From Collinsella tanakaei (GTDB taxonomy: Bacteria; Actinomycetota; Coriobacteriia; Coriobacteriales; Coriobacteriaceae), in the NCBI RefSeq assembly GCF_016900375.1, contig NZ_JACJKB010000011.1, positions 1 to 64,000 of the forward strand: 64,000 nucleotides of DNA, in the 5' to 3' direction. The position numbers and the translations under genes were made by a program. Shown here one piece after another: positions 1 to 64,000 of this stretch (within the stretch, counting starts at the first letter, position 1; the number at the start of each line of letters is the position of its first letter). A model generated the notes under the pieces. That model had not been told where the DNA came from. It ran no database searches and was given only the letters and a program-made list of their open reading frames with translations.

Positions 1-2621
1 TTCTCCCACGCGTCGGCGAAGGCGACCTCGACGGTGACGGCGGAGCCGGGCATCTCGAAGGTCCAGGTGCCGTCCTTCTCGCCGGCCTCGACCTCGACCT
101 CCTTGCCGTCGGCGTCCTTGACGGCGACGCCGGCGACCTTCATGCCCTCGTCGGGCGTCGCGGTGATGGTGACCGTGTCGCCCTTCTTCGCGGAGGTCGG
201 GGCGACCTTCACCGTGCCGCCCTCGGCGTCGGCGACGCTGACCTTGTACTTGGATACGGTCGAGGAGCCACCGCCGGGGTTAACCGGAGTGGAGGGCTTG
301 TCGGAAGAGACGGCGCCGTCCTTCAAATAGACCTGAACACCCTTGAGCAAGTTCTTGTTGATATAGTCGACGATCTTGTCAGTGGCGGGATCAGCGCCAA
401 GCGCGCTCGCAGCGCTGTTTGCAATACCGTCTAGCGTCGCCCGATCGACCCATACGAGCGGGACGTCTGTGGCCAAAGTGCTCACATTCTGAAGAGCAAG
501 CTCCGGCACCGTGGTCACATCCTTGCCCATGGCGAAATCAATTACCGCATACGGCTTTTTGCTGTCCGACGCTTGAGGGTTAAGCTCGCAGCCACTGATG
601 CTCACCTCGGAGCCGTTAACCAGCACGGAAGTCCAGTAGCCTCCGTCAACGGTTACGTTATCCAGCTTGCCACCAACAGTCTTGTAGAACTGAATACCAT
701 GCTTTGCGCCAACCGCGCCGACGGTGAGTTTAGAGATGCTTACGTTATCGGCCAGAATCTGAAGGAACGCACCAGTGTCAACATCGCCCTGAAGCTTTAT
801 CGCGTACCCGTTGCCATGGATGGTGACCGATCTATCGATTGTCAGCTGACCGTTGAAATTCAAGTTGGCCTTGAGCTCAACCGGCTTGTTTTCCGCAGCG
901 GCAGCGTTAATCGCATCGTCGAAATCCAGATAGCCCGTCTCGCCGACGGTCATGTAGGCCGTACCGTAGCTGCCATCGGCAAACTTGTCGAGCCCGGAAT
1001 TAGCCGGAAGATCGATGGAGGCCCCATCGCCGGCTTTATTCTGGATGACCTTCCAGCCCTTGGGCGTTTTGAACGTCACCCCCTCAGAAACGGTCACCGA
1101 GACCGATTCATCATCTGAAGCTTTCGCGGTGTTCTCAACGCACAATCCGATCTCCGTCGGGCCGGCAAAAGATACGATAGAGCCCTCGGCAAAGGTAAGG
1201 GAAGCGCCAGTAGCAGCACCGTTCACGTTACGGCTATCGACGTTCACGCCATACCAGGAGTTCTCGCCCGTAATCACGTCGAGCGCGCCCGCAATCGTGA
1301 CAGAGGAGCCGCCCACGATGAGAGGGGCTCCAGATTTAGAGGACGTATGGTCGAGCTTGAGGTTCTCCAACGTAACTTTCTTAGAAGCCCAGACGTTGAG
1401 CGCATGGTGGTTGCTGACGCCAGTCTCGATGGTGCCGTTCTTGATGGTCACGCCATCCGCGTCGTCAACACTCACGAGCTGCATGGACTGAGTATCGCCC
1501 TCGGTGAACTCGAAATCTTTGGCCACAGTGATTGCCTTGTTGTTCAGGTCGAGCGTGACGTAATCATTGGTGATAGCAAGGCGCTTGGTCAAGGCAATAT
1601 TGTCCTCAAGGGTGACAATTGCCGGGTTATCCGCGGTCCCATGTGCTGCGTCGAGCGCCTCCTGGAGGTCGAGGTAATGATTGGTCCCGACGCTCGCGAC
1701 AACCTTGCCGTAATCGCCGTTGAGGTCCTGGCCGAGACCGGAGCCCTCAACGTTGACATTAACCCCGGCATCCTCTGCCAGGTCCTCATCCTTCTCGATG
1801 ACCTTGAAGCCGCTGGGGGCGTCGATCTGAACGCCGCTGGGGACCGTCACCGAAACGCTCCCGCCCGCTGCGGTCTGCTCGACGAACACGCCAACGTCCT
1901 TCGCACCAGAGAAACTCACGCTTGAGTTCTGAGCGAAAGTAAGCGAGGCTCCTGCGTCGGCCCCGCTGATGATGCGGCTATCGACGTTGATGCCATACCA
2001 GGAGTTCTCGCCCGTAATCACGTCGAGTGTGCCGGTAATGGTGACAGAGGAGCCACCCACGATGAGAGGGGCTCCAGATTTAGAGGACGTATGGTCGAGC
2101 TTGAGGTTCTCCAACGTAACTTTCTTAGAAGCCCAGACGTTGAGCGCATGGTAGTTGCTGGCTCCAGTCTTGATAGCGCCGTTCTTGACAGTCACGCCCT
2201 CTGCGCTATCGATGCTTACGAGCTGCATGGACTGAGTATTGCCGTCAGTATACGTGAAGTTATCTGCCGCAGTAATTGTGCAGCCGCCCAAGTCGAGCGT
2301 AACGTTATTCTTAGTTATAGCAAGGCGAGCATCCAGCTCAATGTCGTGGATTAGTTTGATCGTGTCGCCTTCAGAGCAATCCTGCAACGCACTATTAAGC
2401 TCTTCGAGACTACCGACCTCGTGAATCTCGCCAACGGTCTCCGTCTCTCCGGTTTCCTCAGCATTATTCTGCTCCGGCATCGCCTGTCCAGCAGGAGCCT
2501 GCTCGACATCCGTCGTCTCGTTTGCCAATGCTACCGCAGGCGCGGCTCCGAACGCCAGCGCCAAACCGAGCCCTGCCGTCGCGGCAAGACGGGCCCCGCC
2601 CTCAAACTTAAACTTATTCAT
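1..2621 (-). CDS. Secreted repeat-rich surface protein (3' end outside window)
   Basis: At least 873 residues; the gene runs off the left edge. ATG at 2621 begins MNKFKFEGGARL, followed by a hydrophobic stretch ending in an ALA site near residue 33, a signal peptide. Residues about 50-570 hold two 248-residue parallel repeats rich in short T/V-L-x-L and N-V-T-L-D-L rungs, the look of a right-handed beta-helix, then a third diverged block. Near the window edge there is a Gly-Gly-Ser linker and a domain with the KYKVSVADAEGGTV start and GDTVTITATPDEG motif of divergent InlB B-repeat (Listeria-Bacteroides) domains. A role as adhesin or surface display protein is inferred. No sortase or anchor signal is visible because the C-terminus is missing. 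The upstream region carries a striking promoter (see 2689-2720). Confidence 0.8.
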   Translation of the reverse strand, partial: MNKFKFEGGARLAATAGLGLALAFGAAPAVALANETTDVEQAPAGQAMPEQNNAEETGETETVGEIHEVGSLEELNSALQDCSEGDTIKLIHDIELDARLAITKNNVTLDLGGCTITAADNFTYTDGNTQSMQLVSIDSAEGVTVKNGAIKTGASNYHALNVWASKKVTLENLKLDHTSSKSGAPLIVGGSSVTITGTLDVITGENSWYGINVDSRIISGADAGASLTFAQNSSVSFSGAKDVGVFVEQTAAGGSVSVTVPSGVQIDAPSGFKVIEKDEDLAEDAGVNVNVEGSGLGQDLNGDYGKVVASVGTNHYLDLQEALDAAHGTADNPAIVTLEDNIALTKRLAITNDYVTLDLNNKAITVAKDFEFTEGDTQSMQLVSVDDADGVTIKNGTIETGVSNHHALNVWASKKVTLENLKLDHTSSKSGAPLIVGGSSVTIAGALDVITGENSWYGVNVDSRNVNGAATGASLTFAEGSIVSFAGPTEIGLCVENTAKASDDESVSVTVSEGVTFKTPKGWKVIQNKAGDGASIDLPANSGLDKFADGSYGTAYMTVGETGYLDFDDAINAAAAENKPVELKANLNFNGQLTIDRSVTIHGNGYAIKLQGDVDTGAFLQILADNVSISKLTVGAVGAKHGIQFYKTVGGKLDNVTVDGGYWTSVLVNGSEVSISGCELNPQASDSKKPYAVIDFAMGKDVTTVPELALQNVSTLATDVPLVWVDRATLDGIANSAASALGADPATDKIVDYINKNLLKGVQVYLKDGAVSSDKPSTPVNPGGGSSTVSKYKVSVADAEGGTVKVAPTSAKKGDTVTITATPDEGMKVAGVAVKDADGKEVEVEAGEKDGTWTFEMPGSAVTVEVAFADAWE
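1312..1408 (-). repeat. Intragenic direct repeat, copy 1 (97 bp identical to 2056-2152)
   Basis: Positions 1312-1408 and 2056-2152 are identical base for base, 744 bp apart, which equals 248 codons. The identity includes silent third positions, whereas the flanking parts of the two protein repeats differ at many sites. This points to recent duplication or gene conversion inside the surface protein gene. Confidence 0.85.
2056..2152 (-). repeat. Intragenic direct repeat, copy 2
   Basis: Second copy of the 97-bp block (see 1312-1408), encoding the segment around HALNVWASKKVTLENLKLDH of repeat one in the surface protein. Confidence 0.85.
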
Positions 2622-2688
2622 AATGTGACCGACCCTTTCGTTCAATTCGCCTCTGTTTCAACTTAAGCGAATAACTCCAGATGGGTTC

Positions 2689-2720
2689 AGTTTAGGAGCT
2701 ATCCCCCCCCCCTGTGTCAA
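2689..2720 (-). promoter_or_regulatory. Promoter of the surface protein with a 10-G tract in the -35/-10 spacer
   Basis: On the minus strand a perfect TTGACA (2720-2715) is followed by CA, ten consecutive G (2712-2703), then TAAACT (2694-2689) as the best -10. The spacer is 20 nt with ten G; seven G would give the optimal 17. The transcript would start near 2682, about 60 nt before the ATG at 2621. Assigned by eye; no transcript data. Confidence 0.55.
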
Positions 2721-2866
2721 GGACTACTCCGTAAGCGTTGAGTAATGAATATACCAATCTGCCTGCGGGAAAGCATGTTGCCAATGGCAATCTCAAAGGT
2801 GCAGCAACCCCGCGCGAAGCGGAACAAGACTTATGGTCAGACTTGAAACTCGGCACCAATAGAAGC

Positions 2867-2987
2867 CCAAAATCAGACCCTCTGAAAGAACGACAGCCGT
2901 CGGCGCTTTAATTCATCCAAGTTTTATAGAAAAAAGTTTCCCAGTGGCATTTCAAGTCGCCACTGGGAAACCTCCGTCTGATTTTGG
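2867..2987. repeat. Inverted-repeat-bounded intergenic segment containing the ligA terminator
   Basis: CCAAAATCAGAC at 2867-2878 is matched by its exact reverse complement at 2976-2987. Between them lies a 13-bp perfect stem (2936-2948 with 2959-2971, loop of 10). On the minus strand the stem is followed by six T, so it is a rho-independent terminator for ligA. The rest of the 2622-3015 gap holds only the surface-protein promoter; no gene was seen. Confidence 0.6.
2936..2971 (-). terminator. Rho-independent terminator downstream of ligA
   Basis: GTTTCCCAGTGGC and its exact complement form a 13-bp stem with a 10-nt loop, followed on the minus strand by TTTTTT. It lies 45 bp past the ligA stop. 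Confidence 0.85.
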
Positions 2988-2990
2988 CAG

Positions 2991-3014
2991 GATGGTGCCG
3001 GGTCCAATCTTGTC
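2991..3014. repeat. Half copy of the dispersed CTTGTCG-type palindrome
   Basis: The sequence ATGGTGCCGGGTCCAATCTT followed by GTCG abuts the ligA stop codon. It matches the right two thirds of the complete palindromes at 26982-27014 and 27118-27148; the left CGACAAG arm is missing here. Confidence 0.6.
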
Positions 3015-3015
3015 G

Positions 3016-5241
<2,226 letters not shown>

Positions 5242-5273
5242 TCACTCGGATTCGTTCGGTGTATAGGGTACCA

Positions 5274-5310
5274 TCATGCAAGTTTGGGGACAGGTCCCAA
5301 ACTTGCATGA
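5274..5310. repeat. Dispersed intergenic palindrome (GGGGACAGGTCCC core)
   Basis: Arms TCATGCAAGTTTGGG (5274-5288) and its exact reverse complement (5296-5310) enclose GACAGGT. It sits between the rnf operon terminator and the ligA start. The same core with different outer arms occurs at 17508-17552. Confidence 0.85.
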
Positions 5311-5314
5311 AAAA

Positions 5315-5338
5315 GGCGCGCTCCGGATGGAGCGCGCC
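5315..5338 (-). terminator. Terminator of the rnf operon
   Basis: GGCGCGCTCC and its complement form a 10-bp GC stem with loop GGAT; the minus strand continues with TTTTT. It lies 24 bp past the last ORF of the rnf operon. Confidence 0.85.
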
Positions 5339-5361
5339 TTTATTCGTTGCGTGGGCGTTTG

Positions 5362-5529
5362 TTACTCTTCCGCGTTGCCGTCTGCGGCTGCCGCCTCGGC
5401 GGCATCTTCAGCTTCGCAGCGATCACGGTAGTTCCAGCAACCTGCCGCGATACCAACGATGATGGCCGCGGGGATGGCGATGACCGCCAGGAGAATCGGC
5501 GGGACGCCGACCATGATGATGGGATCCAT
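5362..5529 (-). CDS. 55-residue single-span membrane protein in the rnfB position
   Basis: ATG at 5529 with GGAG eight bases upstream, twelve bases after the rnfA stop; stop at 5362. The protein begins MDPIIMVGVPPILLAVIAIP, has one transmembrane helix to about residue 28, then WNYRDRC and an Ala/Glu-rich acidic tail. It occupies the place where rnfB normally closes an rnfCDGEAB operon. RnfB also begins with one membrane helix but continues into ferredoxin domains with several CxxCxxC clusters; none of these is present. It may be an RnfB remnant, an RnfB-replacing small subunit, or an unrelated microprotein. The reading frame and ribosome site make translation likely; function is unknown. Confidence 0.65.
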   Translation of the reverse strand: MDPIIMVGVPPILLAVIAIPAAIIVGIAAGCWNYRDRCEAEDAAEAAAADGNAEE

Positions 5530-5541
5530 ACTTCAGCCTCC

Positions 5542-6138
5542 CTACACGAACAGTCCGCCGGCGATGCCCGCCACGCAGCTGAAGGCCAGGCACACGAGCG
5601 AGGCGGTCACGAGCGAGATGGGCAGACCGCGCAGGGCCTCGGGCACCATGCGCATGCTGATGCGCTGGCTCAGCGTGGCAAAGACCACGACAGCCACGAA
5701 GGCTCCGAAGCCAGCGCCCACGGCGGTGCCGAGCGCAGCGGCAAACGAGGTGGTCTCGGCCACGGCGGCGTTACCCATCGGGACCGCCAGGACGGCAGCG
5801 TTCACCGAAAGCAGCGTGCAGGTCACGAACACGTGCTCGCGGCCGCAGGCGGGCTTGCCGACGCTCCACAGAGCACCGACGGTAAAGATAGCGACCGTGC
5901 TCACGAGCACGAAGGCGATCGGCGCCAGATAGCCCGCGCCCCACGGGGCGAGGAAGCCGGCGTAGATCGGCCAGCCGATGAGACCGGAAACAGTCACAGC
6001 GGCCCACAGCAGAGCGCCGAAGCGCAGCGCGTCCTGCGGGCGGAACGCCATCAGGAACACAGCGACCATGCCCACAAGCTGGGCGAAAACGATGTTGTTA
6101 TCGAATGCGGCGGTAAACAGCGCGCTCAGGAACTCCAT
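5542..6138 (-). CDS. rnfA: Electron transport complex subunit RnfA
   Basis: 198 residues, six hydrophobic segments, integral membrane subunit of the Rnf ion-translocating ferredoxin:NAD+ oxidoreductase. RnfA and RnfE are homologous and sit in antiparallel orientation around a membrane iron-sulfur centre; each half carries a conserved Cys near a membrane face. The start ATG overlaps the rnfE stop as TAATG, giving translational coupling. It is followed by the 55-residue ORF rather than rnfB. Confidence 0.92.
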   Translation of the reverse strand: MEFLSALFTAAFDNNIVFAQLVGMVAVFLMAFRPQDALRFGALLWAAVTVSGLIGWPIYAGFLAPWGAGYLAPIAFVLVSTVAIFTVGALWSVGKPACGREHVFVTCTLLSVNAAVLAVPMGNAAVAETTSFAAALGTAVGAGFGAFVAVVVFATLSQRISMRMVPEALRGLPISLVTASLVCLAFSCVAGIAGGLFV

Positions 6139-6788
6139 TAGCGCTCACCCCCCTCGGACGCCTCGCGCGAGATGGCGACGGCGTGCTCGATGGACTGGAC
6201 GAAGACCGCCACGAGCGCGAGCACGAGCAGCGAGCCCGCGGGCTTGCCGAAGATGGCGATCGGGCTCGCAGCAAGCTCGTTCATGGTGAGACCGAAGATC
6301 TCACCGGTCGAGAACATACCGTTCACGAGGCCGATGAACGAAAGCGCAGCGACCGTGCACACGGCGGCGAACAGCGCGGTGCCGACCGAGGACTTCGGAG
6401 CCGGACCGGCAGCAAAGCCATCGGAAGCCACAAACGCCATGGCCATGGCGTTCACCGAGGCGAGGGCAACGTAGATGCCCAGGTCCTCGTTGACCACCGG
6501 GTCGATAACGCGCACCGCGAAGCCGAGCAGCACGGCGATGGCGGCGCTCACCATGAGCGTCACCGGGATATAGGTGAAGCGGCCGGTGATAGCGCGCAGC
6601 GGGCGAGCCAGCACAGCCATGGCGATGATGCTCACCGCGGAGACGACGCCGATGGCAAAGCCGTTCACCAGCGACGTGGCCACGAACAGACCGGGCAGCG
6701 ACCCGGCGATGACCAGGAACGTGGGCGTGTGGACGAGTGCGCGCATGCGCTCATCCTGCTCACGCTGAATCAGCTCGTTGAGTGCCAT
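6138..6788 (-). CDS. rnfE: Electron transport complex subunit RnfE
   Basis: 216 residues with about six membrane segments, the RnfE/NqrD family. MALNELIQREQDERMRALVH is a cytoplasmic N-terminus, followed by helices alternating with short polar loops. It pairs with RnfA in the membrane part of the Rnf pump. One base separates its start from the rnfG stop, and its stop overlaps the rnfA start, so the genes are translated together. Length fits the family (200-230). Confidence 0.92.
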   Translation of the reverse strand: MALNELIQREQDERMRALVHTPTFLVIAGSLPGLFVATSLVNGFAIGVVSAVSIIAMAVLARPLRAITGRFTYIPVTLMVSAAIAVLLGFAVRVIDPVVNEDLGIYVALASVNAMAMAFVASDGFAAGPAPKSSVGTALFAAVCTVAALSFIGLVNGMFSTGEIFGLTMNELAASPIAIFGKPAGSLLVLALVAVFVQSIEHAVAISREASEGGER

Positions 6789-6789
6789 G

Positions 6790-7377
6790 TTAGTTACCTC
6801 CCAACTGAGCGTAGGCCTCGAAGGCGATGTTCAGGCAGCCGATGACGGCATTGGAGGTGAAGGTGGCACCCGAGACGCCGTCGACGTGCGTCGCGTCACC
6901 GGAACCCTCCTCGGTGGTGAGGGTGCCGGAAGCGGCAAGGCCAGCGAACGTGCCGAAGTAATCCTCGGTCAGGGCGTTGGTGCCGATACCGTCGGTCTCA
7001 TCCTCCGCGACGATCTGCAGGCCGGCGACCGTGCCATCGGAGTTGATGCCGACCATGAGCTCGACATCGCCGTGATAGCCGGTAGCGGAACAGTCGAAGA
7101 CCCAGGAGCCGTCGCTCGTCTGGTACACGGAGTTGAGGCCCTCGATGGCGGGAGCGCTCACCTGCGTGAACGAGGAGGCCTCGGGGAACAGCAGCGCGCG
7201 CTGCGCGCCGCCCTTGGCCTCGTCGAGGCGAAGATCGGCCTCGGCGAAGGCATCGCGCCCAGCGTAGTTCACGCCGGCAACAACGCCGCTGCACACGATG
7301 GCGAAAAGCGCGACGATGACCAGCGAATACCATGCGCCCTGCTTATGGCGCGCAAACCAGGAGTTAGACGAGGGCAT
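6790..7377 (-). CDS. rnfG: FMN-binding electron transport subunit RnfG
   Basis: 195 residues from ATG at 7377, chosen over the upstream in-frame GTG because AGGAGG lies eight bases before it. One N-terminal membrane anchor (about residues 18-38) leads to an extracytoplasmic FMN-binding domain. The covalent flavinylation motif is visible as D-G-V-S-G-A-T near the C-terminus, where the Thr carries FMN by phosphoester bond. The gene overlaps the rnfD end by 14 bp. Confidence 0.93.
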   Translation of the reverse strand: MPSSNSWFARHKQGAWYSLVIVALFAIVCSGVVAGVNYAGRDAFAEADLRLDEAKGGAQRALLFPEASSFTQVSAPAIEGLNSVYQTSDGSWVFDCSATGYHGDVELMVGINSDGTVAGLQIVAEDETDGIGTNALTEDYFGTFAGLAASGTLTTEEGSGDATHVDGVSGATFTSNAVIGCLNIAFEAYAQLGGN

Positions 7378-8296
7378 TCTTGACACCTCCTGCCGGAAGC
7401 GGGCGGGTGTAGCGGTCGATCAGCGGCACGAACATGTTCATGAACAGGATCGAGAAGGCGACACCCTCGGGGGACGAGGCGAAGAAACGCACGAGACCGG
7501 TCACAAGACCGCATCCCACGCCGAAGATGATCTTTCCCACAGGCGTCATGGGCGTGGTGGTGTAGTCCGTCGCCATGAAGAACGCGCCCATGGCAAGGCC
7601 GCCGGAAAGCAGCTGGTAGACGACATCCTGGCCGGCGAAGGCCGAGATGACCGCCACGACGCCGATGAACGGCAGCGTGGCCCACGCGTCGACCACGCGC
7701 ACGGCGAGCAGGAAGATGTAGCCGATGAGCAGCGTGATGATGCAGGTCTCGCCCAGCGCGCCGGCGTGGTTGCCCAGCAGCAGGTCGAGGTAGCTATAGG
7801 GCATATCGCCCGAAGCGGCCATGGCGAGCGGCGTGGCGCCGGTGATGGCGTCGAGCGGCTTGCCGGCAACGTCCGGATAGGCGGAAAGAGCGCTCGGCAG
7901 CGCGACCATCACGAACACGCGGGCGGCGACCGCCGGGTTGAACAGGTTGCAACCGATGCCGCCGAACAGCATCTTCACCACGACGATGGCGAAGGCGGTG
8001 CCCAGCACCGCGACCCAGAACGGGCAGTTCGCAGGCAGGGTGAACGCGAAGAGCATGGCGGTAACCACGCAGGACATATCGCCTGCCGTCGACTCGCGGT
8101 GCATGGCGATGCAGCACAGGTGCTCGCAGACGAGCGCCGTGGCGATGCACACGAGCACGAGCAGCGGCGCACCCAGGCCGTAGAGCACCGTGGCGGCAAT
8201 CAGCGTCGGCACGAGCGCCAGGCACACGAGGCCCATGATCTTAAAAGTGGAATCCTTGCCGTGAAAATGCGGCGAAGCTTCGTTGATGAGATTCAT
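7364..8296 (-). CDS. rnfD: Electron transport complex subunit RnfD
   Basis: 310 residues, ten or so hydrophobic segments, RnfD/NqrB family. The covalent FMN site is D-A-I-T-G-A-T-P-L near the middle. It forms the membrane core through which electrons and ions pass. ATG at 8296 begins MNLINEASPHFHGKDST and lies eight bases after the rnfC stop; an upstream in-frame extension has no ribosome site and overlaps rnfC heavily, so it was rejected. Confidence 0.93.
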   Translation of the reverse strand: MNLINEASPHFHGKDSTFKIMGLVCLALVPTLIAATVLYGLGAPLLVLVCIATALVCEHLCCIAMHRESTAGDMSCVVTAMLFAFTLPANCPFWVAVLGTAFAIVVVKMLFGGIGCNLFNPAVAARVFVMVALPSALSAYPDVAGKPLDAITGATPLAMAASGDMPYSYLDLLLGNHAGALGETCIITLLIGYIFLLAVRVVDAWATLPFIGVVAVISAFAGQDVVYQLLSGGLAMGAFFMATDYTTTPMTPVGKIIFGVGCGLVTGLVRFFASSPEGVAFSILFMNMFVPLIDRYTRPLPAGGVKNALV

Positions 8297-8304
8297 AGCG
8301 ACCG

Positions 8305-9642
8305 TTACGCCCCCTTCACAGGTTGGGTGAGGCGCTGGACCTCGCTCCGATAGAACGCCTTGCCCTCGCGAATCGACGCGACGATGCGGCGGTGGGCCGG
8401 GCAGGTGAAGGCGCAGGAGCCGCACTCCATGCAGTTCATGACGGCGAGCTCATCGAGCGCCACGACGTCATGGTCGCGCGAGGCGGAATCGAGCGCATAG
8501 GGCATGAGGCCGAGCGGGCAGACGCGCACGCAGCGACCGCAGCGGATGCAGGGCGTCTCCTCGGGAAGGATCGCCTCGTCGTCCAGGCACAGAATGGCGT
8601 TGTTGGCCTTGATGATGGGGCAATCGATGCTCGTGAGCGTACGACCCATCATCGGGCCGCCCATGATGATCTTCTTGGGCTCCTTGGTGAGGCCACCCGC
8701 GGCATCGATGATGTCGCGCACGCTCATGCCGATGGGCACGCGGTAGTTGCCGGCGTTGGCGATGCAGTCGCCGCCGAGCGTCAGGGTCTTGGTGACGAGC
8801 GGCATGCCGTTGCGGAAGTAGTGCTCGATGCGCGAGGCGGTCGTCACGTTGATCACAAGGCAGCCCACGTCGACCGGCAGGCCGCCGGCGGGAACGTCGC
8901 GGCCGGTGGTGGCGTTGATCAGGACCTTCTCGCCACCCGCGGGGTACTTCGTCGGGATGGACATGACCTGGATCTGGTCGCCGAAGCCCTTGTCGGCCAC
9001 GATCTGCGACAGCTTCTCGATGGCCTCGGGCTTGTTGTCCTCGATGCCGATCACGGCGGCGGGAATCTCCAGCGCGGTCGCGATGCGGTGGACGCCGTCG
9101 ACCACACGGTCGGCGTGCTCCATCATCTGGCGATAGTCGCTCGTGATGTAGGGCTCGCACTCCATGCCGTTGATGACGAGGAACTCGAACGACTTGCCCT
9201 CGGGCGCGCGCATCTTGAACCACGTCGGGAACGCGGCGCCGCCAAGGCCGACAGCTCCCGAAGCGCGCACGCAGTCGAGGAACTCCTCCTTGGTGCTGTA
9301 CGTGGGCAGCGTGATGCCCGGATCGGTCTCCATCTTGCCGTCGGACTCGATCTCCACGACGGGCGCGGTGGCGCCGGTGGGCAGCAGCTCGGTATCGGTC
9401 GACACGACCGTACCGGAGATGCTCGCGTGGATCGGCGCGTACAGACCGGATCCGTCGCCGATCAGCGTGCCGACGTACACATGGTCGCCGGGATTCACGA
9501 CGGGCTTGCAGGGACCGCCGATGTGCATGTTCAGCGGTATGCGAACACGCTTGGGTGGTGTAATGGACGTGCAGGCATATTCCCGCAGGTCCTTACACTG
9601 GGGCGGATGGACTCCACCCCGCGTCTTGTGCAGAGAGAACAT
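8305..9642 (-). CDS. rnfC: Electron transport complex subunit RnfC (NADH/4Fe-4S subunit)
   Basis: 445 residues, first gene of the operon. It is the peripheral cytoplasmic subunit that binds NAD(H) and FMN. The N-terminal TRGGVHPPQCKD and IPLNMHIGGPCKPVVNPGD motifs are typical; GLGGAAFPTWFK is the nucleotide/FMN-binding glycine loop. Two [4Fe-4S] motifs are intact at the C-terminus: CIRCGRCVRVCP and CMECGSCAFTCP. A purine-rich ribosome site (GGGGGGAG) precedes the ATG. The organism would use the complex either to make an ion gradient from reduced ferredoxin or to make ferredoxin from NADH. Confidence 0.95.
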   Translation of the reverse strand: MFSLHKTRGGVHPPQCKDLREYACTSITPPKRVRIPLNMHIGGPCKPVVNPGDHVYVGTLIGDGSGLYAPIHASISGTVVSTDTELLPTGATAPVVEIESDGKMETDPGITLPTYSTKEEFLDCVRASGAVGLGGAAFPTWFKMRAPEGKSFEFLVINGMECEPYITSDYRQMMEHADRVVDGVHRIATALEIPAAVIGIEDNKPEAIEKLSQIVADKGFGDQIQVMSIPTKYPAGGEKVLINATTGRDVPAGGLPVDVGCLVINVTTASRIEHYFRNGMPLVTKTLTLGGDCIANAGNYRVPIGMSVRDIIDAAGGLTKEPKKIIMGGPMMGRTLTSIDCPIIKANNAILCLDDEAILPEETPCIRCGRCVRVCPLGLMPYALDSASRDHDVVALDELAVMNCMECGSCAFTCPAHRRIVASIREGKAFYRSEVQRLTQPVKGA

Positions 9643-9674
9643 TGGGCTCCCCCCTCTTTGTGCCTCTCCCCTTT

Positions 9675-9703
9675 TTTATTCTGCAGCTAGAATAAAAACA
9701 CTC
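9675..9703 (-). promoter_or_regulatory. Possible rnf operon promoter
   Basis: On the minus strand TTACCG and TATTCT are 17 nt apart, some 40 bp before rnfC. Match to consensus is moderate and positions are approximate. The rest of the gap to the dCMP deaminase gene holds a CCCCCGCGGGGG hairpin near 9771. Confidence 0.3.
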
Positions 9704-9829
9704 CAGCTACACGGTAACGCCATAAGTTTAGACGCTTTTGCGTACCGCGTATACATAAATAGGCAGAAATGCCCCCGCGGGGGTAGGTTTGAGCACCACA
9801 GAGCTATATGGGGTGAGCCGGATGAGCGG

Positions 9830-10300
9830 CTAGTCCTCGACGGTTACCTGCCGATAGGTGATACCGCAGCGATCGAGGATGCTCTTGGAGATGAGGTTGT
9901 CCTCGGTTCCGTCGTACTTGTCGGAAAGGTACACGACCTCGCCGATACCCGCCTGGACGAGGGTCTTGGCGCACTCGTGGCACGGGAACAGCGTGACGTA
10001 GACCGTGGCGCCGCCCATATCCTTCAGCGAGCCGCGGTAGTTCAGAATGGCGTTCGCCTCGGCGTGGATCACATAGCTGTGCTTGTCGTGCAGCGGGTCC
10101 TCCGTGGTGTCCCACGGGAACTCGTCGTCGTTCAGCAGCGAGGGCGTGCCGTTGTATCCCACGGAGAGGATGCGGTGGTTCGTGTCGGCGATGCATGCCC
10201 CGACCTGCGTGTTCGGGTCCTTGCTGCGCATGCTCGCGGCGATGGCCACGCGCATGAAGAACTCGTCCCAGCTGATGACATCGGTGCGCTTACCGGGCAT
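9830..10300 (-). CDS. dCMP deaminase / ComEB family cytidine deaminase
   Basis: 156 residues from ATG at 10300 (AGGGGAG eight bases upstream; the in-frame extension upstream has no ribosome site). Zinc-dependent deamination of dCMP to dUMP for thymidylate synthesis. The zinc motifs are complete: H-A-E-A-N-A-I (His ligand and catalytic Glu) and P-C-H-E-C-A-K (two Cys ligands). D-P-N-T-Q-V-G near residue 30 is the family's nucleotide region. It is annotated as comEB in Gram-positives, but no competence genes are nearby. Confidence 0.9.
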   Translation of the reverse strand: MPGKRTDVISWDEFFMRVAIAASMRSKDPNTQVGACIADTNHRILSVGYNGTPSLLNDDEFPWDTTEDPLHDKHSYVIHAEANAILNYRGSLKDMGGATVYVTLFPCHECAKTLVQAGIGEVVYLSDKYDGTEDNLISKSILDRCGITYRQVTVED

Positions 10301-10437
10301 GATCCGCTCCCCTCGTCGTGCATTTGCCGCTATTCTACCTTGTCCGCAGGTAGAGGGCCATAGGCTGGACAAGGTGTCCGAACGCATCACTTTCATTAAG
10401 TTGCATATGTTGCAGTATGCGTATTATTACTTGTAGA

Positions 10438-10443
10438 TATAAT
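10438..10443 (+). promoter_or_regulatory. -10 element of the 39-residue ORF
   Basis: A perfect TATAAT lies in an AT-rich patch 59 bp before the small ORF. No good -35 was found at 16-18 nt; TTGCAG at 10410 is 22 nt away. The leader that follows contains a GC-rich segment (10462-10480) that can pair with the conserved 13-mer at 10666-10678. Confidence 0.45.
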
Positions 10444-10501
10444 AACCATGTCAGCGAAGTCCGTGCGCGGGCGGCGCCCCAACTCAAGGAGGCGATCGCC
10501 T

Positions 10502-10621
10502 ATGGACATGATCCTGAATCTTCTTAAGGCCCTCGCGGCAATCGCGAGTACCGTCAAGACAGCTCTTGAGCTGTACGACCGCTGGAGGAAGAGAACGCGC
10601 AAACCGGATGACGCGGAGTAG
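10502..10621 (+). CDS. 39-residue amphipathic peptide, candidate type I toxin
   Basis: ATG at 10502 with AAGGAGG nine bases upstream, the best ribosome site in the region; TAG at 10619-10621. The peptide is one long amphipathic to hydrophobic helix beginning MDMILNLLKALAAIAS, then a strongly basic segment (DRWRKRTRK) and an acidic end (PDDAE). Size, one-helix plan and basic tail resemble membrane-active peptides of type I toxin-antitoxin loci (TxpA, Fst, Hol-Tox class), but no sequence family was recognised. It ends six bases before a hairpin shared with a convergent small RNA. It could instead be an ordinary microprotein. Confidence 0.6.
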   Translation: MDMILNLLKALAAIASTVKTALELYDRWRKRTRKPDDAE

Positions 10622-10622
10622 A

Positions 10623-10720
10623 TGAAAAGAGCCCAGCTGCAACTGGGCTCTTCGAACTATTACCCGCGCCGCCCGCACCCCTGTTAACCGCAGGCGGGCT
10701 TCGCTGGCCACTACAGTATA
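10623..10720 (-). ncRNA. Candidate antisense RNA facing the 39-residue ORF (copy 1)
   Basis: On the minus strand a TATACT -10 (10720-10715) would start an RNA of about 85 nt that ends in the hairpin 10627-10652 followed by TTTTC. It contains the 13-mer GTGCGGGCGGCGC (complement of 10666-10678). A colinear relative lies at 50061-50160: same -10 position, same 13-mer 37-38 nt downstream, same hairpin 14-15 nt further. Conservation of order without protein coding supports an RNA gene. No -35 is evident. Confidence 0.5.
10627..10652. terminator. Bidirectional hairpin between small ORF and antisense RNA
   Basis: AAGAGCCCAG and its complement form a 10-bp stem with a six-base loop. The minus strand continues with TTTTC (better terminator); the plus strand with TTCG. 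Confidence 0.7.
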
Positions 10721-10801
10721 CCCCATGTTCCAGCGGCGATGCGCTGCGACTACCGGCTCAACTTGAGCGCAACCGACGACGCCCCAACGACCTAGCGGAA
10801 A

Positions 10802-10962
10802 TATGAAGCCCGTTTTCAGCGAATCCTTCCCCGACCCTTCTCGAATTGCGCCAAACCGGCGCATATTCCTCCAGATAATGCCTGTTCAGCTTTGCGCTCG
10901 ATGCATACTTTCGAGTGCTTCATCATCCGTCAATTTGGGATTCGCAGAAAACGGGCTTCATA
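10802..10962. repeat. 161-bp element bounded by 25-bp inverted repeats
   Basis: TATGAAGCCCGTTTTCAGCG plus AATCC at 10802-10826 is repeated in inverse orientation at 10938-10962 with one mismatch. The 111 bp inside have no open frame of note. It resembles a miniature inverted-repeat element or a large transcription hairpin; no target duplication was found. The remaining gap from 10963 to 11092 shows nothing recognisable. Confidence 0.55.
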
Positions 10963-11092
10963 AGTAGGCAAAACTTCATTTTGATGAATAGAAGCTGGAG
11001 TCAGGCGAGCTTCTCGACACTTTTCCACCCCATCTGCACCAGCCCCTGTTCGCCCCAACCGGATGTCGCCCGGGCCTCGCGCGCAGCAAAAA

Positions 11093-11120
11093 GCGGGAGC
11101 GGCATCGCTGCCGCTCCCGC
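11093..11120 (-). terminator. Terminator of the HtrA gene
   Basis: GCGGGAGCGGCA and its exact complement form a 12-bp stem with a four-base loop, followed on the minus strand by TTTTT. Confidence 0.9.
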
Positions 11121-11158
11121 TTCGTATTCAAAGGGCGCTTGCGCCTATCGCTCAGTCC

Positions 11159-12607
11159 TTAGCGCGAACCCTGACCGTTGAGCAGCTCGTCGAGCAGCTC
11201 GCGCAGCTGGTCCTCGCTCATGCCGTCCAGGCCGTTCTGGTCGTTCGAGTTGTCCTGCTGCTCCTGCAGCGCCTCGTCGGAACCGAGCGTGACCTCGATA
11301 TCCATCTTGTCGTTGCCGCGCATGACCGTCAGCGTGACCTTCTCGCCCACATCGTAGCTGCGCAGCGCGATGATCAGGCCGTCGGCAGAGGTGACCTCGT
11401 CGCCATTGGCCGCGATGACGATGTCGCCCGCCTGGATACCCGCCTCGGCAGCCGGGCCGCCCTCGGTGACCTCGTTGATATAGGCGCCGTAATCGACCGC
11501 AAGGTTGTTCTGGCGCGCGTTGAGCGCATTCACCGTGGTAAGGGTGGCGCCCAGGTACGGGTGGACCGGGGTCTTGCCGGCGATGATCTGGTCGGCGATG
11601 TTCTTGGCGTAGTTCACCGGGATGGCAAAGCCGACGCCCGAGCTGGAGCCGGAATAGCTCTCGATGATCGAGTTGATGCCCACGAGCTCACCGTTGTCGT
11701 TCACGAGCGCGCCACCGGAGTTACCGGGGTTGATGGCGGCGTCGGTCTGAATCATGTTGGCGTAGATGGTCGTGCCGTTGGAGGACTCCATGGCGGTCGA
11801 GCGGTACAGGGCGCTCACGATTCCGGTCGACACGGACTGCTCGTTACCGAAGGGGCTGCCGATGGCCATGACCCACTCGCCCACGCTCAGCTCATCGGAG
11901 TTACCGATCTCGATCGGCGTCAGCGCGGAGGGGTCTGCGCCGATCAGGCGGATGACCGCCAGGTCGCTCGACTCATCGGAACCCACGATCTCGGCCTCGT
12001 AGTTCGTGCCGTCGTTCATGGTGACGGCGATGCCCGTCGCACCCTCGACGACATGGTAGTTGGTAAGGATGTGCCCCTCGGTATCGAGCACGACGCCCGA
12101 GCCGATGCTGCCCGAGGAACCGGATCCGCCCATCATCATGCCGGAGGTATCCTGGATCTCGGTCGTGATGGAAACCACCGACGGAAGCGCCTTGGCGGAA
12201 ACGACCTCGGGAAGCGTGGTGTCCTCGGCGTCGATCTGGATGGATTGCGTCGAACCCGGCGTGTTCGCTGTGACGCTGGCACCTCGCTCGATGTTGAGCG
12301 CGCCGGTCATCACCAGCGCGATCACGAGCACCGCACCGACCGCCAGACCGGCAAGCGAGCTCACGAACACGGGGAACTTCTTGGTCTTCGTCTTCACGAC
12401 CGTCCGGCTCATCATGTCAGATGCGGGCGCCGCGCCCGCGGAAGACGCCGCATGGGCGCCCGTTCCGGAAACGGACCCGGGCATCTGCGTCGTCTGACCC
12501 ACTGTCGTCTCCTGGGGCTGCGCAGGTGTCGGCTCGACCTGCACGCGCGGTTGCGTACCCGGAGAATCATTCAGGCCCTCAGGGCGCTGCGGCATATTAT
12601 CGCTCAT
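11159..12607 (-). CDS. HtrA/DegP-type membrane-anchored serine protease
   Basis: 482 residues from ATG at 12607, with AAGGA eleven bases upstream. A Pro/Gln-rich cytoplasmic tail (1-75) precedes one membrane helix (about 79-103), then a trypsin-like domain with the full triad: H185 (TNYHVV), D215 (SSDLAVI), S297 (GNSGGAL). One PDZ domain follows (DYGAYINEVTEGGPAAEAG to VTLTVMRGND) and a polar, Gln/Asn-rich tail. It degrades or refolds damaged extracytoplasmic proteins. Domain plan matches actinobacterial HtrA/PepD. It lies next to a regulator gene but has its own promoter region and terminator. Confidence 0.93.
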   Translation of the reverse strand: MSDNMPQRPEGLNDSPGTQPRVQVEPTPAQPQETTVGQTTQMPGSVSGTGAHAASSAGAAPASDMMSRTVVKTKTKKFPVFVSSLAGLAVGAVLVIALVMTGALNIERGASVTANTPGSTQSIQIDAEDTTLPEVVSAKALPSVVSITTEIQDTSGMMMGGSGSSGSIGSGVVLDTEGHILTNYHVVEGATGIAVTMNDGTNYEAEIVGSDESSDLAVIRLIGADPSALTPIEIGNSDELSVGEWVMAIGSPFGNEQSVSTGIVSALYRSTAMESSNGTTIYANMIQTDAAINPGNSGGALVNDNGELVGINSIIESYSGSSSGVGFAIPVNYAKNIADQIIAGKTPVHPYLGATLTTVNALNARQNNLAVDYGAYINEVTEGGPAAEAGIQAGDIVIAANGDEVTSADGLIIALRSYDVGEKVTLTVMRGNDKMDIEVTLGSDEALQEQQDNSNDQNGLDGMSEDQLRELLDELLNGQGSR

Positions 12608-12780
12608 ATCGACTCGTCCTTTCGAAACGTTACGAACTTCTTGGCCTTGTCCGGCTGAAAACGTTGTACCCCAATAAAGCGCCAACGGCCAGCTGCTATA
12701 CAACAGGTTAAGCGAATCGTAAGGCGGCCGTCACGAATGCCGTTGAACCCCCGGCGGCACTCGATCGGGCGCACATGAAA

Positions 12781-12802
12781 ACGGGGCCCGTAAGGACCCC
12801 GT
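12781..12802 (-). terminator. Terminator of the GlnR-like regulator gene
   Basis: ACGGGG and CCCCGT arms around a ten-base centre; the minus strand continues with TTTTC. It lies 25 bp past the stop codon. Confidence 0.7.
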
Positions 12803-12826
12803 CGAATGCATGTCGGCGTCGGCGCG

Positions 12827-13489
12827 CTATCCCTTGAACAGGTAGCCCACGCCGCGCACCGTGGTGATATGCGCCGCGATTTGCGGACCCACCTTGGAGC
12901 GAATGCGACGGATGTGCACGTCGACCGTACGGGTGCCGCCGCAGTACTCGAAGCCCCACACGCGATGCAGCAGCACCTCGCGGCTGTACGCGCGGTTGGG
13001 GTGCATCGCCAAGAACGAGAGCAGCGAGTACTCCATGAGCGTGAGGTCGACCGGCTTGTCGTCCAGATACACCTGGTAGGTGGCAAGGTTGATGGTCATG
13101 TTGTCGATGCGCAGGACGTCGTCGACCGAGAAGGCCTCCTCCTCGCCGAGCAGCCTGCGCACGCGGACCTCGAGCTCCGTCTCGCTCGCGCCGGAGCAGA
13201 TGAAGTCGGAGCGGGAGCGCACGGGCATGTGCAGACTCGCCAGCACGTCGTCGTCCACCAGCACGAGCATGGGGATGTTGCCGCGGTCGTCGAGCCACTT
13301 GGCGATCTGCTCGATGCGGTCGTTGCGGATGCCGTCGGCGTCGAGGATCAACAGGTCGAAATCTCGGGCCGCAGTCGGCGAGTCAGGCGTGGCGGCGCTG
13401 ACCTCGATGCCGAGCGATGCGGACAGCGACTGGGCGAACTCGTAATACCGAGTCGTCCTCGCCATGAACAGGGCGTTTTTCTCCGACAT
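12827..13489 (-). CDS. GlnR-like orphan response regulator (OmpR family)
   Basis: 220 residues. The C-terminal winged helix (about 120-220) contains DLTLMEYSLLSFLAMHPNRA and YCGGTRTVDVHIRRIRSKVG, which closely follows the GGTRTVDVHVRRLRAKLG signature of actinobacterial GlnR. The N-terminal receiver is atypical: it keeps LLILDADGI but lacks the usual paired acidic residues, as in GlnR, which acts without a kinase. No sensor kinase is nearby. It lies directly downstream of a GlnA2-like gene, which supports a nitrogen or polyamine role by context. A generic OmpR regulator is the alternative. Confidence 0.75.
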   Translation of the reverse strand: MSEKNALFMARTTRYYEFAQSLSASLGIEVSAATPDSPTAARDFDLLILDADGIRNDRIEQIAKWLDDRGNIPMLVLVDDDVLASLHMPVRSRSDFICSGASETELEVRVRRLLGEEEAFSVDDVLRIDNMTINLATYQVYLDDKPVDLTLMEYSLLSFLAMHPNRAYSREVLLHRVWGFEYCGGTRTVDVHIRRIRSKVGPQIAAHITTVRGVGYLFKG

Positions 13490-13615
13490 GCCACCCTCCT
13501 CTCGTTGGGGTAATCATACCAGCCGGATACGTGCCACGTCGGGAACGCGGCACATCACCATATTAAAGCGACGCAGCTACAGCGCCCTATCAGGTGCGCT
13601 GCAAGGCATCGCCTC

Positions 13616-14959
13616 CTAGGAGTTCGCGAGATACTGCTCGATCTCCCAGGCGGATACGGTCGAGGCGTACTTGCGCCACTCGCTGCGCTTCTTGCGCAAA
13701 AAGAAGCTGTGGATGTGCTCGCCGAGCGCGTCCTTCATGAATTCGGAGTCCTCGAACACGTCGAGCGCCTCGTCGAGGCTGCGCGGCAGCGGCGGGTAAC
13801 CCAGGCGCGTGAGCTCGCGACCGGACAGGTCCGTATCGGTGAACTCCGTCTCGGGCGGCAGCTCCAGCCCGCGCTTGATGCCGTCGAGGCCGGCGGCGAG
13901 CGTCACGGCGTTCACGAGGTAGGGGTTGGCCATCGGGTCGGGGCTGCGCAGCTCGATGCGCGTCGAGAGCTGCTTGCCCGGCTTGTAGATGGGAATGCGG
14001 ATCATGGCGGCGCGGTTGCGCAGGCCCCAGGTGGCGTGCGTCGGCGCGGTGTTGCCGCGCGCGGGCGCCAAGCGCTTGTACGAGTTCACCGTGGGGTTCG
14101 TGATTGCCGTCAGCTCCGCAGCATGCGCCAGGATGCCCGCCATGTAGCTCTTCGCGATCGGCGAGAGATGGTAGACCGGGTCGTCCTCGCCCCAGAACAC
14201 GTTGTTTCCCTTGTAGTCGAACAACGACTGATGGAGAAACATCGCCGAGGAGGCCTCACCGGTGATGGGCTTGGGCATGAACGACGCGTGCATGCCCAGC
14301 TGGAAGGCCTCGAGCCGGATGATGTGCTTGGCCGTCATGATGGCGTCCGACATGGTGAGCGCCTCGGCATGGCGCAGCGAGATGCCGTGCTGCGAGCGTC
14401 CGGACGAATGGAACGTGTACTCCACCGGCACGCTCATCTTCTCAAGCGTGAGCACGGTGTTGCGGCGCACGTCGCGTGCCGAATCGGAGGGCAGCAGGTC
14501 GAAGTAACCGACGTTGTCGAGCGGCTCGGGCGTGTTCTCGTCGGGGAAGTAGTAGAACTCCAGCTCGGCGCCCACGTTCATAAGGTAGCCGTCCTCCTCG
14601 GCGCGGCGGAACATGCGGCGCAGGCAGTTGCGCGGATCGCCCTCGAAGGGCTTGCGGTCGGGCGTGCACACGTCGCAGAAGATGCGCGCAACGCCGTCGC
14701 TCGAGGGACGCCACGGCAGGACCTGGAACGTCGAGGGATCCGGGAAGGCGAGCATATCGGCCTCCTCCGGCGCGGTGAAGCCGTCGATGGCCGAGCCATC
14801 GAAGCCGATGCCCTCGTCGAAAGCGGCCTCGAGGTCCTCCGGGCTGATCGCCAGGCTCTTCAGGCGCCCGAGCACGTCGACGAACCACAGACGCACGAAG
14901 CGGATGTCGCGCTCCTCGACGGTGCGAAGGACGAAATCGATGTTCTTCTGCTTATCCAT
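13616..14959 (-). CDS. GlnA2-like glutamine synthetase homologue lacking key active-site residues
   Basis: 447 residues, full length for class I glutamine synthetase. The N-terminus (DKQKNIDFVLRTVEERDIR, EEGIGFDGS-like) follows GlnA2 of mycobacteria and streptomycetes, a group that includes gamma-glutamylpolyamine synthetases. Some features remain: E132/E134 (AELEF), R334 and E336 (RIELRSPDP), NSYKRL. Others are lost: the metal-binding Glu of HHE is S185, the Glu of Q-x-E-I-D is G192, the metal His of GSAMH is F241, and the flap Glu of GGEAP is T304. It may be non-catalytic or act on another substrate. ATG at 14959 has GGAAAGG upstream. Confidence 0.8.
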   Translation of the reverse strand: MDKQKNIDFVLRTVEERDIRFVRLWFVDVLGRLKSLAISPEDLEAAFDEGIGFDGSAIDGFTAPEEADMLAFPDPSTFQVLPWRPSSDGVARIFCDVCTPDRKPFEGDPRNCLRRMFRRAEEDGYLMNVGAELEFYYFPDENTPEPLDNVGYFDLLPSDSARDVRRNTVLTLEKMSVPVEYTFHSSGRSQHGISLRHAEALTMSDAIMTAKHIIRLEAFQLGMHASFMPKPITGEASSAMFLHQSLFDYKGNNVFWGEDDPVYHLSPIAKSYMAGILAHAAELTAITNPTVNSYKRLAPARGNTAPTHATWGLRNRAAMIRIPIYKPGKQLSTRIELRSPDPMANPYLVNAVTLAAGLDGIKRGLELPPETEFTDTDLSGRELTRLGYPPLPRSLDEALDVFEDSEFMKDALGEHIHSFFLRKKRSEWRKYASTVSAWEIEQYLANS

Positions 14960-14992
14960 AGGGACACCTTTCCGAACCGCATGGAACAGTCA

Positions 14993-15006
14993 GCTTGAAT
15001 TCAAGC
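14993..15006. promoter_or_regulatory. 14-bp perfect palindrome upstream of the GlnA2-like gene
   Basis: GCTTGAATTCAAGC lies 34 bp before the start codon. It could be an operator; the regulator is unknown and chance cannot be excluded. Confidence 0.3.
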
Positions 15007-15094
15007 GCCCATTTTCACATATATATGTTTCGACGGGATTTCCCATCGCGCGCACATAAGGCGGCGGTGCCGGCAGTCGATTTTGCAGAATCGG

Positions 15095-16120
15095 TCACAC
15101 CTTGGACCTCATGGGATCGGTCGAGGCACGATGGCGAATCGACCCCGAGAGCTCCCGGCGCAGCGGGGCGGCGGCGCCATCGACCGCAACGTCGGCGGAC
15201 AGCCGGTCGACCACCCGATCGAGCACCGCTTGGGCGATGGCCTCCGTATCCTGCGCCGCCGTCGTGACACCACCGTAGACTGCGCGGTTCCAAAGGTAGT
15301 CGTCGAATGTCGCCAAGCGCAGGCGGTCGCGCAGGCCCGAAGCATCCTCCTCGAGCGCCGCCACCAGATGCAGGAACACCAGGCCGTTGACGGCGATGAT
15401 GCCCACAGGATCGGTACCGGCCGGCACGAACGCCGCCAAGTCGGCGGCCGCACGGGCAGCGTCATCGGAGAGCGTCGCGACCGCGCCTGTCATGCCGCGA
15501 GCAGCAAGACCACGCGTGAACGACTCGGCACGCGCACGACGGACGGAGCTCGTATCGGCGTCCTCGGTGAGAAGGCCGCACCAGGTGCAGCCGCTACGAC
15601 GCACCTCATCCAGCAGCCCGCCCATGAGCTCCTCGTTGTTGGAGGTCACGAGGTCGAGCCCGGCCGAAGCGGTATCGCGGTCGAGCAGGACGACCGGCAC
15701 GCGCGCCGCGGCGCGCTCGACCTCCTCGTCTGCTCCCCCGCACGTGTTGACGATGAGCGCCTCGGCCCCCATGTCGATCAGGCGGTCGATGGCCTCGCAT
15801 TCGCGCTCCGGATCGTTGCCCGAAAACGACGCCATGATCGAGTAGCCGCGTGCGGCGGCCCCCCGCGCGAGGGCGTCGAGCACCGTGGACGAGTACGGGT
15901 TCTCGCTGTCCGCCAAGATCACGCCGATGAGGTGGGAGTTGTCCAGGCGCAGGCTGCGCGCGGCGCTGCGCGGCCGGTAGCCGGTGCGCTCGATGACCTC
16001 GGCGATGCGGGCGCGTGTGGCCTCGGTCATCTGCCCGGGCTTGTTATTCAGATAGCGCGAGACGGTCGCGGGGCTGACGCCCGCCTGATCGGCGATATCG
16101 CGAATGCGCATACGTGCCAT
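15095..16120 (-). CDS. LacI-family transcriptional regulator (hexuronate locus)
   Basis: 341 residues from ATG at 16120 (MARMRIRDIADQAGVSPATV); AAAGG lies nine bases upstream, so a longer in-frame extension was rejected. The N-terminal LacI helix-turn-helix includes the hinge RPRSAARSLR; the rest is a periplasmic-binding-like sugar sensor (HLIGVILADSENPYSSTVLD). It is divergent from the kdgK fragment, and a double CGAAATCGATTTCG palindrome sits between them, the expected operator. It probably controlled 2-keto-3-deoxygluconate/hexuronate genes, now mostly deleted. Confidence 0.88.
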   Translation of the reverse strand: MARMRIRDIADQAGVSPATVSRYLNNKPGQMTEATRARIAEVIERTGYRPRSAARSLRLDNSHLIGVILADSENPYSSTVLDALARGAAARGYSIMASFSGNDPERECEAIDRLIDMGAEALIVNTCGGADEEVERAAARVPVVLLDRDTASAGLDLVTSNNEELMGGLLDEVRRSGCTWCGLLTEDADTSSVRRARAESFTRGLAARGMTGAVATLSDDAARAAADLAAFVPAGTDPVGIIAVNGLVFLHLVAALEEDASGLRDRLRLATFDDYLWNRAVYGGVTTAAQDTEAIAQAVLDRVVDRLSADVAVDGAAAPLRRELSGSIRHRASTDPMRSKV

Positions 16121-16214
16121 AGATCTACCTTTCACCGGCAAAAAGTGAACGTTCGCCCGAATTCGCAAAAAGTCGGATTCGCTTCGTTGCAAACCACTAT
16201 ACTACAGCCTTGTT

Positions 16215-16241
16215 CGAAATCGATTTCGTAAATCGATTTCG
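16215..16241. promoter_or_regulatory. Double LacI-type operator
   Basis: CGAAATCGATTTCG (16215-16228) is a perfect palindrome, followed two bases later by AATCGATTTCG. The CG-centred palindrome with AT-rich flanks is the standard LacI-family operator form, and it lies between a divergent LacI gene and the kdgK start. Confidence 0.75.
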
Positions 16242-16320
16242 TACCGGTAACGGCACGTGCGCGGTGGAGGTTTTTGCTCCTTTCCTCCTCCGCCGCCAGC
16301 GGCTCCAAGGAGGAATGAGA

Positions 16321-16415
16321 ATGACGGGCAACGAGCTTGTGCTCACGTTCGGGGAGATCATGATGCGCCTCTCCCCCAAGGACCATCTGCGCATCGAGCA
16401 GGCTGCCGACATGGC
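16321..16415 (+). pseudogene. kdgK: 5' fragment of a PfkB-family 2-keto-3-deoxygluconate kinase gene
   Basis: ATG at 16321 has AGGAGG six bases upstream and encodes MTGNELVLTFGEIMMRLSPK DHLRIEQAAD, the start of a KdgK-type sugar kinase (first beta strand and L-x-x-G-E-x-x-x-R motif). After about 31 codons the match stops at the junction with the antisense uxaC remnant. A complete kinase needs over 300 residues. The promoter side with its operator is intact; the coding part is almost wholly deleted. Confidence 0.7.
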
Positions 16416-17336
16416 ACGGTTGATATCGCGCTTGCAGCCGAAGTGCAGCTGCATCGCCCAGTCCAGGCGGACGTACTCGCTCGCAACGAACTGCATGAAT
16501 GCCGTCTTGTAAGCAAGCACCTCGTGCTCACTCAGCGCCTCGCCTGCCATGGCCTTGGAGAAGATGGCGTCGATCTCCTCCGCAGTAGCCGGAACGTACA
16601 TGACATAGTCGAGGGCATGGTCAGACGCAACGCAACCGAGCTCGTTCGCGACATCATAACGCTTCGAAATCGCTGCCTTGAGGTCCTCATAGTTGTTGAT
16701 CTCAATACCGGAAACCTCGGAAAGTCGCTTCATGTAGCCGACGAACTCCTGACCGCGCTCGATGCGAAGAGCCGCATCCGGGCGCATGGCAGGAACCACC
16801 TTGACATCAAAGGAATCATCGGCGGCGATCTTCTTATGCCACTCGAAGGAGTCAGCAGGGTCGTCAGTGGTGCAAATCATGCGAACATTAGACCGCTTGA
16901 TTAACTCGCGGCAGGTGAAACCATCCTGAGCAAGCTTCTCATTCGCAAGATCCCAAACCTCCTGCGCGGTATCAGCATTAAGCACCCCTTCGTAACCGAA
17001 GAAACGCTTGAGCTCCAGATGGCTCCACTCGAAGACGGGGTTGCCCATGCAACGGCCGAGGGTTTCAGCCCACTTCTGGAACTTCTCGCGCGCCGGAGCG
17101 TCGCCGGTGATGTAACGCTCATCCACACCATTGGCGCGCATGAAGCGCCACTTGTAGTGGTCGCCGCCGAGCCAGACTTCGGTAATATTGGCGAAACGTT
17201 TATTCTCAAAGATCTCTTTTGGAGAAATAGGGCAGTGGTAATCAACGATTGGCATGTCCTTTGCGTAGCTGTGGAAAAGCCTCTCTCCCGTCTCCGTGCT
17301 CAGCAGAAAGTCCTTTTTATCCATGAAGTTTTTCAT
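16416..17336 (-). pseudogene. uxaC: 3'-truncated glucuronate isomerase gene
   Basis: ATG at 17336 with GGAGAGG upstream starts MKNFMDKKDFLLSTETGERL. About 305 residues follow uronate isomerase (UxaC, normally about 465 residues), including IVDYHCPISPKEIF and WAMQLHFG. The match ends near 16416, where the frame runs into the reverse strand of the kdgK fragment and continues with unrelated basic residues to a stop at 16197. The C-terminal third of the barrel is lost, so the enzyme should be inactive. The breakpoint joins it tail to tail with kdgK, which implies deletion of whatever lay between. Confidence 0.8.
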
Positions 17337-17391
17337 TGTTTGCCTCTCCTTGGTTATTCCGTCGGTACCTGCAGCGCGCTGTTTCCCTAAT

Positions 17392-17448
17392 TGGGTGAAC
17401 GATTACCTATATTACTGTCTTTTAGGTAATTAGGTTAACGTTCACCTA
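17392..17448 (-). promoter_or_regulatory. Promoter and paired operators of the uxaC remnant
   Basis: Two imperfect palindromes, TGGGTGAACGATTACCTA (17392-17409) and TAGGTTAACGTTCACCTA (17431-17448), have centres 39 bp apart. The minus strand between them shows TTAACC and TAATAT with an 18-nt spacer. Sites flanking a promoter at about four helical turns suit a looping LacI-family repressor, probably the product of 17614-18747. Confidence 0.5.
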
Positions 17449-17507
17449 TTAGTCCCGTCAGCGGCTTCTACCCGCCCGCGAACGGCATACATTAGTCCGG
17501 AATGGCC

Positions 17508-17552
17508 GTCTGCATGAAAGTTTGGGGGCAGGTCCCAAACTTTCATGCAGAC
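17508..17552. repeat. Dispersed intergenic palindrome (GGGGGCAGGTCCC core)
   Basis: A 19-nt arm (17508-17526) and its exact reverse complement (17534-17552) enclose GGCAGGT. The centre AGTTTGGG-GGCAGGT-CCC is nearly that of 5274-5310, but the outer arm is longer and different. It lies after the LacI gene stop. Confidence 0.85.
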
Positions 17553-17613
17553 GGGGCACCGCGATCATTTCGCAAACACCCCGCCTGTCGGCATATTTCT
17601 TTGTGCAGTGGCG

Positions 17614-18747
17614 TTACGCCTCGAGCGTTCCCGCTTCCCTGCAGTAATGGTCCAGGTTGCTGCGGAACACGAGCTCAACCGGGAAAACCTCCACGTCAGC
17701 GGCAGGGGCCGTTCCCCACAGCAGGTGCTGCGCCAGCGCCTCGACCGCGCGGTACGCAAGTCCTGTCGGGTCCTTGTACACCACGTTGGTGAAGATGCCG
17801 CGACGCAGCGCCAGCACACTTTCGGGGAACAGATCGCTGCCTATCGCCGCAACGCGTCCCGTGCACCCCGCCTCCACCAGGGCATCGCCCAAAACTTCGC
17901 TACCAGCAGCGAACACGCTGCACGCCACATGGGGAACGTCGGAGCGCAGCCGCTCGACGAGCTTCGCGCGCAGAGCATCGACCTGGGCATGGGCGCCGGT
18001 GAAGTCCTCGACCTCAGCGGAGGGAAGGTGCTCGAGGATGTACTCGTGGAATGCCCGGGCAACCAGATAGTGCGAGTCGACGTATGGATCGCCCGACAGC
18101 AGAAGCACGTGCGCACTGTCCGTGCGGCTGCGCACGAGGTTGCATGTCTGCTCGGCCATAAGGTGCCCCGCCGCCTCATAGTCGGCAACAACAGAGCCAA
18201 ATCGGCCCGTGTCGGCACCGCTGCCGTTCAGCAGCTCGATGACGATGCCTGCCTCGGTTAGCGCCCGTAGCGCATGGGTCTCCGCAGCGTTTGTCGGAGC
18301 CAGGGCAACCAGCCCGTCAACCCGCTCGCCATCGTTCACGCGGACGAGGACATCTTCCAAACAGGGCAGCTGAGACCCCATCGGGTACTCGATGCACTCG
18401 AAACGCATACCCGTATCGCGCGCCTCCTCCATGAAGCGGCGGCAGCCCTCCCATGCATACGAGTAGTAGTAACGGCCCGAACCGCTCGACGACGGCAGGC
18501 AGATGAGCACGTTGGCATCCTTGCGGCGAAGGCTCGACGCGCTCTCGTTGCGGCGATACCCGTTCTGCTCGGCGAACGCCAAGATCTTGGCGCGCGTCTT
18601 CTCGCTCACACCAGACTTGCCGGTAATTGCCTTGTGGACGGTATTGATCGACACCCCAAGCGCCGTGGCAATGTCCTTCATCGTCACGCGGCCGTGCTCG
18701 AGCTGAGTCGCCGCCTCGCCCCTCTCCCCTGTCACCGTCTTCGCCAT
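17614..18747 (-). CDS. LacI-family transcriptional regulator
   Basis: 377 residues. Residues about 21-70 are the LacI DNA-binding domain (VTMKDIATALGVSINTVHKA), preceded by a 20-residue polar extension. The ligand domain follows, with S-G-D-P-Y-V-D-S near residue 220 and typical LacI length. It lies upstream of the uxaC remnant in the same orientation, so it is the likely regulator of the operators at 17392-17448. The sugar it senses is not evident; a uronate is inferred from context. Confidence 0.88.
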   Translation of the reverse strand: MAKTVTGERGEAATQLEHGRVTMKDIATALGVSINTVHKAITGKSGVSEKTRAKILAFAEQNGYRRNESASSLRRKDANVLICLPSSSGSGRYYYSYAWEGCRRFMEEARDTGMRFECIEYPMGSQLPCLEDVLVRVNDGERVDGLVALAPTNAAETHALRALTEAGIVIELLNGSGADTGRFGSVVADYEAAGHLMAEQTCNLVRSRTDSAHVLLLSGDPYVDSHYLVARAFHEYILEHLPSAEVEDFTGAHAQVDALRAKLVERLRSDVPHVACSVFAAGSEVLGDALVEAGCTGRVAAIGSDLFPESVLALRRGIFTNVVYKDPTGLAYRAVEALAQHLLWGTAPAADVEVFPVELVFRSNLDHYCREAGTLEA

Positions 18748-19071
18748 ATCGTGCCAACCTTTGCGGATTGTTCGTCTTCCATGGAGACCATGATACTCGT
18801 CCGTCTTGGCAAGTTGAACGTTTCCTTAGGCCAACGGCAGCGCGGCGCAACCAAAAGGGGGCAGGTTATTGTTGGTTGCGGGGCGACGCGCTGCAAAAAG
18901 TCGGAGCTTTGGGCGGATTTTTAACCCCGGATCTGTATCGGCACCTTTTTGACCTGCACAAATGGCTAGGTAAAAAAGGCGCTTGTCTCGACTCGGTCCG
19001 AAAAAACTACCCAAAGTCCCGACTTTTTGCGGTGTGGCTGAAATAACCAAAAGGAGGCGGGTCGCTTTTGC
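18748..19071. other. Intergenic region with a diverged inverted repeat
   Basis: No gene was seen in these 324 bp. GCAAAAAGTCGGAGCTTTGG (18893-18912) and CCAAAGTCCCGACTTTTTGC (19011-19030) are inverted copies with two mismatches. Related GCAAAAAGT words occur upstream of the other LacI gene (16139, 16163) and of feoA (22609). Confidence 0.45.
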
Positions 19072-19278
19072 TTATTTGACTCCGCGACTCAGGTCTTCGA
19101 CCACTTTATCGACGCCCTTGCAGGCAGGACAGCTCTTCTTCTGAGCGCTGGAGCAATGGCCGCCGCAGGCCCCGCCCTGCGCGCAGTCGGCACAGCTCCC
19201 CTTGCGCTTGATGCGGATGCATACCGCCACAAACGCCACAGCGATCACAGCCAGGATAACGATATCGATAAGGGACAT
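19072..19278 (-). CDS. FeoB-associated Cys-rich membrane protein
   Basis: 68 residues: one membrane helix (about 4-24), a basic stretch, then a cysteine cluster CADCAQGGACGGHC and CPACKG. This is the small Cys-rich protein commonly encoded after feoB in Gram-positives, thought to help ferrous iron transport in place of FeoC. It is the last gene of the feo region, separated from feoB by a terminator, so it may have its own promoter. Confidence 0.85.
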   Translation of the reverse strand: MSLIDIVILAVIAVAFVAVCIRIKRKGSCADCAQGGACGGHCSSAQKKSCPACKGVDKVVEDLSRGVK

Positions 19279-19355
19279 GGGTCCTCCCTAAAGTTTGCCT
19301 AGCGCAACTTTACCGCAATCGCGCAGCACCCGCCAGCCTTTCGCGTAAGTCTCCA

Positions 19356-19419
19356 AATTGTGTACGTGAGTTTGGTCCGCTTAGAGGCTTCCAAATGGAC
19401 CAAACCCACGGACACAATT
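19356..19419. repeat. Intergenic inverted repeat, 23-bp arms
   Basis: The arms at 19356-19378 and 19397-19419 match at 21 of 23 positions, with inner ends GTTTGGTCC and GGACCAAAC and an 18-nt loop. It lies between feoB and the Cys-rich gene and resembles the other dispersed palindromes in having GGTCC near the centre. Confidence 0.65.
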
Positions 19420-19432
19420 ATCGTAGCGAAAA

Positions 19433-19467
19433 GCGCCGCTCGCGAGCGGATGGCTCGCGGGCGGCGC
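19433..19467 (-). terminator. Terminator of feoB
   Basis: A 15-bp stem with one mismatch (GCGCCGCTCGCGAGC with its partner at 19453-19467), loop of five, followed on the minus strand by TTTTC. Confidence 0.8.
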
Positions 19468-19497
19468 ATCAGAGGGGCAGACTTGCAGCCGGAACGA

Positions 19498-21735
19498 TTA
19501 CGCGACGGCGCCTGCGGTGGCAGAGGACGGCTCGCGGTCGTCGTCCCATGCCCACTTGGGCATCGGGCGCACCAGCTGGAAGACGATAGCTGCGGCAAGC
19601 ACGATGGCAACGACGGTCCACACGCTGAAGACGCCGGTCGCCAGCAGGTAGAACTGGTTGATCATGAGGCCCACGACCCACGCGAAGGCGCACTCGTAGC
19701 CGATGGCGATCGCGCTCCACTTGCCGGAGTTCATCTGAGCGCGGATGGTGCCCATAGCGGCAAAGCAGGGGGCGCACAGCAGGTTGAACGCACCGAACGC
19801 GGCGATGGCGCCCATGGTCGGGAACATGCCGGCAAAGGCCGTCCAAAGGTTCGGGTCGGTCTCGGTGCCGTCGGCGATGTGCAAAAGCGAGCTCGCCGTG
19901 GCCACGACGTTCTCCTTGGCAACAAGGCCGGTGATGGACATGGCGGTCGCCTGCCAGCTGTCGAAACCGAGCGGGGCGAAGATGAAGGCGATGGCGCCGC
20001 CGACCATGGCGAGCACGGAGTAGTCGGTGAACTCCTCCAAGCCGCCGGTGATCTCGGGCAGGAAGCCGAACGCGCCCTCGTACACGCCGAAGTTCGTGAG
20101 GAACCACACCACGATGGTGGACGCGAAGATGATTGTGAAGGCCTTCTTGACATAAGCGGACACGCGCTCCCAGATGTGCAGCCACCACGAGCGGATGGAC
20201 GGGAAGTGGTAGCTCGGCAGCTCCATGACGAACGGGGTCGGGCGGCCAGCGAAGAGCTTGGTCTTCTTGAGCATGATGCCCGAGGCGATAACCGCGATGA
20301 CGCCCAGGAAGTAGAACAGCGGCGCGATCCATGCGGCCTCGGCATCGCCCACCATGGCGCCCATGAGCAGAGCGATGATGGGCAGCTTGGCGCCGCAGGG
20401 GATGAACGTCGTGGTCATGACCGTCATGCGGCGGTCCTTCTCGTTCTCGATGGTCTTGGTGGCGAGCACGCCGGGCACGCCGCAGCCCGTGGAGACGAGC
20501 ATGGGGATGAAGCTCTTGCCAGACAGGCCGAAGCGGCGGAACACGCGGTCCATCACGAAGGCGACGCGCGCCATGTAGCCGCAGTCCTCAAGGAAGGAGA
20601 GGAGCACGAACAGCACGAACATCTGCGGAATGAAGCCGAGCACGGCGCCCACGCCGGCAACGATGCCGTCGAGCACGAGGCTCTGGACGAGGTCGCTCGC
20701 GCCGGCCGCCACGAGCCAGCCCTCGATGGCGCCCGGGATGGACGGGAACGCCATGCCGAACAGCTCGAAGCCCTCGCCGAAGAGGTTGTCGTTCACCCAG
20801 TCGGTGCCGGCGGTGCCGAAGGCGTTCGCACCGGTGGCGATGGCGTAGACGGCCCACATGATGAGGATGAAGATCGGCAGGCCGAGGATGCGGTTCGTCA
20901 CGATGCGGTCGATCTTCTCGGAGGTGCTCATGCGCTCCGGGGCCTTCTTGAGGCAGCCATCGATCATGTGCGCGATCACGGCGTAGCGCTCGCCGGTGAT
21001 GATGGACTCGGCATCGTCGTCGCAATCGGCCTCGCATGCGGCGATGAGCTCCTCGACCTTCGCGGCGTTGTCCTTCGTGAGGTTGATGAGGCGCGCGGCG
21101 TCCTCGTCGCGCTCGAAGAGCTTGACTGCGTAGTAGCGGCGTTTATCGGCCGAAACGGACGCGGGAAGCAGATCCTCGATCTTGCTGAGCACATCCTCGA
21201 TGGCCGAATCGAAGGTATGGCGCGGCACCTTGCCCTTCGTGGCAGCCGCGCGCTTGGCCTCGGCGATGAGCTCGTCTACGCCCGTGTTGCGCAGCGCCGA
21301 GATCATCACGACGGGGCAGCCGAGGCTCTTGGAGAGCGCCGCGGTATCGATCTTGTCGCCGCTCTTCTCCACGAGGTCAGCCATGTTAAGCGCCGCCACG
21401 ACGGGAAGACCGGTCTCCACGACCTGGAGCGCCAGGTACAGGTTGCGCTCGAGGTTCGTCGCGTCGATGACCTGGATCACGACGTCGGGCTCGCCGCTCA
21501 TGAGGTAATCGCGCGAGACGCGCTCCTCGGGGCTGTAGGGAGAAAGCGAATAGATGCCGGGGAGGTCGGTGATGCGCACGCTCTTGTCGCGCGTCAGCGT
21601 GGCCTCCTTCTTCTCGACGGTAACGCCGGGCCAGTTGCCAACATAGCCGTTCTGGCCGGTAATCAGGTTGAAAAGCGTGGTCTTGCCGCAGTTGGGGTTT
21701 CCCGCCAGCGCGACATGAAGCTGTGAAGCCGCCAT
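19498..21735 (-). CDS. feoB: Ferrous iron transporter FeoB
   Basis: 745 residues. The N-terminal G domain is complete: P-loop G-N-P-N-C-G-K-T, switch motif PGVTVEKKEATL, D-L-P-G-I-Y-S, and N-M-A-D as the guanine-specificity motif. A helical GDI region follows, then a membrane part with the two Gate/nucleoside-recognition repeats including SFLEDCGYMARVAFVMDRVF and GCGVPGV. Imports Fe2+ across the membrane with GTP hydrolysis. It follows two feoA genes in the same direction. Confidence 0.96.
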   Translation of the reverse strand: MAASQLHVALAGNPNCGKTTLFNLITGQNGYVGNWPGVTVEKKEATLTRDKSVRITDLPGIYSLSPYSPEERVSRDYLMSGEPDVVIQVIDATNLERNLYLALQVVETGLPVVAALNMADLVEKSGDKIDTAALSKSLGCPVVMISALRNTGVDELIAEAKRAAATKGKVPRHTFDSAIEDVLSKIEDLLPASVSADKRRYYAVKLFERDEDAARLINLTKDNAAKVEELIAACEADCDDDAESIITGERYAVIAHMIDGCLKKAPERMSTSEKIDRIVTNRILGLPIFILIMWAVYAIATGANAFGTAGTDWVNDNLFGEGFELFGMAFPSIPGAIEGWLVAAGASDLVQSLVLDGIVAGVGAVLGFIPQMFVLFVLLSFLEDCGYMARVAFVMDRVFRRFGLSGKSFIPMLVSTGCGVPGVLATKTIENEKDRRMTVMTTTFIPCGAKLPIIALLMGAMVGDAEAAWIAPLFYFLGVIAVIASGIMLKKTKLFAGRPTPFVMELPSYHFPSIRSWWLHIWERVSAYVKKAFTIIFASTIVVWFLTNFGVYEGAFGFLPEITGGLEEFTDYSVLAMVGGAIAFIFAPLGFDSWQATAMSITGLVAKENVVATASSLLHIADGTETDPNLWTAFAGMFPTMGAIAAFGAFNLLCAPCFAAMGTIRAQMNSGKWSAIAIGYECAFAWVVGLMINQFYLLATGVFSVWTVVAIVLAAAIVFQLVRPMPKWAWDDDREPSSATAGAVA

Positions 21736-21908
21736 GCGTTCCTTCTTCCAATAGGCTTTGAAACTTCTTAAAAGTTGCCGAGTCAGTCATCCGTGTCCCC
21801 TTGGAGGACGGGGCGCAGGGAGGATACGGAGGGATACGCGCCGAGTCGAGGCAACGCCCGCAAAGACGACGATTTCCCGAAACGCCTCGCCCTCCAAGAG
21901 GGCACAAT

Positions 21909-21926
21909 AGTTAGAAATAACTAACT
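21909..21926. promoter_or_regulatory. Palindrome in the feoA-feoB gap
   Basis: AGTTAGAAATAACTAACT lies just after the second feoA stop, in a 222-bp gap before feoB. GTTAG/CTAAC half-sites recall DtxR/IdeR boxes, but the spacing is wider than the standard 19-bp site. It could be an iron-responsive operator or a transcription hairpin. Confidence 0.35.
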
Positions 21927-21957
21927 CTACCTGCAAAATGATTCGCGAGGGCAGCTC

Positions 21958-22179
21958 TTAGCGCACCTCGACGATGGCCGCCTCCTCCTTGCGGATGGAG
22001 AGCTCGTAGCCGCGAACGGTGATCTGGATCGGGTCGCCCAGCGGTGCGACCTTCACGACCTTGAAATCCGTGCCCTTGATGAGGCCGAGGTCCATCAGAT
22101 GCCGGCGGAGTGCGCCCGCACCGTGCAGCTTGACGATGGTGGAGCTATCCCCCACCGCAACGTCTCCCAGTGTCTTCAT
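21958..22179 (-). CDS. feoA: Ferrous iron transport protein A (second copy)
   Basis: 73 residues forming the SH3-like FeoA fold: D-S-S-T-I-V-K-L at the start, RRHLMDLGLIKGTDFKVVK in the centre and VRGYELSIRKEEAAIVEV at the end. It probably modulates FeoB. Strong purine-rich ribosome site AAGGGGGAAGGAC directly before the ATG. It shares only the FeoA pattern with its neighbour, so the pair is an old duplication. Confidence 0.92.
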   Translation of the reverse strand: MKTLGDVAVGDSSTIVKLHGAGALRRHLMDLGLIKGTDFKVVKVAPLGDPIQITVRGYELSIRKEEAAIVEVR

Positions 22180-22245
22180 GTCCTTCCCCCTTTCTGTGTA
22201 TGCCGACGGATCGTGGGCGGCGCGAGGCGCGCCCGGCGAGCCGTG

Positions 22246-22485
22246 CTAAGCCGTCATGACGCGCTGCGCCACCTTGGCATCCAAGCCGAAGCGAGCGCCC
22301 TTGACCATCACGATGATGTTCGAGGAACTCGATGAGACCACGTGCACCTCGGATCCGTCGACAAAGCCGATATTCGCCAAATGGCGCTTGAGGTTCTCGT
22401 CGCCGCGCACGCGCGTGACCGTCACCGTCTCGCCCGCCTTGCGCAGGGAAAGCGGCATCGCTGGAACCCGAGGTCCTGCATTCAT
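22246..22485 (-). CDS. feoA: Ferrous iron transport protein A (first copy)
   Basis: 79 residues, FeoA family: LRKAGETVTVTRVRGDENLK, RHLANIGFVDGSEVHVV and VKGARFGLDAKVAQRVM. First gene of the feo operon. GGGAGG is about a dozen bases before the ATG. Tandem feoA genes before feoB are common in anaerobic Firmicutes and Coriobacteriia. Confidence 0.92.
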   Translation of the reverse strand: MNAGPRVPAMPLSLRKAGETVTVTRVRGDENLKRHLANIGFVDGSEVHVVSSSSSNIIVMVKGARFGLDAKVAQRVMTA

Positions 22486-22554
22486 CTCGTTCGCGTCCTC
22501 CCGTCAGTGATAGTCGACCATAGGCGGAGCGTCTGCAGCAAAAGTTAGCCTCGT

Positions 22555-22983
22555 CTATGTTTCATACGGTAAACTATCACACAGCGCGCACTTTGTGAAG
22601 GGCATCCGGCAAAAAGTTAACCCTTTGCAATTTGCAAATCTACGGTCCTCGTTTACCGGCTTGTCGTAGTCGATCACGATGTAGAAGGTGTTGCCGCCGC
22701 TGGTCTGGACCGTGATAAACTGCTTGTTGGTGTGCTTGTCATAGAGCAGGTCGCGGGTCACAAGATTGTCTTCCTGGTCAAAGCCCTCGCCCGGTTCCAC
22801 CGTGGGCTCCGGCTCGGGGGTGGACTCCGGCTCGGGCGTGGTGGTTTCCTCGGTCATGGTGGGGTCGCCGTAGTCTGCGCCCTCGCCGCCGTCGGCATAG
22901 GCAGAGGCATAGGCCGGGATCACAAAGCCGCAAAGCAAAAAGACGGCGCAAAGCGCCGCCGCCATTCTGTGAAATTGTTTCAT
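22555..22983 (-). pseudogene. Truncated DUF4366 (CD1107-family) mobile element protein gene
   Basis: The first 115 or so residues have a signal peptide (MKQFHRMAAALCAVFLLCGF), a Pro/Glu-rich spacer and DLLYDKHTNKQFITVQTSGG NTFYIVIDYDKPVNED, the start of the DUF4366 domain carried by Tn916/CTn-type conjugative elements. After VNED the family match stops at about 22635 and an unrelated 29-residue tail follows, so most of the domain is deleted. This marks the left edge of the element scar. Confidence 0.7.
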
Positions 22984-23263
22984 TCCTCCGTGTCCTCCTT
23001 GTCGTTGGGATCGGCGGCCTTCGGGACACTTTGTCCCATACCGCCACCGGCCTGGATGGTCTGGAGCAGCGCGGGCAGGTCGTCCAGAGAATTACTCAGG
23101 CCCCGCACGATGTCCACGATTTCGGTGTTCTCCGCCTCCATCTTTTTCTGCTCCAGCTCCTTCAGCCGGGCCTGCTGTTCGGTGATCTTGGCCTTGACCT
23201 TCTCGATCTCCGTCTGGATTTTTGCGCTTTTGCTGGTTGCCAATGTATTTTTTCGTCTGCCAT
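22980..23263 (-). pseudogene. Frameshifted DUF4315 mobile element gene
   Basis: The frame ending at 22980 encodes TSKSAKIQTEIEKVKAKI, a coiled coil (ARLKELEQKKMEAENTEIV) and LSNSLDDLPALLQTIQ, the DUF4315 family found next to DUF4366 genes in conjugative elements. The natural start ATG at 23263 has GGAGG upstream but is out of frame. One additional A in the A6 run (23248-23253 on the plus strand as T6) would restore MADEKNTLATSKSAK. A single-base deletion is the simplest explanation. Confidence 0.7.
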
Positions 23264-23291
23264 TGCTAACCTCCTTCTTGAAAATTTGGAG

Positions 23292-23307
23292 TGTTGCACA
23301 AAATTTG
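23292..23307. repeat. 16-bp direct repeat left of the insertion sequence
   Basis: TGTTGCACAAAATTTG here is identical to 24705-24720 on the other side of the insertion sequence, about 20-35 bp outside its ends. Confidence 0.8.
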
Positions 23308-23326
23308 TGTTGAAGTTTTTTGAAAA

Positions 23327-24685
23327 TGTCACCCCCAGAGACGTCGCGCCGCGTCATCCGCGCATCTTCCTGAGCAGGTCCTGCAGCCCCCTCTGGTTCC
23401 CCGCGAGGTCGCTCTTCCTGTGCTCCCGCACCCCGCAGAGGACGCACGCGTAGCGCTTCCCGTAGCGCTCGACGTACATCTCCTCGGTCCACACGTCGAT
23501 GAACAGGTTGACCCTGACGCCCTCTCCCGGGTCGTAGACCACGCCGTCGCCATCCACCATCCGGTAGAGGCCCATCTCGTACGAGATCATCCCGCTGCGC
23601 GATATCCTCGTGAGCCTGATCCGGAACACCGAGGAGTAGTCGAAGCCCTCAGGCATGCGCCTGAACTCGCTCCCCGGCTCCGCAGGCGGGAACGAGAACT
23701 TCCGGTTCAGGTAGTCGACGTAGAACTCGTCGAACCACGAGTCGAGGTGGTCGTAGTCCTCTATCCCGAAGCGGATGATGTCGTTCACGAGCCTGAGCTG
23801 GCCGGTGAGGTTGTGGCGCTCGACGCGGCCCTTGGCCTGCGGGGACCCCGCGAACACCATGCGCACCCCCAGGTCGGACAGCATCATCGAGAGCTGCGTG
23901 GCCGCCCCGCCCTTCGAGCTGCGGAACACGGAGTGCCTGTCGGAGTACACGGCCTCGGGCGCCCCGCTCCTGCGGACCATGCGCTCCGCCATCCGGGCGT
24001 ACCCGCGCATGCACTCGATGGGCATGAAGCACCCGGAGAGGGCCTCGGTGGTGGCGTCGTCGACGGCGATGTGGAGCACGCGGGCGTCGCCGTTGCCGAA
24101 CCAGTCGTACGGCGTCCCGTCGACCTGCACGAGCATCCCCCTGCGCGGCATGGGCTCGCGGATCGGGTGCGCGGCGCGCCCGCCGCGGGCGCGCTCGGGC
24201 CTCTGTGCCGGAGACCGCCACCCCTCGCGCCTGAACAGCTCGCGGAACCAGGATCTCGAGCGGGCGACGAGCCCGTACCGCTCGACGTCGTCCCGCCTGT
24301 CCGGGTTCTCGATCACGTCCTCGATGAATATGTCCCTGAACTGGGCGATCGTTATCGACCTGTAGGGCTCCTTGAACTTCCTCAGGTAGCGGATCTCGTC
24401 ATCGGTCGCCGCGGTCGCCGGCCTGCGGCCGGCGTTGCCGTGCGCCGCTGCGCCCTCAGGCCCGAGCTGCTCGACGCGCTTCGACAGCCTCATCAGCTGG
24501 CGGCGGCTGTACCCGGTCTTGCGCTCGATGTCCGCGTAGCTGATCGAGGGGTCGGATCTCTTGGCGACAAGCAGCTCGATCGCCCTCTCCTTGGTCCTCT
24601 TATCCATGTGTCCTCCTTCGGCTGAGGGCTACGCTAGGGGACCGGGGGGTCGCGGGGTGACAGAATCAAAAAACGAGGGGTGACA
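23327..24685 (-). mobile_element. ISNCY/IS1202-like insertion sequence
   Basis: About 1359 bp between TGTCACCCC ends: TGTCACCCCCAG at 23327 and, inverted, TGTCACCCCTCG ending at 24685. A second inner TGTCACCCC lies at the right end (24653-24661). It holds one transposase gene. The short ends were set by eye and may extend by a few bases. Confidence 0.7.
23354..24607 (-). CDS. ISNCY-family (IS1202-type) transposase
   Basis: 417 residues. N-terminal helix-turn-helix (ISYADIERKTGYSRRQLMRLS), then an RNase H-like DDE core: D in VQVDGTPYDWFGNGD, D in VYSDRHSVFRS, E in PQAKGRVER. This spacing and the wording around each residue fit the ISNCY/IS1202 group rather than IS481. The frame is complete, so the copy may be active. 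It sits inside remnants of a conjugative element. Confidence 0.88.
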   Translation of the reverse strand: MDKRTKERAIELLVAKRSDPSISYADIERKTGYSRRQLMRLSKRVEQLGPEGAAAHGNAGRRPATAATDDEIRYLRKFKEPYRSITIAQFRDIFIEDVIENPDRRDDVERYGLVARSRSWFRELFRREGWRSPAQRPERARGGRAAHPIREPMPRRGMLVQVDGTPYDWFGNGDARVLHIAVDDATTEALSGCFMPIECMRGYARMAERMVRRSGAPEAVYSDRHSVFRSSKGGAATQLSMMLSDLGVRMVFAGSPQAKGRVERHNLTGQLRLVNDIIRFGIEDYDHLDSWFDEFYVDYLNRKFSFPPAEPGSEFRRMPEGFDYSSVFRIRLTRISRSGMISYEMGLYRMVDGDGVVYDPGEGVRVNLFIDVWTEEMYVERYGKRYACVLCGVREHRKSDLAGNQRGLQDLLRKMRG

Positions 24686-24704
24686 ATTTCATTTGCTTAT
24701 AACA

Positions 24705-24720
24705 TGTTGCACAAAATTTG
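24705..24720. repeat. 16-bp direct repeat right of the insertion sequence
   Basis: Second copy of TGTTGCACAAAATTTG (see 23292-23307). Confidence 0.8.
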
Positions 24721-24781
24721 CCTTAAAAATAATGTGCCTGCTTTTTTCGATTTTCACCTCCTTCAAACCTACCTCTACGCA

Positions 24782-24817
24782 AAAACGCCGCCCGGTGGTC
24801 TCCACGGACGGCGTTTT
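24782..24817. terminator. Hairpin with T/A flanks at the right end of the element scar
   Basis: AAAACGCCG (24782-24790) pairs with CGGCGTTTT (24809-24817); the inside can extend the stem with CCGGTGG/CCACGG. It acts as a terminator in either direction. A second small stem, CCCTTGATTTTCAAGGG, follows near 24849. Confidence 0.65.
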
Positions 24818-24852
24818 GCGTAATGTGATAGATTTTATTTTTTAATATTCCC

Positions 24853-25470
24853 TTGATTTTCAAGGGTTATAGCCACTTTCCTAATATCATCTCCCCGACC
24901 GTGGGTGAGGGCCTGGCCAACATCCTTCTCGCCATCTACCACGCCTGCCCGCCCGTGGCAGTCGCCTTCGTGGGCTGCTTCACCCCGTTCCTCGTGTTCT
25001 TCGGTATGAACAACGCCCTGTACCCGCTGCAGTTCATCCTCATGTCCGAGGTCGGCTCCGACCCGCTCATCTGCGCCGGCATGGTCGCCGCGAACATGGC
25101 CGTCGCAGGCGCCTGCTTTGCCGCCTCGCGCGTCGAGAAGAACCTCGACGACAAGTCCGTGGCCGTGAGCGCCGGCGTGACCGCCCTGTGCTCCGTGACC
25201 GAGCCCGGCGTGTACGGCGTCCTGTTCACCAAGCGTTTCCCGCTCATCGGCGCCATGGTCGGCGGCGGCATCGGCGGTATCATCGCCGGCCTCACCGGCA
25301 TGACGCAGTACGTCATCACCGCTTGTAGCTTCATCGCCTTCCCTGCCTACATCAGCCCGGACGGTTCCTTTACCAACCTGTGGCTGGCGCTTGGCGTCAT
25401 GGCGATCTCGGTCGTCGTCGGCTTCATCGCGACGCTCGCGGTGAGCAAGCGCTTCGCCGCAGCCAAATAG
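24853..25470 (+). pseudogene. 5'-truncated beta-glucoside PTS EIIC gene
   Basis: From about 24886 the frame encodes ISPTVGEGLANILLAIYHAC and six membrane segments with the GSDPLICAGM and VTEPGVYGVLF motifs of the C-terminal half of a BglF-type EIIC. The EIIB domain and the first half of EIIC are missing; sequence upstream is AT-rich element DNA. The PTS was probably cut by insertion and deletion. The intact 6-phospho-beta-glucosidase downstream has therefore lost its cognate transporter in this window. Confidence 0.8.
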
Positions 25471-25527
25471 CGCCCCATCCGAAATCTTTGCGCCCACCCG
25501 AGTGGCGAGCGCACGAAAGGAGCCGTC

Positions 25528-26982
25528 ATGGCCTACACCACCACCGCCTTCCCCGACGGTTTTCTGTGGGGAGCCTCCACGAGCGCCTACCAGGTTGAAG
25601 GCGCCGCGTACGAGGACGGCAAGAAGGCGTCCCAGCAAGACATCATCAACCAGAACAACTACCGCGAGCGCGGCTTTGCGACCGCCGAGGTCACGAGCGA
25701 TCACTACCACCACTTCCGCGAGGATGTGGCTCTCATGGCCGAGATGGGCCTCAAGACGTACCGCTTCTCGATCGCCTGGAGCCGCGTGATCCCCGATGGC
25801 ACGGGGGCCGTGAACCCCGCGGGTCTCAAGTTCTACCACGACCTGATCGACGAGCTTATCGCCCACGGCATCGAGCCCATCGTGACGCTCTACCACTACG
25901 ACCTGCCCTGGGCGCTCGTGGAGCGCTACGGCGGCTGGATCTCGCGCCAGGTAGTCGATGACTTCGAGGCGTACGCACGTCTGATCATCACCGAGTTTCG
26001 CGACCAGGTGAAGTACTGGACAACCATCAACGAGCAGAGCATCATCGTCCAGTACTGGACGCAGAAGTGCTACATCCCCGAGGAGCATCGCGACAACAAC
26101 CAGCTGCGCTACCAGATCAACCACCATATGAACCTTGCGCACGCCATCGCGTGCAACCTCGTGCACGAGCTCGTGCCCGGCGGCATGGTGGGGTCGGTGA
26201 TTGGCTACTCCCCCATCTACCCGCTGACCTCCCGCGCCGAGGACGTCATGGCGGCGCAGAACGCGCACGATCTGCGCAACGGGTACTACCTGGACATCTA
26301 TTTCAAGGGGAAGTACACCGATTCGGCCATGGCCTACCTGGAGCGCCACGGGCTTGCGCCCAAGATCGAGCCGGGCGACATGGAGCTCATCGCGAGCGGG
26401 ACCTCGGACATGCTGGGCATCAACTACTACGCGAGCGAGTGCGCAAAGGCCTGCCCCGATGACGGCACGCGCGAGATGCGCTGGAACGGCGTGAACCTTA
26501 CCGGCAAGAAGGGCGACATCAGCGGCTTCGAGACGCACCCGGGCTTCTACGAGATGTGCAAGAACCCGCTGCTCGACACGAACGACTGGGACTGGGCCAT
26601 CGACCCGATCGGCCTCGAATACCTGCTGCGCGATATCTGGATGCGCTACGGCAAGCCACTCATGGTGTGCGAGAACGGTCTCGGCGCCTTCGACATGCTC
26701 GAGGCAGACGGCAGCGTGCACGACCCGTACCGCATCGATTACCTCGGGCGCCACATCGCCGCCATGAAGCGCGCGATGGACTACGGCGTGCAGATGCTCG
26801 CCTACTGTCCGTGGTCGGCGCTCGATCTGCTCTCCACGAGCAACGGCGTGAAGAAGCGCTACGGCTTCATCTACGTCGACCGCACCGATGACGACCCGCG
26901 TGAGTGCCGCCGCTACCGCAAGGATTCCTTCGCCTGGTACCGCGACGTCATCGCGAGAAACGGCGCCGGCCTCACCCTGTAG
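25528..26982 (+). CDS. bglA: 6-phospho-beta-glucosidase (GH1)
   Basis: 484 residues, GH1 barrel. N-terminal FLWGASTSAYQVEGA, acid/base Glu in TINEQS, nucleophile Glu in VCENGLG, and KKRYGFIYVD near the end, where Lys and Tyr bind the 6-phosphate. It hydrolyses phosphorylated beta-glucosides such as cellobiose-6-P or salicin-6-P. Ribosome site GAAAGGAG precedes the ATG by a few bases. The gene follows the truncated EIIC by 57 bp and would have been its operon partner. Confidence 0.92.
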   Translation: MAYTTTAFPDGFLWGASTSAYQVEGAAYEDGKKASQQDIINQNNYRERGFATAEVTSDHYHHFREDVALMAEMGLKTYRFSIAWSRVIPDGTGAVNPAGLKFYHDLIDELIAHGIEPIVTLYHYDLPWALVERYGGWISRQVVDDFEAYARLIITEFRDQVKYWTTINEQSIIVQYWTQKCYIPEEHRDNNQLRYQINHHMNLAHAIACNLVHELVPGGMVGSVIGYSPIYPLTSRAEDVMAAQNAHDLRNGYYLDIYFKGKYTDSAMAYLERHGLAPKIEPGDMELIASGTSDMLGINYYASECAKACPDDGTREMRWNGVNLTGKKGDISGFETHPGFYEMCKNPLLDTNDWDWAIDPIGLEYLLRDIWMRYGKPLMVCENGLGAFDMLEADGSVHDPYRIDYLGRHIAAMKRAMDYGVQMLAYCPWSALDLLSTSNGVKKRYGFIYVDRTDDDPRECRRYRKDSFAWYRDVIARNGAGLTL

Positions 26983-27014
26983 TGACAAGATGGTGCCAGG
27001 TCCAAACTTGTCAC
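26982..27014. repeat. Dispersed intergenic palindrome (GACAAG type)
   Basis: GTGACAAG (26982-26989) and CTTGTCAC (27007-27014) enclose ATGGTGCCAGGTCCAAA. The stop codon of the glucosidase gene overlaps its first base. Confidence 0.8.
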
Positions 27015-27018
27015 AACG

Positions 27019-27050
27019 AAGCCCTCGGGTCCCTGAGGATCCGAGGGCTT
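27019..27050. terminator. Terminator of the glucosidase gene
   Basis: AAGCCCTCGG (27019-27028) pairs with CCGAGGGCTT (27041-27050), loop of twelve; T-run is short. Confidence 0.6.
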
Positions 27051-27085
27051 TGCAAGCTTGGGGACAGGTCCCGATTTTTCAGAAA

Positions 27086-27118
27086 GCATGACACTGGGCC
27101 CCGTCCTAACTGTCATGC
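27086..27118. repeat. Dispersed intergenic palindrome (GCATGACA type)
   Basis: GCATGACA and TGTCATGC enclose CTGGGCCCCGTCCTAAC. The whole 33-mer is identical to 57497-57529 and is inverted at 57460-57492, about 30 kb away. A degraded GGGGACAGGTCCC copy lies just before it (27057-27072). Confidence 0.9.
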
Positions 27119-27148
27119 GACAAGTTTGTACTTGGCACCATCTTGTCG
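27118..27148. repeat. Dispersed intergenic palindrome (CGACAAG type, inverted)
   Basis: CGACAAG (27118-27124) and CTTGTCG (27142-27148); the inner TTGGCACCAT is the complement of ATGGTGCCA in 26982-27014. It shares one base with the preceding palindrome. Confidence 0.85.
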
Positions 27149-27165
27149 ACACCCACAACGGAGAC

Positions 27166-27267
27166 GGCCGGCTGAGGTGCCGCAGATTGCCGTGAAAGCC
27201 GAGGGCGCACGCCTAGCGTGCGGCGCCCGAAGGCTTGAGCGGCAAGGTGCGGTGCCTCAGTCCGGCC
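27166..27267. repeat. 102-bp rod-like imperfect palindrome between glucosidase gene and aspS
   Basis: Three nested stems: GGCCGGCTGAGGTGCCGCA with 27248-27267 (one bulge, two mismatches), TTGCCG...AAGCC with GGCTT...CGGCAA around a 3x3 internal loop, and GGGCGCACGC with GCGTGCGGCGCCC (3-nt bulge). Both strands could form the rod. It may be a transcription terminator for aspS, an RNA, or a mobile remnant. Together with the neighbouring palindromes it fills the whole 303-bp gap. Confidence 0.6.
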
Positions 27268-27285
27268 GATCAGGTCGAGGGGAGC

Positions 27286-29082
27286 CTACATCAGGCGCAG
27301 GCCGACTTCCTTGAGCTGGGCCATGGAGACCTCGCTCGGGGCAGCGGACATGAGGTCGCTTCCGCTCGAGGTCTTGGGGAACGCCATGACGTCGCGGATG
27401 GAATCGGCGCCGGCGAGCAGCATGCACACGCGGTCGAGACCGAGCGCAAAGCCGCCCATCGGGGGTGCGCCGAACTCGAGGGCGTCCATGAGGAAGCCGA
27501 ACTGGCTGCGGGCGCGCTCCTCGGTGAAGCCCATGAACTCGAGCATCTTGAGCTGCAGGTCGGAGTTGTGGATACGCATACCGCCGCCACCGGCCTCGAA
27601 GCCGTCCATGACGAAGTCGTAGGTGCAGCTGCCCATGGCCAGCGGGTCGGTCTCGAGCAGATCGAGCTGGTCGACGTGCGGCAGGGTGAAGGGCTGATGC
27701 TCGGCCTCGTAGCGCTTGGCCTCGTCATCCCAGTGGAACAGCGGGAAGTCGACGACCCACAGGAAGTCGTGACCGGTGCGCTCGATGCCCAGGGCGTCGG
27801 CCATGTGGCAGCGCATGCCGCCCAGGATCTCGTCGGAGGCAAGACGCGGGCCGGCGGCGAACATCACGAGGTCGCCGGGCTCGACGTCGCAGCGACGGCG
27901 CAGCTCCTCCATCTCCTCGTCGGCGAAGAACTTGACGATAGGGCTGTTGATGGAGCCGTCCTCGCGGAAGGCGATCCACGCCAGGCCCTTGGCACCGAAG
28001 GTCTCGGCCACCTTGGCGAGCTTGTCGATCTGCGCGCGCGGCCAGGCGCCGGCACCCTTGGCGTTGATGGCCTTGACCACGTGGCCCTCGGTGTTGGCGG
28101 CGCCGGCGAACACCTTGAACTTGGAGTTCTTGAACACGTCGGTCAGGTCGACGAGCGTCATGCCGTAGCGCGTGTCGGGCTTGTCGGTGCCGTAGGTGTC
28201 CATGGCATCCCAGTAGGACAGGCGACGCAGCGGCGTGGGCATGTCGACGCCCATGTGCGCGAAGGCGTCGTGCAGCACGTCCTCGAGCGCGCTCATGACG
28301 TCATCCTGCTCGACGAAGCTCATCTCGATGTCCACCTGCGTGAACTCGGGCTGACGGTCGGCGCGCAGGTCCTCGTCGCGGAAGCACTTGGCAACCTGGT
28401 AGTAGCGCTCGACGCCGCCCACCATGAGCAGCTGCTTCAGCAGCTGCGGAGACTGCGGCAGGGCGTAGAAGCTGCCCGGCTGCAGGCGGGAGGGAACGAT
28501 GAAGTCGCGCGCGCCCTCGGGCGTGGACTTGAACAGCGACGGGGTCTCGACCTCCATGAAGGCGCGGTCGTGTAGCGCGGTGCGGATGGCGAAGGTGAAG
28601 TCGGAACGCAGCTTGAGGTTGGCCATCATCTCGGGACGACGAAGGTCCAGATAGCGATAGCGCAGGCGCGTGTCCTCAGACGTCTCGATGCCGTCCTCGA
28701 TCTGGAACGGCGGGGTCTTGGAGCGGTTGAGCACCTCGACGCGGTCGGTCAGGACCTCGATCTCACCGGTCGGGAGCTTGGGGTTCACCGTGTCCTCGTC
28801 GCGGGCGATGACGGTGCCGTGCACGAGGATGGGCCACTCGGGACGCATGGTCTCGGCGGTGTGGAACGCCTCGCCCGCAGCGTGCTCGGGGTCGAAGGTG
28901 CACTGCGTGATGCCCTCGCGGTCGCGGAGGTCGCAGAAGATAAGACCGCCGTGATCGCGGCGACGGCTAACCCAACCGGTGAGCGTGACCTCTTCGCCGA
29001 TGTTGGCGGCGCGCAGCTCACCGCAGGTGCGGGTGTGCATGGAATGGATGTCAGCGGGATTGACGGCGTGATCCTGTGCCAC
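27286..29082 (-). CDS. aspS: Aspartyl-tRNA synthetase
   Basis: 598 residues from GTG at 29082 (AAGGAGG seven bases upstream). Class II synthetase: N-terminal OB anticodon-binding domain (TGWVSRRRDHGGLIFCDLRDRE), motif 2 with FRDEDLRADRQPEFTQVDIE, the bacterial GAD insertion, and motif 3 near GFALGLDRVCMLLAG. Charges tRNA-Asp, and tRNA-Asn in organisms that use the amidotransferase route. Length is normal for bacterial AspRS. Confidence 0.96.
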   Translation of the reverse strand: MAQDHAVNPADIHSMHTRTCGELRAANIGEEVTLTGWVSRRRDHGGLIFCDLRDREGITQCTFDPEHAAGEAFHTAETMRPEWPILVHGTVIARDEDTVNPKLPTGEIEVLTDRVEVLNRSKTPPFQIEDGIETSEDTRLRYRYLDLRRPEMMANLKLRSDFTFAIRTALHDRAFMEVETPSLFKSTPEGARDFIVPSRLQPGSFYALPQSPQLLKQLLMVGGVERYYQVAKCFRDEDLRADRQPEFTQVDIEMSFVEQDDVMSALEDVLHDAFAHMGVDMPTPLRRLSYWDAMDTYGTDKPDTRYGMTLVDLTDVFKNSKFKVFAGAANTEGHVVKAINAKGAGAWPRAQIDKLAKVAETFGAKGLAWIAFREDGSINSPIVKFFADEEMEELRRRCDVEPGDLVMFAAGPRLASDEILGGMRCHMADALGIERTGHDFLWVVDFPLFHWDDEAKRYEAEHQPFTLPHVDQLDLLETDPLAMGSCTYDFVMDGFEAGGGGMRIHNSDLQLKMLEFMGFTEERARSQFGFLMDALEFGAPPMGGFALGLDRVCMLLAGADSIRDVMAFPKTSSGSDLMSAAPSEVSMAQLKEVGLRLM

Positions 29083-29293
29083 AGGAATCCTCCTTTTTCG
29101 ATCTGTGCCGCCCCGTGCCGGTACGGACGGCTTTCCTACAGATTGCCGCACCCGCGTAGACAGCGCGGCGCAGCAGTTGCACTAGCATAGCCGAAAGCGC
29201 CCGCTCCACAGGAACAAAGTGGAGGCTCCAAGCAGACTTAACAAAGTGGAAGCAAAGGTGGGACGCACCGCCCCGTGCGTCGCCCGAGCGACC

Positions 29294-29815
29294 CTACGCC
29301 GCACCGTCCGATAGGGCGTCCTGCTCTGCCGCCTTCTCCGGGCGAAAAAACGCCACCTCCAGGCCCCAGACCCCTTCGCCGAGATCCTCGTCGGGCGCGA
29401 TGCTGACGCGCGGGGGCGCAGCGAAACCTCCCTTTTTAGAAAGGCGCTGGCACACCGCCTGCTCGATCAGCCGGCAGATGCCCGCGGTGTCGCGGCTGTA
29501 GAAATCTTGCCATGTCTGCTCGGATACGACCACGGTGTAGTCGTTGGGGAATTCGAGCCCGCCACCACCCCATGGTGCCGCCTGCACCAGCGCCTCAATC
29601 GTGATGTTGCGGATGATCTCGCGCGGCGCGGGGTCGGCGAGCTTGCGATCGAAGCCTGCGCGCGTCAGCCAGCGCAGGATGTCGCCCAGCACACCGGTTG
29701 CCCCCAGGGGCTTCGCATCTACGTCTACCTTCGGACGGCATTCCCCCAGCTCGTCCACGATTCGTTCCATCATCGTTCCCATATCGACCTCATCTCTCTT
29801 CGCGTCCAGCGTCAT
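29294..29815 (-). CDS. FhaA N-terminal-domain-like protein (DUF3662 type)
   Basis: 173 residues, no signal or membrane segment. The middle and end (LEFPNDYTVVVSEQTWQDFY, IEQAVCQRLSKKG, PPRVSIAPDEDLGEGVW) follow the pattern of the N-terminal domain of actinobacterial FhaA, the FHA protein encoded beside Ser/Thr kinases: PNxYxV, a helix ending in a Gly, then V-x-I-x-x-D-x-x-L-G. Here that domain stands alone without its FHA part, while a separate FHA protein is encoded upstream. It begins 27 bp after the PP2C stop, so the two are probably co-transcribed. Homology is inferred from pattern only. Confidence 0.55.
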   Translation of the reverse strand: MTLDAKRDEVDMGTMMERIVDELGECRPKVDVDAKPLGATGVLGDILRWLTRAGFDRKLADPAPREIIRNITIEALVQAAPWGGGGLEFPNDYTVVVSEQTWQDFYSRDTAGICRLIEQAVCQRLSKKGGFAAPPRVSIAPDEDLGEGVWGLEVAFFRPEKAAEQDALSDGAA

Positions 29816-29842
29816 GTCATAGCACCTGCGCCCTTCAAATCC

Positions 29843-30640
29843 TTACGCGATGCGCGCGATCACCAGCGCCGTCGCGTCATCAGGGCTTCCATGGAGCTGC
29901 GCCGCCCGCACGATCGTGCGCGCCGCGTTTTCGGCACGCTGGTTGCGCGGCCCGAACACGGGGCAGGTCGCCGCGTAGGTCGCAGCCTCCGCCACGGTCT
30001 CCTGCGGCGGATAGAGCGCCGCCCCATCGGTCATGAGGACGAGGGCAGACCCGGGAAAGAGCGTCAGCTGGACCTCTTCGATCAGGGGGTAATCGCGACA
30101 TACCCGCGGGCGGGAAGCCAGCCCGGACGCCGACGCCCCATCCGGCTGAGCGAAGACATCCTGCACCCCATGGCCCGGCACGACGGACACCACCCGGGTA
30201 TTCCCAACACGAGCGGCACGCACGTTGCCGTCGTCGTCGCACGCCGCACAGGCGATCATCATTCCACTCGCCTCAAGGTCGAGGACCTCGGCCACCGAGC
30301 TTGAGCGCTGGCTGGCGCGAAGCACCGCCTCGGGAAGCTCGAACCCGTACGCAATGTTTCGCACGACCTCCCAGCTGATGTATTCGGCGTAGACGCTTCC
30401 CGCTGGATGGCCGTCGATGCCATCGCTGATGCAGCCTGCGACGACCCCATGCGCAACGCGGCAGCGGTCCTCGTTTCGCTCGCGCTGGGCTCCTCGTGCG
30501 GAATGCCAGCCGATACCCCATAGCGCGCCTCCCTCCCCGCGGCGCTGCTCCAGACACGTCTTGTCGAGCCCTCGCGACATCGTCGACCACCGTCCCATCT
30601 TCCGGCGCGACTCGACGGTATAGCCCGCTCGACCGCGCAC
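29843..30640 (-). CDS. PP2C-family protein Ser/Thr phosphatase
   Basis: 265 residues. Metal-dependent phosphatase motifs: R-N-E-D (about 55-58), S-D-G-I-D-G-H (about 72-78), M-T-D-G-A-A-L near residue 205, and D-D-A-T-A-L near the end. GTG at 30640 is chosen because a TATAAC -10 lies 19 bp upstream and AGGTGG precedes it; ATG codons at 30598 or 30580 are alternatives. It would reverse phosphorylation by the kinase encoded just upstream. No membrane segment. Confidence 0.85.
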   Translation of the reverse strand: MRGRAGYTVESRRKMGRWSTMSRGLDKTCLEQRRGEGGALWGIGWHSARGAQRERNEDRCRVAHGVVAGCISDGIDGHPAGSVYAEYISWEVVRNIAYGFELPEAVLRASQRSSSVAEVLDLEASGMMIACAACDDDGNVRAARVGNTRVVSVVPGHGVQDVFAQPDGASASGLASRPRVCRDYPLIEEVQLTLFPGSALVLMTDGAALYPPQETVAEAATYAATCPVFGPRNQRAENAARTIVRAAQLHGSPDDATALVIARIA

Positions 30641-30658
30641 CTGCCACCTGATGCCCCT

Positions 30659-30694
30659 GTTATAGGCGGCAGCAGATGCACCCCTTGCGCAAGG
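30659..30694 (-). promoter_or_regulatory. PP2C promoter with CCTTGCGCAAGG palindrome
   Basis: On the minus strand CCTTGCGCAAGG (30694-30683) is followed 18 bp later by TATAAC (30664-30659). The same palindrome stands 19 bp before TAGAAT in front of the FHA gene (34692-34656). The shared position, overlapping -35, suggests a common regulator. Confidence 0.6.
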
Positions 30695-30698
30695 ACCC

Positions 30699-30732
30699 GT
30701 GGCCTCATTGGGGACGTAGCCAATGAGGCCAC
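30699..30732. repeat. 13-bp perfect palindrome between kinase and phosphatase genes
   Basis: GTGGCCTCATTGG (30699-30711) and its exact complement (30720-30732) around GGACGTAG. No T-run. The centre TTGGGGACGTAGCCAA resembles the GGGGACAGGTCCC family. Confidence 0.8.
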
Positions 30733-30744
30733 CCGCGAAGAGCG

Positions 30745-32355
30745 CTAGGATCGGAAGAGGGATAATCCAAGCTCAGATAAGGTATCTATCAGCTTCTCGG
30801 CCGTTTTGCGCGCCATGAGCCGAGCGGCGCGGATGCGCTCGCGCTCGAGGCTGAGGCGCGCAGGCATGCGCCCGGCGGCCTTCGAGCCGCCCTGCAGATT
30901 CGCCGCGTGCGCATCCTCGATCAGACGGCCATCGCGCTCGGTGAGCGTGAAGGGGATCTCCGCCTCGCGCGCCGCGCGGAGCCTCCTTGTGCACTCCAGC
31001 AGCTCGAGTTGGGCGAGCTCTTCGGCAGAAAACCGCTCCACGCGAGCGCCGCGTTCCTCACCTGACCGCGCCAAAACCAGCCCGAGATCCCGGGTCAGAA
31101 ACACCAGCCACTCCTGCGCCTGCTCGGCAGCCTCCTCGTAGCGCCCGGAATCCATCTCGCCAGGGACCGGAAGGCCCTCGTCGATATATCTGCCCGTAGC
31201 CCGCTCGCGGATAAGGTAGATCGCCAGGGCAAGCATCGGAACATGGTCGGCACGCTCTTCGCACAGACGACCGCCCACCTCCGCGAGGTCCTTCATGTCC
31301 ATCCAGGTACGCCCGCCCGTCAGGTCGCGCACGGCGTCTCGGATGTGCGTGGCGTCTTTGCCGCCATCGAAGAACTCATCGATGCGAACAAGTCCGAGCT
31401 TCCCCGCAAGCCTGTCGACCGTGTTCGCGAGTTCCCGGGCATCGCCGACGCCGCAATACCTGCCGTCTGCCTGCACGAACCGAAAGATCGCACGCGTGGG
31501 AGCGTCGTTGAACCACGCCCAGTCGCAAAACGCCTCTGCTGCGGGCAAGGGCCCGCAGGTGAGCTCGCGGAACAGCAGCGCGATGCAGCCGAGGTCGTAC
31601 TCGCGCGGCGCGGCGGTACGCACCAGGTATGCCCCATAGCGCGGGGTTATCGGACGTCGCGCCGCCTCGCGCAGCGTCGCCGGCCCCACGCCCTCGAAAT
31701 CTATCAGCGTGGCGCGAACGAGCCGGGGGTCGAAACGCCCGTCGCCAGCCTCCCCGTACAAGCGGACGCACACGTTGTCCGGCTTGATATCGCCATGCAC
31801 CAAAGGCGGCATCATGCGCCCGCGCCCCTCCTGCAGCGCTCGGACCTGCTCGCACAGATCGAGCAGCACCTTCGCGCAGAGCGCCTCCCAGCTCCCATCT
31901 GACAGCGAAGCCAAGCGCTTCGTGACAGCGTCAACGCCGTCGGTACCTGCCCAGCGGGCATCGAGCACCGCGCGCAGGCTCACGCCCGCATCCTCCTCGC
32001 AGACCATGAGGGCCGTATCGTCGATGGGACCGTCGGGCAGGCAGTAGCTCCCGTGCTTGGGCCACCGCACGCCGGCGGGCATGTACGCCTTGGGGCCGAT
32101 GCCCAGCAGCTCGGCGATCGCCAGGCCCCGAACCTCGCGCGCAAACATGGCGGGCGTTCGAAAGGCCTTTACCAGGGCAGGGCGCGCCACGCCGGACGCA
32201 TCGATATAGCTCCCGCGAAACACCGCGCTTCGCCAGCTCACATTGCCTGTCGGCGCGTTCGGGGGCTCGCTGCACACGAAGCGCTCCGCGCAGCCCGCAT
32301 CCACAGCGGTATCGACGCTCATCGTCTCGGTCTGCGGAATCATCCCTACAGCCAT
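30745..32355 (-). CDS. Ser/Thr protein kinase-like protein
   Basis: 536 residues, cytoplasmic, no membrane segment or PASTA repeats. Kinase fold in the first 300 residues: ALVKAF (K63, ATP-binding Lys), catalytic loop L-V-H-G-D189-I-K-P-D-N194, metal loop L-I-D219-F-E-G, where the usual DFG is DFE. The rest (about 300-536) is helical and unrecognised. The start overlaps the FHA gene stop by ten bases, so the two are coupled. The DFE change is found in some active kinases and does not by itself mean loss of activity. Confidence 0.8.
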   Translation of the reverse strand: MAVGMIPQTETMSVDTAVDAGCAERFVCSEPPNAPTGNVSWRSAVFRGSYIDASGVARPALVKAFRTPAMFAREVRGLAIAELLGIGPKAYMPAGVRWPKHGSYCLPDGPIDDTALMVCEEDAGVSLRAVLDARWAGTDGVDAVTKRLASLSDGSWEALCAKVLLDLCEQVRALQEGRGRMMPPLVHGDIKPDNVCVRLYGEAGDGRFDPRLVRATLIDFEGVGPATLREAARRPITPRYGAYLVRTAAPREYDLGCIALLFRELTCGPLPAAEAFCDWAWFNDAPTRAIFRFVQADGRYCGVGDARELANTVDRLAGKLGLVRIDEFFDGGKDATHIRDAVRDLTGGRTWMDMKDLAEVGGRLCEERADHVPMLALAIYLIRERATGRYIDEGLPVPGEMDSGRYEEAAEQAQEWLVFLTRDLGLVLARSGEERGARVERFSAEELAQLELLECTRRLRAAREAEIPFTLTERDGRLIEDAHAANLQGGSKAAGRMPARLSLERERIRAARLMARKTAEKLIDTLSELGLSLFRS

Positions 32356-34583
32356 GCGACCCTCACCTTCGCCTCGCCCAATATGATGACGTCGCCGTAT
32401 TCCAGGCGAACTGCCTGCACCGGCTCCAGCTCCGTCTGGTAGCCCGCGGATTGCAGACGGCGAGCTGTCCGCTCGAACAGCTTCTGGCCGCCCCGCAAGC
32501 CGTCCTGCCGTTCGCGACCCTCCATGCAGAAGAGCCGCGCAGTCGGGCGAGACGCCTCTGCCGCACGGCCGGCCGCACGCGCGACGACGGTCCCGTTATG
32601 CGAACCCGCATCGAGGCACCACCATGCGCCTTCTGCCTGCACGATCGCCGCATGGACGCCCGAGACGCTTCCGTACGCCGGCAGCAGCATCCAGCTTTTG
32701 CCAGCTGCACGCCATTCCTCTGCGGTCCGCACGCCAACCGCATCGTCTGCCCCCAGCGCCGCCAACCGCCCGCTCGCAGCGGCGCAGGCGCGCTCGACAA
32801 CCCCGAGGCAGGCGTGCATCTGCTCGGCGAACGCGAACCGCTCGACGAGTTGCACCGATCCATCCGCGCGCTCCTTGCGTACGGTGACGACCGACCCGTC
32901 GATCGCCGCCTCAGCGCTCTGCCTGCCCATCACGCACCGCAGGTCCATGCCGTGTCGGGGCAGGACAGCAGGCGCAACGGCGGTCAGCCGCGGCGAGCGC
33001 GCATCGCGCCCCGGCGTCACGAGCGAGAGCACAAGCGGAGAGCGGTCGGTCAGGGGCGCAAACACCCCGTCGGCCCGCTCATCGCCCATGGCGTCGACCG
33101 TCATATGATCCTGGCGCAGATCCAGCGCCTTCATGGGACTCCAGGCGAACGCGCAAACCAGCTCGCTCAGGGCATCCGCGAACTCGTCGTCGGCAGTTCC
33201 CCAGTCCGCGAAGCGGAACCGCGCCAGGTGCTCGCCGATATCCTCGAACAACGCGTCCACGACGCTCGCGTCAAACGAGCGGTCCATCAGATGGGCGCGG
33301 CACGCATCCAGCAGCGCGCGCGTCTGAGCGCCATCCTGCCAGACGGGCAGCCAGCGAAGCGAGTGCTCGGCACTCAGCAGGCAGGGTCCCGCTTGAGTGC
33401 TCCCATCCAGCGCAGCGGCGCGAAACGCCTCGAGCGCACGGTCGGCAAGCGATGCATCGAACAGCACATCGCGCTCGATAGCACGAAGGGCGCGCTGGCG
33501 TTCCGCAGCGTCGCGCAGGATGCCCCGCACGGCATCTGCACCCAAGGTGAACGGATGGTCGCAGTCCTCGCAGGCAAGGCAGCCGTCATCGTCGAGCCCG
33601 CACACCAGCTCCAATACACCCCAGCGCTCGCGCTTGATGGCAAGCCACTCGCCGTCCGCGATCGCCGACCAGTTCCGCACGAAACGACCCTGCAGACCAC
33701 GGTCGCGCAGCGGTTGACCAGCGGGCTCCTCGGACAGGAGCTGGCGCAGGTACCGGTCGCGTCCGAAGCGAACAGCGGCGGGTGCGTCCTCATCCTCTCC
33801 CCCGAACAGGGACGGAAGATGCACGAAATTCGGATTCATGCCCAGGATCGTCATCTGCACAGCGCGCTTGCCGGCAAGCGCTGGGGTCGCCGATGCACCG
33901 AAGGCGTCCCGGTATCCTCCCGCGCAGGTGGCCAGCAGATCGCACAGCTTCTGCAGCTCGTCATGGGATGTCGCCTGACCGCCCGAAGCAGCCAGGGCGT
34001 CACCGCTTGCCAGCGAGTGCTCGATGCTCGCGCGAAAGGCGGGCGCAAGCGGCAAGACGAGCGGCGCCACGAGCACGAACAGCGCCTGGGCCTCAACGGC
34101 ATGACGCCACGCGGCCAGGAGCTCATCGGCGCGATACCTGCGCTCGCGGGCACGGAGGCAACGCACCTGACCGAACAGGGCGAGCAGCTCGCGCGAGAAC
34201 AGGTGCTCGACCTGCATCGAGGGCTCTCCCAGATCCATAAGCACCGCGGCTTGACGACGCACGACGCGGCGGGCAGCCTCCTCGGCATCCCACACGCCGA
34301 GCGGCGCACGATCGCCCGCATCCAAGGGCACCTCGCCCGCATGCCAGACATCCGCATCGGTCAGGGACAGCGCGGCGATGCGCTCCCGCAGCTCCAACGC
34401 CGCCGTGTGCACCTCTTCGGAAGACGACGCCGCGACAAGCGCGGAATCTGCCACCTCGTGCAGGGCGCCCGCAACCGACGCAACCTGCGCGGCAAGCGCA
34501 CCCGACACCTCGCGATCCGAGGCAACCGAACCGCAGAGCGTACGCGCGAGCCCATCCAGCAGCTCAGGGGTTCGCTTCAGCAT
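32346..34583 (-). CDS. Large FHA-domain protein
   Basis: 745 residues from ATG at 34583 (GGGGAGG nine bases upstream). The first 600 residues are mostly helical and not recognised; they include a possible metal site CLACEDC near residue 340. The C-terminus is an FHA domain: SGVHAAIVQAEGAWWCLDAG and SHNGT, ending in RLEYGDVIILGEAKVRVAWL, which binds phosphothreonine. First gene of a two-gene unit with the kinase. A role as substrate or scaffold of the kinase is inferred. Confidence 0.7.
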   Translation of the reverse strand: MLKRTPELLDGLARTLCGSVASDREVSGALAAQVASVAGALHEVADSALVAASSSEEVHTAALELRERIAALSLTDADVWHAGEVPLDAGDRAPLGVWDAEEAARRVVRRQAAVLMDLGEPSMQVEHLFSRELLALFGQVRCLRARERRYRADELLAAWRHAVEAQALFVLVAPLVLPLAPAFRASIEHSLASGDALAASGGQATSHDELQKLCDLLATCAGGYRDAFGASATPALAGKRAVQMTILGMNPNFVHLPSLFGGEDEDAPAAVRFGRDRYLRQLLSEEPAGQPLRDRGLQGRFVRNWSAIADGEWLAIKRERWGVLELVCGLDDDGCLACEDCDHPFTLGADAVRGILRDAAERQRALRAIERDVLFDASLADRALEAFRAAALDGSTQAGPCLLSAEHSLRWLPVWQDGAQTRALLDACRAHLMDRSFDASVVDALFEDIGEHLARFRFADWGTADDEFADALSELVCAFAWSPMKALDLRQDHMTVDAMGDERADGVFAPLTDRSPLVLSLVTPGRDARSPRLTAVAPAVLPRHGMDLRCVMGRQSAEAAIDGSVVTVRKERADGSVQLVERFAFAEQMHACLGVVERACAAASGRLAALGADDAVGVRTAEEWRAAGKSWMLLPAYGSVSGVHAAIVQAEGAWWCLDAGSHNGTVVARAAGRAAEASRPTARLFCMEGRERQDGLRGGQKLFERTARRLQSAGYQTELEPVQAVRLEYGDVIILGEAKVRVAWL

Positions 34584-34655
34584 CGCCATCTCCCTCCCCT
34601 CGCCCGGCATGACATCGATAAAACGTCATCAGAGCAGCGTACGTATGATGGCGCA

Positions 34656-34692
34656 ATTCTAGCAAAGCCCTCATGCGCCCCCTTGCGCAAGG
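34656..34692 (-). promoter_or_regulatory. FHA-gene promoter with CCTTGCGCAAGG palindrome
   Basis: CCTTGCGCAAGG (34692-34681 on the minus strand) is followed after 19 bp by TAGAAT (34661-34656), about 70 bp before the start codon. The 14-mer including two further bases is identical to 30681-30694. Confidence 0.6.
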
Positions 34693-34715
34693 CGTTCGGC
34701 AGCTTCGGCAAAAAA

Positions 34716-34737
34716 CAAGGGCCCCGAAGGGCCCTTG
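34716..34737 (-). terminator. Terminator of ppc
   Basis: CAAGGGCC and GGCCCTTG arms around CCGAAG; the minus strand continues with TTTTTT. Confidence 0.9.
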
Positions 34738-34773
34738 GGCGGTACCTGTTGCGGCGCGCACGCGAAGGGCGCG

Positions 34774-37581
34774 TTACCCCGTGTTCTGAAGACCCGCGGA
34801 GACACCGGTTACGGTGGCGAGGATCAGGCTCAGGTACTTGGCCTTCGCCTCCTCGGACAGATCGCCGCCCTCGTCGCGCACGATGCGCAGGGCGCGCACC
34901 TGGGCCAGCGAGAGGACGTCAACGTACGGGTCGCGGATGCGCACGGCGCGACCGAGCACCCGACGATGCTCGAGCGGCCACTCATCGCCCACGATGGCGA
35001 GAATCCACGAGCGCGTGAGCTGCATCTCGCCGTACACGGCGCGCGCGAGGTCGCTGCGGTCGCCCAGCGCGAGGTACATCTTGGCGATGCGCGCATCGGT
35101 CTTGGCGATGGACATCTCCAGGTTGTCGACGAACGTCGAGAACAGCGGCCACTCGCGGTAGGCCTCGCGCAGCGCCTCGAGGTCGCCGAGCGCCTCGCAG
35201 GCCGAACCGAAGCCGTACCAGGCGGCGAGGTTGATGCGCGCCTGGCTCCACGAGAACACCCAGGGGATGGTGCGCAGATCGTCCAGCGACGTGGCGCCGA
35301 GGCCGCGCTTGGCCGGGCGGCTGCCGATGGGCAGCAGGCCGACCTCGGTGAGCGGTGTCACGGTCGAGAACCACGGAGCGAAGTCCTCGGTGTGCAGCAG
35401 GTCGAGGTAGCGCTCGTGCGCCACGTGGTCGAGCTTGGCAGCCATATCGGCAAAGCGCTCGGTCATCTCGGTGTTCGTACGCTCGACCGACGGCGCGGAG
35501 TTGAGCAGCGTCGCCGCGGCGACGTTCTCCACATGGCGCTGCGCGAGCGTGGGGTTGCCGTAGCGCGCGAAGATGACCTCGCCCTGCTCGGTCACCTTGA
35601 AGAAGCACTTGACCGAGCCCTTGGGCTGGGCGAGCACCGCGCGGTTGGCGGGGCCGCCACCGCGGCCCACGGCGCCGCCGCGGCCGTGCATGAGCACGAG
35701 ATCGATGTCGTGCGCCTCCGCCCACTCGGCGATGCGCTGCTGCGCGCGGTGCAGGGCGAGCGTGGCGGTCGTGGGGCCGGCGTCCTTCGCGGAGTCCGAG
35801 TACCCGAGCATGACCTCCATCTTGCGCCCGGTCTGCTCCAGCCGCTTCTGCACGGCGGGCAGCGCGAGCATGTCGTCCAGGACATCGACGCAGTTCTCGA
35901 GGTCCTCGAGCTGCTCGAACAGCGGGATGACATCGAGGCCCGGAACGTCTTCGGCATGGGCGAACGCCAGCTGCGCCAGCTCGTAGACGTCAGCGACGTT
36001 TTGGGCCGACTTCGTGAACGAGATGATGTAGCGATGTGCCATTTTCTTGGAATAGCGCTTCTGGATCGTGCCGATGGCGCGGAAGGTATCGAGCACCTCG
36101 CGCGTCATGGGCGCGAGCTCGCCGTGGATGCCGTTCTCGCGAATGTCGGCCAGCGCGCGGCTGTGCACGACGGAATGCTGACGGAACTCCATCTCGACCA
36201 TGTGGAAGCCGAAGGACTCCGCCTGCCAGATGAGCGTCTGCACCGGACCGTACGCCGCGCGCGAGGCGCCGGCGGCATCGAGCGAGCGCTGCACCACGCG
36301 CAGGTCGGCCAAAAACTCCGCCGAGGTGCGGTACATGGTGTCGGCATCGCGGGCCACGGTCGCGCGCAGGCGGTCGGCCATGACGAGCATGACCGCGCGG
36401 TGCGGCTCGGAGGCCGAGATCAGCTCGGCGCGGCTCGTGAACTCCTCGCTCATCTCGACCTGGTGGTTCCACAGGTTGAGCAGCTCGCCGGAAGCCTTGG
36501 TGTACTTGGCCTCGAGCGTGAGGTTACGGCCGACGCGATAGCACTTGTCGGCGAGCTTCGAGACCATGTGCTTGTAGTACTTGGCGGCAACCTGCAGGCT
36601 CACCTTGGCGGTCACGTTGGGGTTGCCGTCGCGATCCGAACCGATCCAGCTGCCGGGATGGAAGAACGCCGGGCAGACCGGGGTCACCAAACCGGCGCCG
36701 TCGCCCAGCACCCACGCGTCGAAGCGGCGGTAGATCTGCGGCACCGTGTCGAACAGCGTGTGATCGAAGATGTCGATCACCGTGTCGGCCTCCTCGACGG
36801 GAGTCGGCTTCTTGATGGCAACCGGAGAGGTGCGCACGAGCGCGTCGATCTCCTGCAGCATGTGGCGCTCGTTCTCCATGAGATCGGAGCCGCCCAGCCG
36901 CGGGCGCTCGGCAAGAAGCTTGCCGATGCGGCGGATCTTGCCCTCGACCGCACGGCGGCGCGCCTCGGTGGGATGCGCGGTGAAGACGGGGTGCACCTCG
37001 AGCTTGCCCAGCAGCTCGCTCGCGCGCTCGACGCCCACCTCGTCGATAAGCTGGCGGAAGGCCACCGTCAGCTCATTGGACGGGTCAACCGCCGCCTCGA
37101 TGGACACGAGCCGCTCGCGGTCGTGGAGCGTCTCGACGCGGTAGTTCTCCTCGCAGAGGTTGGCAAGGTGGAAAAACGAGGTGAAGGCGCGGACGAGCAC
37201 CTCCATCTCCTCGATGGGCAGCTCGTCGATGAGCCTCACGGCGTCGCGGAACGCCCCGGCGCTGCCCTCATCGTTCATGGGGACACCCTGATCGTCAACG
37301 TCCTCGCTGGCGGCGATGGTGCCCGGGTTGCCCTCATTGGCATGGATGGCATCGCTCAGCAGGGCATCGAACAGCTCGCAGATGCGCGGGTCGTACTCCT
37401 TGAGCACGCGGCGCTCGAGCCGCTGGAACAGCGCGATGTTGTCGCGCAGGCTCTCGGGGATCTCGATCTCGGAGAGCGGGCCCTCGGCGATATCGGCTAC
37501 GACCGCATTGACCTGCGCGGTCAGCTCCGCACGACGCTGCTGCTCGGCCTCGGCGCCCGATTGCCTTACGGTATCCGTCAC
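34774..37581 (-). CDS. ppc: Phosphoenolpyruvate carboxylase
   Basis: About 935 residues from GTG at 37581 (AAAGGA eleven bases upstream; a GTG at 37590 is the alternative). Makes oxaloacetate from PEP and bicarbonate. Conserved elements: VFTAHPTEARRR with the catalytic His, GYSDSAKDAG, FHGRGGAVGRGGG-type loop seen as MHGRGGAVGRGGGP, and the C-terminal QNTG needed for tetramer contacts. Length is normal (880-950). It supplies C4 acids for fermentation to succinate or for amino acid synthesis and competes with pyruvate kinase encoded 4 kb away. Confidence 0.96.
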   Translation of the reverse strand: MTDTVRQSGAEAEQQRRAELTAQVNAVVADIAEGPLSEIEIPESLRDNIALFQRLERRVLKEYDPRICELFDALLSDAIHANEGNPGTIAASEDVDDQGVPMNDEGSAGAFRDAVRLIDELPIEEMEVLVRAFTSFFHLANLCEENYRVETLHDRERLVSIEAAVDPSNELTVAFRQLIDEVGVERASELLGKLEVHPVFTAHPTEARRRAVEGKIRRIGKLLAERPRLGGSDLMENERHMLQEIDALVRTSPVAIKKPTPVEEADTVIDIFDHTLFDTVPQIYRRFDAWVLGDGAGLVTPVCPAFFHPGSWIGSDRDGNPNVTAKVSLQVAAKYYKHMVSKLADKCYRVGRNLTLEAKYTKASGELLNLWNHQVEMSEEFTSRAELISASEPHRAVMLVMADRLRATVARDADTMYRTSAEFLADLRVVQRSLDAAGASRAAYGPVQTLIWQAESFGFHMVEMEFRQHSVVHSRALADIRENGIHGELAPMTREVLDTFRAIGTIQKRYSKKMAHRYIISFTKSAQNVADVYELAQLAFAHAEDVPGLDVIPLFEQLEDLENCVDVLDDMLALPAVQKRLEQTGRKMEVMLGYSDSAKDAGPTTATLALHRAQQRIAEWAEAHDIDLVLMHGRGGAVGRGGGPANRAVLAQPKGSVKCFFKVTEQGEVIFARYGNPTLAQRHVENVAAATLLNSAPSVERTNTEMTERFADMAAKLDHVAHERYLDLLHTEDFAPWFSTVTPLTEVGLLPIGSRPAKRGLGATSLDDLRTIPWVFSWSQARINLAAWYGFGSACEALGDLEALREAYREWPLFSTFVDNLEMSIAKTDARIAKMYLALGDRSDLARAVYGEMQLTRSWILAIVGDEWPLEHRRVLGRAVRIRDPYVDVLSLAQVRALRIVRDEGGDLSEEAKAKYLSLILATVTGVSAGLQNTG

Positions 37582-37803
37582 GTATCGCACCGTCCTTTCT
37601 TCCAGCACGCCCGTCAGCAGACCGCTCACGGGACAAGCTGTACCGTTGGTAAAAAAGAACACCTTTGAAACACTGGCAGTATAGAACGAGTCAGCCGCCA
37701 GCCGATGCAGTATCCCCCATTTGCCTTCTTTGAAACCAATGCTTCACGAAGTCGGCAGATGGCCGCACGGCAGCGCGGCGCACGCCTTTTCGGCACCGCA
37801 AAA

Positions 37804-37839
37804 ACGGCCGGGGCGAATGCGCTGATCCGCCCCGGCCGT
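37804..37839 (-). terminator. Terminator of hisS
   Basis: A 12-bp GC stem (ACGGCCGGGGCG and its complement), loop of twelve, followed on the minus strand by TTTTT. Confidence 0.9.
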
Positions 37840-37866
37840 CAAACGCCTGTCGATATGGCCCGCGCC

Positions 37867-39183
37867 CTATGCGAACATCTCGCGCACGGTCGCCACGATC
37901 TCGTCACGCGGGGCGAGCACCTCGTCGTGCGAGACCATGTTGCGCACCTTGACCTTGCCGGCCGCAAGCTCGTCGCCGCCGATGACCAGGATGAGCGACG
38001 CGCCCACCTTGTCGGCCTGCTTGAACTGGCTCTTGAGCGAACGGCCCTGGTAGTCGGCCTCCGTGCGGATGCCTGCGGCGCGCAGCTCGTGCGTGATGCC
38101 GAAGACCTCACCGCGCAGGTCAGCGCCCGCGTTAGCCACGTAAACGCACGGCTCGGTGTCGGCGGCGAAGTCCACGCCGAAGGCCTCGAGGGCGAGCATC
38201 GCGCGCTCGAATCCCACGGCAAAGCCCACGCCGGGCGTCGGCTTGCCGCCCTCGAGCTCCACGAGCCCGTCGTAGCGGCCACCGCCGCCGATGGAGCCCA
38301 CGCCCGCGCCGGGCGCCTCGACCTCGAACACCGTGCGGGTGTAGTAGTCGAGGCCGCGCACGAGCGTCGGGTCCTCGACGTACTCGATGCCCGCCGCGTC
38401 GAGGTAGCGCTTGACCTGCTCGTAATGCGCACGGCAGTCGTCGCACAGGTTGTCGCGCATGAGCGGGGCGTCCTTCATGATCTCGCGGCAGTGATCGTTC
38501 TTGCAGTCGAAGGCGCGCAGCGGGTTGATCTCGGCGCGCTCGCGGCACTCGTCGCACATCTCGTCGGCGTGATCGAGGATGAACGAGCGCACCGCATCGC
38601 GGTAGGCGGGACGGCACGCGGGGTCGCCCATCGAGTTGATCAGCAGGCGGAGCTTCGAGAGGTCGAAGCCCAGGCGCTTGTAGAACTCCATGAGCATGAT
38701 GATGCACTCGGCGTCGGCCGCGGGGTCGGGGGCGCCCAGCCACTCGATGCCCACCTGGTGGAACTGGCGCAGACGGCCCTTCTGGGGACGCTCGCCACGA
38801 AACATCGCCTCGGCGTAATACGCCTTGAAGGGCGTCGAACCCTGCGGCACCAGGTTGTTCTCCACCACGGCGCGCACGACGCCCGCCGTGCCCTCGGGGC
38901 GCAGCGCCAGGCGCTGCTTGGCCTTGAGCTTGGCATCGGTGCCCTCCTCGAGGACGCGCGCGAAGTTGGCGCCGGAAAAGACGCGGAACATCTCCTTGCG
39001 CACCACGTCGGTCGACTGGCCGATGCCGTGCACGAAGACGTCGAGCTGCTCGATGGCGGGCGTCTCGATGGGGTCGAACCCATAGGGCTCGAACACGCTG
39101 GCCGCCACCTCCTGCATGCGCTGCCAGGCGCGCATGTCGCGCCCGATCAGATCCTTCGTTCCCTCGGCCCTCTGTGCTTGCAT
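37867..39183 (-). CDS. hisS: Histidyl-tRNA synthetase
   Basis: 438 residues from ATG at 39183 (AAGGGGA six bases upstream). Class II: motif 1 region EGTKDLIGRDMRAWQRMQ, motif 2 with YAEAMFRGERPQKGRLRQFH, histidine-A motif LVRGLDYYTRTVFEVEAPG, and a C-terminal anticodon-binding domain. The four-cysteine patch in the insertion (CDECRER...CREI...CDDCRAHY) is seen in many Gram-positive HisRS. Charges tRNA-His. It is divergent from the aldolase gene. Confidence 0.96.
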   Translation of the reverse strand: MQAQRAEGTKDLIGRDMRAWQRMQEVAASVFEPYGFDPIETPAIEQLDVFVHGIGQSTDVVRKEMFRVFSGANFARVLEEGTDAKLKAKQRLALRPEGTAGVVRAVVENNLVPQGSTPFKAYYAEAMFRGERPQKGRLRQFHQVGIEWLGAPDPAADAECIIMLMEFYKRLGFDLSKLRLLINSMGDPACRPAYRDAVRSFILDHADEMCDECRERAEINPLRAFDCKNDHCREIMKDAPLMRDNLCDDCRAHYEQVKRYLDAAGIEYVEDPTLVRGLDYYTRTVFEVEAPGAGVGSIGGGGRYDGLVELEGGKPTPGVGFAVGFERAMLALEAFGVDFAADTEPCVYVANAGADLRGEVFGITHELRAAGIRTEADYQGRSLKSQFKQADKVGASLILVIGGDELAAGKVKVRNMVSHDEVLAPRDEIVATVREMFA

Positions 39184-39379
39184 CGGATTCCCCTTATGGT
39201 CTGCGGGGCTTTCGCCCACGGATGTTTCGGCCCTCCATTATATGGCCAGGACGTTTCCCATCGATATCAATTCACAGCGAATCCGGGCAGAAGAGCGCGT
39301 ATCGCCGACGCCCTCCTCGCCACCTCGGCGCTACACTGTGATGCGAATAACCACGCACCGCCGCGACGAAAGGCAACCC

Positions 39380-40459
39380 ATGCATCAGTTCCGCAACGAC
39401 TACAGCGAGGGCGCAGCACCCGAGGTGTTGGACGCGCTCGTCCGCACAAACAGCGAGCAGACCTCCGGCTACGGCACCGACGGCCATTGCGCCCACGCGG
39501 CAGAGCTTATCCGGACCGCCATCGAGCAGCCGGACGCCCACGTGTCGTTCGTGCCGGGCGGCACCGTCGCGAACATCCTTGCGATCTCGGCGCTGACCGA
39601 TGAGTTCGAGGGCCCCATCTGCGCCGCCGACGCCCATCCGACCGCCCACGAGACTGGCGCGATCGAGGGCTGCGGGCGCCGCTTGCTCGCCACCGCCGAC
39701 CCCTTCGGCGTGCTCGATCCCGATTCCGCCGAGCGCATCTGGCGCGTCTGCACGGCAAACGGCTGCCACACCACGCGCCCCGCCATGCTGTACTTCTCGG
39801 ACACCACGGAGTTCGGCCATGTGTACACGCGCGCCGAGTTCGACGCGCTGTGCGACTGGGCAGCCTCGCACGACCTGGCCGTCTACGTCGACGGCGCGCG
39901 CATCGCGAGCGCCATGACCGCCGAGGGCGCCGACCTCGATATCGCGCATATCGCCGAGCGCGCCGACGCCTTCACCCTCGGTGGCACCAAGAACGGCATG
40001 CTCTTCGGCGAGGCCCTCGTGGTCAGCCCCCGGTCCGCCCGCGGCAGGCGCGCCATCGACCGGCTCCCTTACCTCACCAAGCGCGCCGGCGCGATGACCG
40101 CCAAGGGGCGCCTGATGGGCGTCATGTACGAAGCTGCCTTTAGCACCGACGGCACCGACGTCACGGGTGAGATCCCCTATTGGCGCTACGCCCGCCACGC
40201 AAATGCCTGCGCCACGCTCCTTGCCGCGGGCATGCGCGACGCGGGATTCGAGCCGTACCTCGAAACGATGGGCAACCAGCAGTTCTTCTGGACCGCGCCC
40301 GACATAGCGCAGCAGCTCGCCGACGCCTGCGGCGCCGAGATCTCGCTCGTCGACGACCCGACCGGAGCCGGCCGCGTCGTTTCGCGCTTCGTCACGAGCT
40401 GGGCGACCTCTGAGGCCGACGTCGACGAGGCGATCGCCTTCGCGAAGACGCTGGTGTAG
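39380..40459 (+). CDS. Threonine aldolase / beta-eliminating lyase family (PLP)
   Basis: 359 residues from ATG at 39380 (GAAAGG eight bases upstream). Fold type I PLP enzyme: S-G-Y-G-T-D-G-H near residue 27, FVPGGTVANILAISAL, Asp in VYVDGARI that pairs with the pyridine nitrogen, and the Schiff-base Lys in TLGGTKNGMLFG. It cleaves threonine or allo-threonine to glycine and acetaldehyde. Family wording fits the low-specificity L-threonine aldolase group; exact stereopreference is not deducible. Confidence 0.88.
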   Translation: MHQFRNDYSEGAAPEVLDALVRTNSEQTSGYGTDGHCAHAAELIRTAIEQPDAHVSFVPGGTVANILAISALTDEFEGPICAADAHPTAHETGAIEGCGRRLLATADPFGVLDPDSAERIWRVCTANGCHTTRPAMLYFSDTTEFGHVYTRAEFDALCDWAASHDLAVYVDGARIASAMTAEGADLDIAHIAERADAFTLGGTKNGMLFGEALVVSPRSARGRRAIDRLPYLTKRAGAMTAKGRLMGVMYEAAFSTDGTDVTGEIPYWRYARHANACATLLAAGMRDAGFEPYLETMGNQQFFWTAPDIAQQLADACGAEISLVDDPTGAGRVVSRFVTSWATSEADVDEAIAFAKTLV

Positions 40460-40497
40460 CCGCTCAAGCCTTCCGACACGCACGCCTGTGGATAAAA

Positions 40498-40684
40498 CTG
40501 CCAGTTCTGTACCCGAAAGCGCTACCAACAACAGAATTCCAGCATCGAAACGCTCGAAATAGTCAGCAAAGCATTCATAACGAACTGAACGAGCGCCCCT
40601 TCGCATCCAAAATGATGCGAAGGGGCGCTCTTGCGCGCTTCGAAGGAATACAGCGTCTGGAGGCGGGGGTACAAAACTGGCAGA
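40498..40684. repeat. 187-bp intergenic segment bounded by 17-bp inverted repeats
   Basis: ACTGCCAGTTCTGTACCC starting at 40498 is matched in reverse at 40668-40684 (one mismatch). The central part is the terminator 40591-40630. The arrangement resembles the inverted-repeat segments at 2867-2987 and 10802-10962. Confidence 0.55.
40591..40630. terminator. Strong hairpin between the aldolase gene and the EamA gene
   Basis: A 17-bp perfect stem GAGCGCCCCTTCGCATC with loop CAAAAT. The two genes converge here, so it can serve both, although neither strand has a clear T-run. Confidence 0.7.
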
Positions 40685-40701
40685 AATATCCAGCAGCCGT
40701 C

Positions 40702-41739
40702 TCAACGCCGCTGCAGAAGCGGCCGCAGGAACGAGAAGTGCGTCTCGGAGAGCACGATCGACACGAAGATGAGCGCAAAGCCCGCCACAAGCCTGCCCGA
40801 CAGCAGCTCGTTCGCGAAGATAACGGAGAAGAGCACGCCCGACGGGGACTCGAGCGAGAGCAGCAGCGAGCCGATCGAGGGCGGCACGTGCACGAGAGCG
40901 ATGTTCTGCAGCAGCATGCCTACGCAGGTGCAGAACACCGACAGGAACGCCAGCACGCCCAGAAGACTCGGCGTCCACACGCTCGCCGCAGGAGGCACCT
41001 CGGTAACAAAGCTGATCGCCGCGCACATCGTGCCGACCGTCAAGAACATCCAAAACGTGATGACGTTGATGTCTAGATCGCGCCCGAAGCGCGAGACGAC
41101 CGCCATCTGAAGGGCGAAGAACAGCGCTCCGGCGAGCGTGAGGGCGTCGCCTATATTCATGGTGAAATCGTCGAGCGCCACAAGGCCGATACCGCCCAAG
41201 CACAGCAGCGCCGCACCCACGTTAAAGCGCGTCAGCGGCTCCCCGCTCATGAAATGGCTGATGAACGGCACCAGAATGCAGTACGTGCCGGTGAGGAAGG
41301 CGTTCTTGCCCGCCGTCGTCTCGCCGAGGCCGAGCGTCTGCAGGCCGTACGCCGTTCCCATCAGCACGCCCATGAGGGCACCCACGGCAAGGTTGCGCTT
41401 GTTGAAGTGAACGCGGATGCGCTTGGCAAACAGCACCAGCATGATGAGGGCCGCGAACAGGAAGCGGCAGGCAAGCAGGTAGAACGTGGGCAGCAGGTCG
41501 AGTGCGTCCTTCATGACGAAGAACGAGAAGCCCCACATGCATGCCATGGTGACCAGGATGAGCTTCCAAAACAGCGGCGAGCGCGCACCGGCACCACGCA
41601 GCCTGCGCGTGCTGGCACCGCGGTCCTCAAGCGCCACGGGAGCATCGGCACCCAGCAGGGCGTCGAGGTCATCGGCAGGAACGGAGGCGTTCCGAAGCTG
41701 CGCTTCGGATATGTTGCGTGAGGTATTCGTAGTATCCAT
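40702..41739 (-). CDS. DMT-superfamily EamA transporter
   Basis: 345 residues from ATG at 41739. A 50-residue polar N-terminus precedes ten membrane helices in two EamA repeats (VTMACMWGFSFFVMKDALDL opens the first; GALFFALQMAVVSRFGR lies at the start of the second). Drug/metabolite exporters of this type move amino acids or nucleosides; substrate unknown. There is no ribosome site. TTGAGC and TACATT with a 17-nt spacer end seven bases before the ATG, so the mRNA may be leaderless. Confidence 0.85.
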   Translation of the reverse strand: MDTTNTSRNISEAQLRNASVPADDLDALLGADAPVALEDRGASTRRLRGAGARSPLFWKLILVTMACMWGFSFFVMKDALDLLPTFYLLACRFLFAALIMLVLFAKRIRVHFNKRNLAVGALMGVLMGTAYGLQTLGLGETTAGKNAFLTGTYCILVPFISHFMSGEPLTRFNVGAALLCLGGIGLVALDDFTMNIGDALTLAGALFFALQMAVVSRFGRDLDINVITFWMFLTVGTMCAAISFVTEVPPAASVWTPSLLGVLAFLSVFCTCVGMLLQNIALVHVPPSIGSLLLSLESPSGVLFSVIFANELLSGRLVAGFALIFVSIVLSETHFSFLRPLLQRR

Positions 41740-41746
41740 ACGCGTT

Positions 41747-41775
41747 AATGTAGCACGTTGCGCCACGCCGCTCAA
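41747..41775 (-). promoter_or_regulatory. Promoter of the EamA gene, possibly leaderless
   Basis: On the minus strand TTGAGC (41775-41770), 17-nt spacer, TACATT (41752-41747), then seven bases to the ATG at 41739. Transcription would begin at or next to the start codon. Confidence 0.5.
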
Positions 41776-41778
41776 CGC

Positions 41779-41808
41779 AGCGGGCCCTGCGCTACCGCAG
41801 GGCCCGCT
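41779..41808. terminator. Hairpin between pyk and the EamA promoter
   Basis: AGCGGGCCCTGCG and its complement form a 13-bp stem with loop CTAC. No T-run follows on the minus strand. It abuts the -35 of the EamA gene. Confidence 0.55.
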
Positions 41809-41858
41809 GGCAGATTCAACTTGTTCGCCTACCCGCTCGGGCAGGCCTTAGAGCTACG

Positions 41859-43316
41859 TTAGCGCACCTGCGCCACGTGCACGACGTTCGTGGAGGTCAC
41901 GCCGTCGGCGAAGGTGATGGACGTATCCGGATCGCCCACGGTCAGCACGGCGACATCGCCCACGCGCACGATACCGCGGCTCTTCGCGCACTCGAGCGCC
42001 GTCTTGACGATGTAGCGCTTGTCGCCGATCTGGCCCTCGGTCACCGGCTCGACGCCCCAGTAGATCGTCATCTTGCGCGTGGCCGCGTCGTGCGGCGTCA
42101 CGGCGAGAATCGGCAGCATGGGGCGGAAGTTGGAAACCAGGCGCGCGGAGCGGCCGGACTCGGTCGGGATGATGATGGCGCGAGCCTTGACGTTAAAGGC
42201 CGTGCTCACGGCAGCCAGGCCGATGGCGCTGTTGATGGCGCGGATGCCCGTCTCTTCGGTGTGGATGTCCAGGCGGTTGTGCTCAGGCATGGTGGCCTCG
42301 GCGATCAGCGCGATGTTGGCCATCATCTGCACGGACTCGAGCGGGTACTTGCCGGCAGCGGTCTCACCGGAGAGCATGGTCGCATCCGTGCCGTCGGCGA
42401 TGGCGTTGGCCACGTCGGTGACCTCGGCGCGGGTCGGACGCGGGTTGCGGATCATGGAGTCGAGCATCTGCGTGGCCGTGATGACCGGCTTGTACGCCTT
42501 GTTGCACTTCTGGATGATCTCCTTCTGGATGGTGGGGCACACCTCGGGCGCGACCTCGACGCCCAGGTCGCCGCGGGCGACCATGATGCCGTCGGACTCC
42601 TTCAGGATGTCATCGAAGTGGTAGACGGCCACGGCGCACTCGATCTTGGGGAAGATGTCGATGTTGCCGCCGCCGTTCTCCTGGCACAGCTTGCGGATCT
42701 CGCGGACACCCGCGGCGTCGCGGATGAAGGAGGCCGCGATGAAGTCGATGCCCTCCTCGATGCCGAACAGGATGTCCTTGCGGTCCTGCTCGGTGATGGT
42801 GGGAAGCGACAGCTTGGCGTTGGGGACGTTCACGCCCTTCTTCTCGCCGAGCTCGCCGCCGTTATCGACATGGCAGACGATATCCTGGCCGTCGATGCTC
42901 TTGACCGTCAGGCCGATGAGGCCGTCGTCGATCAGGATGGTTCCGCCCGGATGCACCTCGCGCGGAAGCTCCAGGTGATCGAGGTAGAAGTGCTCGGCGG
43001 TGCCCTGTAGCTCCTCGGACGTCTCGGCCGCGGTGACCGTGACCATGCCGCCCGTCTCGAGCGTCACCTTCTGGTGGTCCTTGAGGAAGCCGGTTCGGAT
43101 CTCGGGGCCCTTGGTGTCCAGCAGGATGCCCACCGGCTTGCCCAACTCGGCAGCGATGCGCTTCACGCGCGCCATGCGCTCGTGCTGCTCCTCGTGGCTG
43201 CCATGCGAAAAATTAAAGCGGGCCACGTTCATGCCCGCCTTGATCATTTCACGAAGGATATTGTCGTCATCACATGCCGGTCCCATGGTGCAAACGATTT
43301 TCGTGCGCTTGTTCAT
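41859..43316 (-). CDS. pyk: Pyruvate kinase
   Basis: 485 residues from ATG at 43316 (MNKRTKIVCTMGPACDDDNI). Barrel domain with MNVARFNFSHGSHEE, LLDTKGPEIRTG, and the signature IFPKIECAVAVYHFDDIL with the catalytic Lys and metal Glu; MVARGDLGVE and SGETAAGKYP follow. The C-terminal allosteric domain is present. Converts PEP and ADP to pyruvate and ATP. GGTGGAG lies eight bases before the start. No C-terminal PEP-utiliser extension. Confidence 0.96.
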   Translation of the reverse strand: MNKRTKIVCTMGPACDDDNILREMIKAGMNVARFNFSHGSHEEQHERMARVKRIAAELGKPVGILLDTKGPEIRTGFLKDHQKVTLETGGMVTVTAAETSEELQGTAEHFYLDHLELPREVHPGGTILIDDGLIGLTVKSIDGQDIVCHVDNGGELGEKKGVNVPNAKLSLPTITEQDRKDILFGIEEGIDFIAASFIRDAAGVREIRKLCQENGGGNIDIFPKIECAVAVYHFDDILKESDGIMVARGDLGVEVAPEVCPTIQKEIIQKCNKAYKPVITATQMLDSMIRNPRPTRAEVTDVANAIADGTDATMLSGETAAGKYPLESVQMMANIALIAEATMPEHNRLDIHTEETGIRAINSAIGLAAVSTAFNVKARAIIIPTESGRSARLVSNFRPMLPILAVTPHDAATRKMTIYWGVEPVTEGQIGDKRYIVKTALECAKSRGIVRVGDVAVLTVGDPDTSITFADGVTSTNVVHVAQVR

Positions 43317-43552
43317 GTGTCTCTCCACCTTTCCGCGAGCGCGCTATGCGCATTCCGACAATTTCCCCCTGCGATGCCATAAGGGTACCGGATGGCACGG
43401 CACATTCAAGCACCCACTCCCCCAACGGTCGATATACCTGGTGAGCGTTGGCATCAAATCCCCTGCGTATCCCATATGTTTATATTCGCACGCATCCTGT
43501 GCGCTTTTTAGTAGCAAAGGGGATAATACCGGCCCTACACATGCGGGTCCGA

Positions 43553-43640
43553 AAACGAAAAGAGGGCCCCGGCCCCCTCGGGCCGTCTGCGCGCAACCGG
43601 CGCAATCGGTCCCGAGGGAACACGAAGCCCTCTTCAATAC
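43553..43640 (-). terminator. Structured terminator region of the aldolase gene
   Basis: Nested arms GAGGGC/GCCCTC and CCCTCGGG/CCCGAGGG enclose about 30 nt; the minus strand continues with TTTTCG. Boundaries are approximate. Confidence 0.55.
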
Positions 43641-43655
43641 ATCAACGGCGATGCG

Positions 43656-44504
43656 CTACGCGCGACCGACCGAACCGAGGTTCTCCATGCGGATCTTGAC
43701 GATCTTGGTGATCTCGGCCATACCGGCCTGGCCCGGCTTCTTGGGATCGAAGCAGGTGGGGTTCTCGGCCATGTAGGCCATGAAGCCCTTGGTGAAAGCC
43801 TGACGCAGCTCGGTAGCGTAGTTGACCTTGCAGATGCCGTTCTTCACAGCCTCGGCGACCTGCTCGTCGGGCACACCGGAGGTACCGTGCAGGACCAGGG
43901 GCACGTCGACGGCGGCGCGGATGGCCTTGACGACGTCCTGCTCGATGTGGGGCTCGGCGGTGTAGACGCCGTGCGAGGTGCCGACGCCGATGGCGAGCGA
44001 GGTGCAGCCGGTGCGCTCGACGAACTCGCGGGCCTCGTCCGGGTCGGTGTAGGGGCTCTCGCCCTCGACCTCGACGTCGTCCTCCTTGCCGCCGACCTTG
44101 CCCAGCTCGGCCTCGACGGGCACGCCCATGGCGGCGCCGGCGTCGGCGACGAGCTTGGTCAGGGCGATGTTGTCCTCGAAGGTCTCGTGGGAGCCGTCGA
44201 TCATGACGGAGGTGTAACCGGTGCGCAGGGCCTTCATGCAGCGATCGTAGCCGTCGCCGTGATCGAGGTGCAGGGCCACGGGCACGTTCGTGCGCTCAGC
44301 GGCGGCCTTGACCATGCCGTAGAAGTAATCGAGGCCGGTCATCTTGATGGTGCCGGATGTGGTCTGCATGATGACGGGGGACTTGGTCTCCTCCGCGGCG
44401 GCCAGGACGGCCATGACGAACTCGAGGTTCTCGACGTTGAACGCGCCGACGGCGTAGTGGTTCTCCTGCGCGTCGAGCAGCATCTCCTTGGTGGTCACGA
44501 GCAT
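43656..44504 (-). CDS. Class II fructose/tagatose-bisphosphate aldolase
   Basis: 282 residues from ATG at 44504; a long in-frame extension upstream has no ribosome site and reads through promoter DNA. Zinc enzyme of the Fba/GatY/KbaY group: FNVENLEFV, ALHLDHGDGYDRCMKAL (zinc His), VEAELGKVGGKEDD, VLHGTSGVPDEQV and CKVNYATELR. Cleaves fructose-1,6- or tagatose-1,6-bisphosphate. Family sequence cannot decide the sugar; the nearby GalNAc genes make tagatose-1,6-bisphosphate plausible in addition to glycolysis. Confidence 0.9.
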   Translation of the reverse strand: MLVTTKEMLLDAQENHYAVGAFNVENLEFVMAVLAAAEETKSPVIMQTTSGTIKMTGLDYFYGMVKAAAERTNVPVALHLDHGDGYDRCMKALRTGYTSVMIDGSHETFEDNIALTKLVADAGAAMGVPVEAELGKVGGKEDDVEVEGESPYTDPDEAREFVERTGCTSLAIGVGTSHGVYTAEPHIEQDVVKAIRAAVDVPLVLHGTSGVPDEQVAEAVKNGICKVNYATELRQAFTKGFMAYMAENPTCFDPKKPGQAGMAEITKIVKIRMENLGSVGRA

Positions 44505-44885
44505 GGGCGATTCGCTCCCTCCTGCCGCCGCGCACCGCGCGGACGGTCTCGACTTGCCGCCCCACCTCTTTGGGACGGCGCCTGCCATCATTGTAGGGGA
44601 ATGCAAAAGCGGCAGCTCATGCGCAGCATCGGCGCCGTCGCGCGCAGCGAAAAGCAAAGGCAAGCCTCGCGGTAGCGCGCAGACACCGACGCGAACCGCA
44701 TGCGGCGCGAGGGCATCGGCGAGCGGTATGCCCGACCTGCAATTTGCGTAAAAGAAAAGAATCGAAGTATCTTTGCTTGCGAAAAAGCAAAATAAAGCAA
44801 AATGGAATCTCCACGGTTTGTTCATGATTGAACGTGGGCAAAGCTGCGGGGTACCTTACCCCACCTCCACGAAAGAAGGCGATCC
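44505..44885. promoter_or_regulatory. Divergent promoter region between aldolase and DeoR genes
   Basis: No gene is seen in these 381 bp. The right half is AT-rich and contains AAAGCAAAAT twice in direct tandem (44784-44803), preceded by an inverted CTTTGCTTGC. Direct repeats at one helical turn are typical of DeoR-family operators, and the DeoR gene begins 80 bp downstream. The regulator probably controls itself and perhaps the aldolase gene. Confidence 0.5.
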
Positions 44886-45692
44886 ATGTCGACATCAGCA
44901 TCCCATTCGTTTGCCGAGGAGCGTCGCGCCGCCATCATGGCGATGCTCGACCGGTCCGCATCCGTCCAGGTCGCCGAGCTCACTCGCGCCTTCGGCGTGT
45001 CCGCCGTCACCATCCGCTCCGACCTCGACGCACTCGAGGCCGACGGCAAGCTGCGCCGCACGCACGGCGGCGCCGTCTCGCTGCACAAGACGCTCACCGT
45101 CTCCATCCAAGACCGCCGCGTCAACGTGAACGTCGCGGCAAAGCAGGCCATCGCGCGCGCCGCAATCGAGCTCGTCGACGACGGCGATGCGCTGCTCGTC
45201 GATTCGGGCACCACCGCTCTGGAGTTCGTGCGCATGCTCGGCTCGAAATCGGACATCACCGTCGTCACCGCCGACGTCACGGTGGCGAACTTCATCGACG
45301 AGAGCCTGCCTACGGTCGACGCCATCCTGCTGGGCGGGGCGCTGCGCAAGGGGCACCGCTACCTGTACGGCTCGCTCGCCCTGCGCTCGCTGGAGGTCCT
45401 GCATGCCGACAAGGCCTTCCTGTGCCCCACCGCGCTCGTTCCCGGACGCGGCTTCATGACCAACTACGAACAGATGGCCGAGGTCAAGGCAGGTATGATG
45501 CGGGCTGCGGGCACACGCATCGTGCTCATGGACGCGAGCAAGGTGAACGGCAGCGGGCTCTTCCGGTTCGCAGGGCTCGACGACGCCGACACCATCGTCA
45601 TGGACCGCGACCCAGACGGTCTCGTGGCCTCCGAGCTGGAGGCGCTGGAGGAAGCCGCCAGGCGCCCGCATCTCGTGCTCGCCCAGAGCTGA
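44886..45692 (+). CDS. DeoR-family transcriptional regulator
   Basis: 268 residues. N-terminal winged helix EERRAAIMAMLDRSASVQVA and GVSAVTIRSDLDALEADGKL, the DeoR signature; LRRTHGGAV follows. The C-terminal sensor domain (DALLVDSGTTALEFVRML, LGGALRKGHRYLYG) binds phosphosugars. Ribosome site GAAAGAAGG lies eight bases upstream. By context it may control the aldolase or the tagatose/galactosamine genes. Confidence 0.9.
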   Translation: MSTSASHSFAEERRAAIMAMLDRSASVQVAELTRAFGVSAVTIRSDLDALEADGKLRRTHGGAVSLHKTLTVSIQDRRVNVNVAAKQAIARAAIELVDDGDALLVDSGTTALEFVRMLGSKSDITVVTADVTVANFIDESLPTVDAILLGGALRKGHRYLYGSLALRSLEVLHADKAFLCPTALVPGRGFMTNYEQMAEVKAGMMRAAGTRIVLMDASKVNGSGLFRFAGLDDADTIVMDRDPDGLVASELEALEEAARRPHLVLAQS

Positions 45693-45693
45693 G

Positions 45694-45724
45694 CGACAAG
45701 ATTGAACCTGGCCCCAACTTGTCG
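45694..45724. repeat. Dispersed intergenic palindrome (CGACAAG type)
   Basis: CGACAAG (45694-45700) and CTTGTCG (45718-45724) enclose ATTGAACCTGGCCCCAA. It begins one base after the deoR stop codon. Confidence 0.8.
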
Positions 45725-45850
45725 TTGAGGGTCATCGCAGGGGCCGCACTGGGGAATAATCTGTATGTTTGGCATAGTCGCTCGATATCCGGGCGCGGCG
45801 GCGGCCGCTCTTCTGGAGGCTTCTCGGGTGGCCGCGGAAGGTCCGGCGGC

Positions 45851-46840
45851 ATGGGCTCGCCGTTCGGCGGCGGCATGGGTGGCCCGCGCATGGGTCGGCC
45901 CGCTCCTCCCCCGCAGCGGCGCTCCTCGTTCGGCGGCAACTTCATGGGCGGCTTCCTCATGGGCAGCCTCATGAATCGCAACCGCACCGTCGTCGTCAAC
46001 AACGGCGGCCCCGGGCGCGGGCCGGGCGGTCCCGCACCGAGCTCCGGTGGCGGCTGCTTCGGCGGCTGCGCGGGCATGCTCGTCGCCATCGTGATCGTCG
46101 CGCTTCTGGGAGCCCTCGCCACCACCTTCATACCCTCGTGCTCGACGGGCTACAGCGAGCAGGGCGCATCGACCGTTATCCGCGAGGAGCTGCCGGCGGG
46201 CTCGGTCGATGAGACCGCCTACTACACGGACGCCGACGGCGACTGGATCCACAGCCCCTTGACGCTCGAGCGCGGCATGCGGGAGTTCTTCGAGAAGACC
46301 GGCGTGCAGCCCTACGTCTACATCCTGAAGAACGGAACCACCTCCTCCACCTCGGCGCTCACCGATGCGGCGGAGGAGCTCTACGACGAGCTCTTCACCG
46401 ACGAGGGGCACTTCCTGCTCGTGTTCTGCGACGACGGCAACGGCTCCTACAACTGCGGCTACGCTGCGGGATCGCTCGCCACGCAGGTCATGGACTCCGA
46501 GGCTGTCGGCATCCTCAGCGAGCAGCTCGAGCGTGCCTACGGCGACCTCTCGCTTTCTGAGGAGGAGATCTTCTCGCAGGCGTTCTCCGAGACAGCCGAC
46601 CTCATCATGAGCGCCGCCGACAACCAGCAGGTCTCCGAGACCACCCGAAACGTCGTCATCGGCGTCGTGGCCGTGGTCGCCGTGGGCGGTGTCGTGTACC
46701 TCGTTGCCAAGAACCGCAAGGCTAAGCAGGAAGCCGAGCGCAAGCGCACCGAGGAGATCCTCAACACTCCCCTCGAGAAGTTCGGCGACACCGACATCGA
46801 GGACCTAGCCGACAAATACGAAGACGACGCCGACAAGTAG
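45851..46840 (+). CDS. TPM-domain membrane protein (apparent N-terminal frameshift)
   Basis: 329 residues from the first in-frame ATG at 45851. Gly/Arg/Pro-rich N-terminus, one membrane helix (LVAIVIVALLGALATTFI), an extracytoplasmic TPM-type domain (GVQPYVYILKNG, HFLLVFCDDGNG, YGDLSLSEEEIF), a second helix (VVIGVVAVVAVGGVVYLVA) and a charged tail. ATG at 45765 opens MFGI in another frame; inserting one base near 45774 would continue it as SRSISGRGGGRSSGG in this frame, the likely original N-terminus. It precedes pspA by 82 bp. Envelope-stress role inferred. Confidence 0.7.
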   Translation: MGSPFGGGMGGPRMGRPAPPPQRRSSFGGNFMGGFLMGSLMNRNRTVVVNNGGPGRGPGGPAPSSGGGCFGGCAGMLVAIVIVALLGALATTFIPSCSTGYSEQGASTVIREELPAGSVDETAYYTDADGDWIHSPLTLERGMREFFEKTGVQPYVYILKNGTTSSTSALTDAAEELYDELFTDEGHFLLVFCDDGNGSYNCGYAAGSLATQVMDSEAVGILSEQLERAYGDLSLSEEEIFSQAFSETADLIMSAADNQQVSETTRNVVIGVVAVVAVGGVVYLVAKNRKAKQEAERKRTEEILNTPLEKFGDTDIEDLADKYEDDADK

Positions 46841-46922
46841 GCGCGCCTATAGCCCTCGTCGAGCAAGGGCGCCTGAAGACCCATCAGACGCAATCCGCGT
46901 CTACGAGGAAAGGAACAAGACT

Positions 46923-47603
46923 ATGGGTATCCTTGACCGTTTCACCACCATCGTGAAGGCCAACATCAACGAGCTTCTCGATCACGCTGAGGATCCGGCG
47001 AAGATGATCGACCAGTACCTGGTCGACCTGACCGAGTCGCTCGCGGAGGTCAAGAAGGAGACCGCCGGCGTCATCGCCGAGGAGAAGCGCTGCCGCCGTC
47101 TGGTCGACGACAACGAGGCCGAGGTCAACCGCATGGAGGAGCTCGCCAAGAAAGCCCTTACCGCCGGCAACGAGGGCGATGCCCGCACGTTCCTCGGCAA
47201 GAAGCAGCAGCTCGCGACCGCGGGCACCGTACTCGTCAAGGCCTATGAAGCCGCCCACGCCAACGCCGAGAAGATGCGCCAGATGCACGACAAGCTCGTG
47301 AGCGATATCGAGAACCTCAAGAGCCGTCGCGAGACCATCAAGGCCAAGGTCGCCGTCGCCAAGACGCAGGAGAAGGTCGCCGGCTTCACCTCCGGCTCCG
47401 ACCGCGCCGAGAGCGCCATCGCCGCCTTCGACCGCATGGAGGCCAAGGCCGATCGCATGCTCGACACCGCCGACGCCATGGCCGAGCTCAACGAGGATCC
47501 GACCGACGACATCGCCGACCTGGAGCAGAAATACTCCTCCGTTGCCGACAGCGCCGCCGTCGACGGCGAGCTCGCCCGCCTGAAGGCGGAGATGGGCCTC
47601 TAA
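46923..47603 (+). CDS. pspA: PspA/IM30 (Vipp1-like) phage shock protein
   Basis: 226 residues, an almost continuous coiled coil. MGILDRFTTIVKANINELLD and EDPAKMIDQYLVDLTESLAE are the amphipathic helix and first hairpin of PspA/Vipp1 proteins, which polymerise on damaged membranes (ESCRT-III relatives). Ribosome site GAGGAAAGG precedes the ATG. Gene order TPM protein then PspA is a common envelope-stress pair. Confidence 0.92.
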   Translation: MGILDRFTTIVKANINELLDHAEDPAKMIDQYLVDLTESLAEVKKETAGVIAEEKRCRRLVDDNEAEVNRMEELAKKALTAGNEGDARTFLGKKQQLATAGTVLVKAYEAAHANAEKMRQMHDKLVSDIENLKSRRETIKAKVAVAKTQEKVAGFTSGSDRAESAIAAFDRMEAKADRMLDTADAMAELNEDPTDDIADLEQKYSSVADSAAVDGELARLKAEMGL

Positions 47604-47629
47604 CGAAAGCCCCGCACATCGCGATATGA

Positions 47630-47665
47630 AATCGCCCCCGGTCGGACGTTCGACCGGGGGCGATT
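47630..47665. terminator. Bidirectional terminator between pspA and the kinase gene
   Basis: AATCGCCCCCGGTCG and its exact complement form a 15-bp stem with loop GACGTT. The two genes converge. Confidence 0.85.
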
Positions 47666-47696
47666 GCGTTACACGGCTATCGTCGGCTGAGGTCCG

Positions 47697-48632
47697 CTAC
47701 AGCTCGGAGATCTCCACCGCGCTGTGGATCTCGTCCCACTTGTCCATGACCAAGTGGCCGGTCTGCGGATCCATGGCGTTGAGCGTGCCGCAGGTGTTGC
47801 CGCAGCGCAGGACCTCCTCGTCATCGGCACCGGCGGCGATGGCATGCGCGAAGCCGGCGATGGTGGAGTCGCCCGAGCCCGTCGCGTTCACGCACTCGAT
47901 GCGCGGGGCCTTCGCGCGCAGCACGCGGCCGCCATGGAAGGCGACCGAGCCGGCGGCGCCCATGCTCACGACAACCCAGTCGATGTCGGCGAAGCGCTCA
48001 TCGGCCGCGAGCGCAGCCTGGAGCTCAGAGAGCTCGTCGGGGGTGAAGCTCGTGCCCAGAAGGTCGTTGATCTCGGTGAGGTTGGGCTTCACGAGCGTCG
48101 GCTTGACCTCAGCGTCGAGGGCGGCGTCGAGGGCGGCACCCGAGGTGTCGAGCAGCACGGGGACGTTCTTCTCGGCCGCGATGGCCACGAGGCGCGCGTA
48201 GGTGTCGGCGGGCACGCCCTTGGGCAGCGAGCCCGACAGCGTCACGCAGGACGCGTCCGACACGAGGTCGGTGTAGTTGCCCACGAAGGCCTCGAGCTCC
48301 TCGGCGCTCACCACAGGACCGCTCTCCAGAAGCTCGGTCTGGTTGCCGTCGTGCAGCAGCGCGATGCAGGTGCGCGACTCGCCGGCGATGGGCGTGAAGC
48401 GGTGGGTGATCCCGTCGGCATCCATGAGCTCACCCAAATAGGCGCCGGAATGGCCACCGAGCAGGCCCGTCGCCACGATGTCATCGCCCAGCTGGACGAG
48501 CACGCGGCTCACGTTCAGGCCCTTACCGCCCGCCGTCTTGGCGGGAACCACGCGATTGACGTCGTCGACGATCAGGTGATCGACCGTGTAGCGCGTGTCG
48601 ATCGAGGGGTTCATGGTAACGGTGAGAATCAT
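47697..48632 (-). CDS. PfkB-family hexose-phosphate kinase (tagatose-6-P kinase / 1-phosphofructokinase)
   Basis: 311 residues from ATG at 48632 (GAAAGGG six bases upstream). MILTVTMNPSIDTRYTVDHL, KTAGGKGLNVSRVL and the catalytic GSGDSTIAGFAHA place it in the LacC/FruK branch of PfkB kinases. It phosphorylates tagatose-6-P or fructose-1-P to the 1,6-bisphosphate. No fructose PTS is nearby, whereas agaS and the GalNAc PTS lie 3-9 kb away, so tagatose-6-P is the favoured substrate by context. Confidence 0.85.
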   Translation of the reverse strand: MILTVTMNPSIDTRYTVDHLIVDDVNRVVPAKTAGGKGLNVSRVLVQLGDDIVATGLLGGHSGAYLGELMDADGITHRFTPIAGESRTCIALLHDGNQTELLESGPVVSAEELEAFVGNYTDLVSDASCVTLSGSLPKGVPADTYARLVAIAAEKNVPVLLDTSGAALDAALDAEVKPTLVKPNLTEINDLLGTSFTPDELSELQAALAADERFADIDWVVVSMGAAGSVAFHGGRVLRAKAPRIECVNATGSGDSTIAGFAHAIAAGADDEEVLRCGNTCGTLNAMDPQTGHLVMDKWDEIHSAVEISEL

Positions 48633-48908
48633 GTCCATCCCTTTCTTCTGGACAGGTGAACGCTCAGGAGGCCGCATACTTTACGTTCGTGCCGACCACC
48701 TGCGCCTATTGTAGCTCCAGGCTGCCGCGCGCCCATGCGCTACTCGGCGGACAGCGCCGCCGCATCCGCAAGCAAACGCAAGGACACCGGCGGAGGCAAG
48801 GCGTCTGCACCGCAAAAGAAATCGCATATCACCGACCCCGCGCAAACTATCCCCCGCACCCCTCTATAATGGCGATATCGAATGCACAACATCCTGGAGG
48901 TAGCGCCC

Positions 48909-49964
48909 ATGATCACCGTAACTCCCTTCGGAACCGCGCCCGATGGCTCCGAGGTCTCCTGCTTCACCCTTGACGACGGCCACATCGCCGTGCGCGTCAT
49001 GAACTTCGGCGCCACGGTGCTCGGTATCGACGCCCCCGACGCCGCCGGCACCATGGCCGACGTCGTGCTCGGCTACGATACGCTCGACGGCTACGCCGCC
49101 CTCAATCCCTCGTGCTACGGCGCCACCATCGCGCCGTCGGCCAACCGCATCGGCGGGGCGAAGCTCACCATCGACGGCACCGAGTGGAAGCTCCTTGCCA
49201 ACGAAGGAGAGAACAACCTCCATACCGACCTCGAGCACGCGCTGCACAAGCGCGTGTGGTCCGCCGAGGTCGACGAGGCGGCAAACACGGTTCGCATGTC
49301 GGCGACCCTCGCCCACGGCGAGCTCGGCCTTCCCGGCGAGCGCACCTTCACGGCGGAGTTCTCGCTCACGCCCGCCGGCGCCTTCCGCATCGCCTACACC
49401 TGCACGTCCGACCGCCGCACGTTCGTGAACATGACGAACCACACCTACTTCAACCTCGCCGGCCACGATGCCGGCTCCGTGCGCGACCAGGTGGTCTCCA
49501 TCAACGCGTCGCAGATCGTCGAGCTGGGCCATGATTCCGTCTCGACCGGCAAGCTGCTCGATGTCGAGGGCACGCCGTTCGACTTCCGTAGCGCAAAGGC
49601 GCTCGGTGCCGATATCGACGCCGACGACGAGCAGATCCGCATCGCCCACGGCTACGACCACTGCTTCTGCATCGATAACTTCTGGCCCTGCGGCCATCTG
49701 CGCCACGCCCTGCACGCGGTGGACCCCGTGAGCGGCCGCGCGCTCGACATCGCCATCACCGCTCCGGGCGCGCACCTGTACACCGGCAACTTCGTGGGCG
49801 ACACGCACGCGAAGGCCGATGCCACCTACGAGGTCAACGGCGGCTTCGCCTTCGAGCCGGAGTACTACCCCAACACGCCCAACATCCCGAGCTTCCCGCA
49901 GTGCTACTGCGGCCCGGGCTTCCCGTTCGAGAGCGTCATCGAGTACCGCTTCTCGACCATCTAG
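48909..49964 (+). CDS. galM: Aldose 1-epimerase (galactose mutarotase)
   Basis: 351 residues from ATG at 48909 (GGAGG eight bases upstream). Beta-sandwich GalM family: YGATIAPSANRIGGAKLTID, the catalytic His in TNHTYFNLAGHDAG, and HGYDHCFCID; a Glu near the end (FPFESVIEYRF) is at the expected catalytic base region. Interconverts alpha- and beta-anomers of galactose or glucose. Standard length. Confidence 0.9.
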   Translation: MITVTPFGTAPDGSEVSCFTLDDGHIAVRVMNFGATVLGIDAPDAAGTMADVVLGYDTLDGYAALNPSCYGATIAPSANRIGGAKLTIDGTEWKLLANEGENNLHTDLEHALHKRVWSAEVDEAANTVRMSATLAHGELGLPGERTFTAEFSLTPAGAFRIAYTCTSDRRTFVNMTNHTYFNLAGHDAGSVRDQVVSINASQIVELGHDSVSTGKLLDVEGTPFDFRSAKALGADIDADDEQIRIAHGYDHCFCIDNFWPCGHLRHALHAVDPVSGRALDIAITAPGAHLYTGNFVGDTHAKADATYEVNGGFAFEPEYYPNTPNIPSFPQCYCGPGFPFESVIEYRFSTI

Positions 49965-49993
49965 CATCCAAGCAACCGAATCTCGACATACAC

Positions 49994-50026
49994 AGCGCGC
50001 CCGGACAATATCCGTCCGAGCGCGCT
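49994..50026 (+). terminator. Terminator of galM
   Basis: AGCGCGC plus CGGAC pair with GTCCG plus GCGCGCT around AATATCC; the plus strand continues with TTCGTTT. Confidence 0.75.
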
Positions 50027-50060
50027 TTCGTTTGGCGCATTGTACAAGTTCGGGAGATAG

Positions 50061-50160
50061 CACGAAGCCCGGCGGCAACCGGGCTTCGTGAATCGAAATA
50101 ACCTGCGCCGCCCGCACACACCTTAACCAAAGGACGGGCTTTGCCGGCATGCTTAGTGTA
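50061..50160 (-). ncRNA. Candidate small RNA, paralogue of the 10.7-kb antisense RNA (copy 2)
   Basis: Same layout as 10623-10720: TACACT -10 (50160-50155), then AAGCCCG, GGTTAA, the identical 13-mer (complement of 50105-50117), then a 12-bp hairpin CACGAAGCCCGG/CCGGGCTTCGTG (50061-50090). No small toxin-like ORF lies on the other side; galM and its terminator are there instead. It may be an orphan antitoxin-like RNA or a repeat with terminator function. Confidence 0.45.
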
Positions 50161-50201
50161 CCACCGGAAACAGCCTCTTATACAAGCTACAGCGTACAAA
50201 A

Positions 50202-50231
50202 GGCGGCGGCCCGCCGAAGCGAGCCGCCGCC
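50202..50231 (-). terminator. Terminator of nagA
   Basis: GGCGGCGGC and GCCGCCGCC arms; the minus strand continues with TTTTG. Confidence 0.8.
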
Positions 50232-50257
50232 CAAACAAGCTGTCGCGCGCGCAGCGT

Positions 50258-51427
50258 CTACGCGTTGACCGAAACGCCGCCGACGTAGGTGTCGTTCAGC
50301 GTGAGGTCGTTGTTGAAAAACGTCATGTCCGCCGCGCGGCCGGGCAGGATGAAGCCCACCTTGTCGTCGACGTGCGCGGAGCGGGCCGCCACCTCGGTGG
50401 CCATACGGATGGCCTGCTCGGCCGTGACGATCTGCCAATCGACGACGTTCTTCACGCCCTGGGCGAGCGTGAGCACGGAGCCCGCGATCGAACCGGTCGT
50501 GCCGTCCTCGAGTAGCAGGTAGCACAGGCCGCCCTTCATGACGACGGGCAGGCCGCCGGACATGTACTCGCCCTCGGGCATGCCGCCGCAGCCGAGGCAG
50601 TCGGTGATCAGCACGGTGTGCTGCCAGCCCTTAGCGGTCACGAGCGCCTTGATGGCAGCGGGCACCACATGGCGGCCGTCGCAGATGATCTCGGCATAGG
50701 TGCCGTTGGTGGTCATGGCGGCACCGGTCACACCCGGGTCGCGGTGATGCAGGCCGCGCTGGCCGTTATAGGTGTGAACGAAGCAGGTGGCACCGGCGTT
50801 CACCGCGGCGAGCGTCTCGTCGTAGGTCGCGTCGGAGTGGCCGATGGAGGTCACGACGCCCTTGGCCGCAAGCGCGGAGATATAGGCGCACGCGCCCTCC
50901 TTCTCCGCCGCGAGCGCGCTCTTGACGATGCGGCCGCCGGCCTTCTCCTGCCACATGTCGAAGACCTCGACGGTGGGCTCGATCAGATAGGCGGGGTTCT
51001 GGGCGCCGACGTGCTTCATGGTGAAGAACGGGCCCTCGAGGTAGATACCGGGGATGCGGGCACCGACGAAGTCATCGCCGCGCGTCTCGTCGGCCTCGGC
51101 GATGGCCGCGCACTGCTGGCCGATGCGCTCGGGGTCGTCGGTGAAGGTCGTGGGGATCCACGCCGTGGTGCCGCGGCGCGCGAGCTCGACGCTCGAGGCG
51201 TTGATGCCCGCCGGGTCGCAATCGGTGGTGGCGTGGTTGTAGAAGCCGTGGATGTGGGTGTCCACGAGGCCGGGCGCCACCGTGCAGCCGGTGTAATCGC
51301 GAATCTCGCATGCCGGCTCCTCGGCGGTCCAGCTGCCGAACACGCCGTCCTCGACCATGAGGTAGCCGCCCTGCATCATCGCGCCAGGCAGGACGAAACG
51401 GTCGGCCTTGATTGCAAACGTGCCCAT
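50258..51427 (-). CDS. nagA: N-acetylglucosamine/galactosamine-6-phosphate deacetylase
   Basis: 389 residues from ATG at 51427 (GAAAGGAG six bases upstream). Amidohydrolase fold: VAPGLVDTHIHGF with metal His residues, YLEGPFFTMKHVGAQNP (metal Glu), SIGHSDATYDETLAAVNAGA, THTYN-like FVHTYNGQRGLHHRDPG, and catalytic Asp in LITDCLGCGG. Removes the acetyl group from GlcNAc-6-P or GalNAc-6-P. In this operon with agaS it is likely to act as AgaA on GalNAc-6-P. Confidence 0.93.
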   Translation of the reverse strand: MGTFAIKADRFVLPGAMMQGGYLMVEDGVFGSWTAEEPACEIRDYTGCTVAPGLVDTHIHGFYNHATTDCDPAGINASSVELARRGTTAWIPTTFTDDPERIGQQCAAIAEADETRGDDFVGARIPGIYLEGPFFTMKHVGAQNPAYLIEPTVEVFDMWQEKAGGRIVKSALAAEKEGACAYISALAAKGVVTSIGHSDATYDETLAAVNAGATCFVHTYNGQRGLHHRDPGVTGAAMTTNGTYAEIICDGRHVVPAAIKALVTAKGWQHTVLITDCLGCGGMPEGEYMSGGLPVVMKGGLCYLLLEDGTTGSIAGSVLTLAQGVKNVVDWQIVTAEQAIRMATEVAARSAHVDDKVGFILPGRAADMTFFNNDLTLNDTYVGGVSVNA

Positions 51428-51616
51428 GAATGCTCCTTTCGAGCGTGAGGCGTGGGTGGTCGGGTATCGAGATCGCCTCGCATCTCGCCCGCTCCATACA
51501 GGTTGCGCCCGCCCGCCACATACGGCGAAGCGGGCGCTTGCATAGGTTCCGGTGCCGTCGCACCGAATCAGGGCGTCCTTCGGACCGACGGTCCTACAGA
51601 CGCCCCGCAATAACGT

Positions 51617-52774
51617 TTAGGCCCAGGGATGGATGGTGACGCCCTTGACCACGCGGTTGACCGTGCCGCTGGGGCTCGGCGTATCGGGCGTGTTGCCCAC
51701 GCGCACGGAGTTGAGCAGACTCACGGTCTGACCGACCATGATGAAGGGAAGCGCCAGATAGCCCTCGGGCAGCGCCTCGTAGCCCTCGAAGGTAAAGGAG
51801 GTGTGGCCGAAGGCGGTCTCGCCCGCCTGCTGGACGGCGATGGTTTTCATGGCGATGCCGTCACCGTTGATCTCCTCGAGGATGTCGAGGTCGTACTGGC
51901 GGGTGTAGGCGTCGTTGTTCACGAAGACGAAGACGAGGGTCTTGTCGTCAACGAAGGACTTCGGTCCGTGGCGATAGCCCATCGAGGTATCCCACGAGGT
52001 GGCCACGAGGCCGTGCGCAAGCTCGAGGATCTTGAGCTGGGCCTCCTGGGCGAGGCCGCCGAAGGAGCCGGAACCCAGATAGGTCACGCGGTTGAAGTCG
52101 CACGCCAGGAAGTCGGCGATCTCGGCCTCGCGGGCGACGACCTCCTCGCCCATCTTGGCCGCGGCCTCGACCCAAGTGGCCTTCTGGTCCTCGGGCGAGC
52201 AGTCGAACAGCAGCATGGAGATGAGCGACATGCAGGAGTAGCTGCCGGTCATCGCGAAGCCCTGGTCGTTGGCGCGCGGGATGAGGATGGTGTAGGCGTT
52301 CGGGTCGTCAGCGGACTCGACAGCGAGCTTGCCCTCGGGGGCGCAGGTGATGTTCAGGAACTTGATGTTCTTCACGACCTTGCGGGCGACGTCCACGGCA
52401 GCCAGGCTCTCGGGGCTGTTGCCGGAGCGGGCGAAGGACACGAGCACGGTCGGGTCCTCGGGGCGCAGAAAGTCGAGCGGCGCGGACACGATATCGGTCG
52501 TGGCGATGGGCTTGAAGTCAAACGCATCGGTGTCGCCGGCATGACGCAGATAGGGCGCCACGGTATCGCCGACGTAGTCGGAGGTGCCTGCGCCGGCGAA
52601 GACGACGCTCACGCGGCCGAGCTCCTTGAGGTCGGCGAGGAAGGCCTCGACGGCCTCCTTGTTCTCCTTGTAGATATTGAACGCATCGCGCCACAGGTCG
52701 GGCTGCTGCTTGATCTCTGCGGTGGTGATGTGGGCTCCGAGGGACTTGAGTTCCTCTAGATCCTTCTCGAACAT
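51617..52774 (-). CDS. agaS: SIS-domain sugar isomerase/deaminase AgaS
   Basis: 385 residues from ATG at 52774 (AAAGGAG six bases upstream). Two SIS domains: FAGAGTSDYVGDTVAPYLRH and VSFARSGNSPESLAAVD in the first, LGSGSFGGLAQEAQLKILEL and MGYRHGPKSFVDDKTLVF in the second. The wording fits AgaS (galactosamine-6-phosphate deaminase/isomerase giving tagatose-6-phosphate) rather than GlmS, and there is no glutaminase domain. Its place between nagA and a GalNAc-type PTS supports this. Confidence 0.9.
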   Translation of the reverse strand: MFEKDLEELKSLGAHITTAEIKQQPDLWRDAFNIYKENKEAVEAFLADLKELGRVSVVFAGAGTSDYVGDTVAPYLRHAGDTDAFDFKPIATTDIVSAPLDFLRPEDPTVLVSFARSGNSPESLAAVDVARKVVKNIKFLNITCAPEGKLAVESADDPNAYTILIPRANDQGFAMTGSYSCMSLISMLLFDCSPEDQKATWVEAAAKMGEEVVAREAEIADFLACDFNRVTYLGSGSFGGLAQEAQLKILELAHGLVATSWDTSMGYRHGPKSFVDDKTLVFVFVNNDAYTRQYDLDILEEINGDGIAMKTIAVQQAGETAFGHTSFTFEGYEALPEGYLALPFIMVGQTVSLLNSVRVGNTPDTPSPSGTVNRVVKGVTIHPWA

Positions 52775-52927
52775 GTTTGCTCCTTTGCTGTCCGTTGGGC
52801 CCGAGTCCCGTATCCCGGGCAATGCGGTATGCGGGACGGACCCGAGCGTCCCCGTACGTATCGGCATGGCCGGCTGGCATCCGCCGTCCGGCATGCGATC
52901 GGGCCTGTTCCGCATATCGGCGCTGCT

Positions 52928-53662
52928 CTATCCTTCCGCTCGATAGTGGTAGATCTTGTACTTGAACTGGTCGGCGCGAGCCACCGACAGCGTGTACTCG
53001 ATGATCTCGTTGCCCATGTCGTAGGTCGTTCTCACCAGATCGAGCACCGGGGCGCCTTCTCCGATGCCCAGCAGATGGGCGTCGGCGGGACGTGCGATGC
53101 TCGCGAAGAACTCCTCCTCCGCCACGCGGATCTTCTCGTGGAAGTCGACCTCGATCACGTGGTAGAGCGATGCGTTCTCGAGCTGAGGACGTTTGAGCGA
53201 CATGAACTTACGCACAGGCAGATACGTGCGCTCGACCATCATCGGCATGCCGTCGGCAATCCTCAGGCGCTTGATCTTGAAGAGCTTGTCGCCGATGCGG
53301 GCCCGGAGGTTCTCCGCCAGGTTCTTATCGGCCTCGATCTCGGCAAACTCCAAGATGGTCGTCATGGGCTCGCGGCCCATCTCGCGCATCTGCTCGGTGA
53401 AGCTGTACGTCTGGGAAAGGTTCGTGGTCTGCACCGAGCGGTCGGCGACGAACGTTCCGCGGCCATGCTGGCGGACCACGAGACCCAAGCGCTCGAGCTC
53501 CTGTAGCGCCAGACGCACCGTCGTGCGCGACAGACCGTAGTGCTTGGAGAGGTCGCGCTCGGAGGGCATCAGGTCGCCCGGGCGATATTCATGCTCGATC
53601 TTCTCGGTCAGAATATCGACGAGCTGGTCGTACAGCGGCTGTTTGCGAGCCCCCATGGCCAT
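52928..53662 (-). CDS. GntR/HutC-family regulator (AgaR/NagR/DasR-like)
   Basis: 244 residues from ATG at 53662 (GGAGG nine bases upstream). N-terminal winged helix PLYDQLVDILTEKIEHEYRP and SERDLSKHYGLSRTTVRLAL, then a UTRA ligand domain (FFASIARPADAHLLGIGEGA). Members in amino-sugar loci bind TGGT-N4-ACCA-type sites and respond to phosphorylated amino sugars. A matching site ACTGGTAGTAACCAC lies upstream of the EIIA gene at 57174-57188, so it likely controls the PTS operon. Confidence 0.9.
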   Translation of the reverse strand: MAMGARKQPLYDQLVDILTEKIEHEYRPGDLMPSERDLSKHYGLSRTTVRLALQELERLGLVVRQHGRGTFVADRSVQTTNLSQTYSFTEQMREMGREPMTTILEFAEIEADKNLAENLRARIGDKLFKIKRLRIADGMPMMVERTYLPVRKFMSLKRPQLENASLYHVIEVDFHEKIRVAEEEFFASIARPADAHLLGIGEGAPVLDLVRTTYDMGNEIIEYTLSVARADQFKYKIYHYRAEG

Positions 53663-53772
53663 ATGAGCCACCCTCCTTCTCGTAGACGTGCGGGTGCAAC
53701 AACCGGGAAAGATTCTGCGTGAGTCGCAGGGCAAAATCTACCCCGGCTATTTCACCTCAGCGATGAAGAAAA

Positions 53773-53807
53773 AGGCCGCGTCCCGAAACGAGTACGGGGC
53801 GCGGCCT
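53773..53807 (-). terminator. Terminator after the PTS genes
   Basis: AGGCCGCGTCCCG pairs with CGGGGCGCGGCCT (one mismatch); the minus strand continues with TTTTT. It separates the PTS genes from gntR. Confidence 0.85.
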
Positions 53808-53870
53808 AGCAATCAGGCGAGGTTGGTTGGGGCGCACGACCGCGCGGTGCGCGCCCCTAGAAAACCTTGC

Positions 53871-54944
53871 TTACCCCCAGAGGTTGATCATGGGGAGGGC
53901 GCCCACGATGCCGATGATGAGCAGCAGGACGATGCCCTTGATCGGCGTGAAGTTGTGCTTCGCGAACAGGAAGTAAAGCAGAAGCACGAGCGCCAGCGGG
54001 ACGAGCTTGGGCAGCACGGAGTCGAGCGTGGAGGCCACGGAGTAGGAAACCGGAGTCTCGGTGACCTCAGCGTAGGTCACGGAGCTCATGCCGTTGCCAA
54101 GATCGGTGATGCCGGTCTCGACGGCGTTGCCGTCAGCGTCAGCGGCGGAAAGCGCGTTGCCGTCCATGTCGGAAATGGCAAGCGTACCGGCCTCAGCGGT
54201 GTCGGTGTCGACGGCGAGGTCAGCGAAGTTCTCCGCATCCTCGTTGGAGACGACGACGGTGTGGGCGACCAGGCCACGGGTGGTGCCGTTGGGGATCGTG
54301 AGGTTGATCTGGGTGGCACCCATGGTGACGGTCAGGCAGCCGACGACGAAGACGCCGAGGATGGAAGCGGCGCGGGTGAAGGCCTGCATGTTGGCGGTCA
54401 GCGCGTCGATGGCGCCGGTGCCGACACGGTAGGACCAGTTCATCAGGCCGAAGCGGCACGCAGCCTGAGCGATGTTGAAGATCACCAGGAAGATGATCGG
54501 TGCCGCGATGTTGCCGGCGATGGCCATGTTCGAGGTGATGCCGGCCGTGATGGGCACGAGCGTCAGCCAGAACAGAGCGTCGCCGATGCCGCCCAGCGGC
54601 GAGGCCGCGGAAATGCGGACGGCGCGGATGGTCTGGGTATCAACCTTGTTCTGCTCGAGGGAGAGAACGATACCCATAACGAACGTAACCAGGAAGGGGT
54701 GCGTGTTGATGAAGTCCAGGTTGTGGTACATCGACGCAGCAAGGTCCTTCTTGTTGGTGTGGACCTTCTCCAGGCCCGGGATCATGGCAAAGAGCCAGCC
54801 GCCGGACTGCATGGTCTCGTAGTTGAACGAGGACTGGAGCCAGTAGGAGCGCAGGGCCATGCGATTCAGAGTCTTCTGGTCGACCTGCGGAGCAGGGGTC
54901 AGATCCTCATAGCGCTCGGGGACAACGAACTCATTAGATGCCAT
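53871..54944 (-). CDS. PTS mannose/GalNAc-family EIID
   Basis: 357 residues from ATG at 54944 (GGAGGTGA upstream; overlaps the EIIC end by 11 bp). MALRSYWLQSSFNYETMQSGG and SPLGGIGDALFWLTLVPI are hallmarks of EIID of mannose-type PTS. The C-terminal half has an insert of about 75 residues (around VVVSNEDAENFADLAVDTDT) rich in Asp and Ala, before the final membrane helices; usual EIID has about 270-300 residues. With EIIC it forms the membrane channel for the amino sugar. Confidence 0.92.
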   Translation of the reverse strand: MASNEFVVPERYEDLTPAPQVDQKTLNRMALRSYWLQSSFNYETMQSGGWLFAMIPGLEKVHTNKKDLAASMYHNLDFINTHPFLVTFVMGIVLSLEQNKVDTQTIRAVRISAASPLGGIGDALFWLTLVPITAGITSNMAIAGNIAAPIIFLVIFNIAQAACRFGLMNWSYRVGTGAIDALTANMQAFTRAASILGVFVVGCLTVTMGATQINLTIPNGTTRGLVAHTVVVSNEDAENFADLAVDTDTAEAGTLAISDMDGNALSAADADGNAVETGITDLGNGMSSVTYAEVTETPVSYSVASTLDSVLPKLVPLALVLLLYFLFAKHNFTPIKGIVLLLIIGIVGALPMINLWG

Positions 54945-55731
54945 CGGTGAAGTCACCTCCGTCAGCAACAGCGCCCTTCAGCTCGGTCTGCTGCTGGAAG
55001 TCCCAGAAGGCGATGCCGAAGCCGATAAGGGTGAGGATGAGCAGCGCGGGGCCGGCGATGGCCTCGATGTTGCTCGCGATCAGGGCAAGGCCGAAGCCCA
55101 TGAAGAAGAAGCCCCACATATCGCGGTTCATCATGATCTTGAGCAGGATGGCGAAGCCGACGAACTTCATCATGTTGCCAGCCTGGGACAGACCGGTGTT
55201 CAGCCAATCAGGAATGGCGTCGACGATCTGCTGACCAACGGCCAGACCACCGATGAAGAACAGGGTCACGATGACGGCGAAGATCAGGCCGAGAATGCAC
55301 TCGGAGACGATCGTCCACTTCGTGACGGCCTTGGTGTCGGCCTTCTCGGCAGCAGCGCGGAAGAACTCAAGCAGCGGAGCACGGAGCGTGAAGAACAGGG
55401 TCACGCCGTACTGGCCGAGGAGCGCGAACGGGATCGCGGTGGCAACGGCCATGTCCGGATCCATGTCGAGCGTGCAAGCGAAGATAGCAGCCATGATGCC
55501 GCCGATGACCGCGTTGGGCGGCTGGGCACCTCCGATCGGCATGTTACCGATGGTCATGAGCTGGTAGGTACCGCCAACGACGAGACCAGTGTTGATGTCG
55601 CCGAGGATGGCGCCGATGATGGCACCGGTGACGATAGGCTGGTACAGCGACTCAAGGAAGTCGAACTGGTCGATAGCCGCAACAAAGGTGACCAAGAAGA
55701 CCAACGCGATCTGAACAGCATTAACGTCCAT
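54934..55731 (-). CDS. PTS mannose/GalNAc-family EIIC
   Basis: 265 residues, eight or so membrane segments. The N-terminus VNAVQIALVFLVTFVAAIDQ-like and GAIIGAILGDINTGLVVGGT are typical EIIC sequences; GGAQPPNAVIGGIM also. It forms the sugar channel with EIID. The next gene, EIID, starts inside its last codons. Confidence 0.92.
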   Translation of the reverse strand: MDVNAVQIALVFLVTFVAAIDQFDFLESLYQPIVTGAIIGAILGDINTGLVVGGTYQLMTIGNMPIGGAQPPNAVIGGIMAAIFACTLDMDPDMAVATAIPFALLGQYGVTLFFTLRAPLLEFFRAAAEKADTKAVTKWTIVSECILGLIFAVIVTLFFIGGLAVGQQIVDAIPDWLNTGLSQAGNMMKFVGFAILLKIMMNRDMWGFFFMGFGLALIASNIEAIAGPALLILTLIGFGIAFWDFQQQTELKGAVADGGDFTDGI

Positions 55732-55818
55732 CTATGCTCCTCCTTTCAAAATGTTCTCATTACGAACGGTTTCGTACACGCGCACGGCCACATGCAACCG
55801 TACGCAGAGGATGAGCTC

Positions 55819-56301
55819 TTAGGCAAAGAGCTTGTTGACATCCTCAACCGGCGTGCTCGGAACACGCCTGATCTCCAGTTCCACCCCCAAATCCTGAAGC
55901 TCCTTGAAAGCGGCGACGTCGGCGTCGTCAACGGCGACCGTCGTTGCAACCTGCCGCTTCCCCTCCGACATGTGCATGTTGCCGATGTTGACCTTCTTTA
56001 TAGGCACTCCACCCTTGACGAGCGTCAGCACGTCCTGCGGAGTCTCGGCCACGATGAAGATCTTCTGCTTGGGCGACGCCTTCGAGATGATGTCGATGGT
56101 GTGCTGCAGAGAGAAGAAACGGGTGGCGACGCCGGCCGGGGCCGCCATCTTCATGAGGTTCTGACGCATGGAGTTGTTCGAAACCTCGTCGTTGGCAACG
56201 AGGATCAGGTTGGCGCCCAGCGTGGAGTTCCACTGCGTGGCGACCTGACCATGGATCAGACGGTTATCGATACGGGTAAGGAGAATGTTGGGCTCTGCCA
56301 T
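55819..56301 (-). CDS. PTS mannose/GalNAc-family EIIB
   Basis: 160 residues from ATG at 56301 (AAAGGA eleven bases upstream). The active-site His lies in IDNRLIHGQVATQWNSTLGA, the EIIB signature. It takes phosphate from EIIA and passes it to the entering sugar. Length matches the family (about 160). Confidence 0.93.
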   Translation of the reverse strand: MAEPNILLTRIDNRLIHGQVATQWNSTLGANLILVANDEVSNNSMRQNLMKMAAPAGVATRFFSLQHTIDIISKASPKQKIFIVAETPQDVLTLVKGGVPIKKVNIGNMHMSEGKRQVATTVAVDDADVAAFKELQDLGVELEIRRVPSTPVEDVNKLFA

Positions 56302-56403
56302 GTTCGTACGCATCCTTTCTCTGCTGGCGTATCTGCCTTTACGTACACGTACAACGTTTCTCACACGGGCGCGGACGCCCAAGAAAAACCTGAGTGGGTT
56401 CGG

Positions 56404-56688
56404 CTACTTCTCGATCTCCTGGATCGCGTAGCGCGAGACGTCCAGAACGGCACCGGAACGGACCTTCACCTCGACGACATCGCCGTTGATGCTCTTCACC
56501 GTGCCGAAGATGCCGCCTCCGAACATCACCTTCTGACCGGGGGCGAGTTCGGTGTGGACCTCCTTGAAGTACTCGCGCTTCTTCTTGAGGCCGATCTGGG
56601 TCCAGATGATGTACACCACACCCATGATGGCCAGAAGGATCAGAAGCGCCACCGAGGAGGCGAGGACGTCCTGGAGAAAGCCGTCCAT
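56404..56688 (-). CDS. yajC: YajC-like Sec translocase accessory protein inside the PTS operon
   Basis: 94 residues: one N-terminal membrane helix (ALLILLAIMGVVYIIWTQIG), a KKKREYF basic patch, then the soluble YajC fold with L-A-P-G-Q-K-V-M-F-G-G-G-I-F-G-T-V. YajC binds SecDF. The start overlaps the EIIA stop as TAATG and EIIB follows, so it is embedded between two PTS genes. Either the PTS operon has adopted a YajC paralogue or it serves membrane insertion of EIIC/EIID. Confidence 0.85.
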   Translation of the reverse strand: MDGFLQDVLASSVALLILLAIMGVVYIIWTQIGLKKKREYFKEVHTELAPGQKVMFGGGIFGTVKSINGDVVEVKVRSGAVLDVSRYAIQEIEK

Positions 56689-57125
56689 TAAATGCCGTCC
56701 TCGTCGTCAAGCTCGTCGTCGGCAACCGTGGGCTCGAGCCTGCGATGGACGATGCCGGTCTGGCCGACGGTCACGGCCTGGTCGGCGAGCTCGGCAAGGG
56801 TGGAGCCGGCGCCGCGGGTGAGCAGCAGCTCGATGAGCATGGGCAGGTTGGCGCCCGTGACGACCTCGACGTCGGAGATGTCCTGGGAGATCATCATGGC
56901 CTGGTTGAAGGGCGTGCCGCCCAACAGGTCCACGAACACCAGGACGCCGTCGGTCTCGGCGCGCATAGCGGTGATGGCAGCACGAAGGTCATCGCCGTAG
57001 CTGGCAGCCTGGGAACCCTCGAACGGGACGATCTGGAACGCCGGCTGATCGCCCGCGACCATGTCGATCGCGCTCGCGATGCCGTTCGAGAACTGACCGT
57101 GACCCGTCAGGATGAATCCGATCAT
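56688..57125 (-). CDS. PTS mannose/GalNAc-family EIIA
   Basis: 145 residues from ATG at 57125 (AAAGGTGG seven bases upstream). MIGFILTGHGQFSNGIASAI holds the phosphorylatable His9; FVDLLGGTPFNQAMM is the second family motif. First gene of the operon: it receives phosphate from HPr and gives it to EIIB. A short acidic tail (DDELDDEDG) ends the protein. Confidence 0.93.
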   Translation of the reverse strand: MIGFILTGHGQFSNGIASAIDMVAGDQPAFQIVPFEGSQAASYGDDLRAAITAMRAETDGVLVFVDLLGGTPFNQAMMISQDISDVEVVTGANLPMLIELLLTRGAGSTLAELADQAVTVGQTGIVHRRLEPTVADDELDDEDGI

Positions 57126-57173
57126 GCTAACCACCTTTCTCGGGAGCGACTCCCCATCGCCCCATCTGCCAAA

Positions 57174-57188
57174 ACTGGTAGTAACCAC
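57174..57188. promoter_or_regulatory. DasR/NagR-like GntR operator upstream of EIIA
   Basis: ACTGGTAGTAACCAC has the TGGT-N4-ACCA half-sites of HutC-subfamily operators of amino-sugar genes. It lies 49 bp before the EIIA start, probably between promoter and gene. The regulator is likely the GntR protein at 52928-53662. Confidence 0.6.
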
Positions 57189-57459
57189 ATAACGTGTGGC
57201 TATATTCTAGCAGGGCCGCAAGTGTTCTCTGTGTGTTTTTGCGCGAGCGGTCTGTTTTGCCGTTCGCGGGGTAATTTGTACCGCTTATCTTTTTATGACC
57301 GCTTTGACCAGCTTTTTTGAGTTAATGCGCGTGAACACCCTCAGATTGCATCGCCGCATAAGATGCGACTTTGTGCACTTCACGTGAACTAAATGTCCAT
57401 TCACATCTTTTACAACTTTGTGATGAACGATGCACTGGTATGAAATCGTTTGCGAATTT
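57189..57459. other. AT-richer intergenic region, nothing recognised
   Basis: About 270 bp with visibly lower GC than the surroundings. It contains TAGAAT/TATAGC words on the minus strand that may be the PTS promoter, but no open frame, tRNA or known RNA was seen. The palindrome cluster begins at 57460. Confidence 0.5.
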
Positions 57460-57529
57460 GCATGACAGTTAGGACGGGGCCCAGTGTCATGCTTTTGCAT
57501 GACACTGGGCCCCGTCCTAACTGTCATGC
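57460..57529. repeat. Two GCATGACA palindromes in head-to-head array (33-bp arms)
   Basis: The 33-mer at 57497-57529 is the exact reverse complement of 57460-57492, with TTTT between. Each 33-mer is itself a GCATGACA...TGTCATGC palindrome identical to 27086-27118. Confidence 0.95.
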
Positions 57530-57564
57530 TCATTTGCCGGTGCACTTTCGGTCAAACTGATTCG

Positions 57565-57685
57565 TTGCCGGTGCACTTCTGACCAGTTTAGATTTTGCCG
57601 GTGCACCTGGGGTACATGATTTGGCCCCAAACATGTACCCCAGGTGCACCGGCAATCTTAAAACTGGTCAGAAGTGCACCGGCAA
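57565..57685. repeat. Nested palindromes with TTGCCGGTGCAC ends
   Basis: Outer arms 57565-57589 and 57661-57685 (25 bp, exact) and inner arms 57595-57618 and 57632-57655 (24 bp, exact) all start or end with TTGCCGGTGCAC or its complement. The innermost loop is ATTTGGCCCCAAA. A fifth, unpaired TTGCCGGTGCAC lies at 57535-57546. Confidence 0.95.
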
Positions 57686-57699
57686 ACCCGGAAGCTCGC

Positions 57700-57812
57700 G
57701 CGTTCGCCCAGCTCCGCGCCGCCAACGCGGTTCGAATCCGCCGCCTCCCACGGTAACGAAAAGGGCCCCTTCGCAGGGACCCTTCTGAATTCGATGGAGC
57801 CAACGAGCGGGT
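57700..57812 (-). repeat. Partial duplicate of the tRNA-Thr 3' end and its downstream region
   Basis: About 110 bp (CGTTCGCCCAGCTCCGCGCC to GAGCCAACGAGCGG) repeat 57883-57995 at roughly 90% identity. The copy includes the last 17 bp of the tRNA gene with CCA and the GGGTCCC/GGGGCCC terminator, but the rest of the tRNA is absent; two small hairpins (CCGTGCCTTCGGCACGG and GGGCGCCTTCAGCGCCC) follow instead. Confidence 0.8.
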
Positions 57813-57948
57813 TCCCCGTGCCTTCGGCACGGGCCGGCTGCGGGCGCCTTCAGCGCCCTTGCCCGCTTCGCTGCGGACGCTCACGCGTTCGCCCAGCTCC
57901 GCGCCGCCAATGCGGTTCGAATCCGCCGTCTCTCCCCTAAACGAAAAG

Positions 57949-57970
57949 GGCCCCTTCGCAGGGACCCTCT
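57949..57970 (-). terminator. Terminator of tRNA-Thr
   Basis: On the minus strand AGGGTCCC and GGGGCCCT arms with loop TGCGAA, followed by TTTCG. A copy of it lies near 57765-57787. Confidence 0.75.
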
Positions 57971-57979
57971 CAAATTCGA

Positions 57980-58055
57980 TGGAGCCAACGAGCGGATTCG
58001 AACCGCTGACCCACGCATTACGAGTGCGTTGCTCTACCAGCTGAGCCACGTTGGC
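57980..58055 (-). tRNA. tRNA-Thr (anticodon CGT), CCA encoded
   Basis: Minus strand: acceptor GCCAACG pairs with CGTTGGC, D stem GCTC/GAGC, anticodon stem ACGCA/TGCGT with loop CTCGTAA, T stem AGCGG/CCGCT with TTCGAAT, discriminator T, then CCA. All stems pair fully. Reads ACG codons. Confidence 0.97.
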
Positions 58056-58146
58056 TTGTCAATCGGTCGGGCGCGTACGTCCGACGATTGGTTATAGTAC
58101 GGCCAAATGGCCGCGAGCGCAAGGGGCCAATGGGCAATCGATAAAT

Positions 58147-58620
58147 CTACTCATCCCAGAACTGGTCGGCCAAGATCTTGAAGCAGATCTTCTTGATCTC
58201 GCTGGCGCCGTCATCCCCGTACTGCAGGGTGGGCATATGGGGCTCCCCCACCATGAAGATGGCGAACTTCCCGTCGGCAAGGTCGCCATCGATGCATGCG
58301 GGCGTATCCAGCAGCTCGAAGTCGCCCGCCTCGTCGTAGGGCTCGACGATCGTGCGCTCACCGAGCGCGACCTTGAAGGCCTCGCGGCCGCGCACATCGA
58401 TCTGAAGATCGTGATAGCGACGGTGGCACTCGTGGCGAGCACCCTCCACCGGGCGCGTCGTCGGCTCCATCACGTTGGCGAACACCTTCTCGCCGCAGAT
58501 AGCATGGCTGCCCACGGCAAGCTCCGCCGGGTCGTTCTCGGCAAGCCAGTCGATCAGGATGTCGAGTCCGCGCGACATCCCGCGATAAAGATGGAGGTCA
58601 TCCAAGGAACCGTAGATCAT
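58147..58620 (-). CDS. YhcH/YjgK/YiaL family protein (DUF386, sugar anomerase-like)
   Basis: 157 residues from ATG at 58620 (AAAGGG six bases upstream). Cupin-like family: ECHRRYHDLQIDVRGREAF with conserved His and Asp, and FAIFMVGEPHMPTLQYGD with the metal His; K-I-x-F-K-I near the end. Members include NanQ, an anomerase for N-acetylneuraminate, and often sit in sialic acid or uronate operons. Here it stands alone beside a tRNA gene. Confidence 0.9.
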   Translation of the reverse strand: MIYGSLDDLHLYRGMSRGLDILIDWLAENDPAELAVGSHAICGEKVFANVMEPTTRPVEGARHECHRRYHDLQIDVRGREAFKVALGERTIVEPYDEAGDFELLDTPACIDGDLADGKFAIFMVGEPHMPTLQYGDDGASEIKKICFKILADQFWDE

Positions 58621-58671
58621 CAAGAGCCCTTTCGAACGGTTGCAAATCCTGTCAGCGAAACGGCGGGAGGA

Positions 58672-59913
58672 TCACTTGCCGCCGAGGTTTCGCAGGACGC
58701 CCATGATAACACTGCATGCGGCCTCTCCGGTGTCGTCGGCCATGGCAAGCACCTCGCCGTGGGCGTTGCCCGACAGGCCCGCCTTATTGGTCACGATCGT
58801 GAGACCCAGCATCTCCATGCCGAGCGCATGGGCGGTGATAGCCTCGCACACCGTCGACATGCCGACATAATCAGCGCCGAGGATCTTCAGGGCGCGCACT
58901 TCCGCTGCCGTCTCGTACGTCGGCCCCAGCAGGCCAGCGTACACGCCCTCGACAAGCTTGACGCCCGCATCGGCAGCGGCAGCACGGGCGAACTCGGCCA
59001 GGTAGCTCGAGTAGGCATCCGCCATCGCGATGAACGGGCTATCGATCTCCGCCGCGGCCACGCACTCGGCACTTGCCAGCGGGTTGACCCCTGTCAGGTT
59101 CAGCTGGTCGGTGATGAGACCGACCGTGCCGGGCTCGATATCGCCCACCGCGCCCGAGGCGCAGGTGAGCACGATGTCGCGGCAGCCGAGCCGATGCGCA
59201 TGGCGCACGAGCGAAGTCACCTCGAGGGCGGAATAGCCCTGATACAGATGGACGCGACCGGGATACACAACCACCGGAACGCCCTCAAGGGAGCCGACGA
59301 TCACCTCGAAACGATGGCCCTCGACCGGGATGGCCTCCGCGGGGAACCCCTCGATATCCTCGTACGGAATCCTGCGCACGGGGCGGACCTTATCGGCCAG
59401 CGCTCCCAGACCGCTTCCCAAAACGATTGCCACGGGATGCTCGAAACTCGGCTCGCAGAACCGGACCAGCTTCTCATCAACCACGGTGAATCCCTCCCGT
59501 TTCAGCAGCTCGGCCGTAACTCCATCGCGGCGCGTCAGCGCGCCGGAAAACGTCCCGTCGTACACGCTGCCGATCCCGCACGACGGGCTTCTCGATTTCA
59601 GGATAGCAAGGTACGCCCCGATGGCGCGCGCCGTATCGAGCGTGCGGAGGGCACCCGTCCGGTATGCGGCAGTCACGTCGGCCCCCTCGATGGTGATAAC
59701 GCGGTCTCCCCATCGCTCGGCAGGGGGCCGCGGGCAGGCAAGGCCCCCATCCATCTCGGGGCAGACGGGGGCGACCGTCCATCCGCATGACGACAACCGG
59801 TCGGCCAGGCGCGCGCATGCGAGCTCCAAAACGGGCTTGGAGCCCCCGTCGTAGCGACAGGAGGCTCCAAGCAGGCATGAGCTTATGACGATGGCGTGTG
59901 TCGACGCGCCCAT
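58672..59913 (-). CDS. Fusion of TudS/DUF523 [4Fe-4S] domain with purine nucleoside phosphorylase
   Basis: 413 residues. Residues 1-155 are DUF523: SSC13LLG, PVC51PEMDGGLACPRPPAE and SRSPSC112G, three cysteines spaced as in the thiouracil desulfidase TudS, where they hold a [4Fe-4S] cluster. Residues about 158-413 are a trimeric-type PNP: AIVLGSGLGALADKV, PYEDIEGFP, YPGRVHLYQGYSALEV (phosphate/ribose site), GADYVGMSTVCEA and TNKAGLSG with the catalytic Asn. The start overlaps the upstream stop as TAATG. Coupled desulfuration and phosphorolysis of thio-nucleosides is an inference from the fusion. Confidence 0.85.
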   Translation of the reverse strand: MGASTHAIVISSCLLGASCRYDGGSKPVLELACARLADRLSSCGWTVAPVCPEMDGGLACPRPPAERWGDRVITIEGADVTAAYRTGALRTLDTARAIGAYLAILKSRSPSCGIGSVYDGTFSGALTRRDGVTAELLKREGFTVVDEKLVRFCEPSFEHPVAIVLGSGLGALADKVRPVRRIPYEDIEGFPAEAIPVEGHRFEVIVGSLEGVPVVVYPGRVHLYQGYSALEVTSLVRHAHRLGCRDIVLTCASGAVGDIEPGTVGLITDQLNLTGVNPLASAECVAAAEIDSPFIAMADAYSSYLAEFARAAAADAGVKLVEGVYAGLLGPTYETAAEVRALKILGADYVGMSTVCEAITAHALGMEMLGLTIVTNKAGLSGNAHGEVLAMADDTGEAACSVIMGVLRNLGGK

Positions 59914-61052
59914 TAGACGTACAGGCCGAACAGCTGGATGTCGGCGTTGGCGTACAGGCCGTCCTGGAAGTCAGACCAAGCGGTCGTGGCCTCGCTGCTC
60001 TTTTCCGCATACTCCTGGTACGCGGCGTAGTACGCGCTCAGGGCCTCTTCGTAGCTCGCGGACTCGGCGGTAAAATCGGTGCCGGACAGCGCCGAGTAGT
60101 AGGTGCCATCCTCGGTGGCCCAGGTGCCGGCCTCGGCATCCCACTCGTCACCGAGGAGGCCGATGATGTAGTCGGCGTACTCCTTGGAGCGCGTGGAGCT
60201 GTCGCCGTTCTCGGGTTCGGTGGGAGCCGTGGGAACGGTGGCCTCGGTCTCGGGGATGATCTGCGCGTAGAGCTTCTGGAGCGTCGCCTGCTGGCGGACG
60301 ACCTCACGCGCCTGATCCTCGGTCAGGTTGTAGTTCTCGGCCATCTCGGCGTAATCGGAGGTGCCGATCGAGTTCTGGGCGAACTCGATCATCTCGTCCT
60401 CGGTCACGGTGATGCCACGGGCCTCCGCCTCGGCAAGCAGGATGTGGTTGCGCGCATAGGCGAGCGCGGAGTCGGCGGCAGGCGTGGGATAGGTGCCGTC
60501 ATCCTGCACGACCGCCTCGAGGCTGTACTGCGCCTCGATGATCTCGCGCGCGGTGATGTCCGTCTTCTTGCCGTTATAGGTATAGGTGGCAACGACGGTA
60601 TCGAGCTGGTCCTCGGTCAGCGAGGAGGACGCGGCGCCCTGGCCGCCCGCAGCGGGGCCACCCGAGCCGATCATGTAGCCGGCGATGGCGGCGATCACGA
60701 CCGCAACGACCGCGATGGCGATGATGATGCCCGTCTTGGGACCCTTGGACTTGCCGTCGCCGTCGTTGCCGCCGTCGTGGAAGGCGGGCTTCTCGGGCTC
60801 GGCCTCCTTCGGCTTGGCGTGGGCGGGCGCCGGACGGTCGTCGGTGTCGTCGTCGAGCAGCTCCGGATCGGGCGTCAGCTCGTCCTCGGCAGGCTCGGGC
60901 GCGCCATCCTTCTCGGCGGCGAAGTCCTCGGCGCTCTTGCCCGCAACCAGGTCGTACGCGGTCTTCGGCAGATCGTCGGGGTTATCGGAACGCTCGATGA
61001 CCTCGATGTCATCGAAGACGTCGTGCTCGTCTTTCTTCTGAATCAGACCCAT
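59913..61052 (-). CDS. SurA-N/PrsA-like extracytoplasmic protein without PPIase domain
   Basis: 379 residues. A long acidic cytoplasmic tail (1-105) precedes one membrane helix (GIIIAIAVVAVVIAAIAGYM), then a helical outside domain with LAYARNHILLAEAEARGITV and EDEMIEFAQNSIG, the chaperone pattern of SurA_N/PrsA proteins. No parvulin motif was found, and the end is a Tyr/Ala/Glu-rich helix. Probably a folding helper for secreted proteins. It is coupled to the next gene by TAATG. Confidence 0.75.
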   Translation of the reverse strand: MGLIQKKDEHDVFDDIEVIERSDNPDDLPKTAYDLVAGKSAEDFAAEKDGAPEPAEDELTPDPELLDDDTDDRPAPAHAKPKEAEPEKPAFHDGGNDGDGKSKGPKTGIIIAIAVVAVVIAAIAGYMIGSGGPAAGGQGAASSSLTEDQLDTVVATYTYNGKKTDITAREIIEAQYSLEAVVQDDGTYPTPAADSALAYARNHILLAEAEARGITVTEDEMIEFAQNSIGTSDYAEMAENYNLTEDQAREVVRQQATLQKLYAQIIPETEATVPTAPTEPENGDSSTRSKEYADYIIGLLGDEWDAEAGTWATEDGTYYSALSGTDFTAESASYEEALSAYYAAYQEYAEKSSEATTAWSDFQDGLYANADIQLFGLYV

Positions 61053-61093
61053 GTGATTCTCTCCTTATCGTCGTGCAATGCGGCAGCGCGCGG

Positions 61094-61792
61094 CTACTCC
61101 TCGTCGTCTTCCATGTCGTCGCTCTTCACGGCAACGCGGGCGCGCTTCTGCGGATTGTCGAGCTTGAATCGCTTGACCAGCAGGTTGTAGATCTCTGCCG
61201 AACGCGCCTTGAGGTAGGAGCCCTTGCCGTTCTCGGCATCGAACTGCAGGCGGCCCGCCAGCTCGCCCGCGACACCGCCCTCGATCTTGCCCTCGGCAAA
61301 CGAGAGCAGGCAGCCGAGCATGTCGCGGTACTCGAGGTCGCCGTGGTAGCACTGGATGGCCTCATCCAGAATCGGCCACACCTTCTTGGAGCGGCCGCGC
61401 TCCGTGGCGCCCCATGCGCACAGCAAGCGGAAGGCCGACAGGCGCAGCGTTGCGGAAAGGTCGTCGAACAGGGCGGCCTCGGCGCCGTCGTATGCCGCGC
61501 CGACCTCGCGCGCATGATCGGGAACGAGCAGCGTCAGCGCGTCGAGAATCTCCCAACGCGTCTGCGCCTCGGGACGGTACAGCGCATCGATCAGATCGGG
61601 GATGTACTGCTCGAGCAGCGCCGGCTCGCGCTGAGCCAGCAGATGAACCACGCGCGCGGCCAGCTGGCGCTTGAGCCTGCTGTGACCGGAAAGGTCGTCG
61701 ACGAGCGCCGCCAGGGCGTTGCGGTCGTGCTCGACGCCTGCAAGGCGCTCCGCCTCCTCGGCTGTCAGCTCCTGCGGTTGTTCCTCAGCCAT
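61094..61792 (-). CDS. Helical-repeat protein of unknown function
   Basis: 232 residues, all helical. Repeating pairs such as RQLAARVVHLLAQREPALLE, IPDLIDALYRPEAQTRWEIL and LRLSAFRLLCAWG have HEAT-like spacing, and the C-terminus is acidic (DDMEDDEE). No enzyme motif or membrane segment. It lies 41 bp before the SurA-like gene in the same direction. A protein-binding scaffold is all that can be said. Confidence 0.7.
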   Translation of the reverse strand: MAEEQPQELTAEEAERLAGVEHDRNALAALVDDLSGHSRLKRQLAARVVHLLAQREPALLEQYIPDLIDALYRPEAQTRWEILDALTLLVPDHAREVGAAYDGAEAALFDDLSATLRLSAFRLLCAWGATERGRSKKVWPILDEAIQCYHGDLEYRDMLGCLLSFAEGKIEGGVAGELAGRLQFDAENGKGSYLKARSAEIYNLLVKRFKLDNPQKRARVAVKSDDMEDDEE

Positions 61793-61808
61793 AAATAACC
61801 TCGCATCC

Positions 61809-62228
61809 TTAGCGTTTCGTATCGGTATCGCGGCGGTTGTCCGCCACAGAGATCAGGTCAGGCGCCTTGCCGCCCTCGCGCCGACGGCGACGGCGCTCCT
61901 CGCCGGTGCCCTTCTCGGCCGTCTCCATATGGGAGCGGTTGACCTTGAAGGTGCGGTCCACGGCGCGCCACGGGCCGACGGATTCGCCGAACGCCATCTT
62001 GAGACCGGCGATGCACCCGGCGAGCAGGCCGACGATCGCGCCGTACAGAAGCGGCAGGCCGGCGAAGATGAACGCCAGCAGCACCGCGACGATGATCGCG
62101 GCGGCGTTGAGCTTCCAGTAATCGGCGGTCGTCACGGCGCGCTCACCCAGGTTGTTACCCAGCGTGAAGCCGATGTACACGCCGAACAGCAACAGCAGCA
62201 GCGCGCAGATGAAGAAGGGTACCGTCAT
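61809..62228 (-). CDS. Small membrane protein of unknown function
   Basis: 139 residues with three membrane helices (MTVPFFICALLLLLFGVYIG; AAAIIVAVLLAFIFAGLPLL; YGAIVGLLAGCIAGLKMAFG) and a basic cytoplasmic tail with RRRRRR. It lies three bases after the dehydrogenase stop and 16 bases before the helical-repeat gene, so it belongs to the same operon. Family not recognised. Confidence 0.75.
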   Translation of the reverse strand: MTVPFFICALLLLLFGVYIGFTLGNNLGERAVTTADYWKLNAAAIIVAVLLAFIFAGLPLLYGAIVGLLAGCIAGLKMAFGESVGPWRAVDRTFKVNRSHMETAEKGTGEERRRRRREGGKAPDLISVADNRRDTDTKR

Positions 62229-62231
62229 AGG

Positions 62232-63314
62232 CTACTCCCCGTGATGGTGCCCGCAACCGCAACCGTCGCCGTGCTCGTGGCCATGACCGCCGCAGCACTC
62301 GTGCTCGCCGTGCTCGTGGTCGTGTCCGCAGGTGCACTCGTGGTCGTGGCCGTGGTCATGGCCGCAGCCGCACTCGTCGCCCTCCTCATGGGCATGGGTG
62401 TACAGCGACCAATCGAGGCCGGCAGCCACCGCCTCGGCCTCCTCCTGGTACAGCAGGGTGATCGCCTGCGTGCCGAGGCTGCCGCCGCCGATGGCCTCCA
62501 GCATGTCGTAGAGCGTGAAGGCGGTGTCGGCGCCGGGAAGCGCGATCTCCTTGTCCTCTGCGACCTGCAGCGCAAGGCCGATATCCTTCAGGAAGTGCTT
62601 GACCATGAAGCCGGGCTTCCAATCGCCGTCGAGCGACTTGGGCGCCAGCTGGTCCATGGCGCCGGAGGTGCCGGTGCCACCGAGGATCATCTTGCGCGTG
62701 AGGTCGAGGTCGAGACCGGACTGCTGGGCAAACGAAAGGGCGTCCGCCATGCCGACCATCGAGGCCGCCAGCGAAACCTGGTTGGCGAGCTTGGCCGCCT
62801 GGCCCTTGCCCGCACCGCCGAAGCAGTAGATGTTCGACGAGAAGGTCTCGAGCACGGAGCGAACCGGGGCGATATCCGCCTCGGTAGCGCCGACGATCAG
62901 GGTGAGCGTGCCGTTGATGGCGCCCGTCTCGCCGCCCGTCACGGGGCAGTCGAAGGCGTGCTTGCCCATGGTCTCCGCAGCCTCGGAGATATCGCGGGCG
63001 AGGTTCGGCGCGCTCGTGGTCAAATCGATCAGGTGAGCGCCCTGCTTGGCAACGGTCAGAAGGCCGTCGCCCGCGAGGTACAGCTCCTCAACCTCGTCCG
63101 GGAAGCCGACCATCGTGAAGACGACATCGGCATCGCGCACGGCCTCGGCGGGGCTGTCGGCCCAGTGCGCACCGCGCGCCACGAGGGCATCGGCCTTGGC
63201 CTTCGTGCGGTTGTATACGGTCACGTCGTAGCCGGCATCAAGGATATGCCCGGCGATGGGGGCACCCATGATGCCCGTGCCGATAAACGCGATCTTCTGC
63301 TTGGTATCTGCCAT
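62232..63314 (-). CDS. Beta-hydroxyacid dehydrogenase with C-terminal His/Cys-rich tail
   Basis: 360 residues from ATG at 63314 (GGAG eight bases upstream). Residues 1-290 are the 6PGDH-like family of 3-hydroxyisobutyrate/tartronate semialdehyde reductases: IAFIGTGIMGAPIAGHILDA (NAD loop), DCPVTGGETGAINGTLTLIV (substrate motif), GGAGKGQAAKLANQ with the catalytic Lys. After residue 305 comes a tail of about 55 residues almost all His, Cys, Gly, Asp and Glu (HAHEEGDECGCGHDHGHDHE and onward). Such tails bind Ni, Zn or Co. The combination is unusual; the enzyme part appears intact. Confidence 0.85.
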   Translation of the reverse strand: MADTKQKIAFIGTGIMGAPIAGHILDAGYDVTVYNRTKAKADALVARGAHWADSPAEAVRDADVVFTMVGFPDEVEELYLAGDGLLTVAKQGAHLIDLTTSAPNLARDISEAAETMGKHAFDCPVTGGETGAINGTLTLIVGATEADIAPVRSVLETFSSNIYCFGGAGKGQAAKLANQVSLAASMVGMADALSFAQQSGLDLDLTRKMILGGTGTSGAMDQLAPKSLDGDWKPGFMVKHFLKDIGLALQVAEDKEIALPGADTAFTLYDMLEAIGGGSLGTQAITLLYQEEAEAVAAGLDWSLYTHAHEEGDECGCGHDHGHDHECTCGHDHEHGEHECCGGHGHEHGDGCGCGHHHGE

Positions 63315-63390
63315 GTGGCATAGCTCCAATCTGGGAGTGAGTGCTGACGGTTCAAAGCGGCTCCGCGAGCGAAGCGCGCTATCGGATACG

Positions 63391-64000
63391 CTAGGCGCTC
63401 GCCCCGCGCACCTTCTTGGCGATGCGGTCGGAAAGCGAGACCTTCTCGGCGCGGTTGCGGCCCCAGAAGATGAGCGCGACCATGCCGGGCCCCACGTGGG
63501 CACCGACCGTCGGGCCGACCGAGCCGCGGATGATGGTCGCGTTGGCGCAGCCCTCCTCGCGGCGGACGGCTGCCTCGACCCAATCCGCATCCTTCTCCGC
63601 ATCGGCCGACACGATGGTGATCGGCATGGCGGGGTCGAGGATGTAGTTCTCCTCGAACGACTTGATGAGCGACTTCAGGGCCTTCTTGCGGCCGCGGTTC
63701 ACACCGATCAGCGTGAGCGAGCCGGCGAGGTCGAAGCTGAGCTCGGGCTTGATATCGAGCTTGGACGACAGCTGCGCGGCAGCAGGCGGAATGCGCCCGC
63801 CCGCGGCCAGCGCGTCGAGGTTCTCGAGCGTGAAGTACCCGTGCACGCAGGTCTTGGCCTCATCGGCCCACGCTGCGAGCTCGCGTGCCGTCAGGCCCGC
63901 CGCACGCTGGCGGACGGCCTCGAGGGCCAGCAGCTCGCCGCACGCGCAGGGCAGGGCGTTGTCGACCACGTACAGCTCGAAGTCGGGATACTGCGCCCGG
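63391..64000 (-). CDS. DegV family fatty-acid-binding protein (5' end outside window)
   Basis: The frame is open to the right edge (QYPDFELYVVDNALPCACGE) and stops at 63391; about 203 residues are visible. The motifs LAAGGRIPPAAAQLSSKLDI KPELSFDLAGSLT and the end IVSADAEKDADWVEAAV, VGPTVGAHVGPGMVALIFWG are those of the C-terminal half of DegV/FakB proteins, which carry fatty acids to the FakA kinase. The N-terminal part with the first ligand motif is not in the window. Confidence 0.88.
   Translation of the reverse strand, partial: RAQYPDFELYVVDNALPCACGELLALEAVRQRAAGLTARELAAWADEAKTCVHGYFTLENLDALAAGGRIPPAAAQLSSKLDIKPELSFDLAGSLTLIGVNRGRKKALKSLIKSFEENYILDPAMPITIVSADAEKDADWVEAAVRREEGCANATIIRGSVGPTVGAHVGPGMVALIFWGRNRAEKVSLSDRIAKKVRGASA

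Follow-up and report, generated by a model that had tools for sequence, protein, structure and literature searches.

The promoters of Neisseria porA (poly-G), opc and fetA carry a homopolymer between their -35 and -10 elements, and slippage in the repeat alters the spacing of the two elements (PMC3899988, PMC2791445). At porA, transcription tracks the number of Gs in this position, one nucleotide being enough to shift its level (PMC3899988). G tracts are also known from actinobacteria. In Bifidobacterium breve, tracts of the G10/G11 type slip measurably and underlie a pilus switch (bbr_0113, bbr_1889); G tracts in promoter spacers are mentioned in that study, without data in its accessible portion (PMC9187656). 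In Gardnerella, G/C tracts of 8 or more lie mostly upstream of genes, several of them for surface proteins, and 9/10 length variants occur between colonies (PMC11287997). Finally, indels in a 7G tract upstream of Mycobacterium tuberculosis espR change expression (PMC11898584).

The locus described here shares features with each of these systems. As in Neisseria porA, opc and fetA, the spacer separating identifiable -35 and -10 elements upstream of a surface protein gene contains a homopolymer. Unlike the Neisseria genes, which encode outer-membrane proteins of a Gram-negative pathogen and for which variation and expression have been demonstrated, it belongs to an actinobacterium, concerns wall-associated proteins of the S-layer homology (SLH) class, and is a candidate identified from sequence. 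It has in common with the B. breve pilus switch an actinobacterial gut commensal, a tract of G10-G11 and a surface structure as target, whereas the pilus tract sits inside a coding sequence and causes frameshifts (PMC9187656). The Gardnerella tracts resemble it in actinobacterial origin, upstream position and surface proteins, and differ in that the available part of their description gives no -35/-10 spacer architecture (PMC11287997). The espR tract is likewise an actinobacterial upstream G homopolymer; in contrast to what is proposed here, it acts post-transcriptionally through the 5′ UTR and not as a promoter spacer (PMC11898584).

The promoter and its surface protein gene

The window, a stretch of 64,000 nt, has base 1 of contig C3 as its first position, and the surface protein gene is cut off there with its frame still open (Table 1). 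The original prediction placed a TTGACA and a TAAACT 20 nt apart with a single run of ten Gs between them. Direct reading of the sequence confirmed this exactly and supplied the orientation, which the prediction did not give: the minus strand reads TTGACA-CAGGGGGGGGGGATAGCTCC-TAAACT from 2720 to 2689. The spacer, exactly 20 nt long, consists of CA, the ten Gs (2712-2703) and ATAGCTCC. The -10 hexamer matches TATAAT at four of six positions and is separated by 67 nt from the ATG (2621). When promoter pairs were scored with weights and spacing penalties of our own rough choice, TTGACA-TAAACT ranked first in the intergenic region, the penalty for a 20-nt spacer included; the second-best pair, ATGCTT-17-TATATT (2776-2748), is weaker and lies further upstream. 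A standard promoter scan called no promoter, because it allows spacers of 16-18 nt only. The assembled 20-nt spacer is far from the optimum. An intragenic frameshift switch was considered and rejected: the tract ends 81 nt 5′ of the ATG, and the open frame starts only downstream of it.

Table 1. Features of the promoter region and of the genes flanking it (window coordinates).
Feature	Position	Strand	Basis
Surface protein gene, incomplete at contig start, 873 codons visible	1..2621	-	open frame, domain matches
Signal peptide MNKFKFEGGARLAATAGLGLALAFGAAPAVALA	2523..2621	-	sequence; family alignment
Shine-Dalgarno-like GAAAGGG	2633..2639	-	sequence
-10 element TAAACT, lying within module CTCCTAARCTG	2689..2694	-	promoter scoring and comparison with genome G146
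20-nt spacer CAGGGGGGGGGGATAGCTCC	2695..2714	-	sequence
Uninterrupted G10 tract in promoter spacer, candidate slippage site	2703..2712	-	sequence
-35 element TTGACA	2715..2720	-	sequence; TTGAC unchanged in all 10 homologous promoters aligned
Intrinsic terminator downstream of ligA, with a long stem rich in GC and a run of T	2926..2979	-	fold -31.3 kcal/mol, z -6.7

The gene upstream is ligA, on the same strand. The strong terminator that follows it implies that the surface protein gene needs a promoter of its own within the 300 nt that bear the tract. The visible protein has a signal peptide, two repeats about 60% alike, beta-helix-like repeats, an InlB B-repeat and a weak pectate-lyase-like adhesive match, which bears out the prediction of a secreted repeat protein as the controlled gene's product. 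Since homologues that extend further towards the C-terminus end in SLH domains, the sequence makes it very probable that the product is a wall-associated surface protein. In the genome_contigs collection, its relatives were limited to two distant C-terminal matches, and a search of plasmids with the ligA fragment gave no close relative. Positions 1-247 of the window and L198:3135-3381 form a 96%-identical module of 247 bp. As the module stops at both contig ends (C3 and C45), the assembly probably broke at, or collapsed, a 3′ repeat common to the C3 gene and its C45 paralogue.

Rarity of the tract and its recurrence upstream of homologous genes

Runs of G/C in the window fall off steeply with length (22434, 6542, 1336, 293, 60 and 4 runs of 1 to 6 nt, respectively), and a single run of 10, the tract in question, is the only one longer than 6 in the 64 kb. 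Its length is beyond chance and within the hypermutable range (8 or more). Dinucleotide shuffles gave a mean of 0.72 G9 matches, 17 of 100 shuffles reaching 2, a weaker test because shuffling does not preserve how scarce long runs really are. Across the genome as a whole (87 contigs, 2.48 Mb) there are eleven runs of at least 8, two of them in TTGAC-spacer position, and nine runs of at least 9, two of them with TTGAC 0-4 nt upstream (p ~3e-4). The pattern TTGACN{0,8}G6 occurs at two places in the 2.48 Mb, the window site and C45:130517, both with G10, and the reversed-pattern control at none; each of the two precedes a paralogous surface gene (2/2).

A search with ten N-terminal sequences (cut-off E below 1e-9) identified twelve members of the signal-peptide family in five genomes, one of which is that of the window. 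TTGAC followed by G9-G11 precedes nine of the twelve, a fraction biased upward because ten members (all except the G209:C34 and G133:C6:296934 genes) served as query and most were first met through TTGAC-poly-G scans. The nine are the C3 and C45 genes of the window's genome, one gene each in G139 and G209 (C23), three tandem genes in G133 and two in G146. Their spacings, measured to the best-scoring hexamer where several -10 candidates occurred, are 20, 15, 18, 18, 16, 17, 16, 16 and 17 nt. The remaining three members have interrupted G-rich spacers: TTGACG-17-TATAAT in the window's genome (C24), TTGACG-17-TAACGT at G133:C6:296934, and, at G209:C34, TTGACC with just a weak TTAGGG at 17 nt. Alignment of ten promoters shows conservation of TTGAC and the G core and of little else. 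The -10 module CTCCTAARCTG is common to the window promoter (20 nt) and three poly-G promoters of G146 (16, 17 and 19 nt).

This is the pattern that an easily changing tract length between two stable elements would be expected to leave. It supports the promoter reading, as homologous promoters keep TTGAC and poly-G while run and spacer lengths differ; the 17-nt spacers of the interrupted-tract homologues support both the assignment of the -35 and -10 elements and the predicted optimum of 17 nt, reached at seven Gs. An orthologous promoter was found in none of 44 congeners, and viral_contigs contained no exact copy of the promoter with a variable tract.

Another genome of the order, G133, has four adjacent surface genes (G133:C6:282500-293500; L089 and L178). 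Three of them are each preceded by a poly-G promoter of their own (G9, G11 and G9), the fourth by a 17-nt spacer in which the G-rich stretch is interrupted; the one gene of the cluster that was scanned ends in SLH repeats.

Distribution across the order

Of 397 genomes belonging to the order, 46 contain TTGACN{0,4}G9 and 11 contain GTCAAN{0,4}G9; the control word GTCAA is the reverse complement of TTGAC and is therefore equally frequent over both strands. When 261 genomes were sampled evenly from the phylum, just five of those outside the order (about 2%) had the TTGAC pattern. Within the genus, TTGAC-G8+ tracts occur in only 6 of 45 genomes, one of which has artefact-like runs. Removal of low-quality sites left 60 distinct sites among the matches listed, a non-random and phylogenetically non-independent sample; the tracts of G033 and those at the ends of some G364 and G381 contigs were handled as possible sequencing artefacts. 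Of these 60 listed sites, 32 show a -10-like hexamer 15-20 nt past the -35 element. Shuffling 1000 times gave 4.8 on average (sd 2.1) and never more than 12, equally wide windows placed further downstream gave 3-7, and none of 9 control sites had such a hexamer. A simple rule based on hydrophobicity classed 30 of 55 downstream reading frames among the matches listed as secreted-like, versus 7 of the 49 genes in the window; the rule overlooks several obvious signal peptides and mistakenly accepts some membrane proteins.

We consider it fairly likely that these sites make up a contingency system widespread in one actinobacterial order, probably Coriobacteriales. In such a system, many species would have one or several poly-G promoters, each switching independently of the others and some arranged in tandem (three in 7 kb in G133). 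It would produce combinatorial surface variation in common gut bacteria, its targets being SLH/beta-helix surface proteins and other exported proteins. While this kind of switch is already known from porA, opc and fetA, it is apparently new to this group, and its order-wide recurrence is the more interesting part. For Collinsella or Coriobacteriia, a search of the open-access literature found no paper on phase variation mediated by repeats; a paper on phase variation in Eggerthella was set aside as a precedent, as it concerns prophage retroelements and not repeats. The sites provide a concrete and easily tested list of loci for an order with no such report in the literature searched.

A probable slippage-prone promoter and other readings of the G tract

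The sequence is best explained, and with good probability, by a slipped-strand phase-variable promoter of the porA/opc/fetA type. RNA polymerase carrying the housekeeping sigma factor would recognise TTGACA and TAAACT, and replication slippage in the G10 tract would add or remove Gs, moving the two elements by one base per step, with a spacer of 17 nt for G7, 18 nt for G8 and 20 nt for the G10 of the assembly. Transcription of the surface gene would thereby be raised or lowered, reversibly, within a clone. By the spacing rule, the promoter should be strongest with G7 or G8, and the G10 allele of the assembly should be weak or silent. Related surface genes across the order are preceded by this arrangement of a G run inside the promoter, so bacteria of this order probably switch surface proteins between on and off as Gs are gained or lost during DNA copying, and the benefit may lie in presenting a varied surface to host or phage. 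If so, a gut-type bacterium, probably a Collinsella, and many of its relatives vary their surface proteins stochastically. This would influence how they adhere, how the immune system recognises them and how sensitive they are to phages, and it would make pictures of their surface drawn from bulk samples or single genomes misleading.

The tract might instead tune expression in a graded fashion, or be nearly neutral while hypermutable, in either case falling short of an on/off device. We regard this as a tentative alternative and as a variant compatible with the phase-variable promoter. The meningococcal precedent points this way, as the level of porA transcription follows G number nucleotide by nucleotide (PMC3899988); yet the range of 15-20 nt seen among the homologues would generally span strong to nearly silent promoters.

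It is rather unlikely that the tract is a constrained element, such as a regulator site or a stiff or G-quadruplex spacer, whose length matters and which does not switch within a clone. In the loci of family f4 (L084, L085, L115 and L117) sequence is indeed conserved on both sides of the tract, as in a regulated promoter, whereas the surface-gene family conserves only TTGAC and the G core, run length and spacer being variable. Interrupted G-rich spacers, 17 nt long in the two cases with a clear -10 element, imply moreover that a promoter of this family can do without an unbroken run of Gs.

That a random or mis-sequenced G run happens to lie beside a TTGAC-like word, with transcription starting elsewhere, is very improbable: artefact-like runs do occur in some draft genomes (G033, ends of G364 contigs) and an alternative -35/-10 pair exists upstream, but the tract is 2.7 kb away from the end of a 94-kb contig, recurs before homologues on contigs of up to 594 kb (G133), and is enriched relative to both the reverse-complement word and shuffles.

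Besides the putative slippage-prone surface gene promoters, the scans met G tracts in other settings. The f4 genes encode Tat-exported molybdopterin oxidoreductases and a lipoprotein, and their promoters share a conserved GTCATACAAAA..TTGACG-G8/9-TTCTATGACA; conservation of the flanks suggests regulated promoters that also contain a G tract. In two genomes, TTGACG-G8 with TATCCT or TATTCT at 17 nt precedes genes for SipW-like signal peptidases (L105, L106). The window's own genome has a G11 tract in ribosome-binding position (GACGAC-G11-TAACAG-ATG; L008, G000:C12:7604-7614), possibly a translational switch, and a G10 just 5′ of TATTCT, downstream of genes for L11- and L1-like ribosomal proteins (L018, G000:C45:46617-46626). 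Lastly, at L033 (G001:C1:608363-608381), TTGACCTTC-G10 lies just before the segment for a Flp-pilin-like N-terminus and the open frame continues through the tract, which could be a frameshift or a promoter switch.
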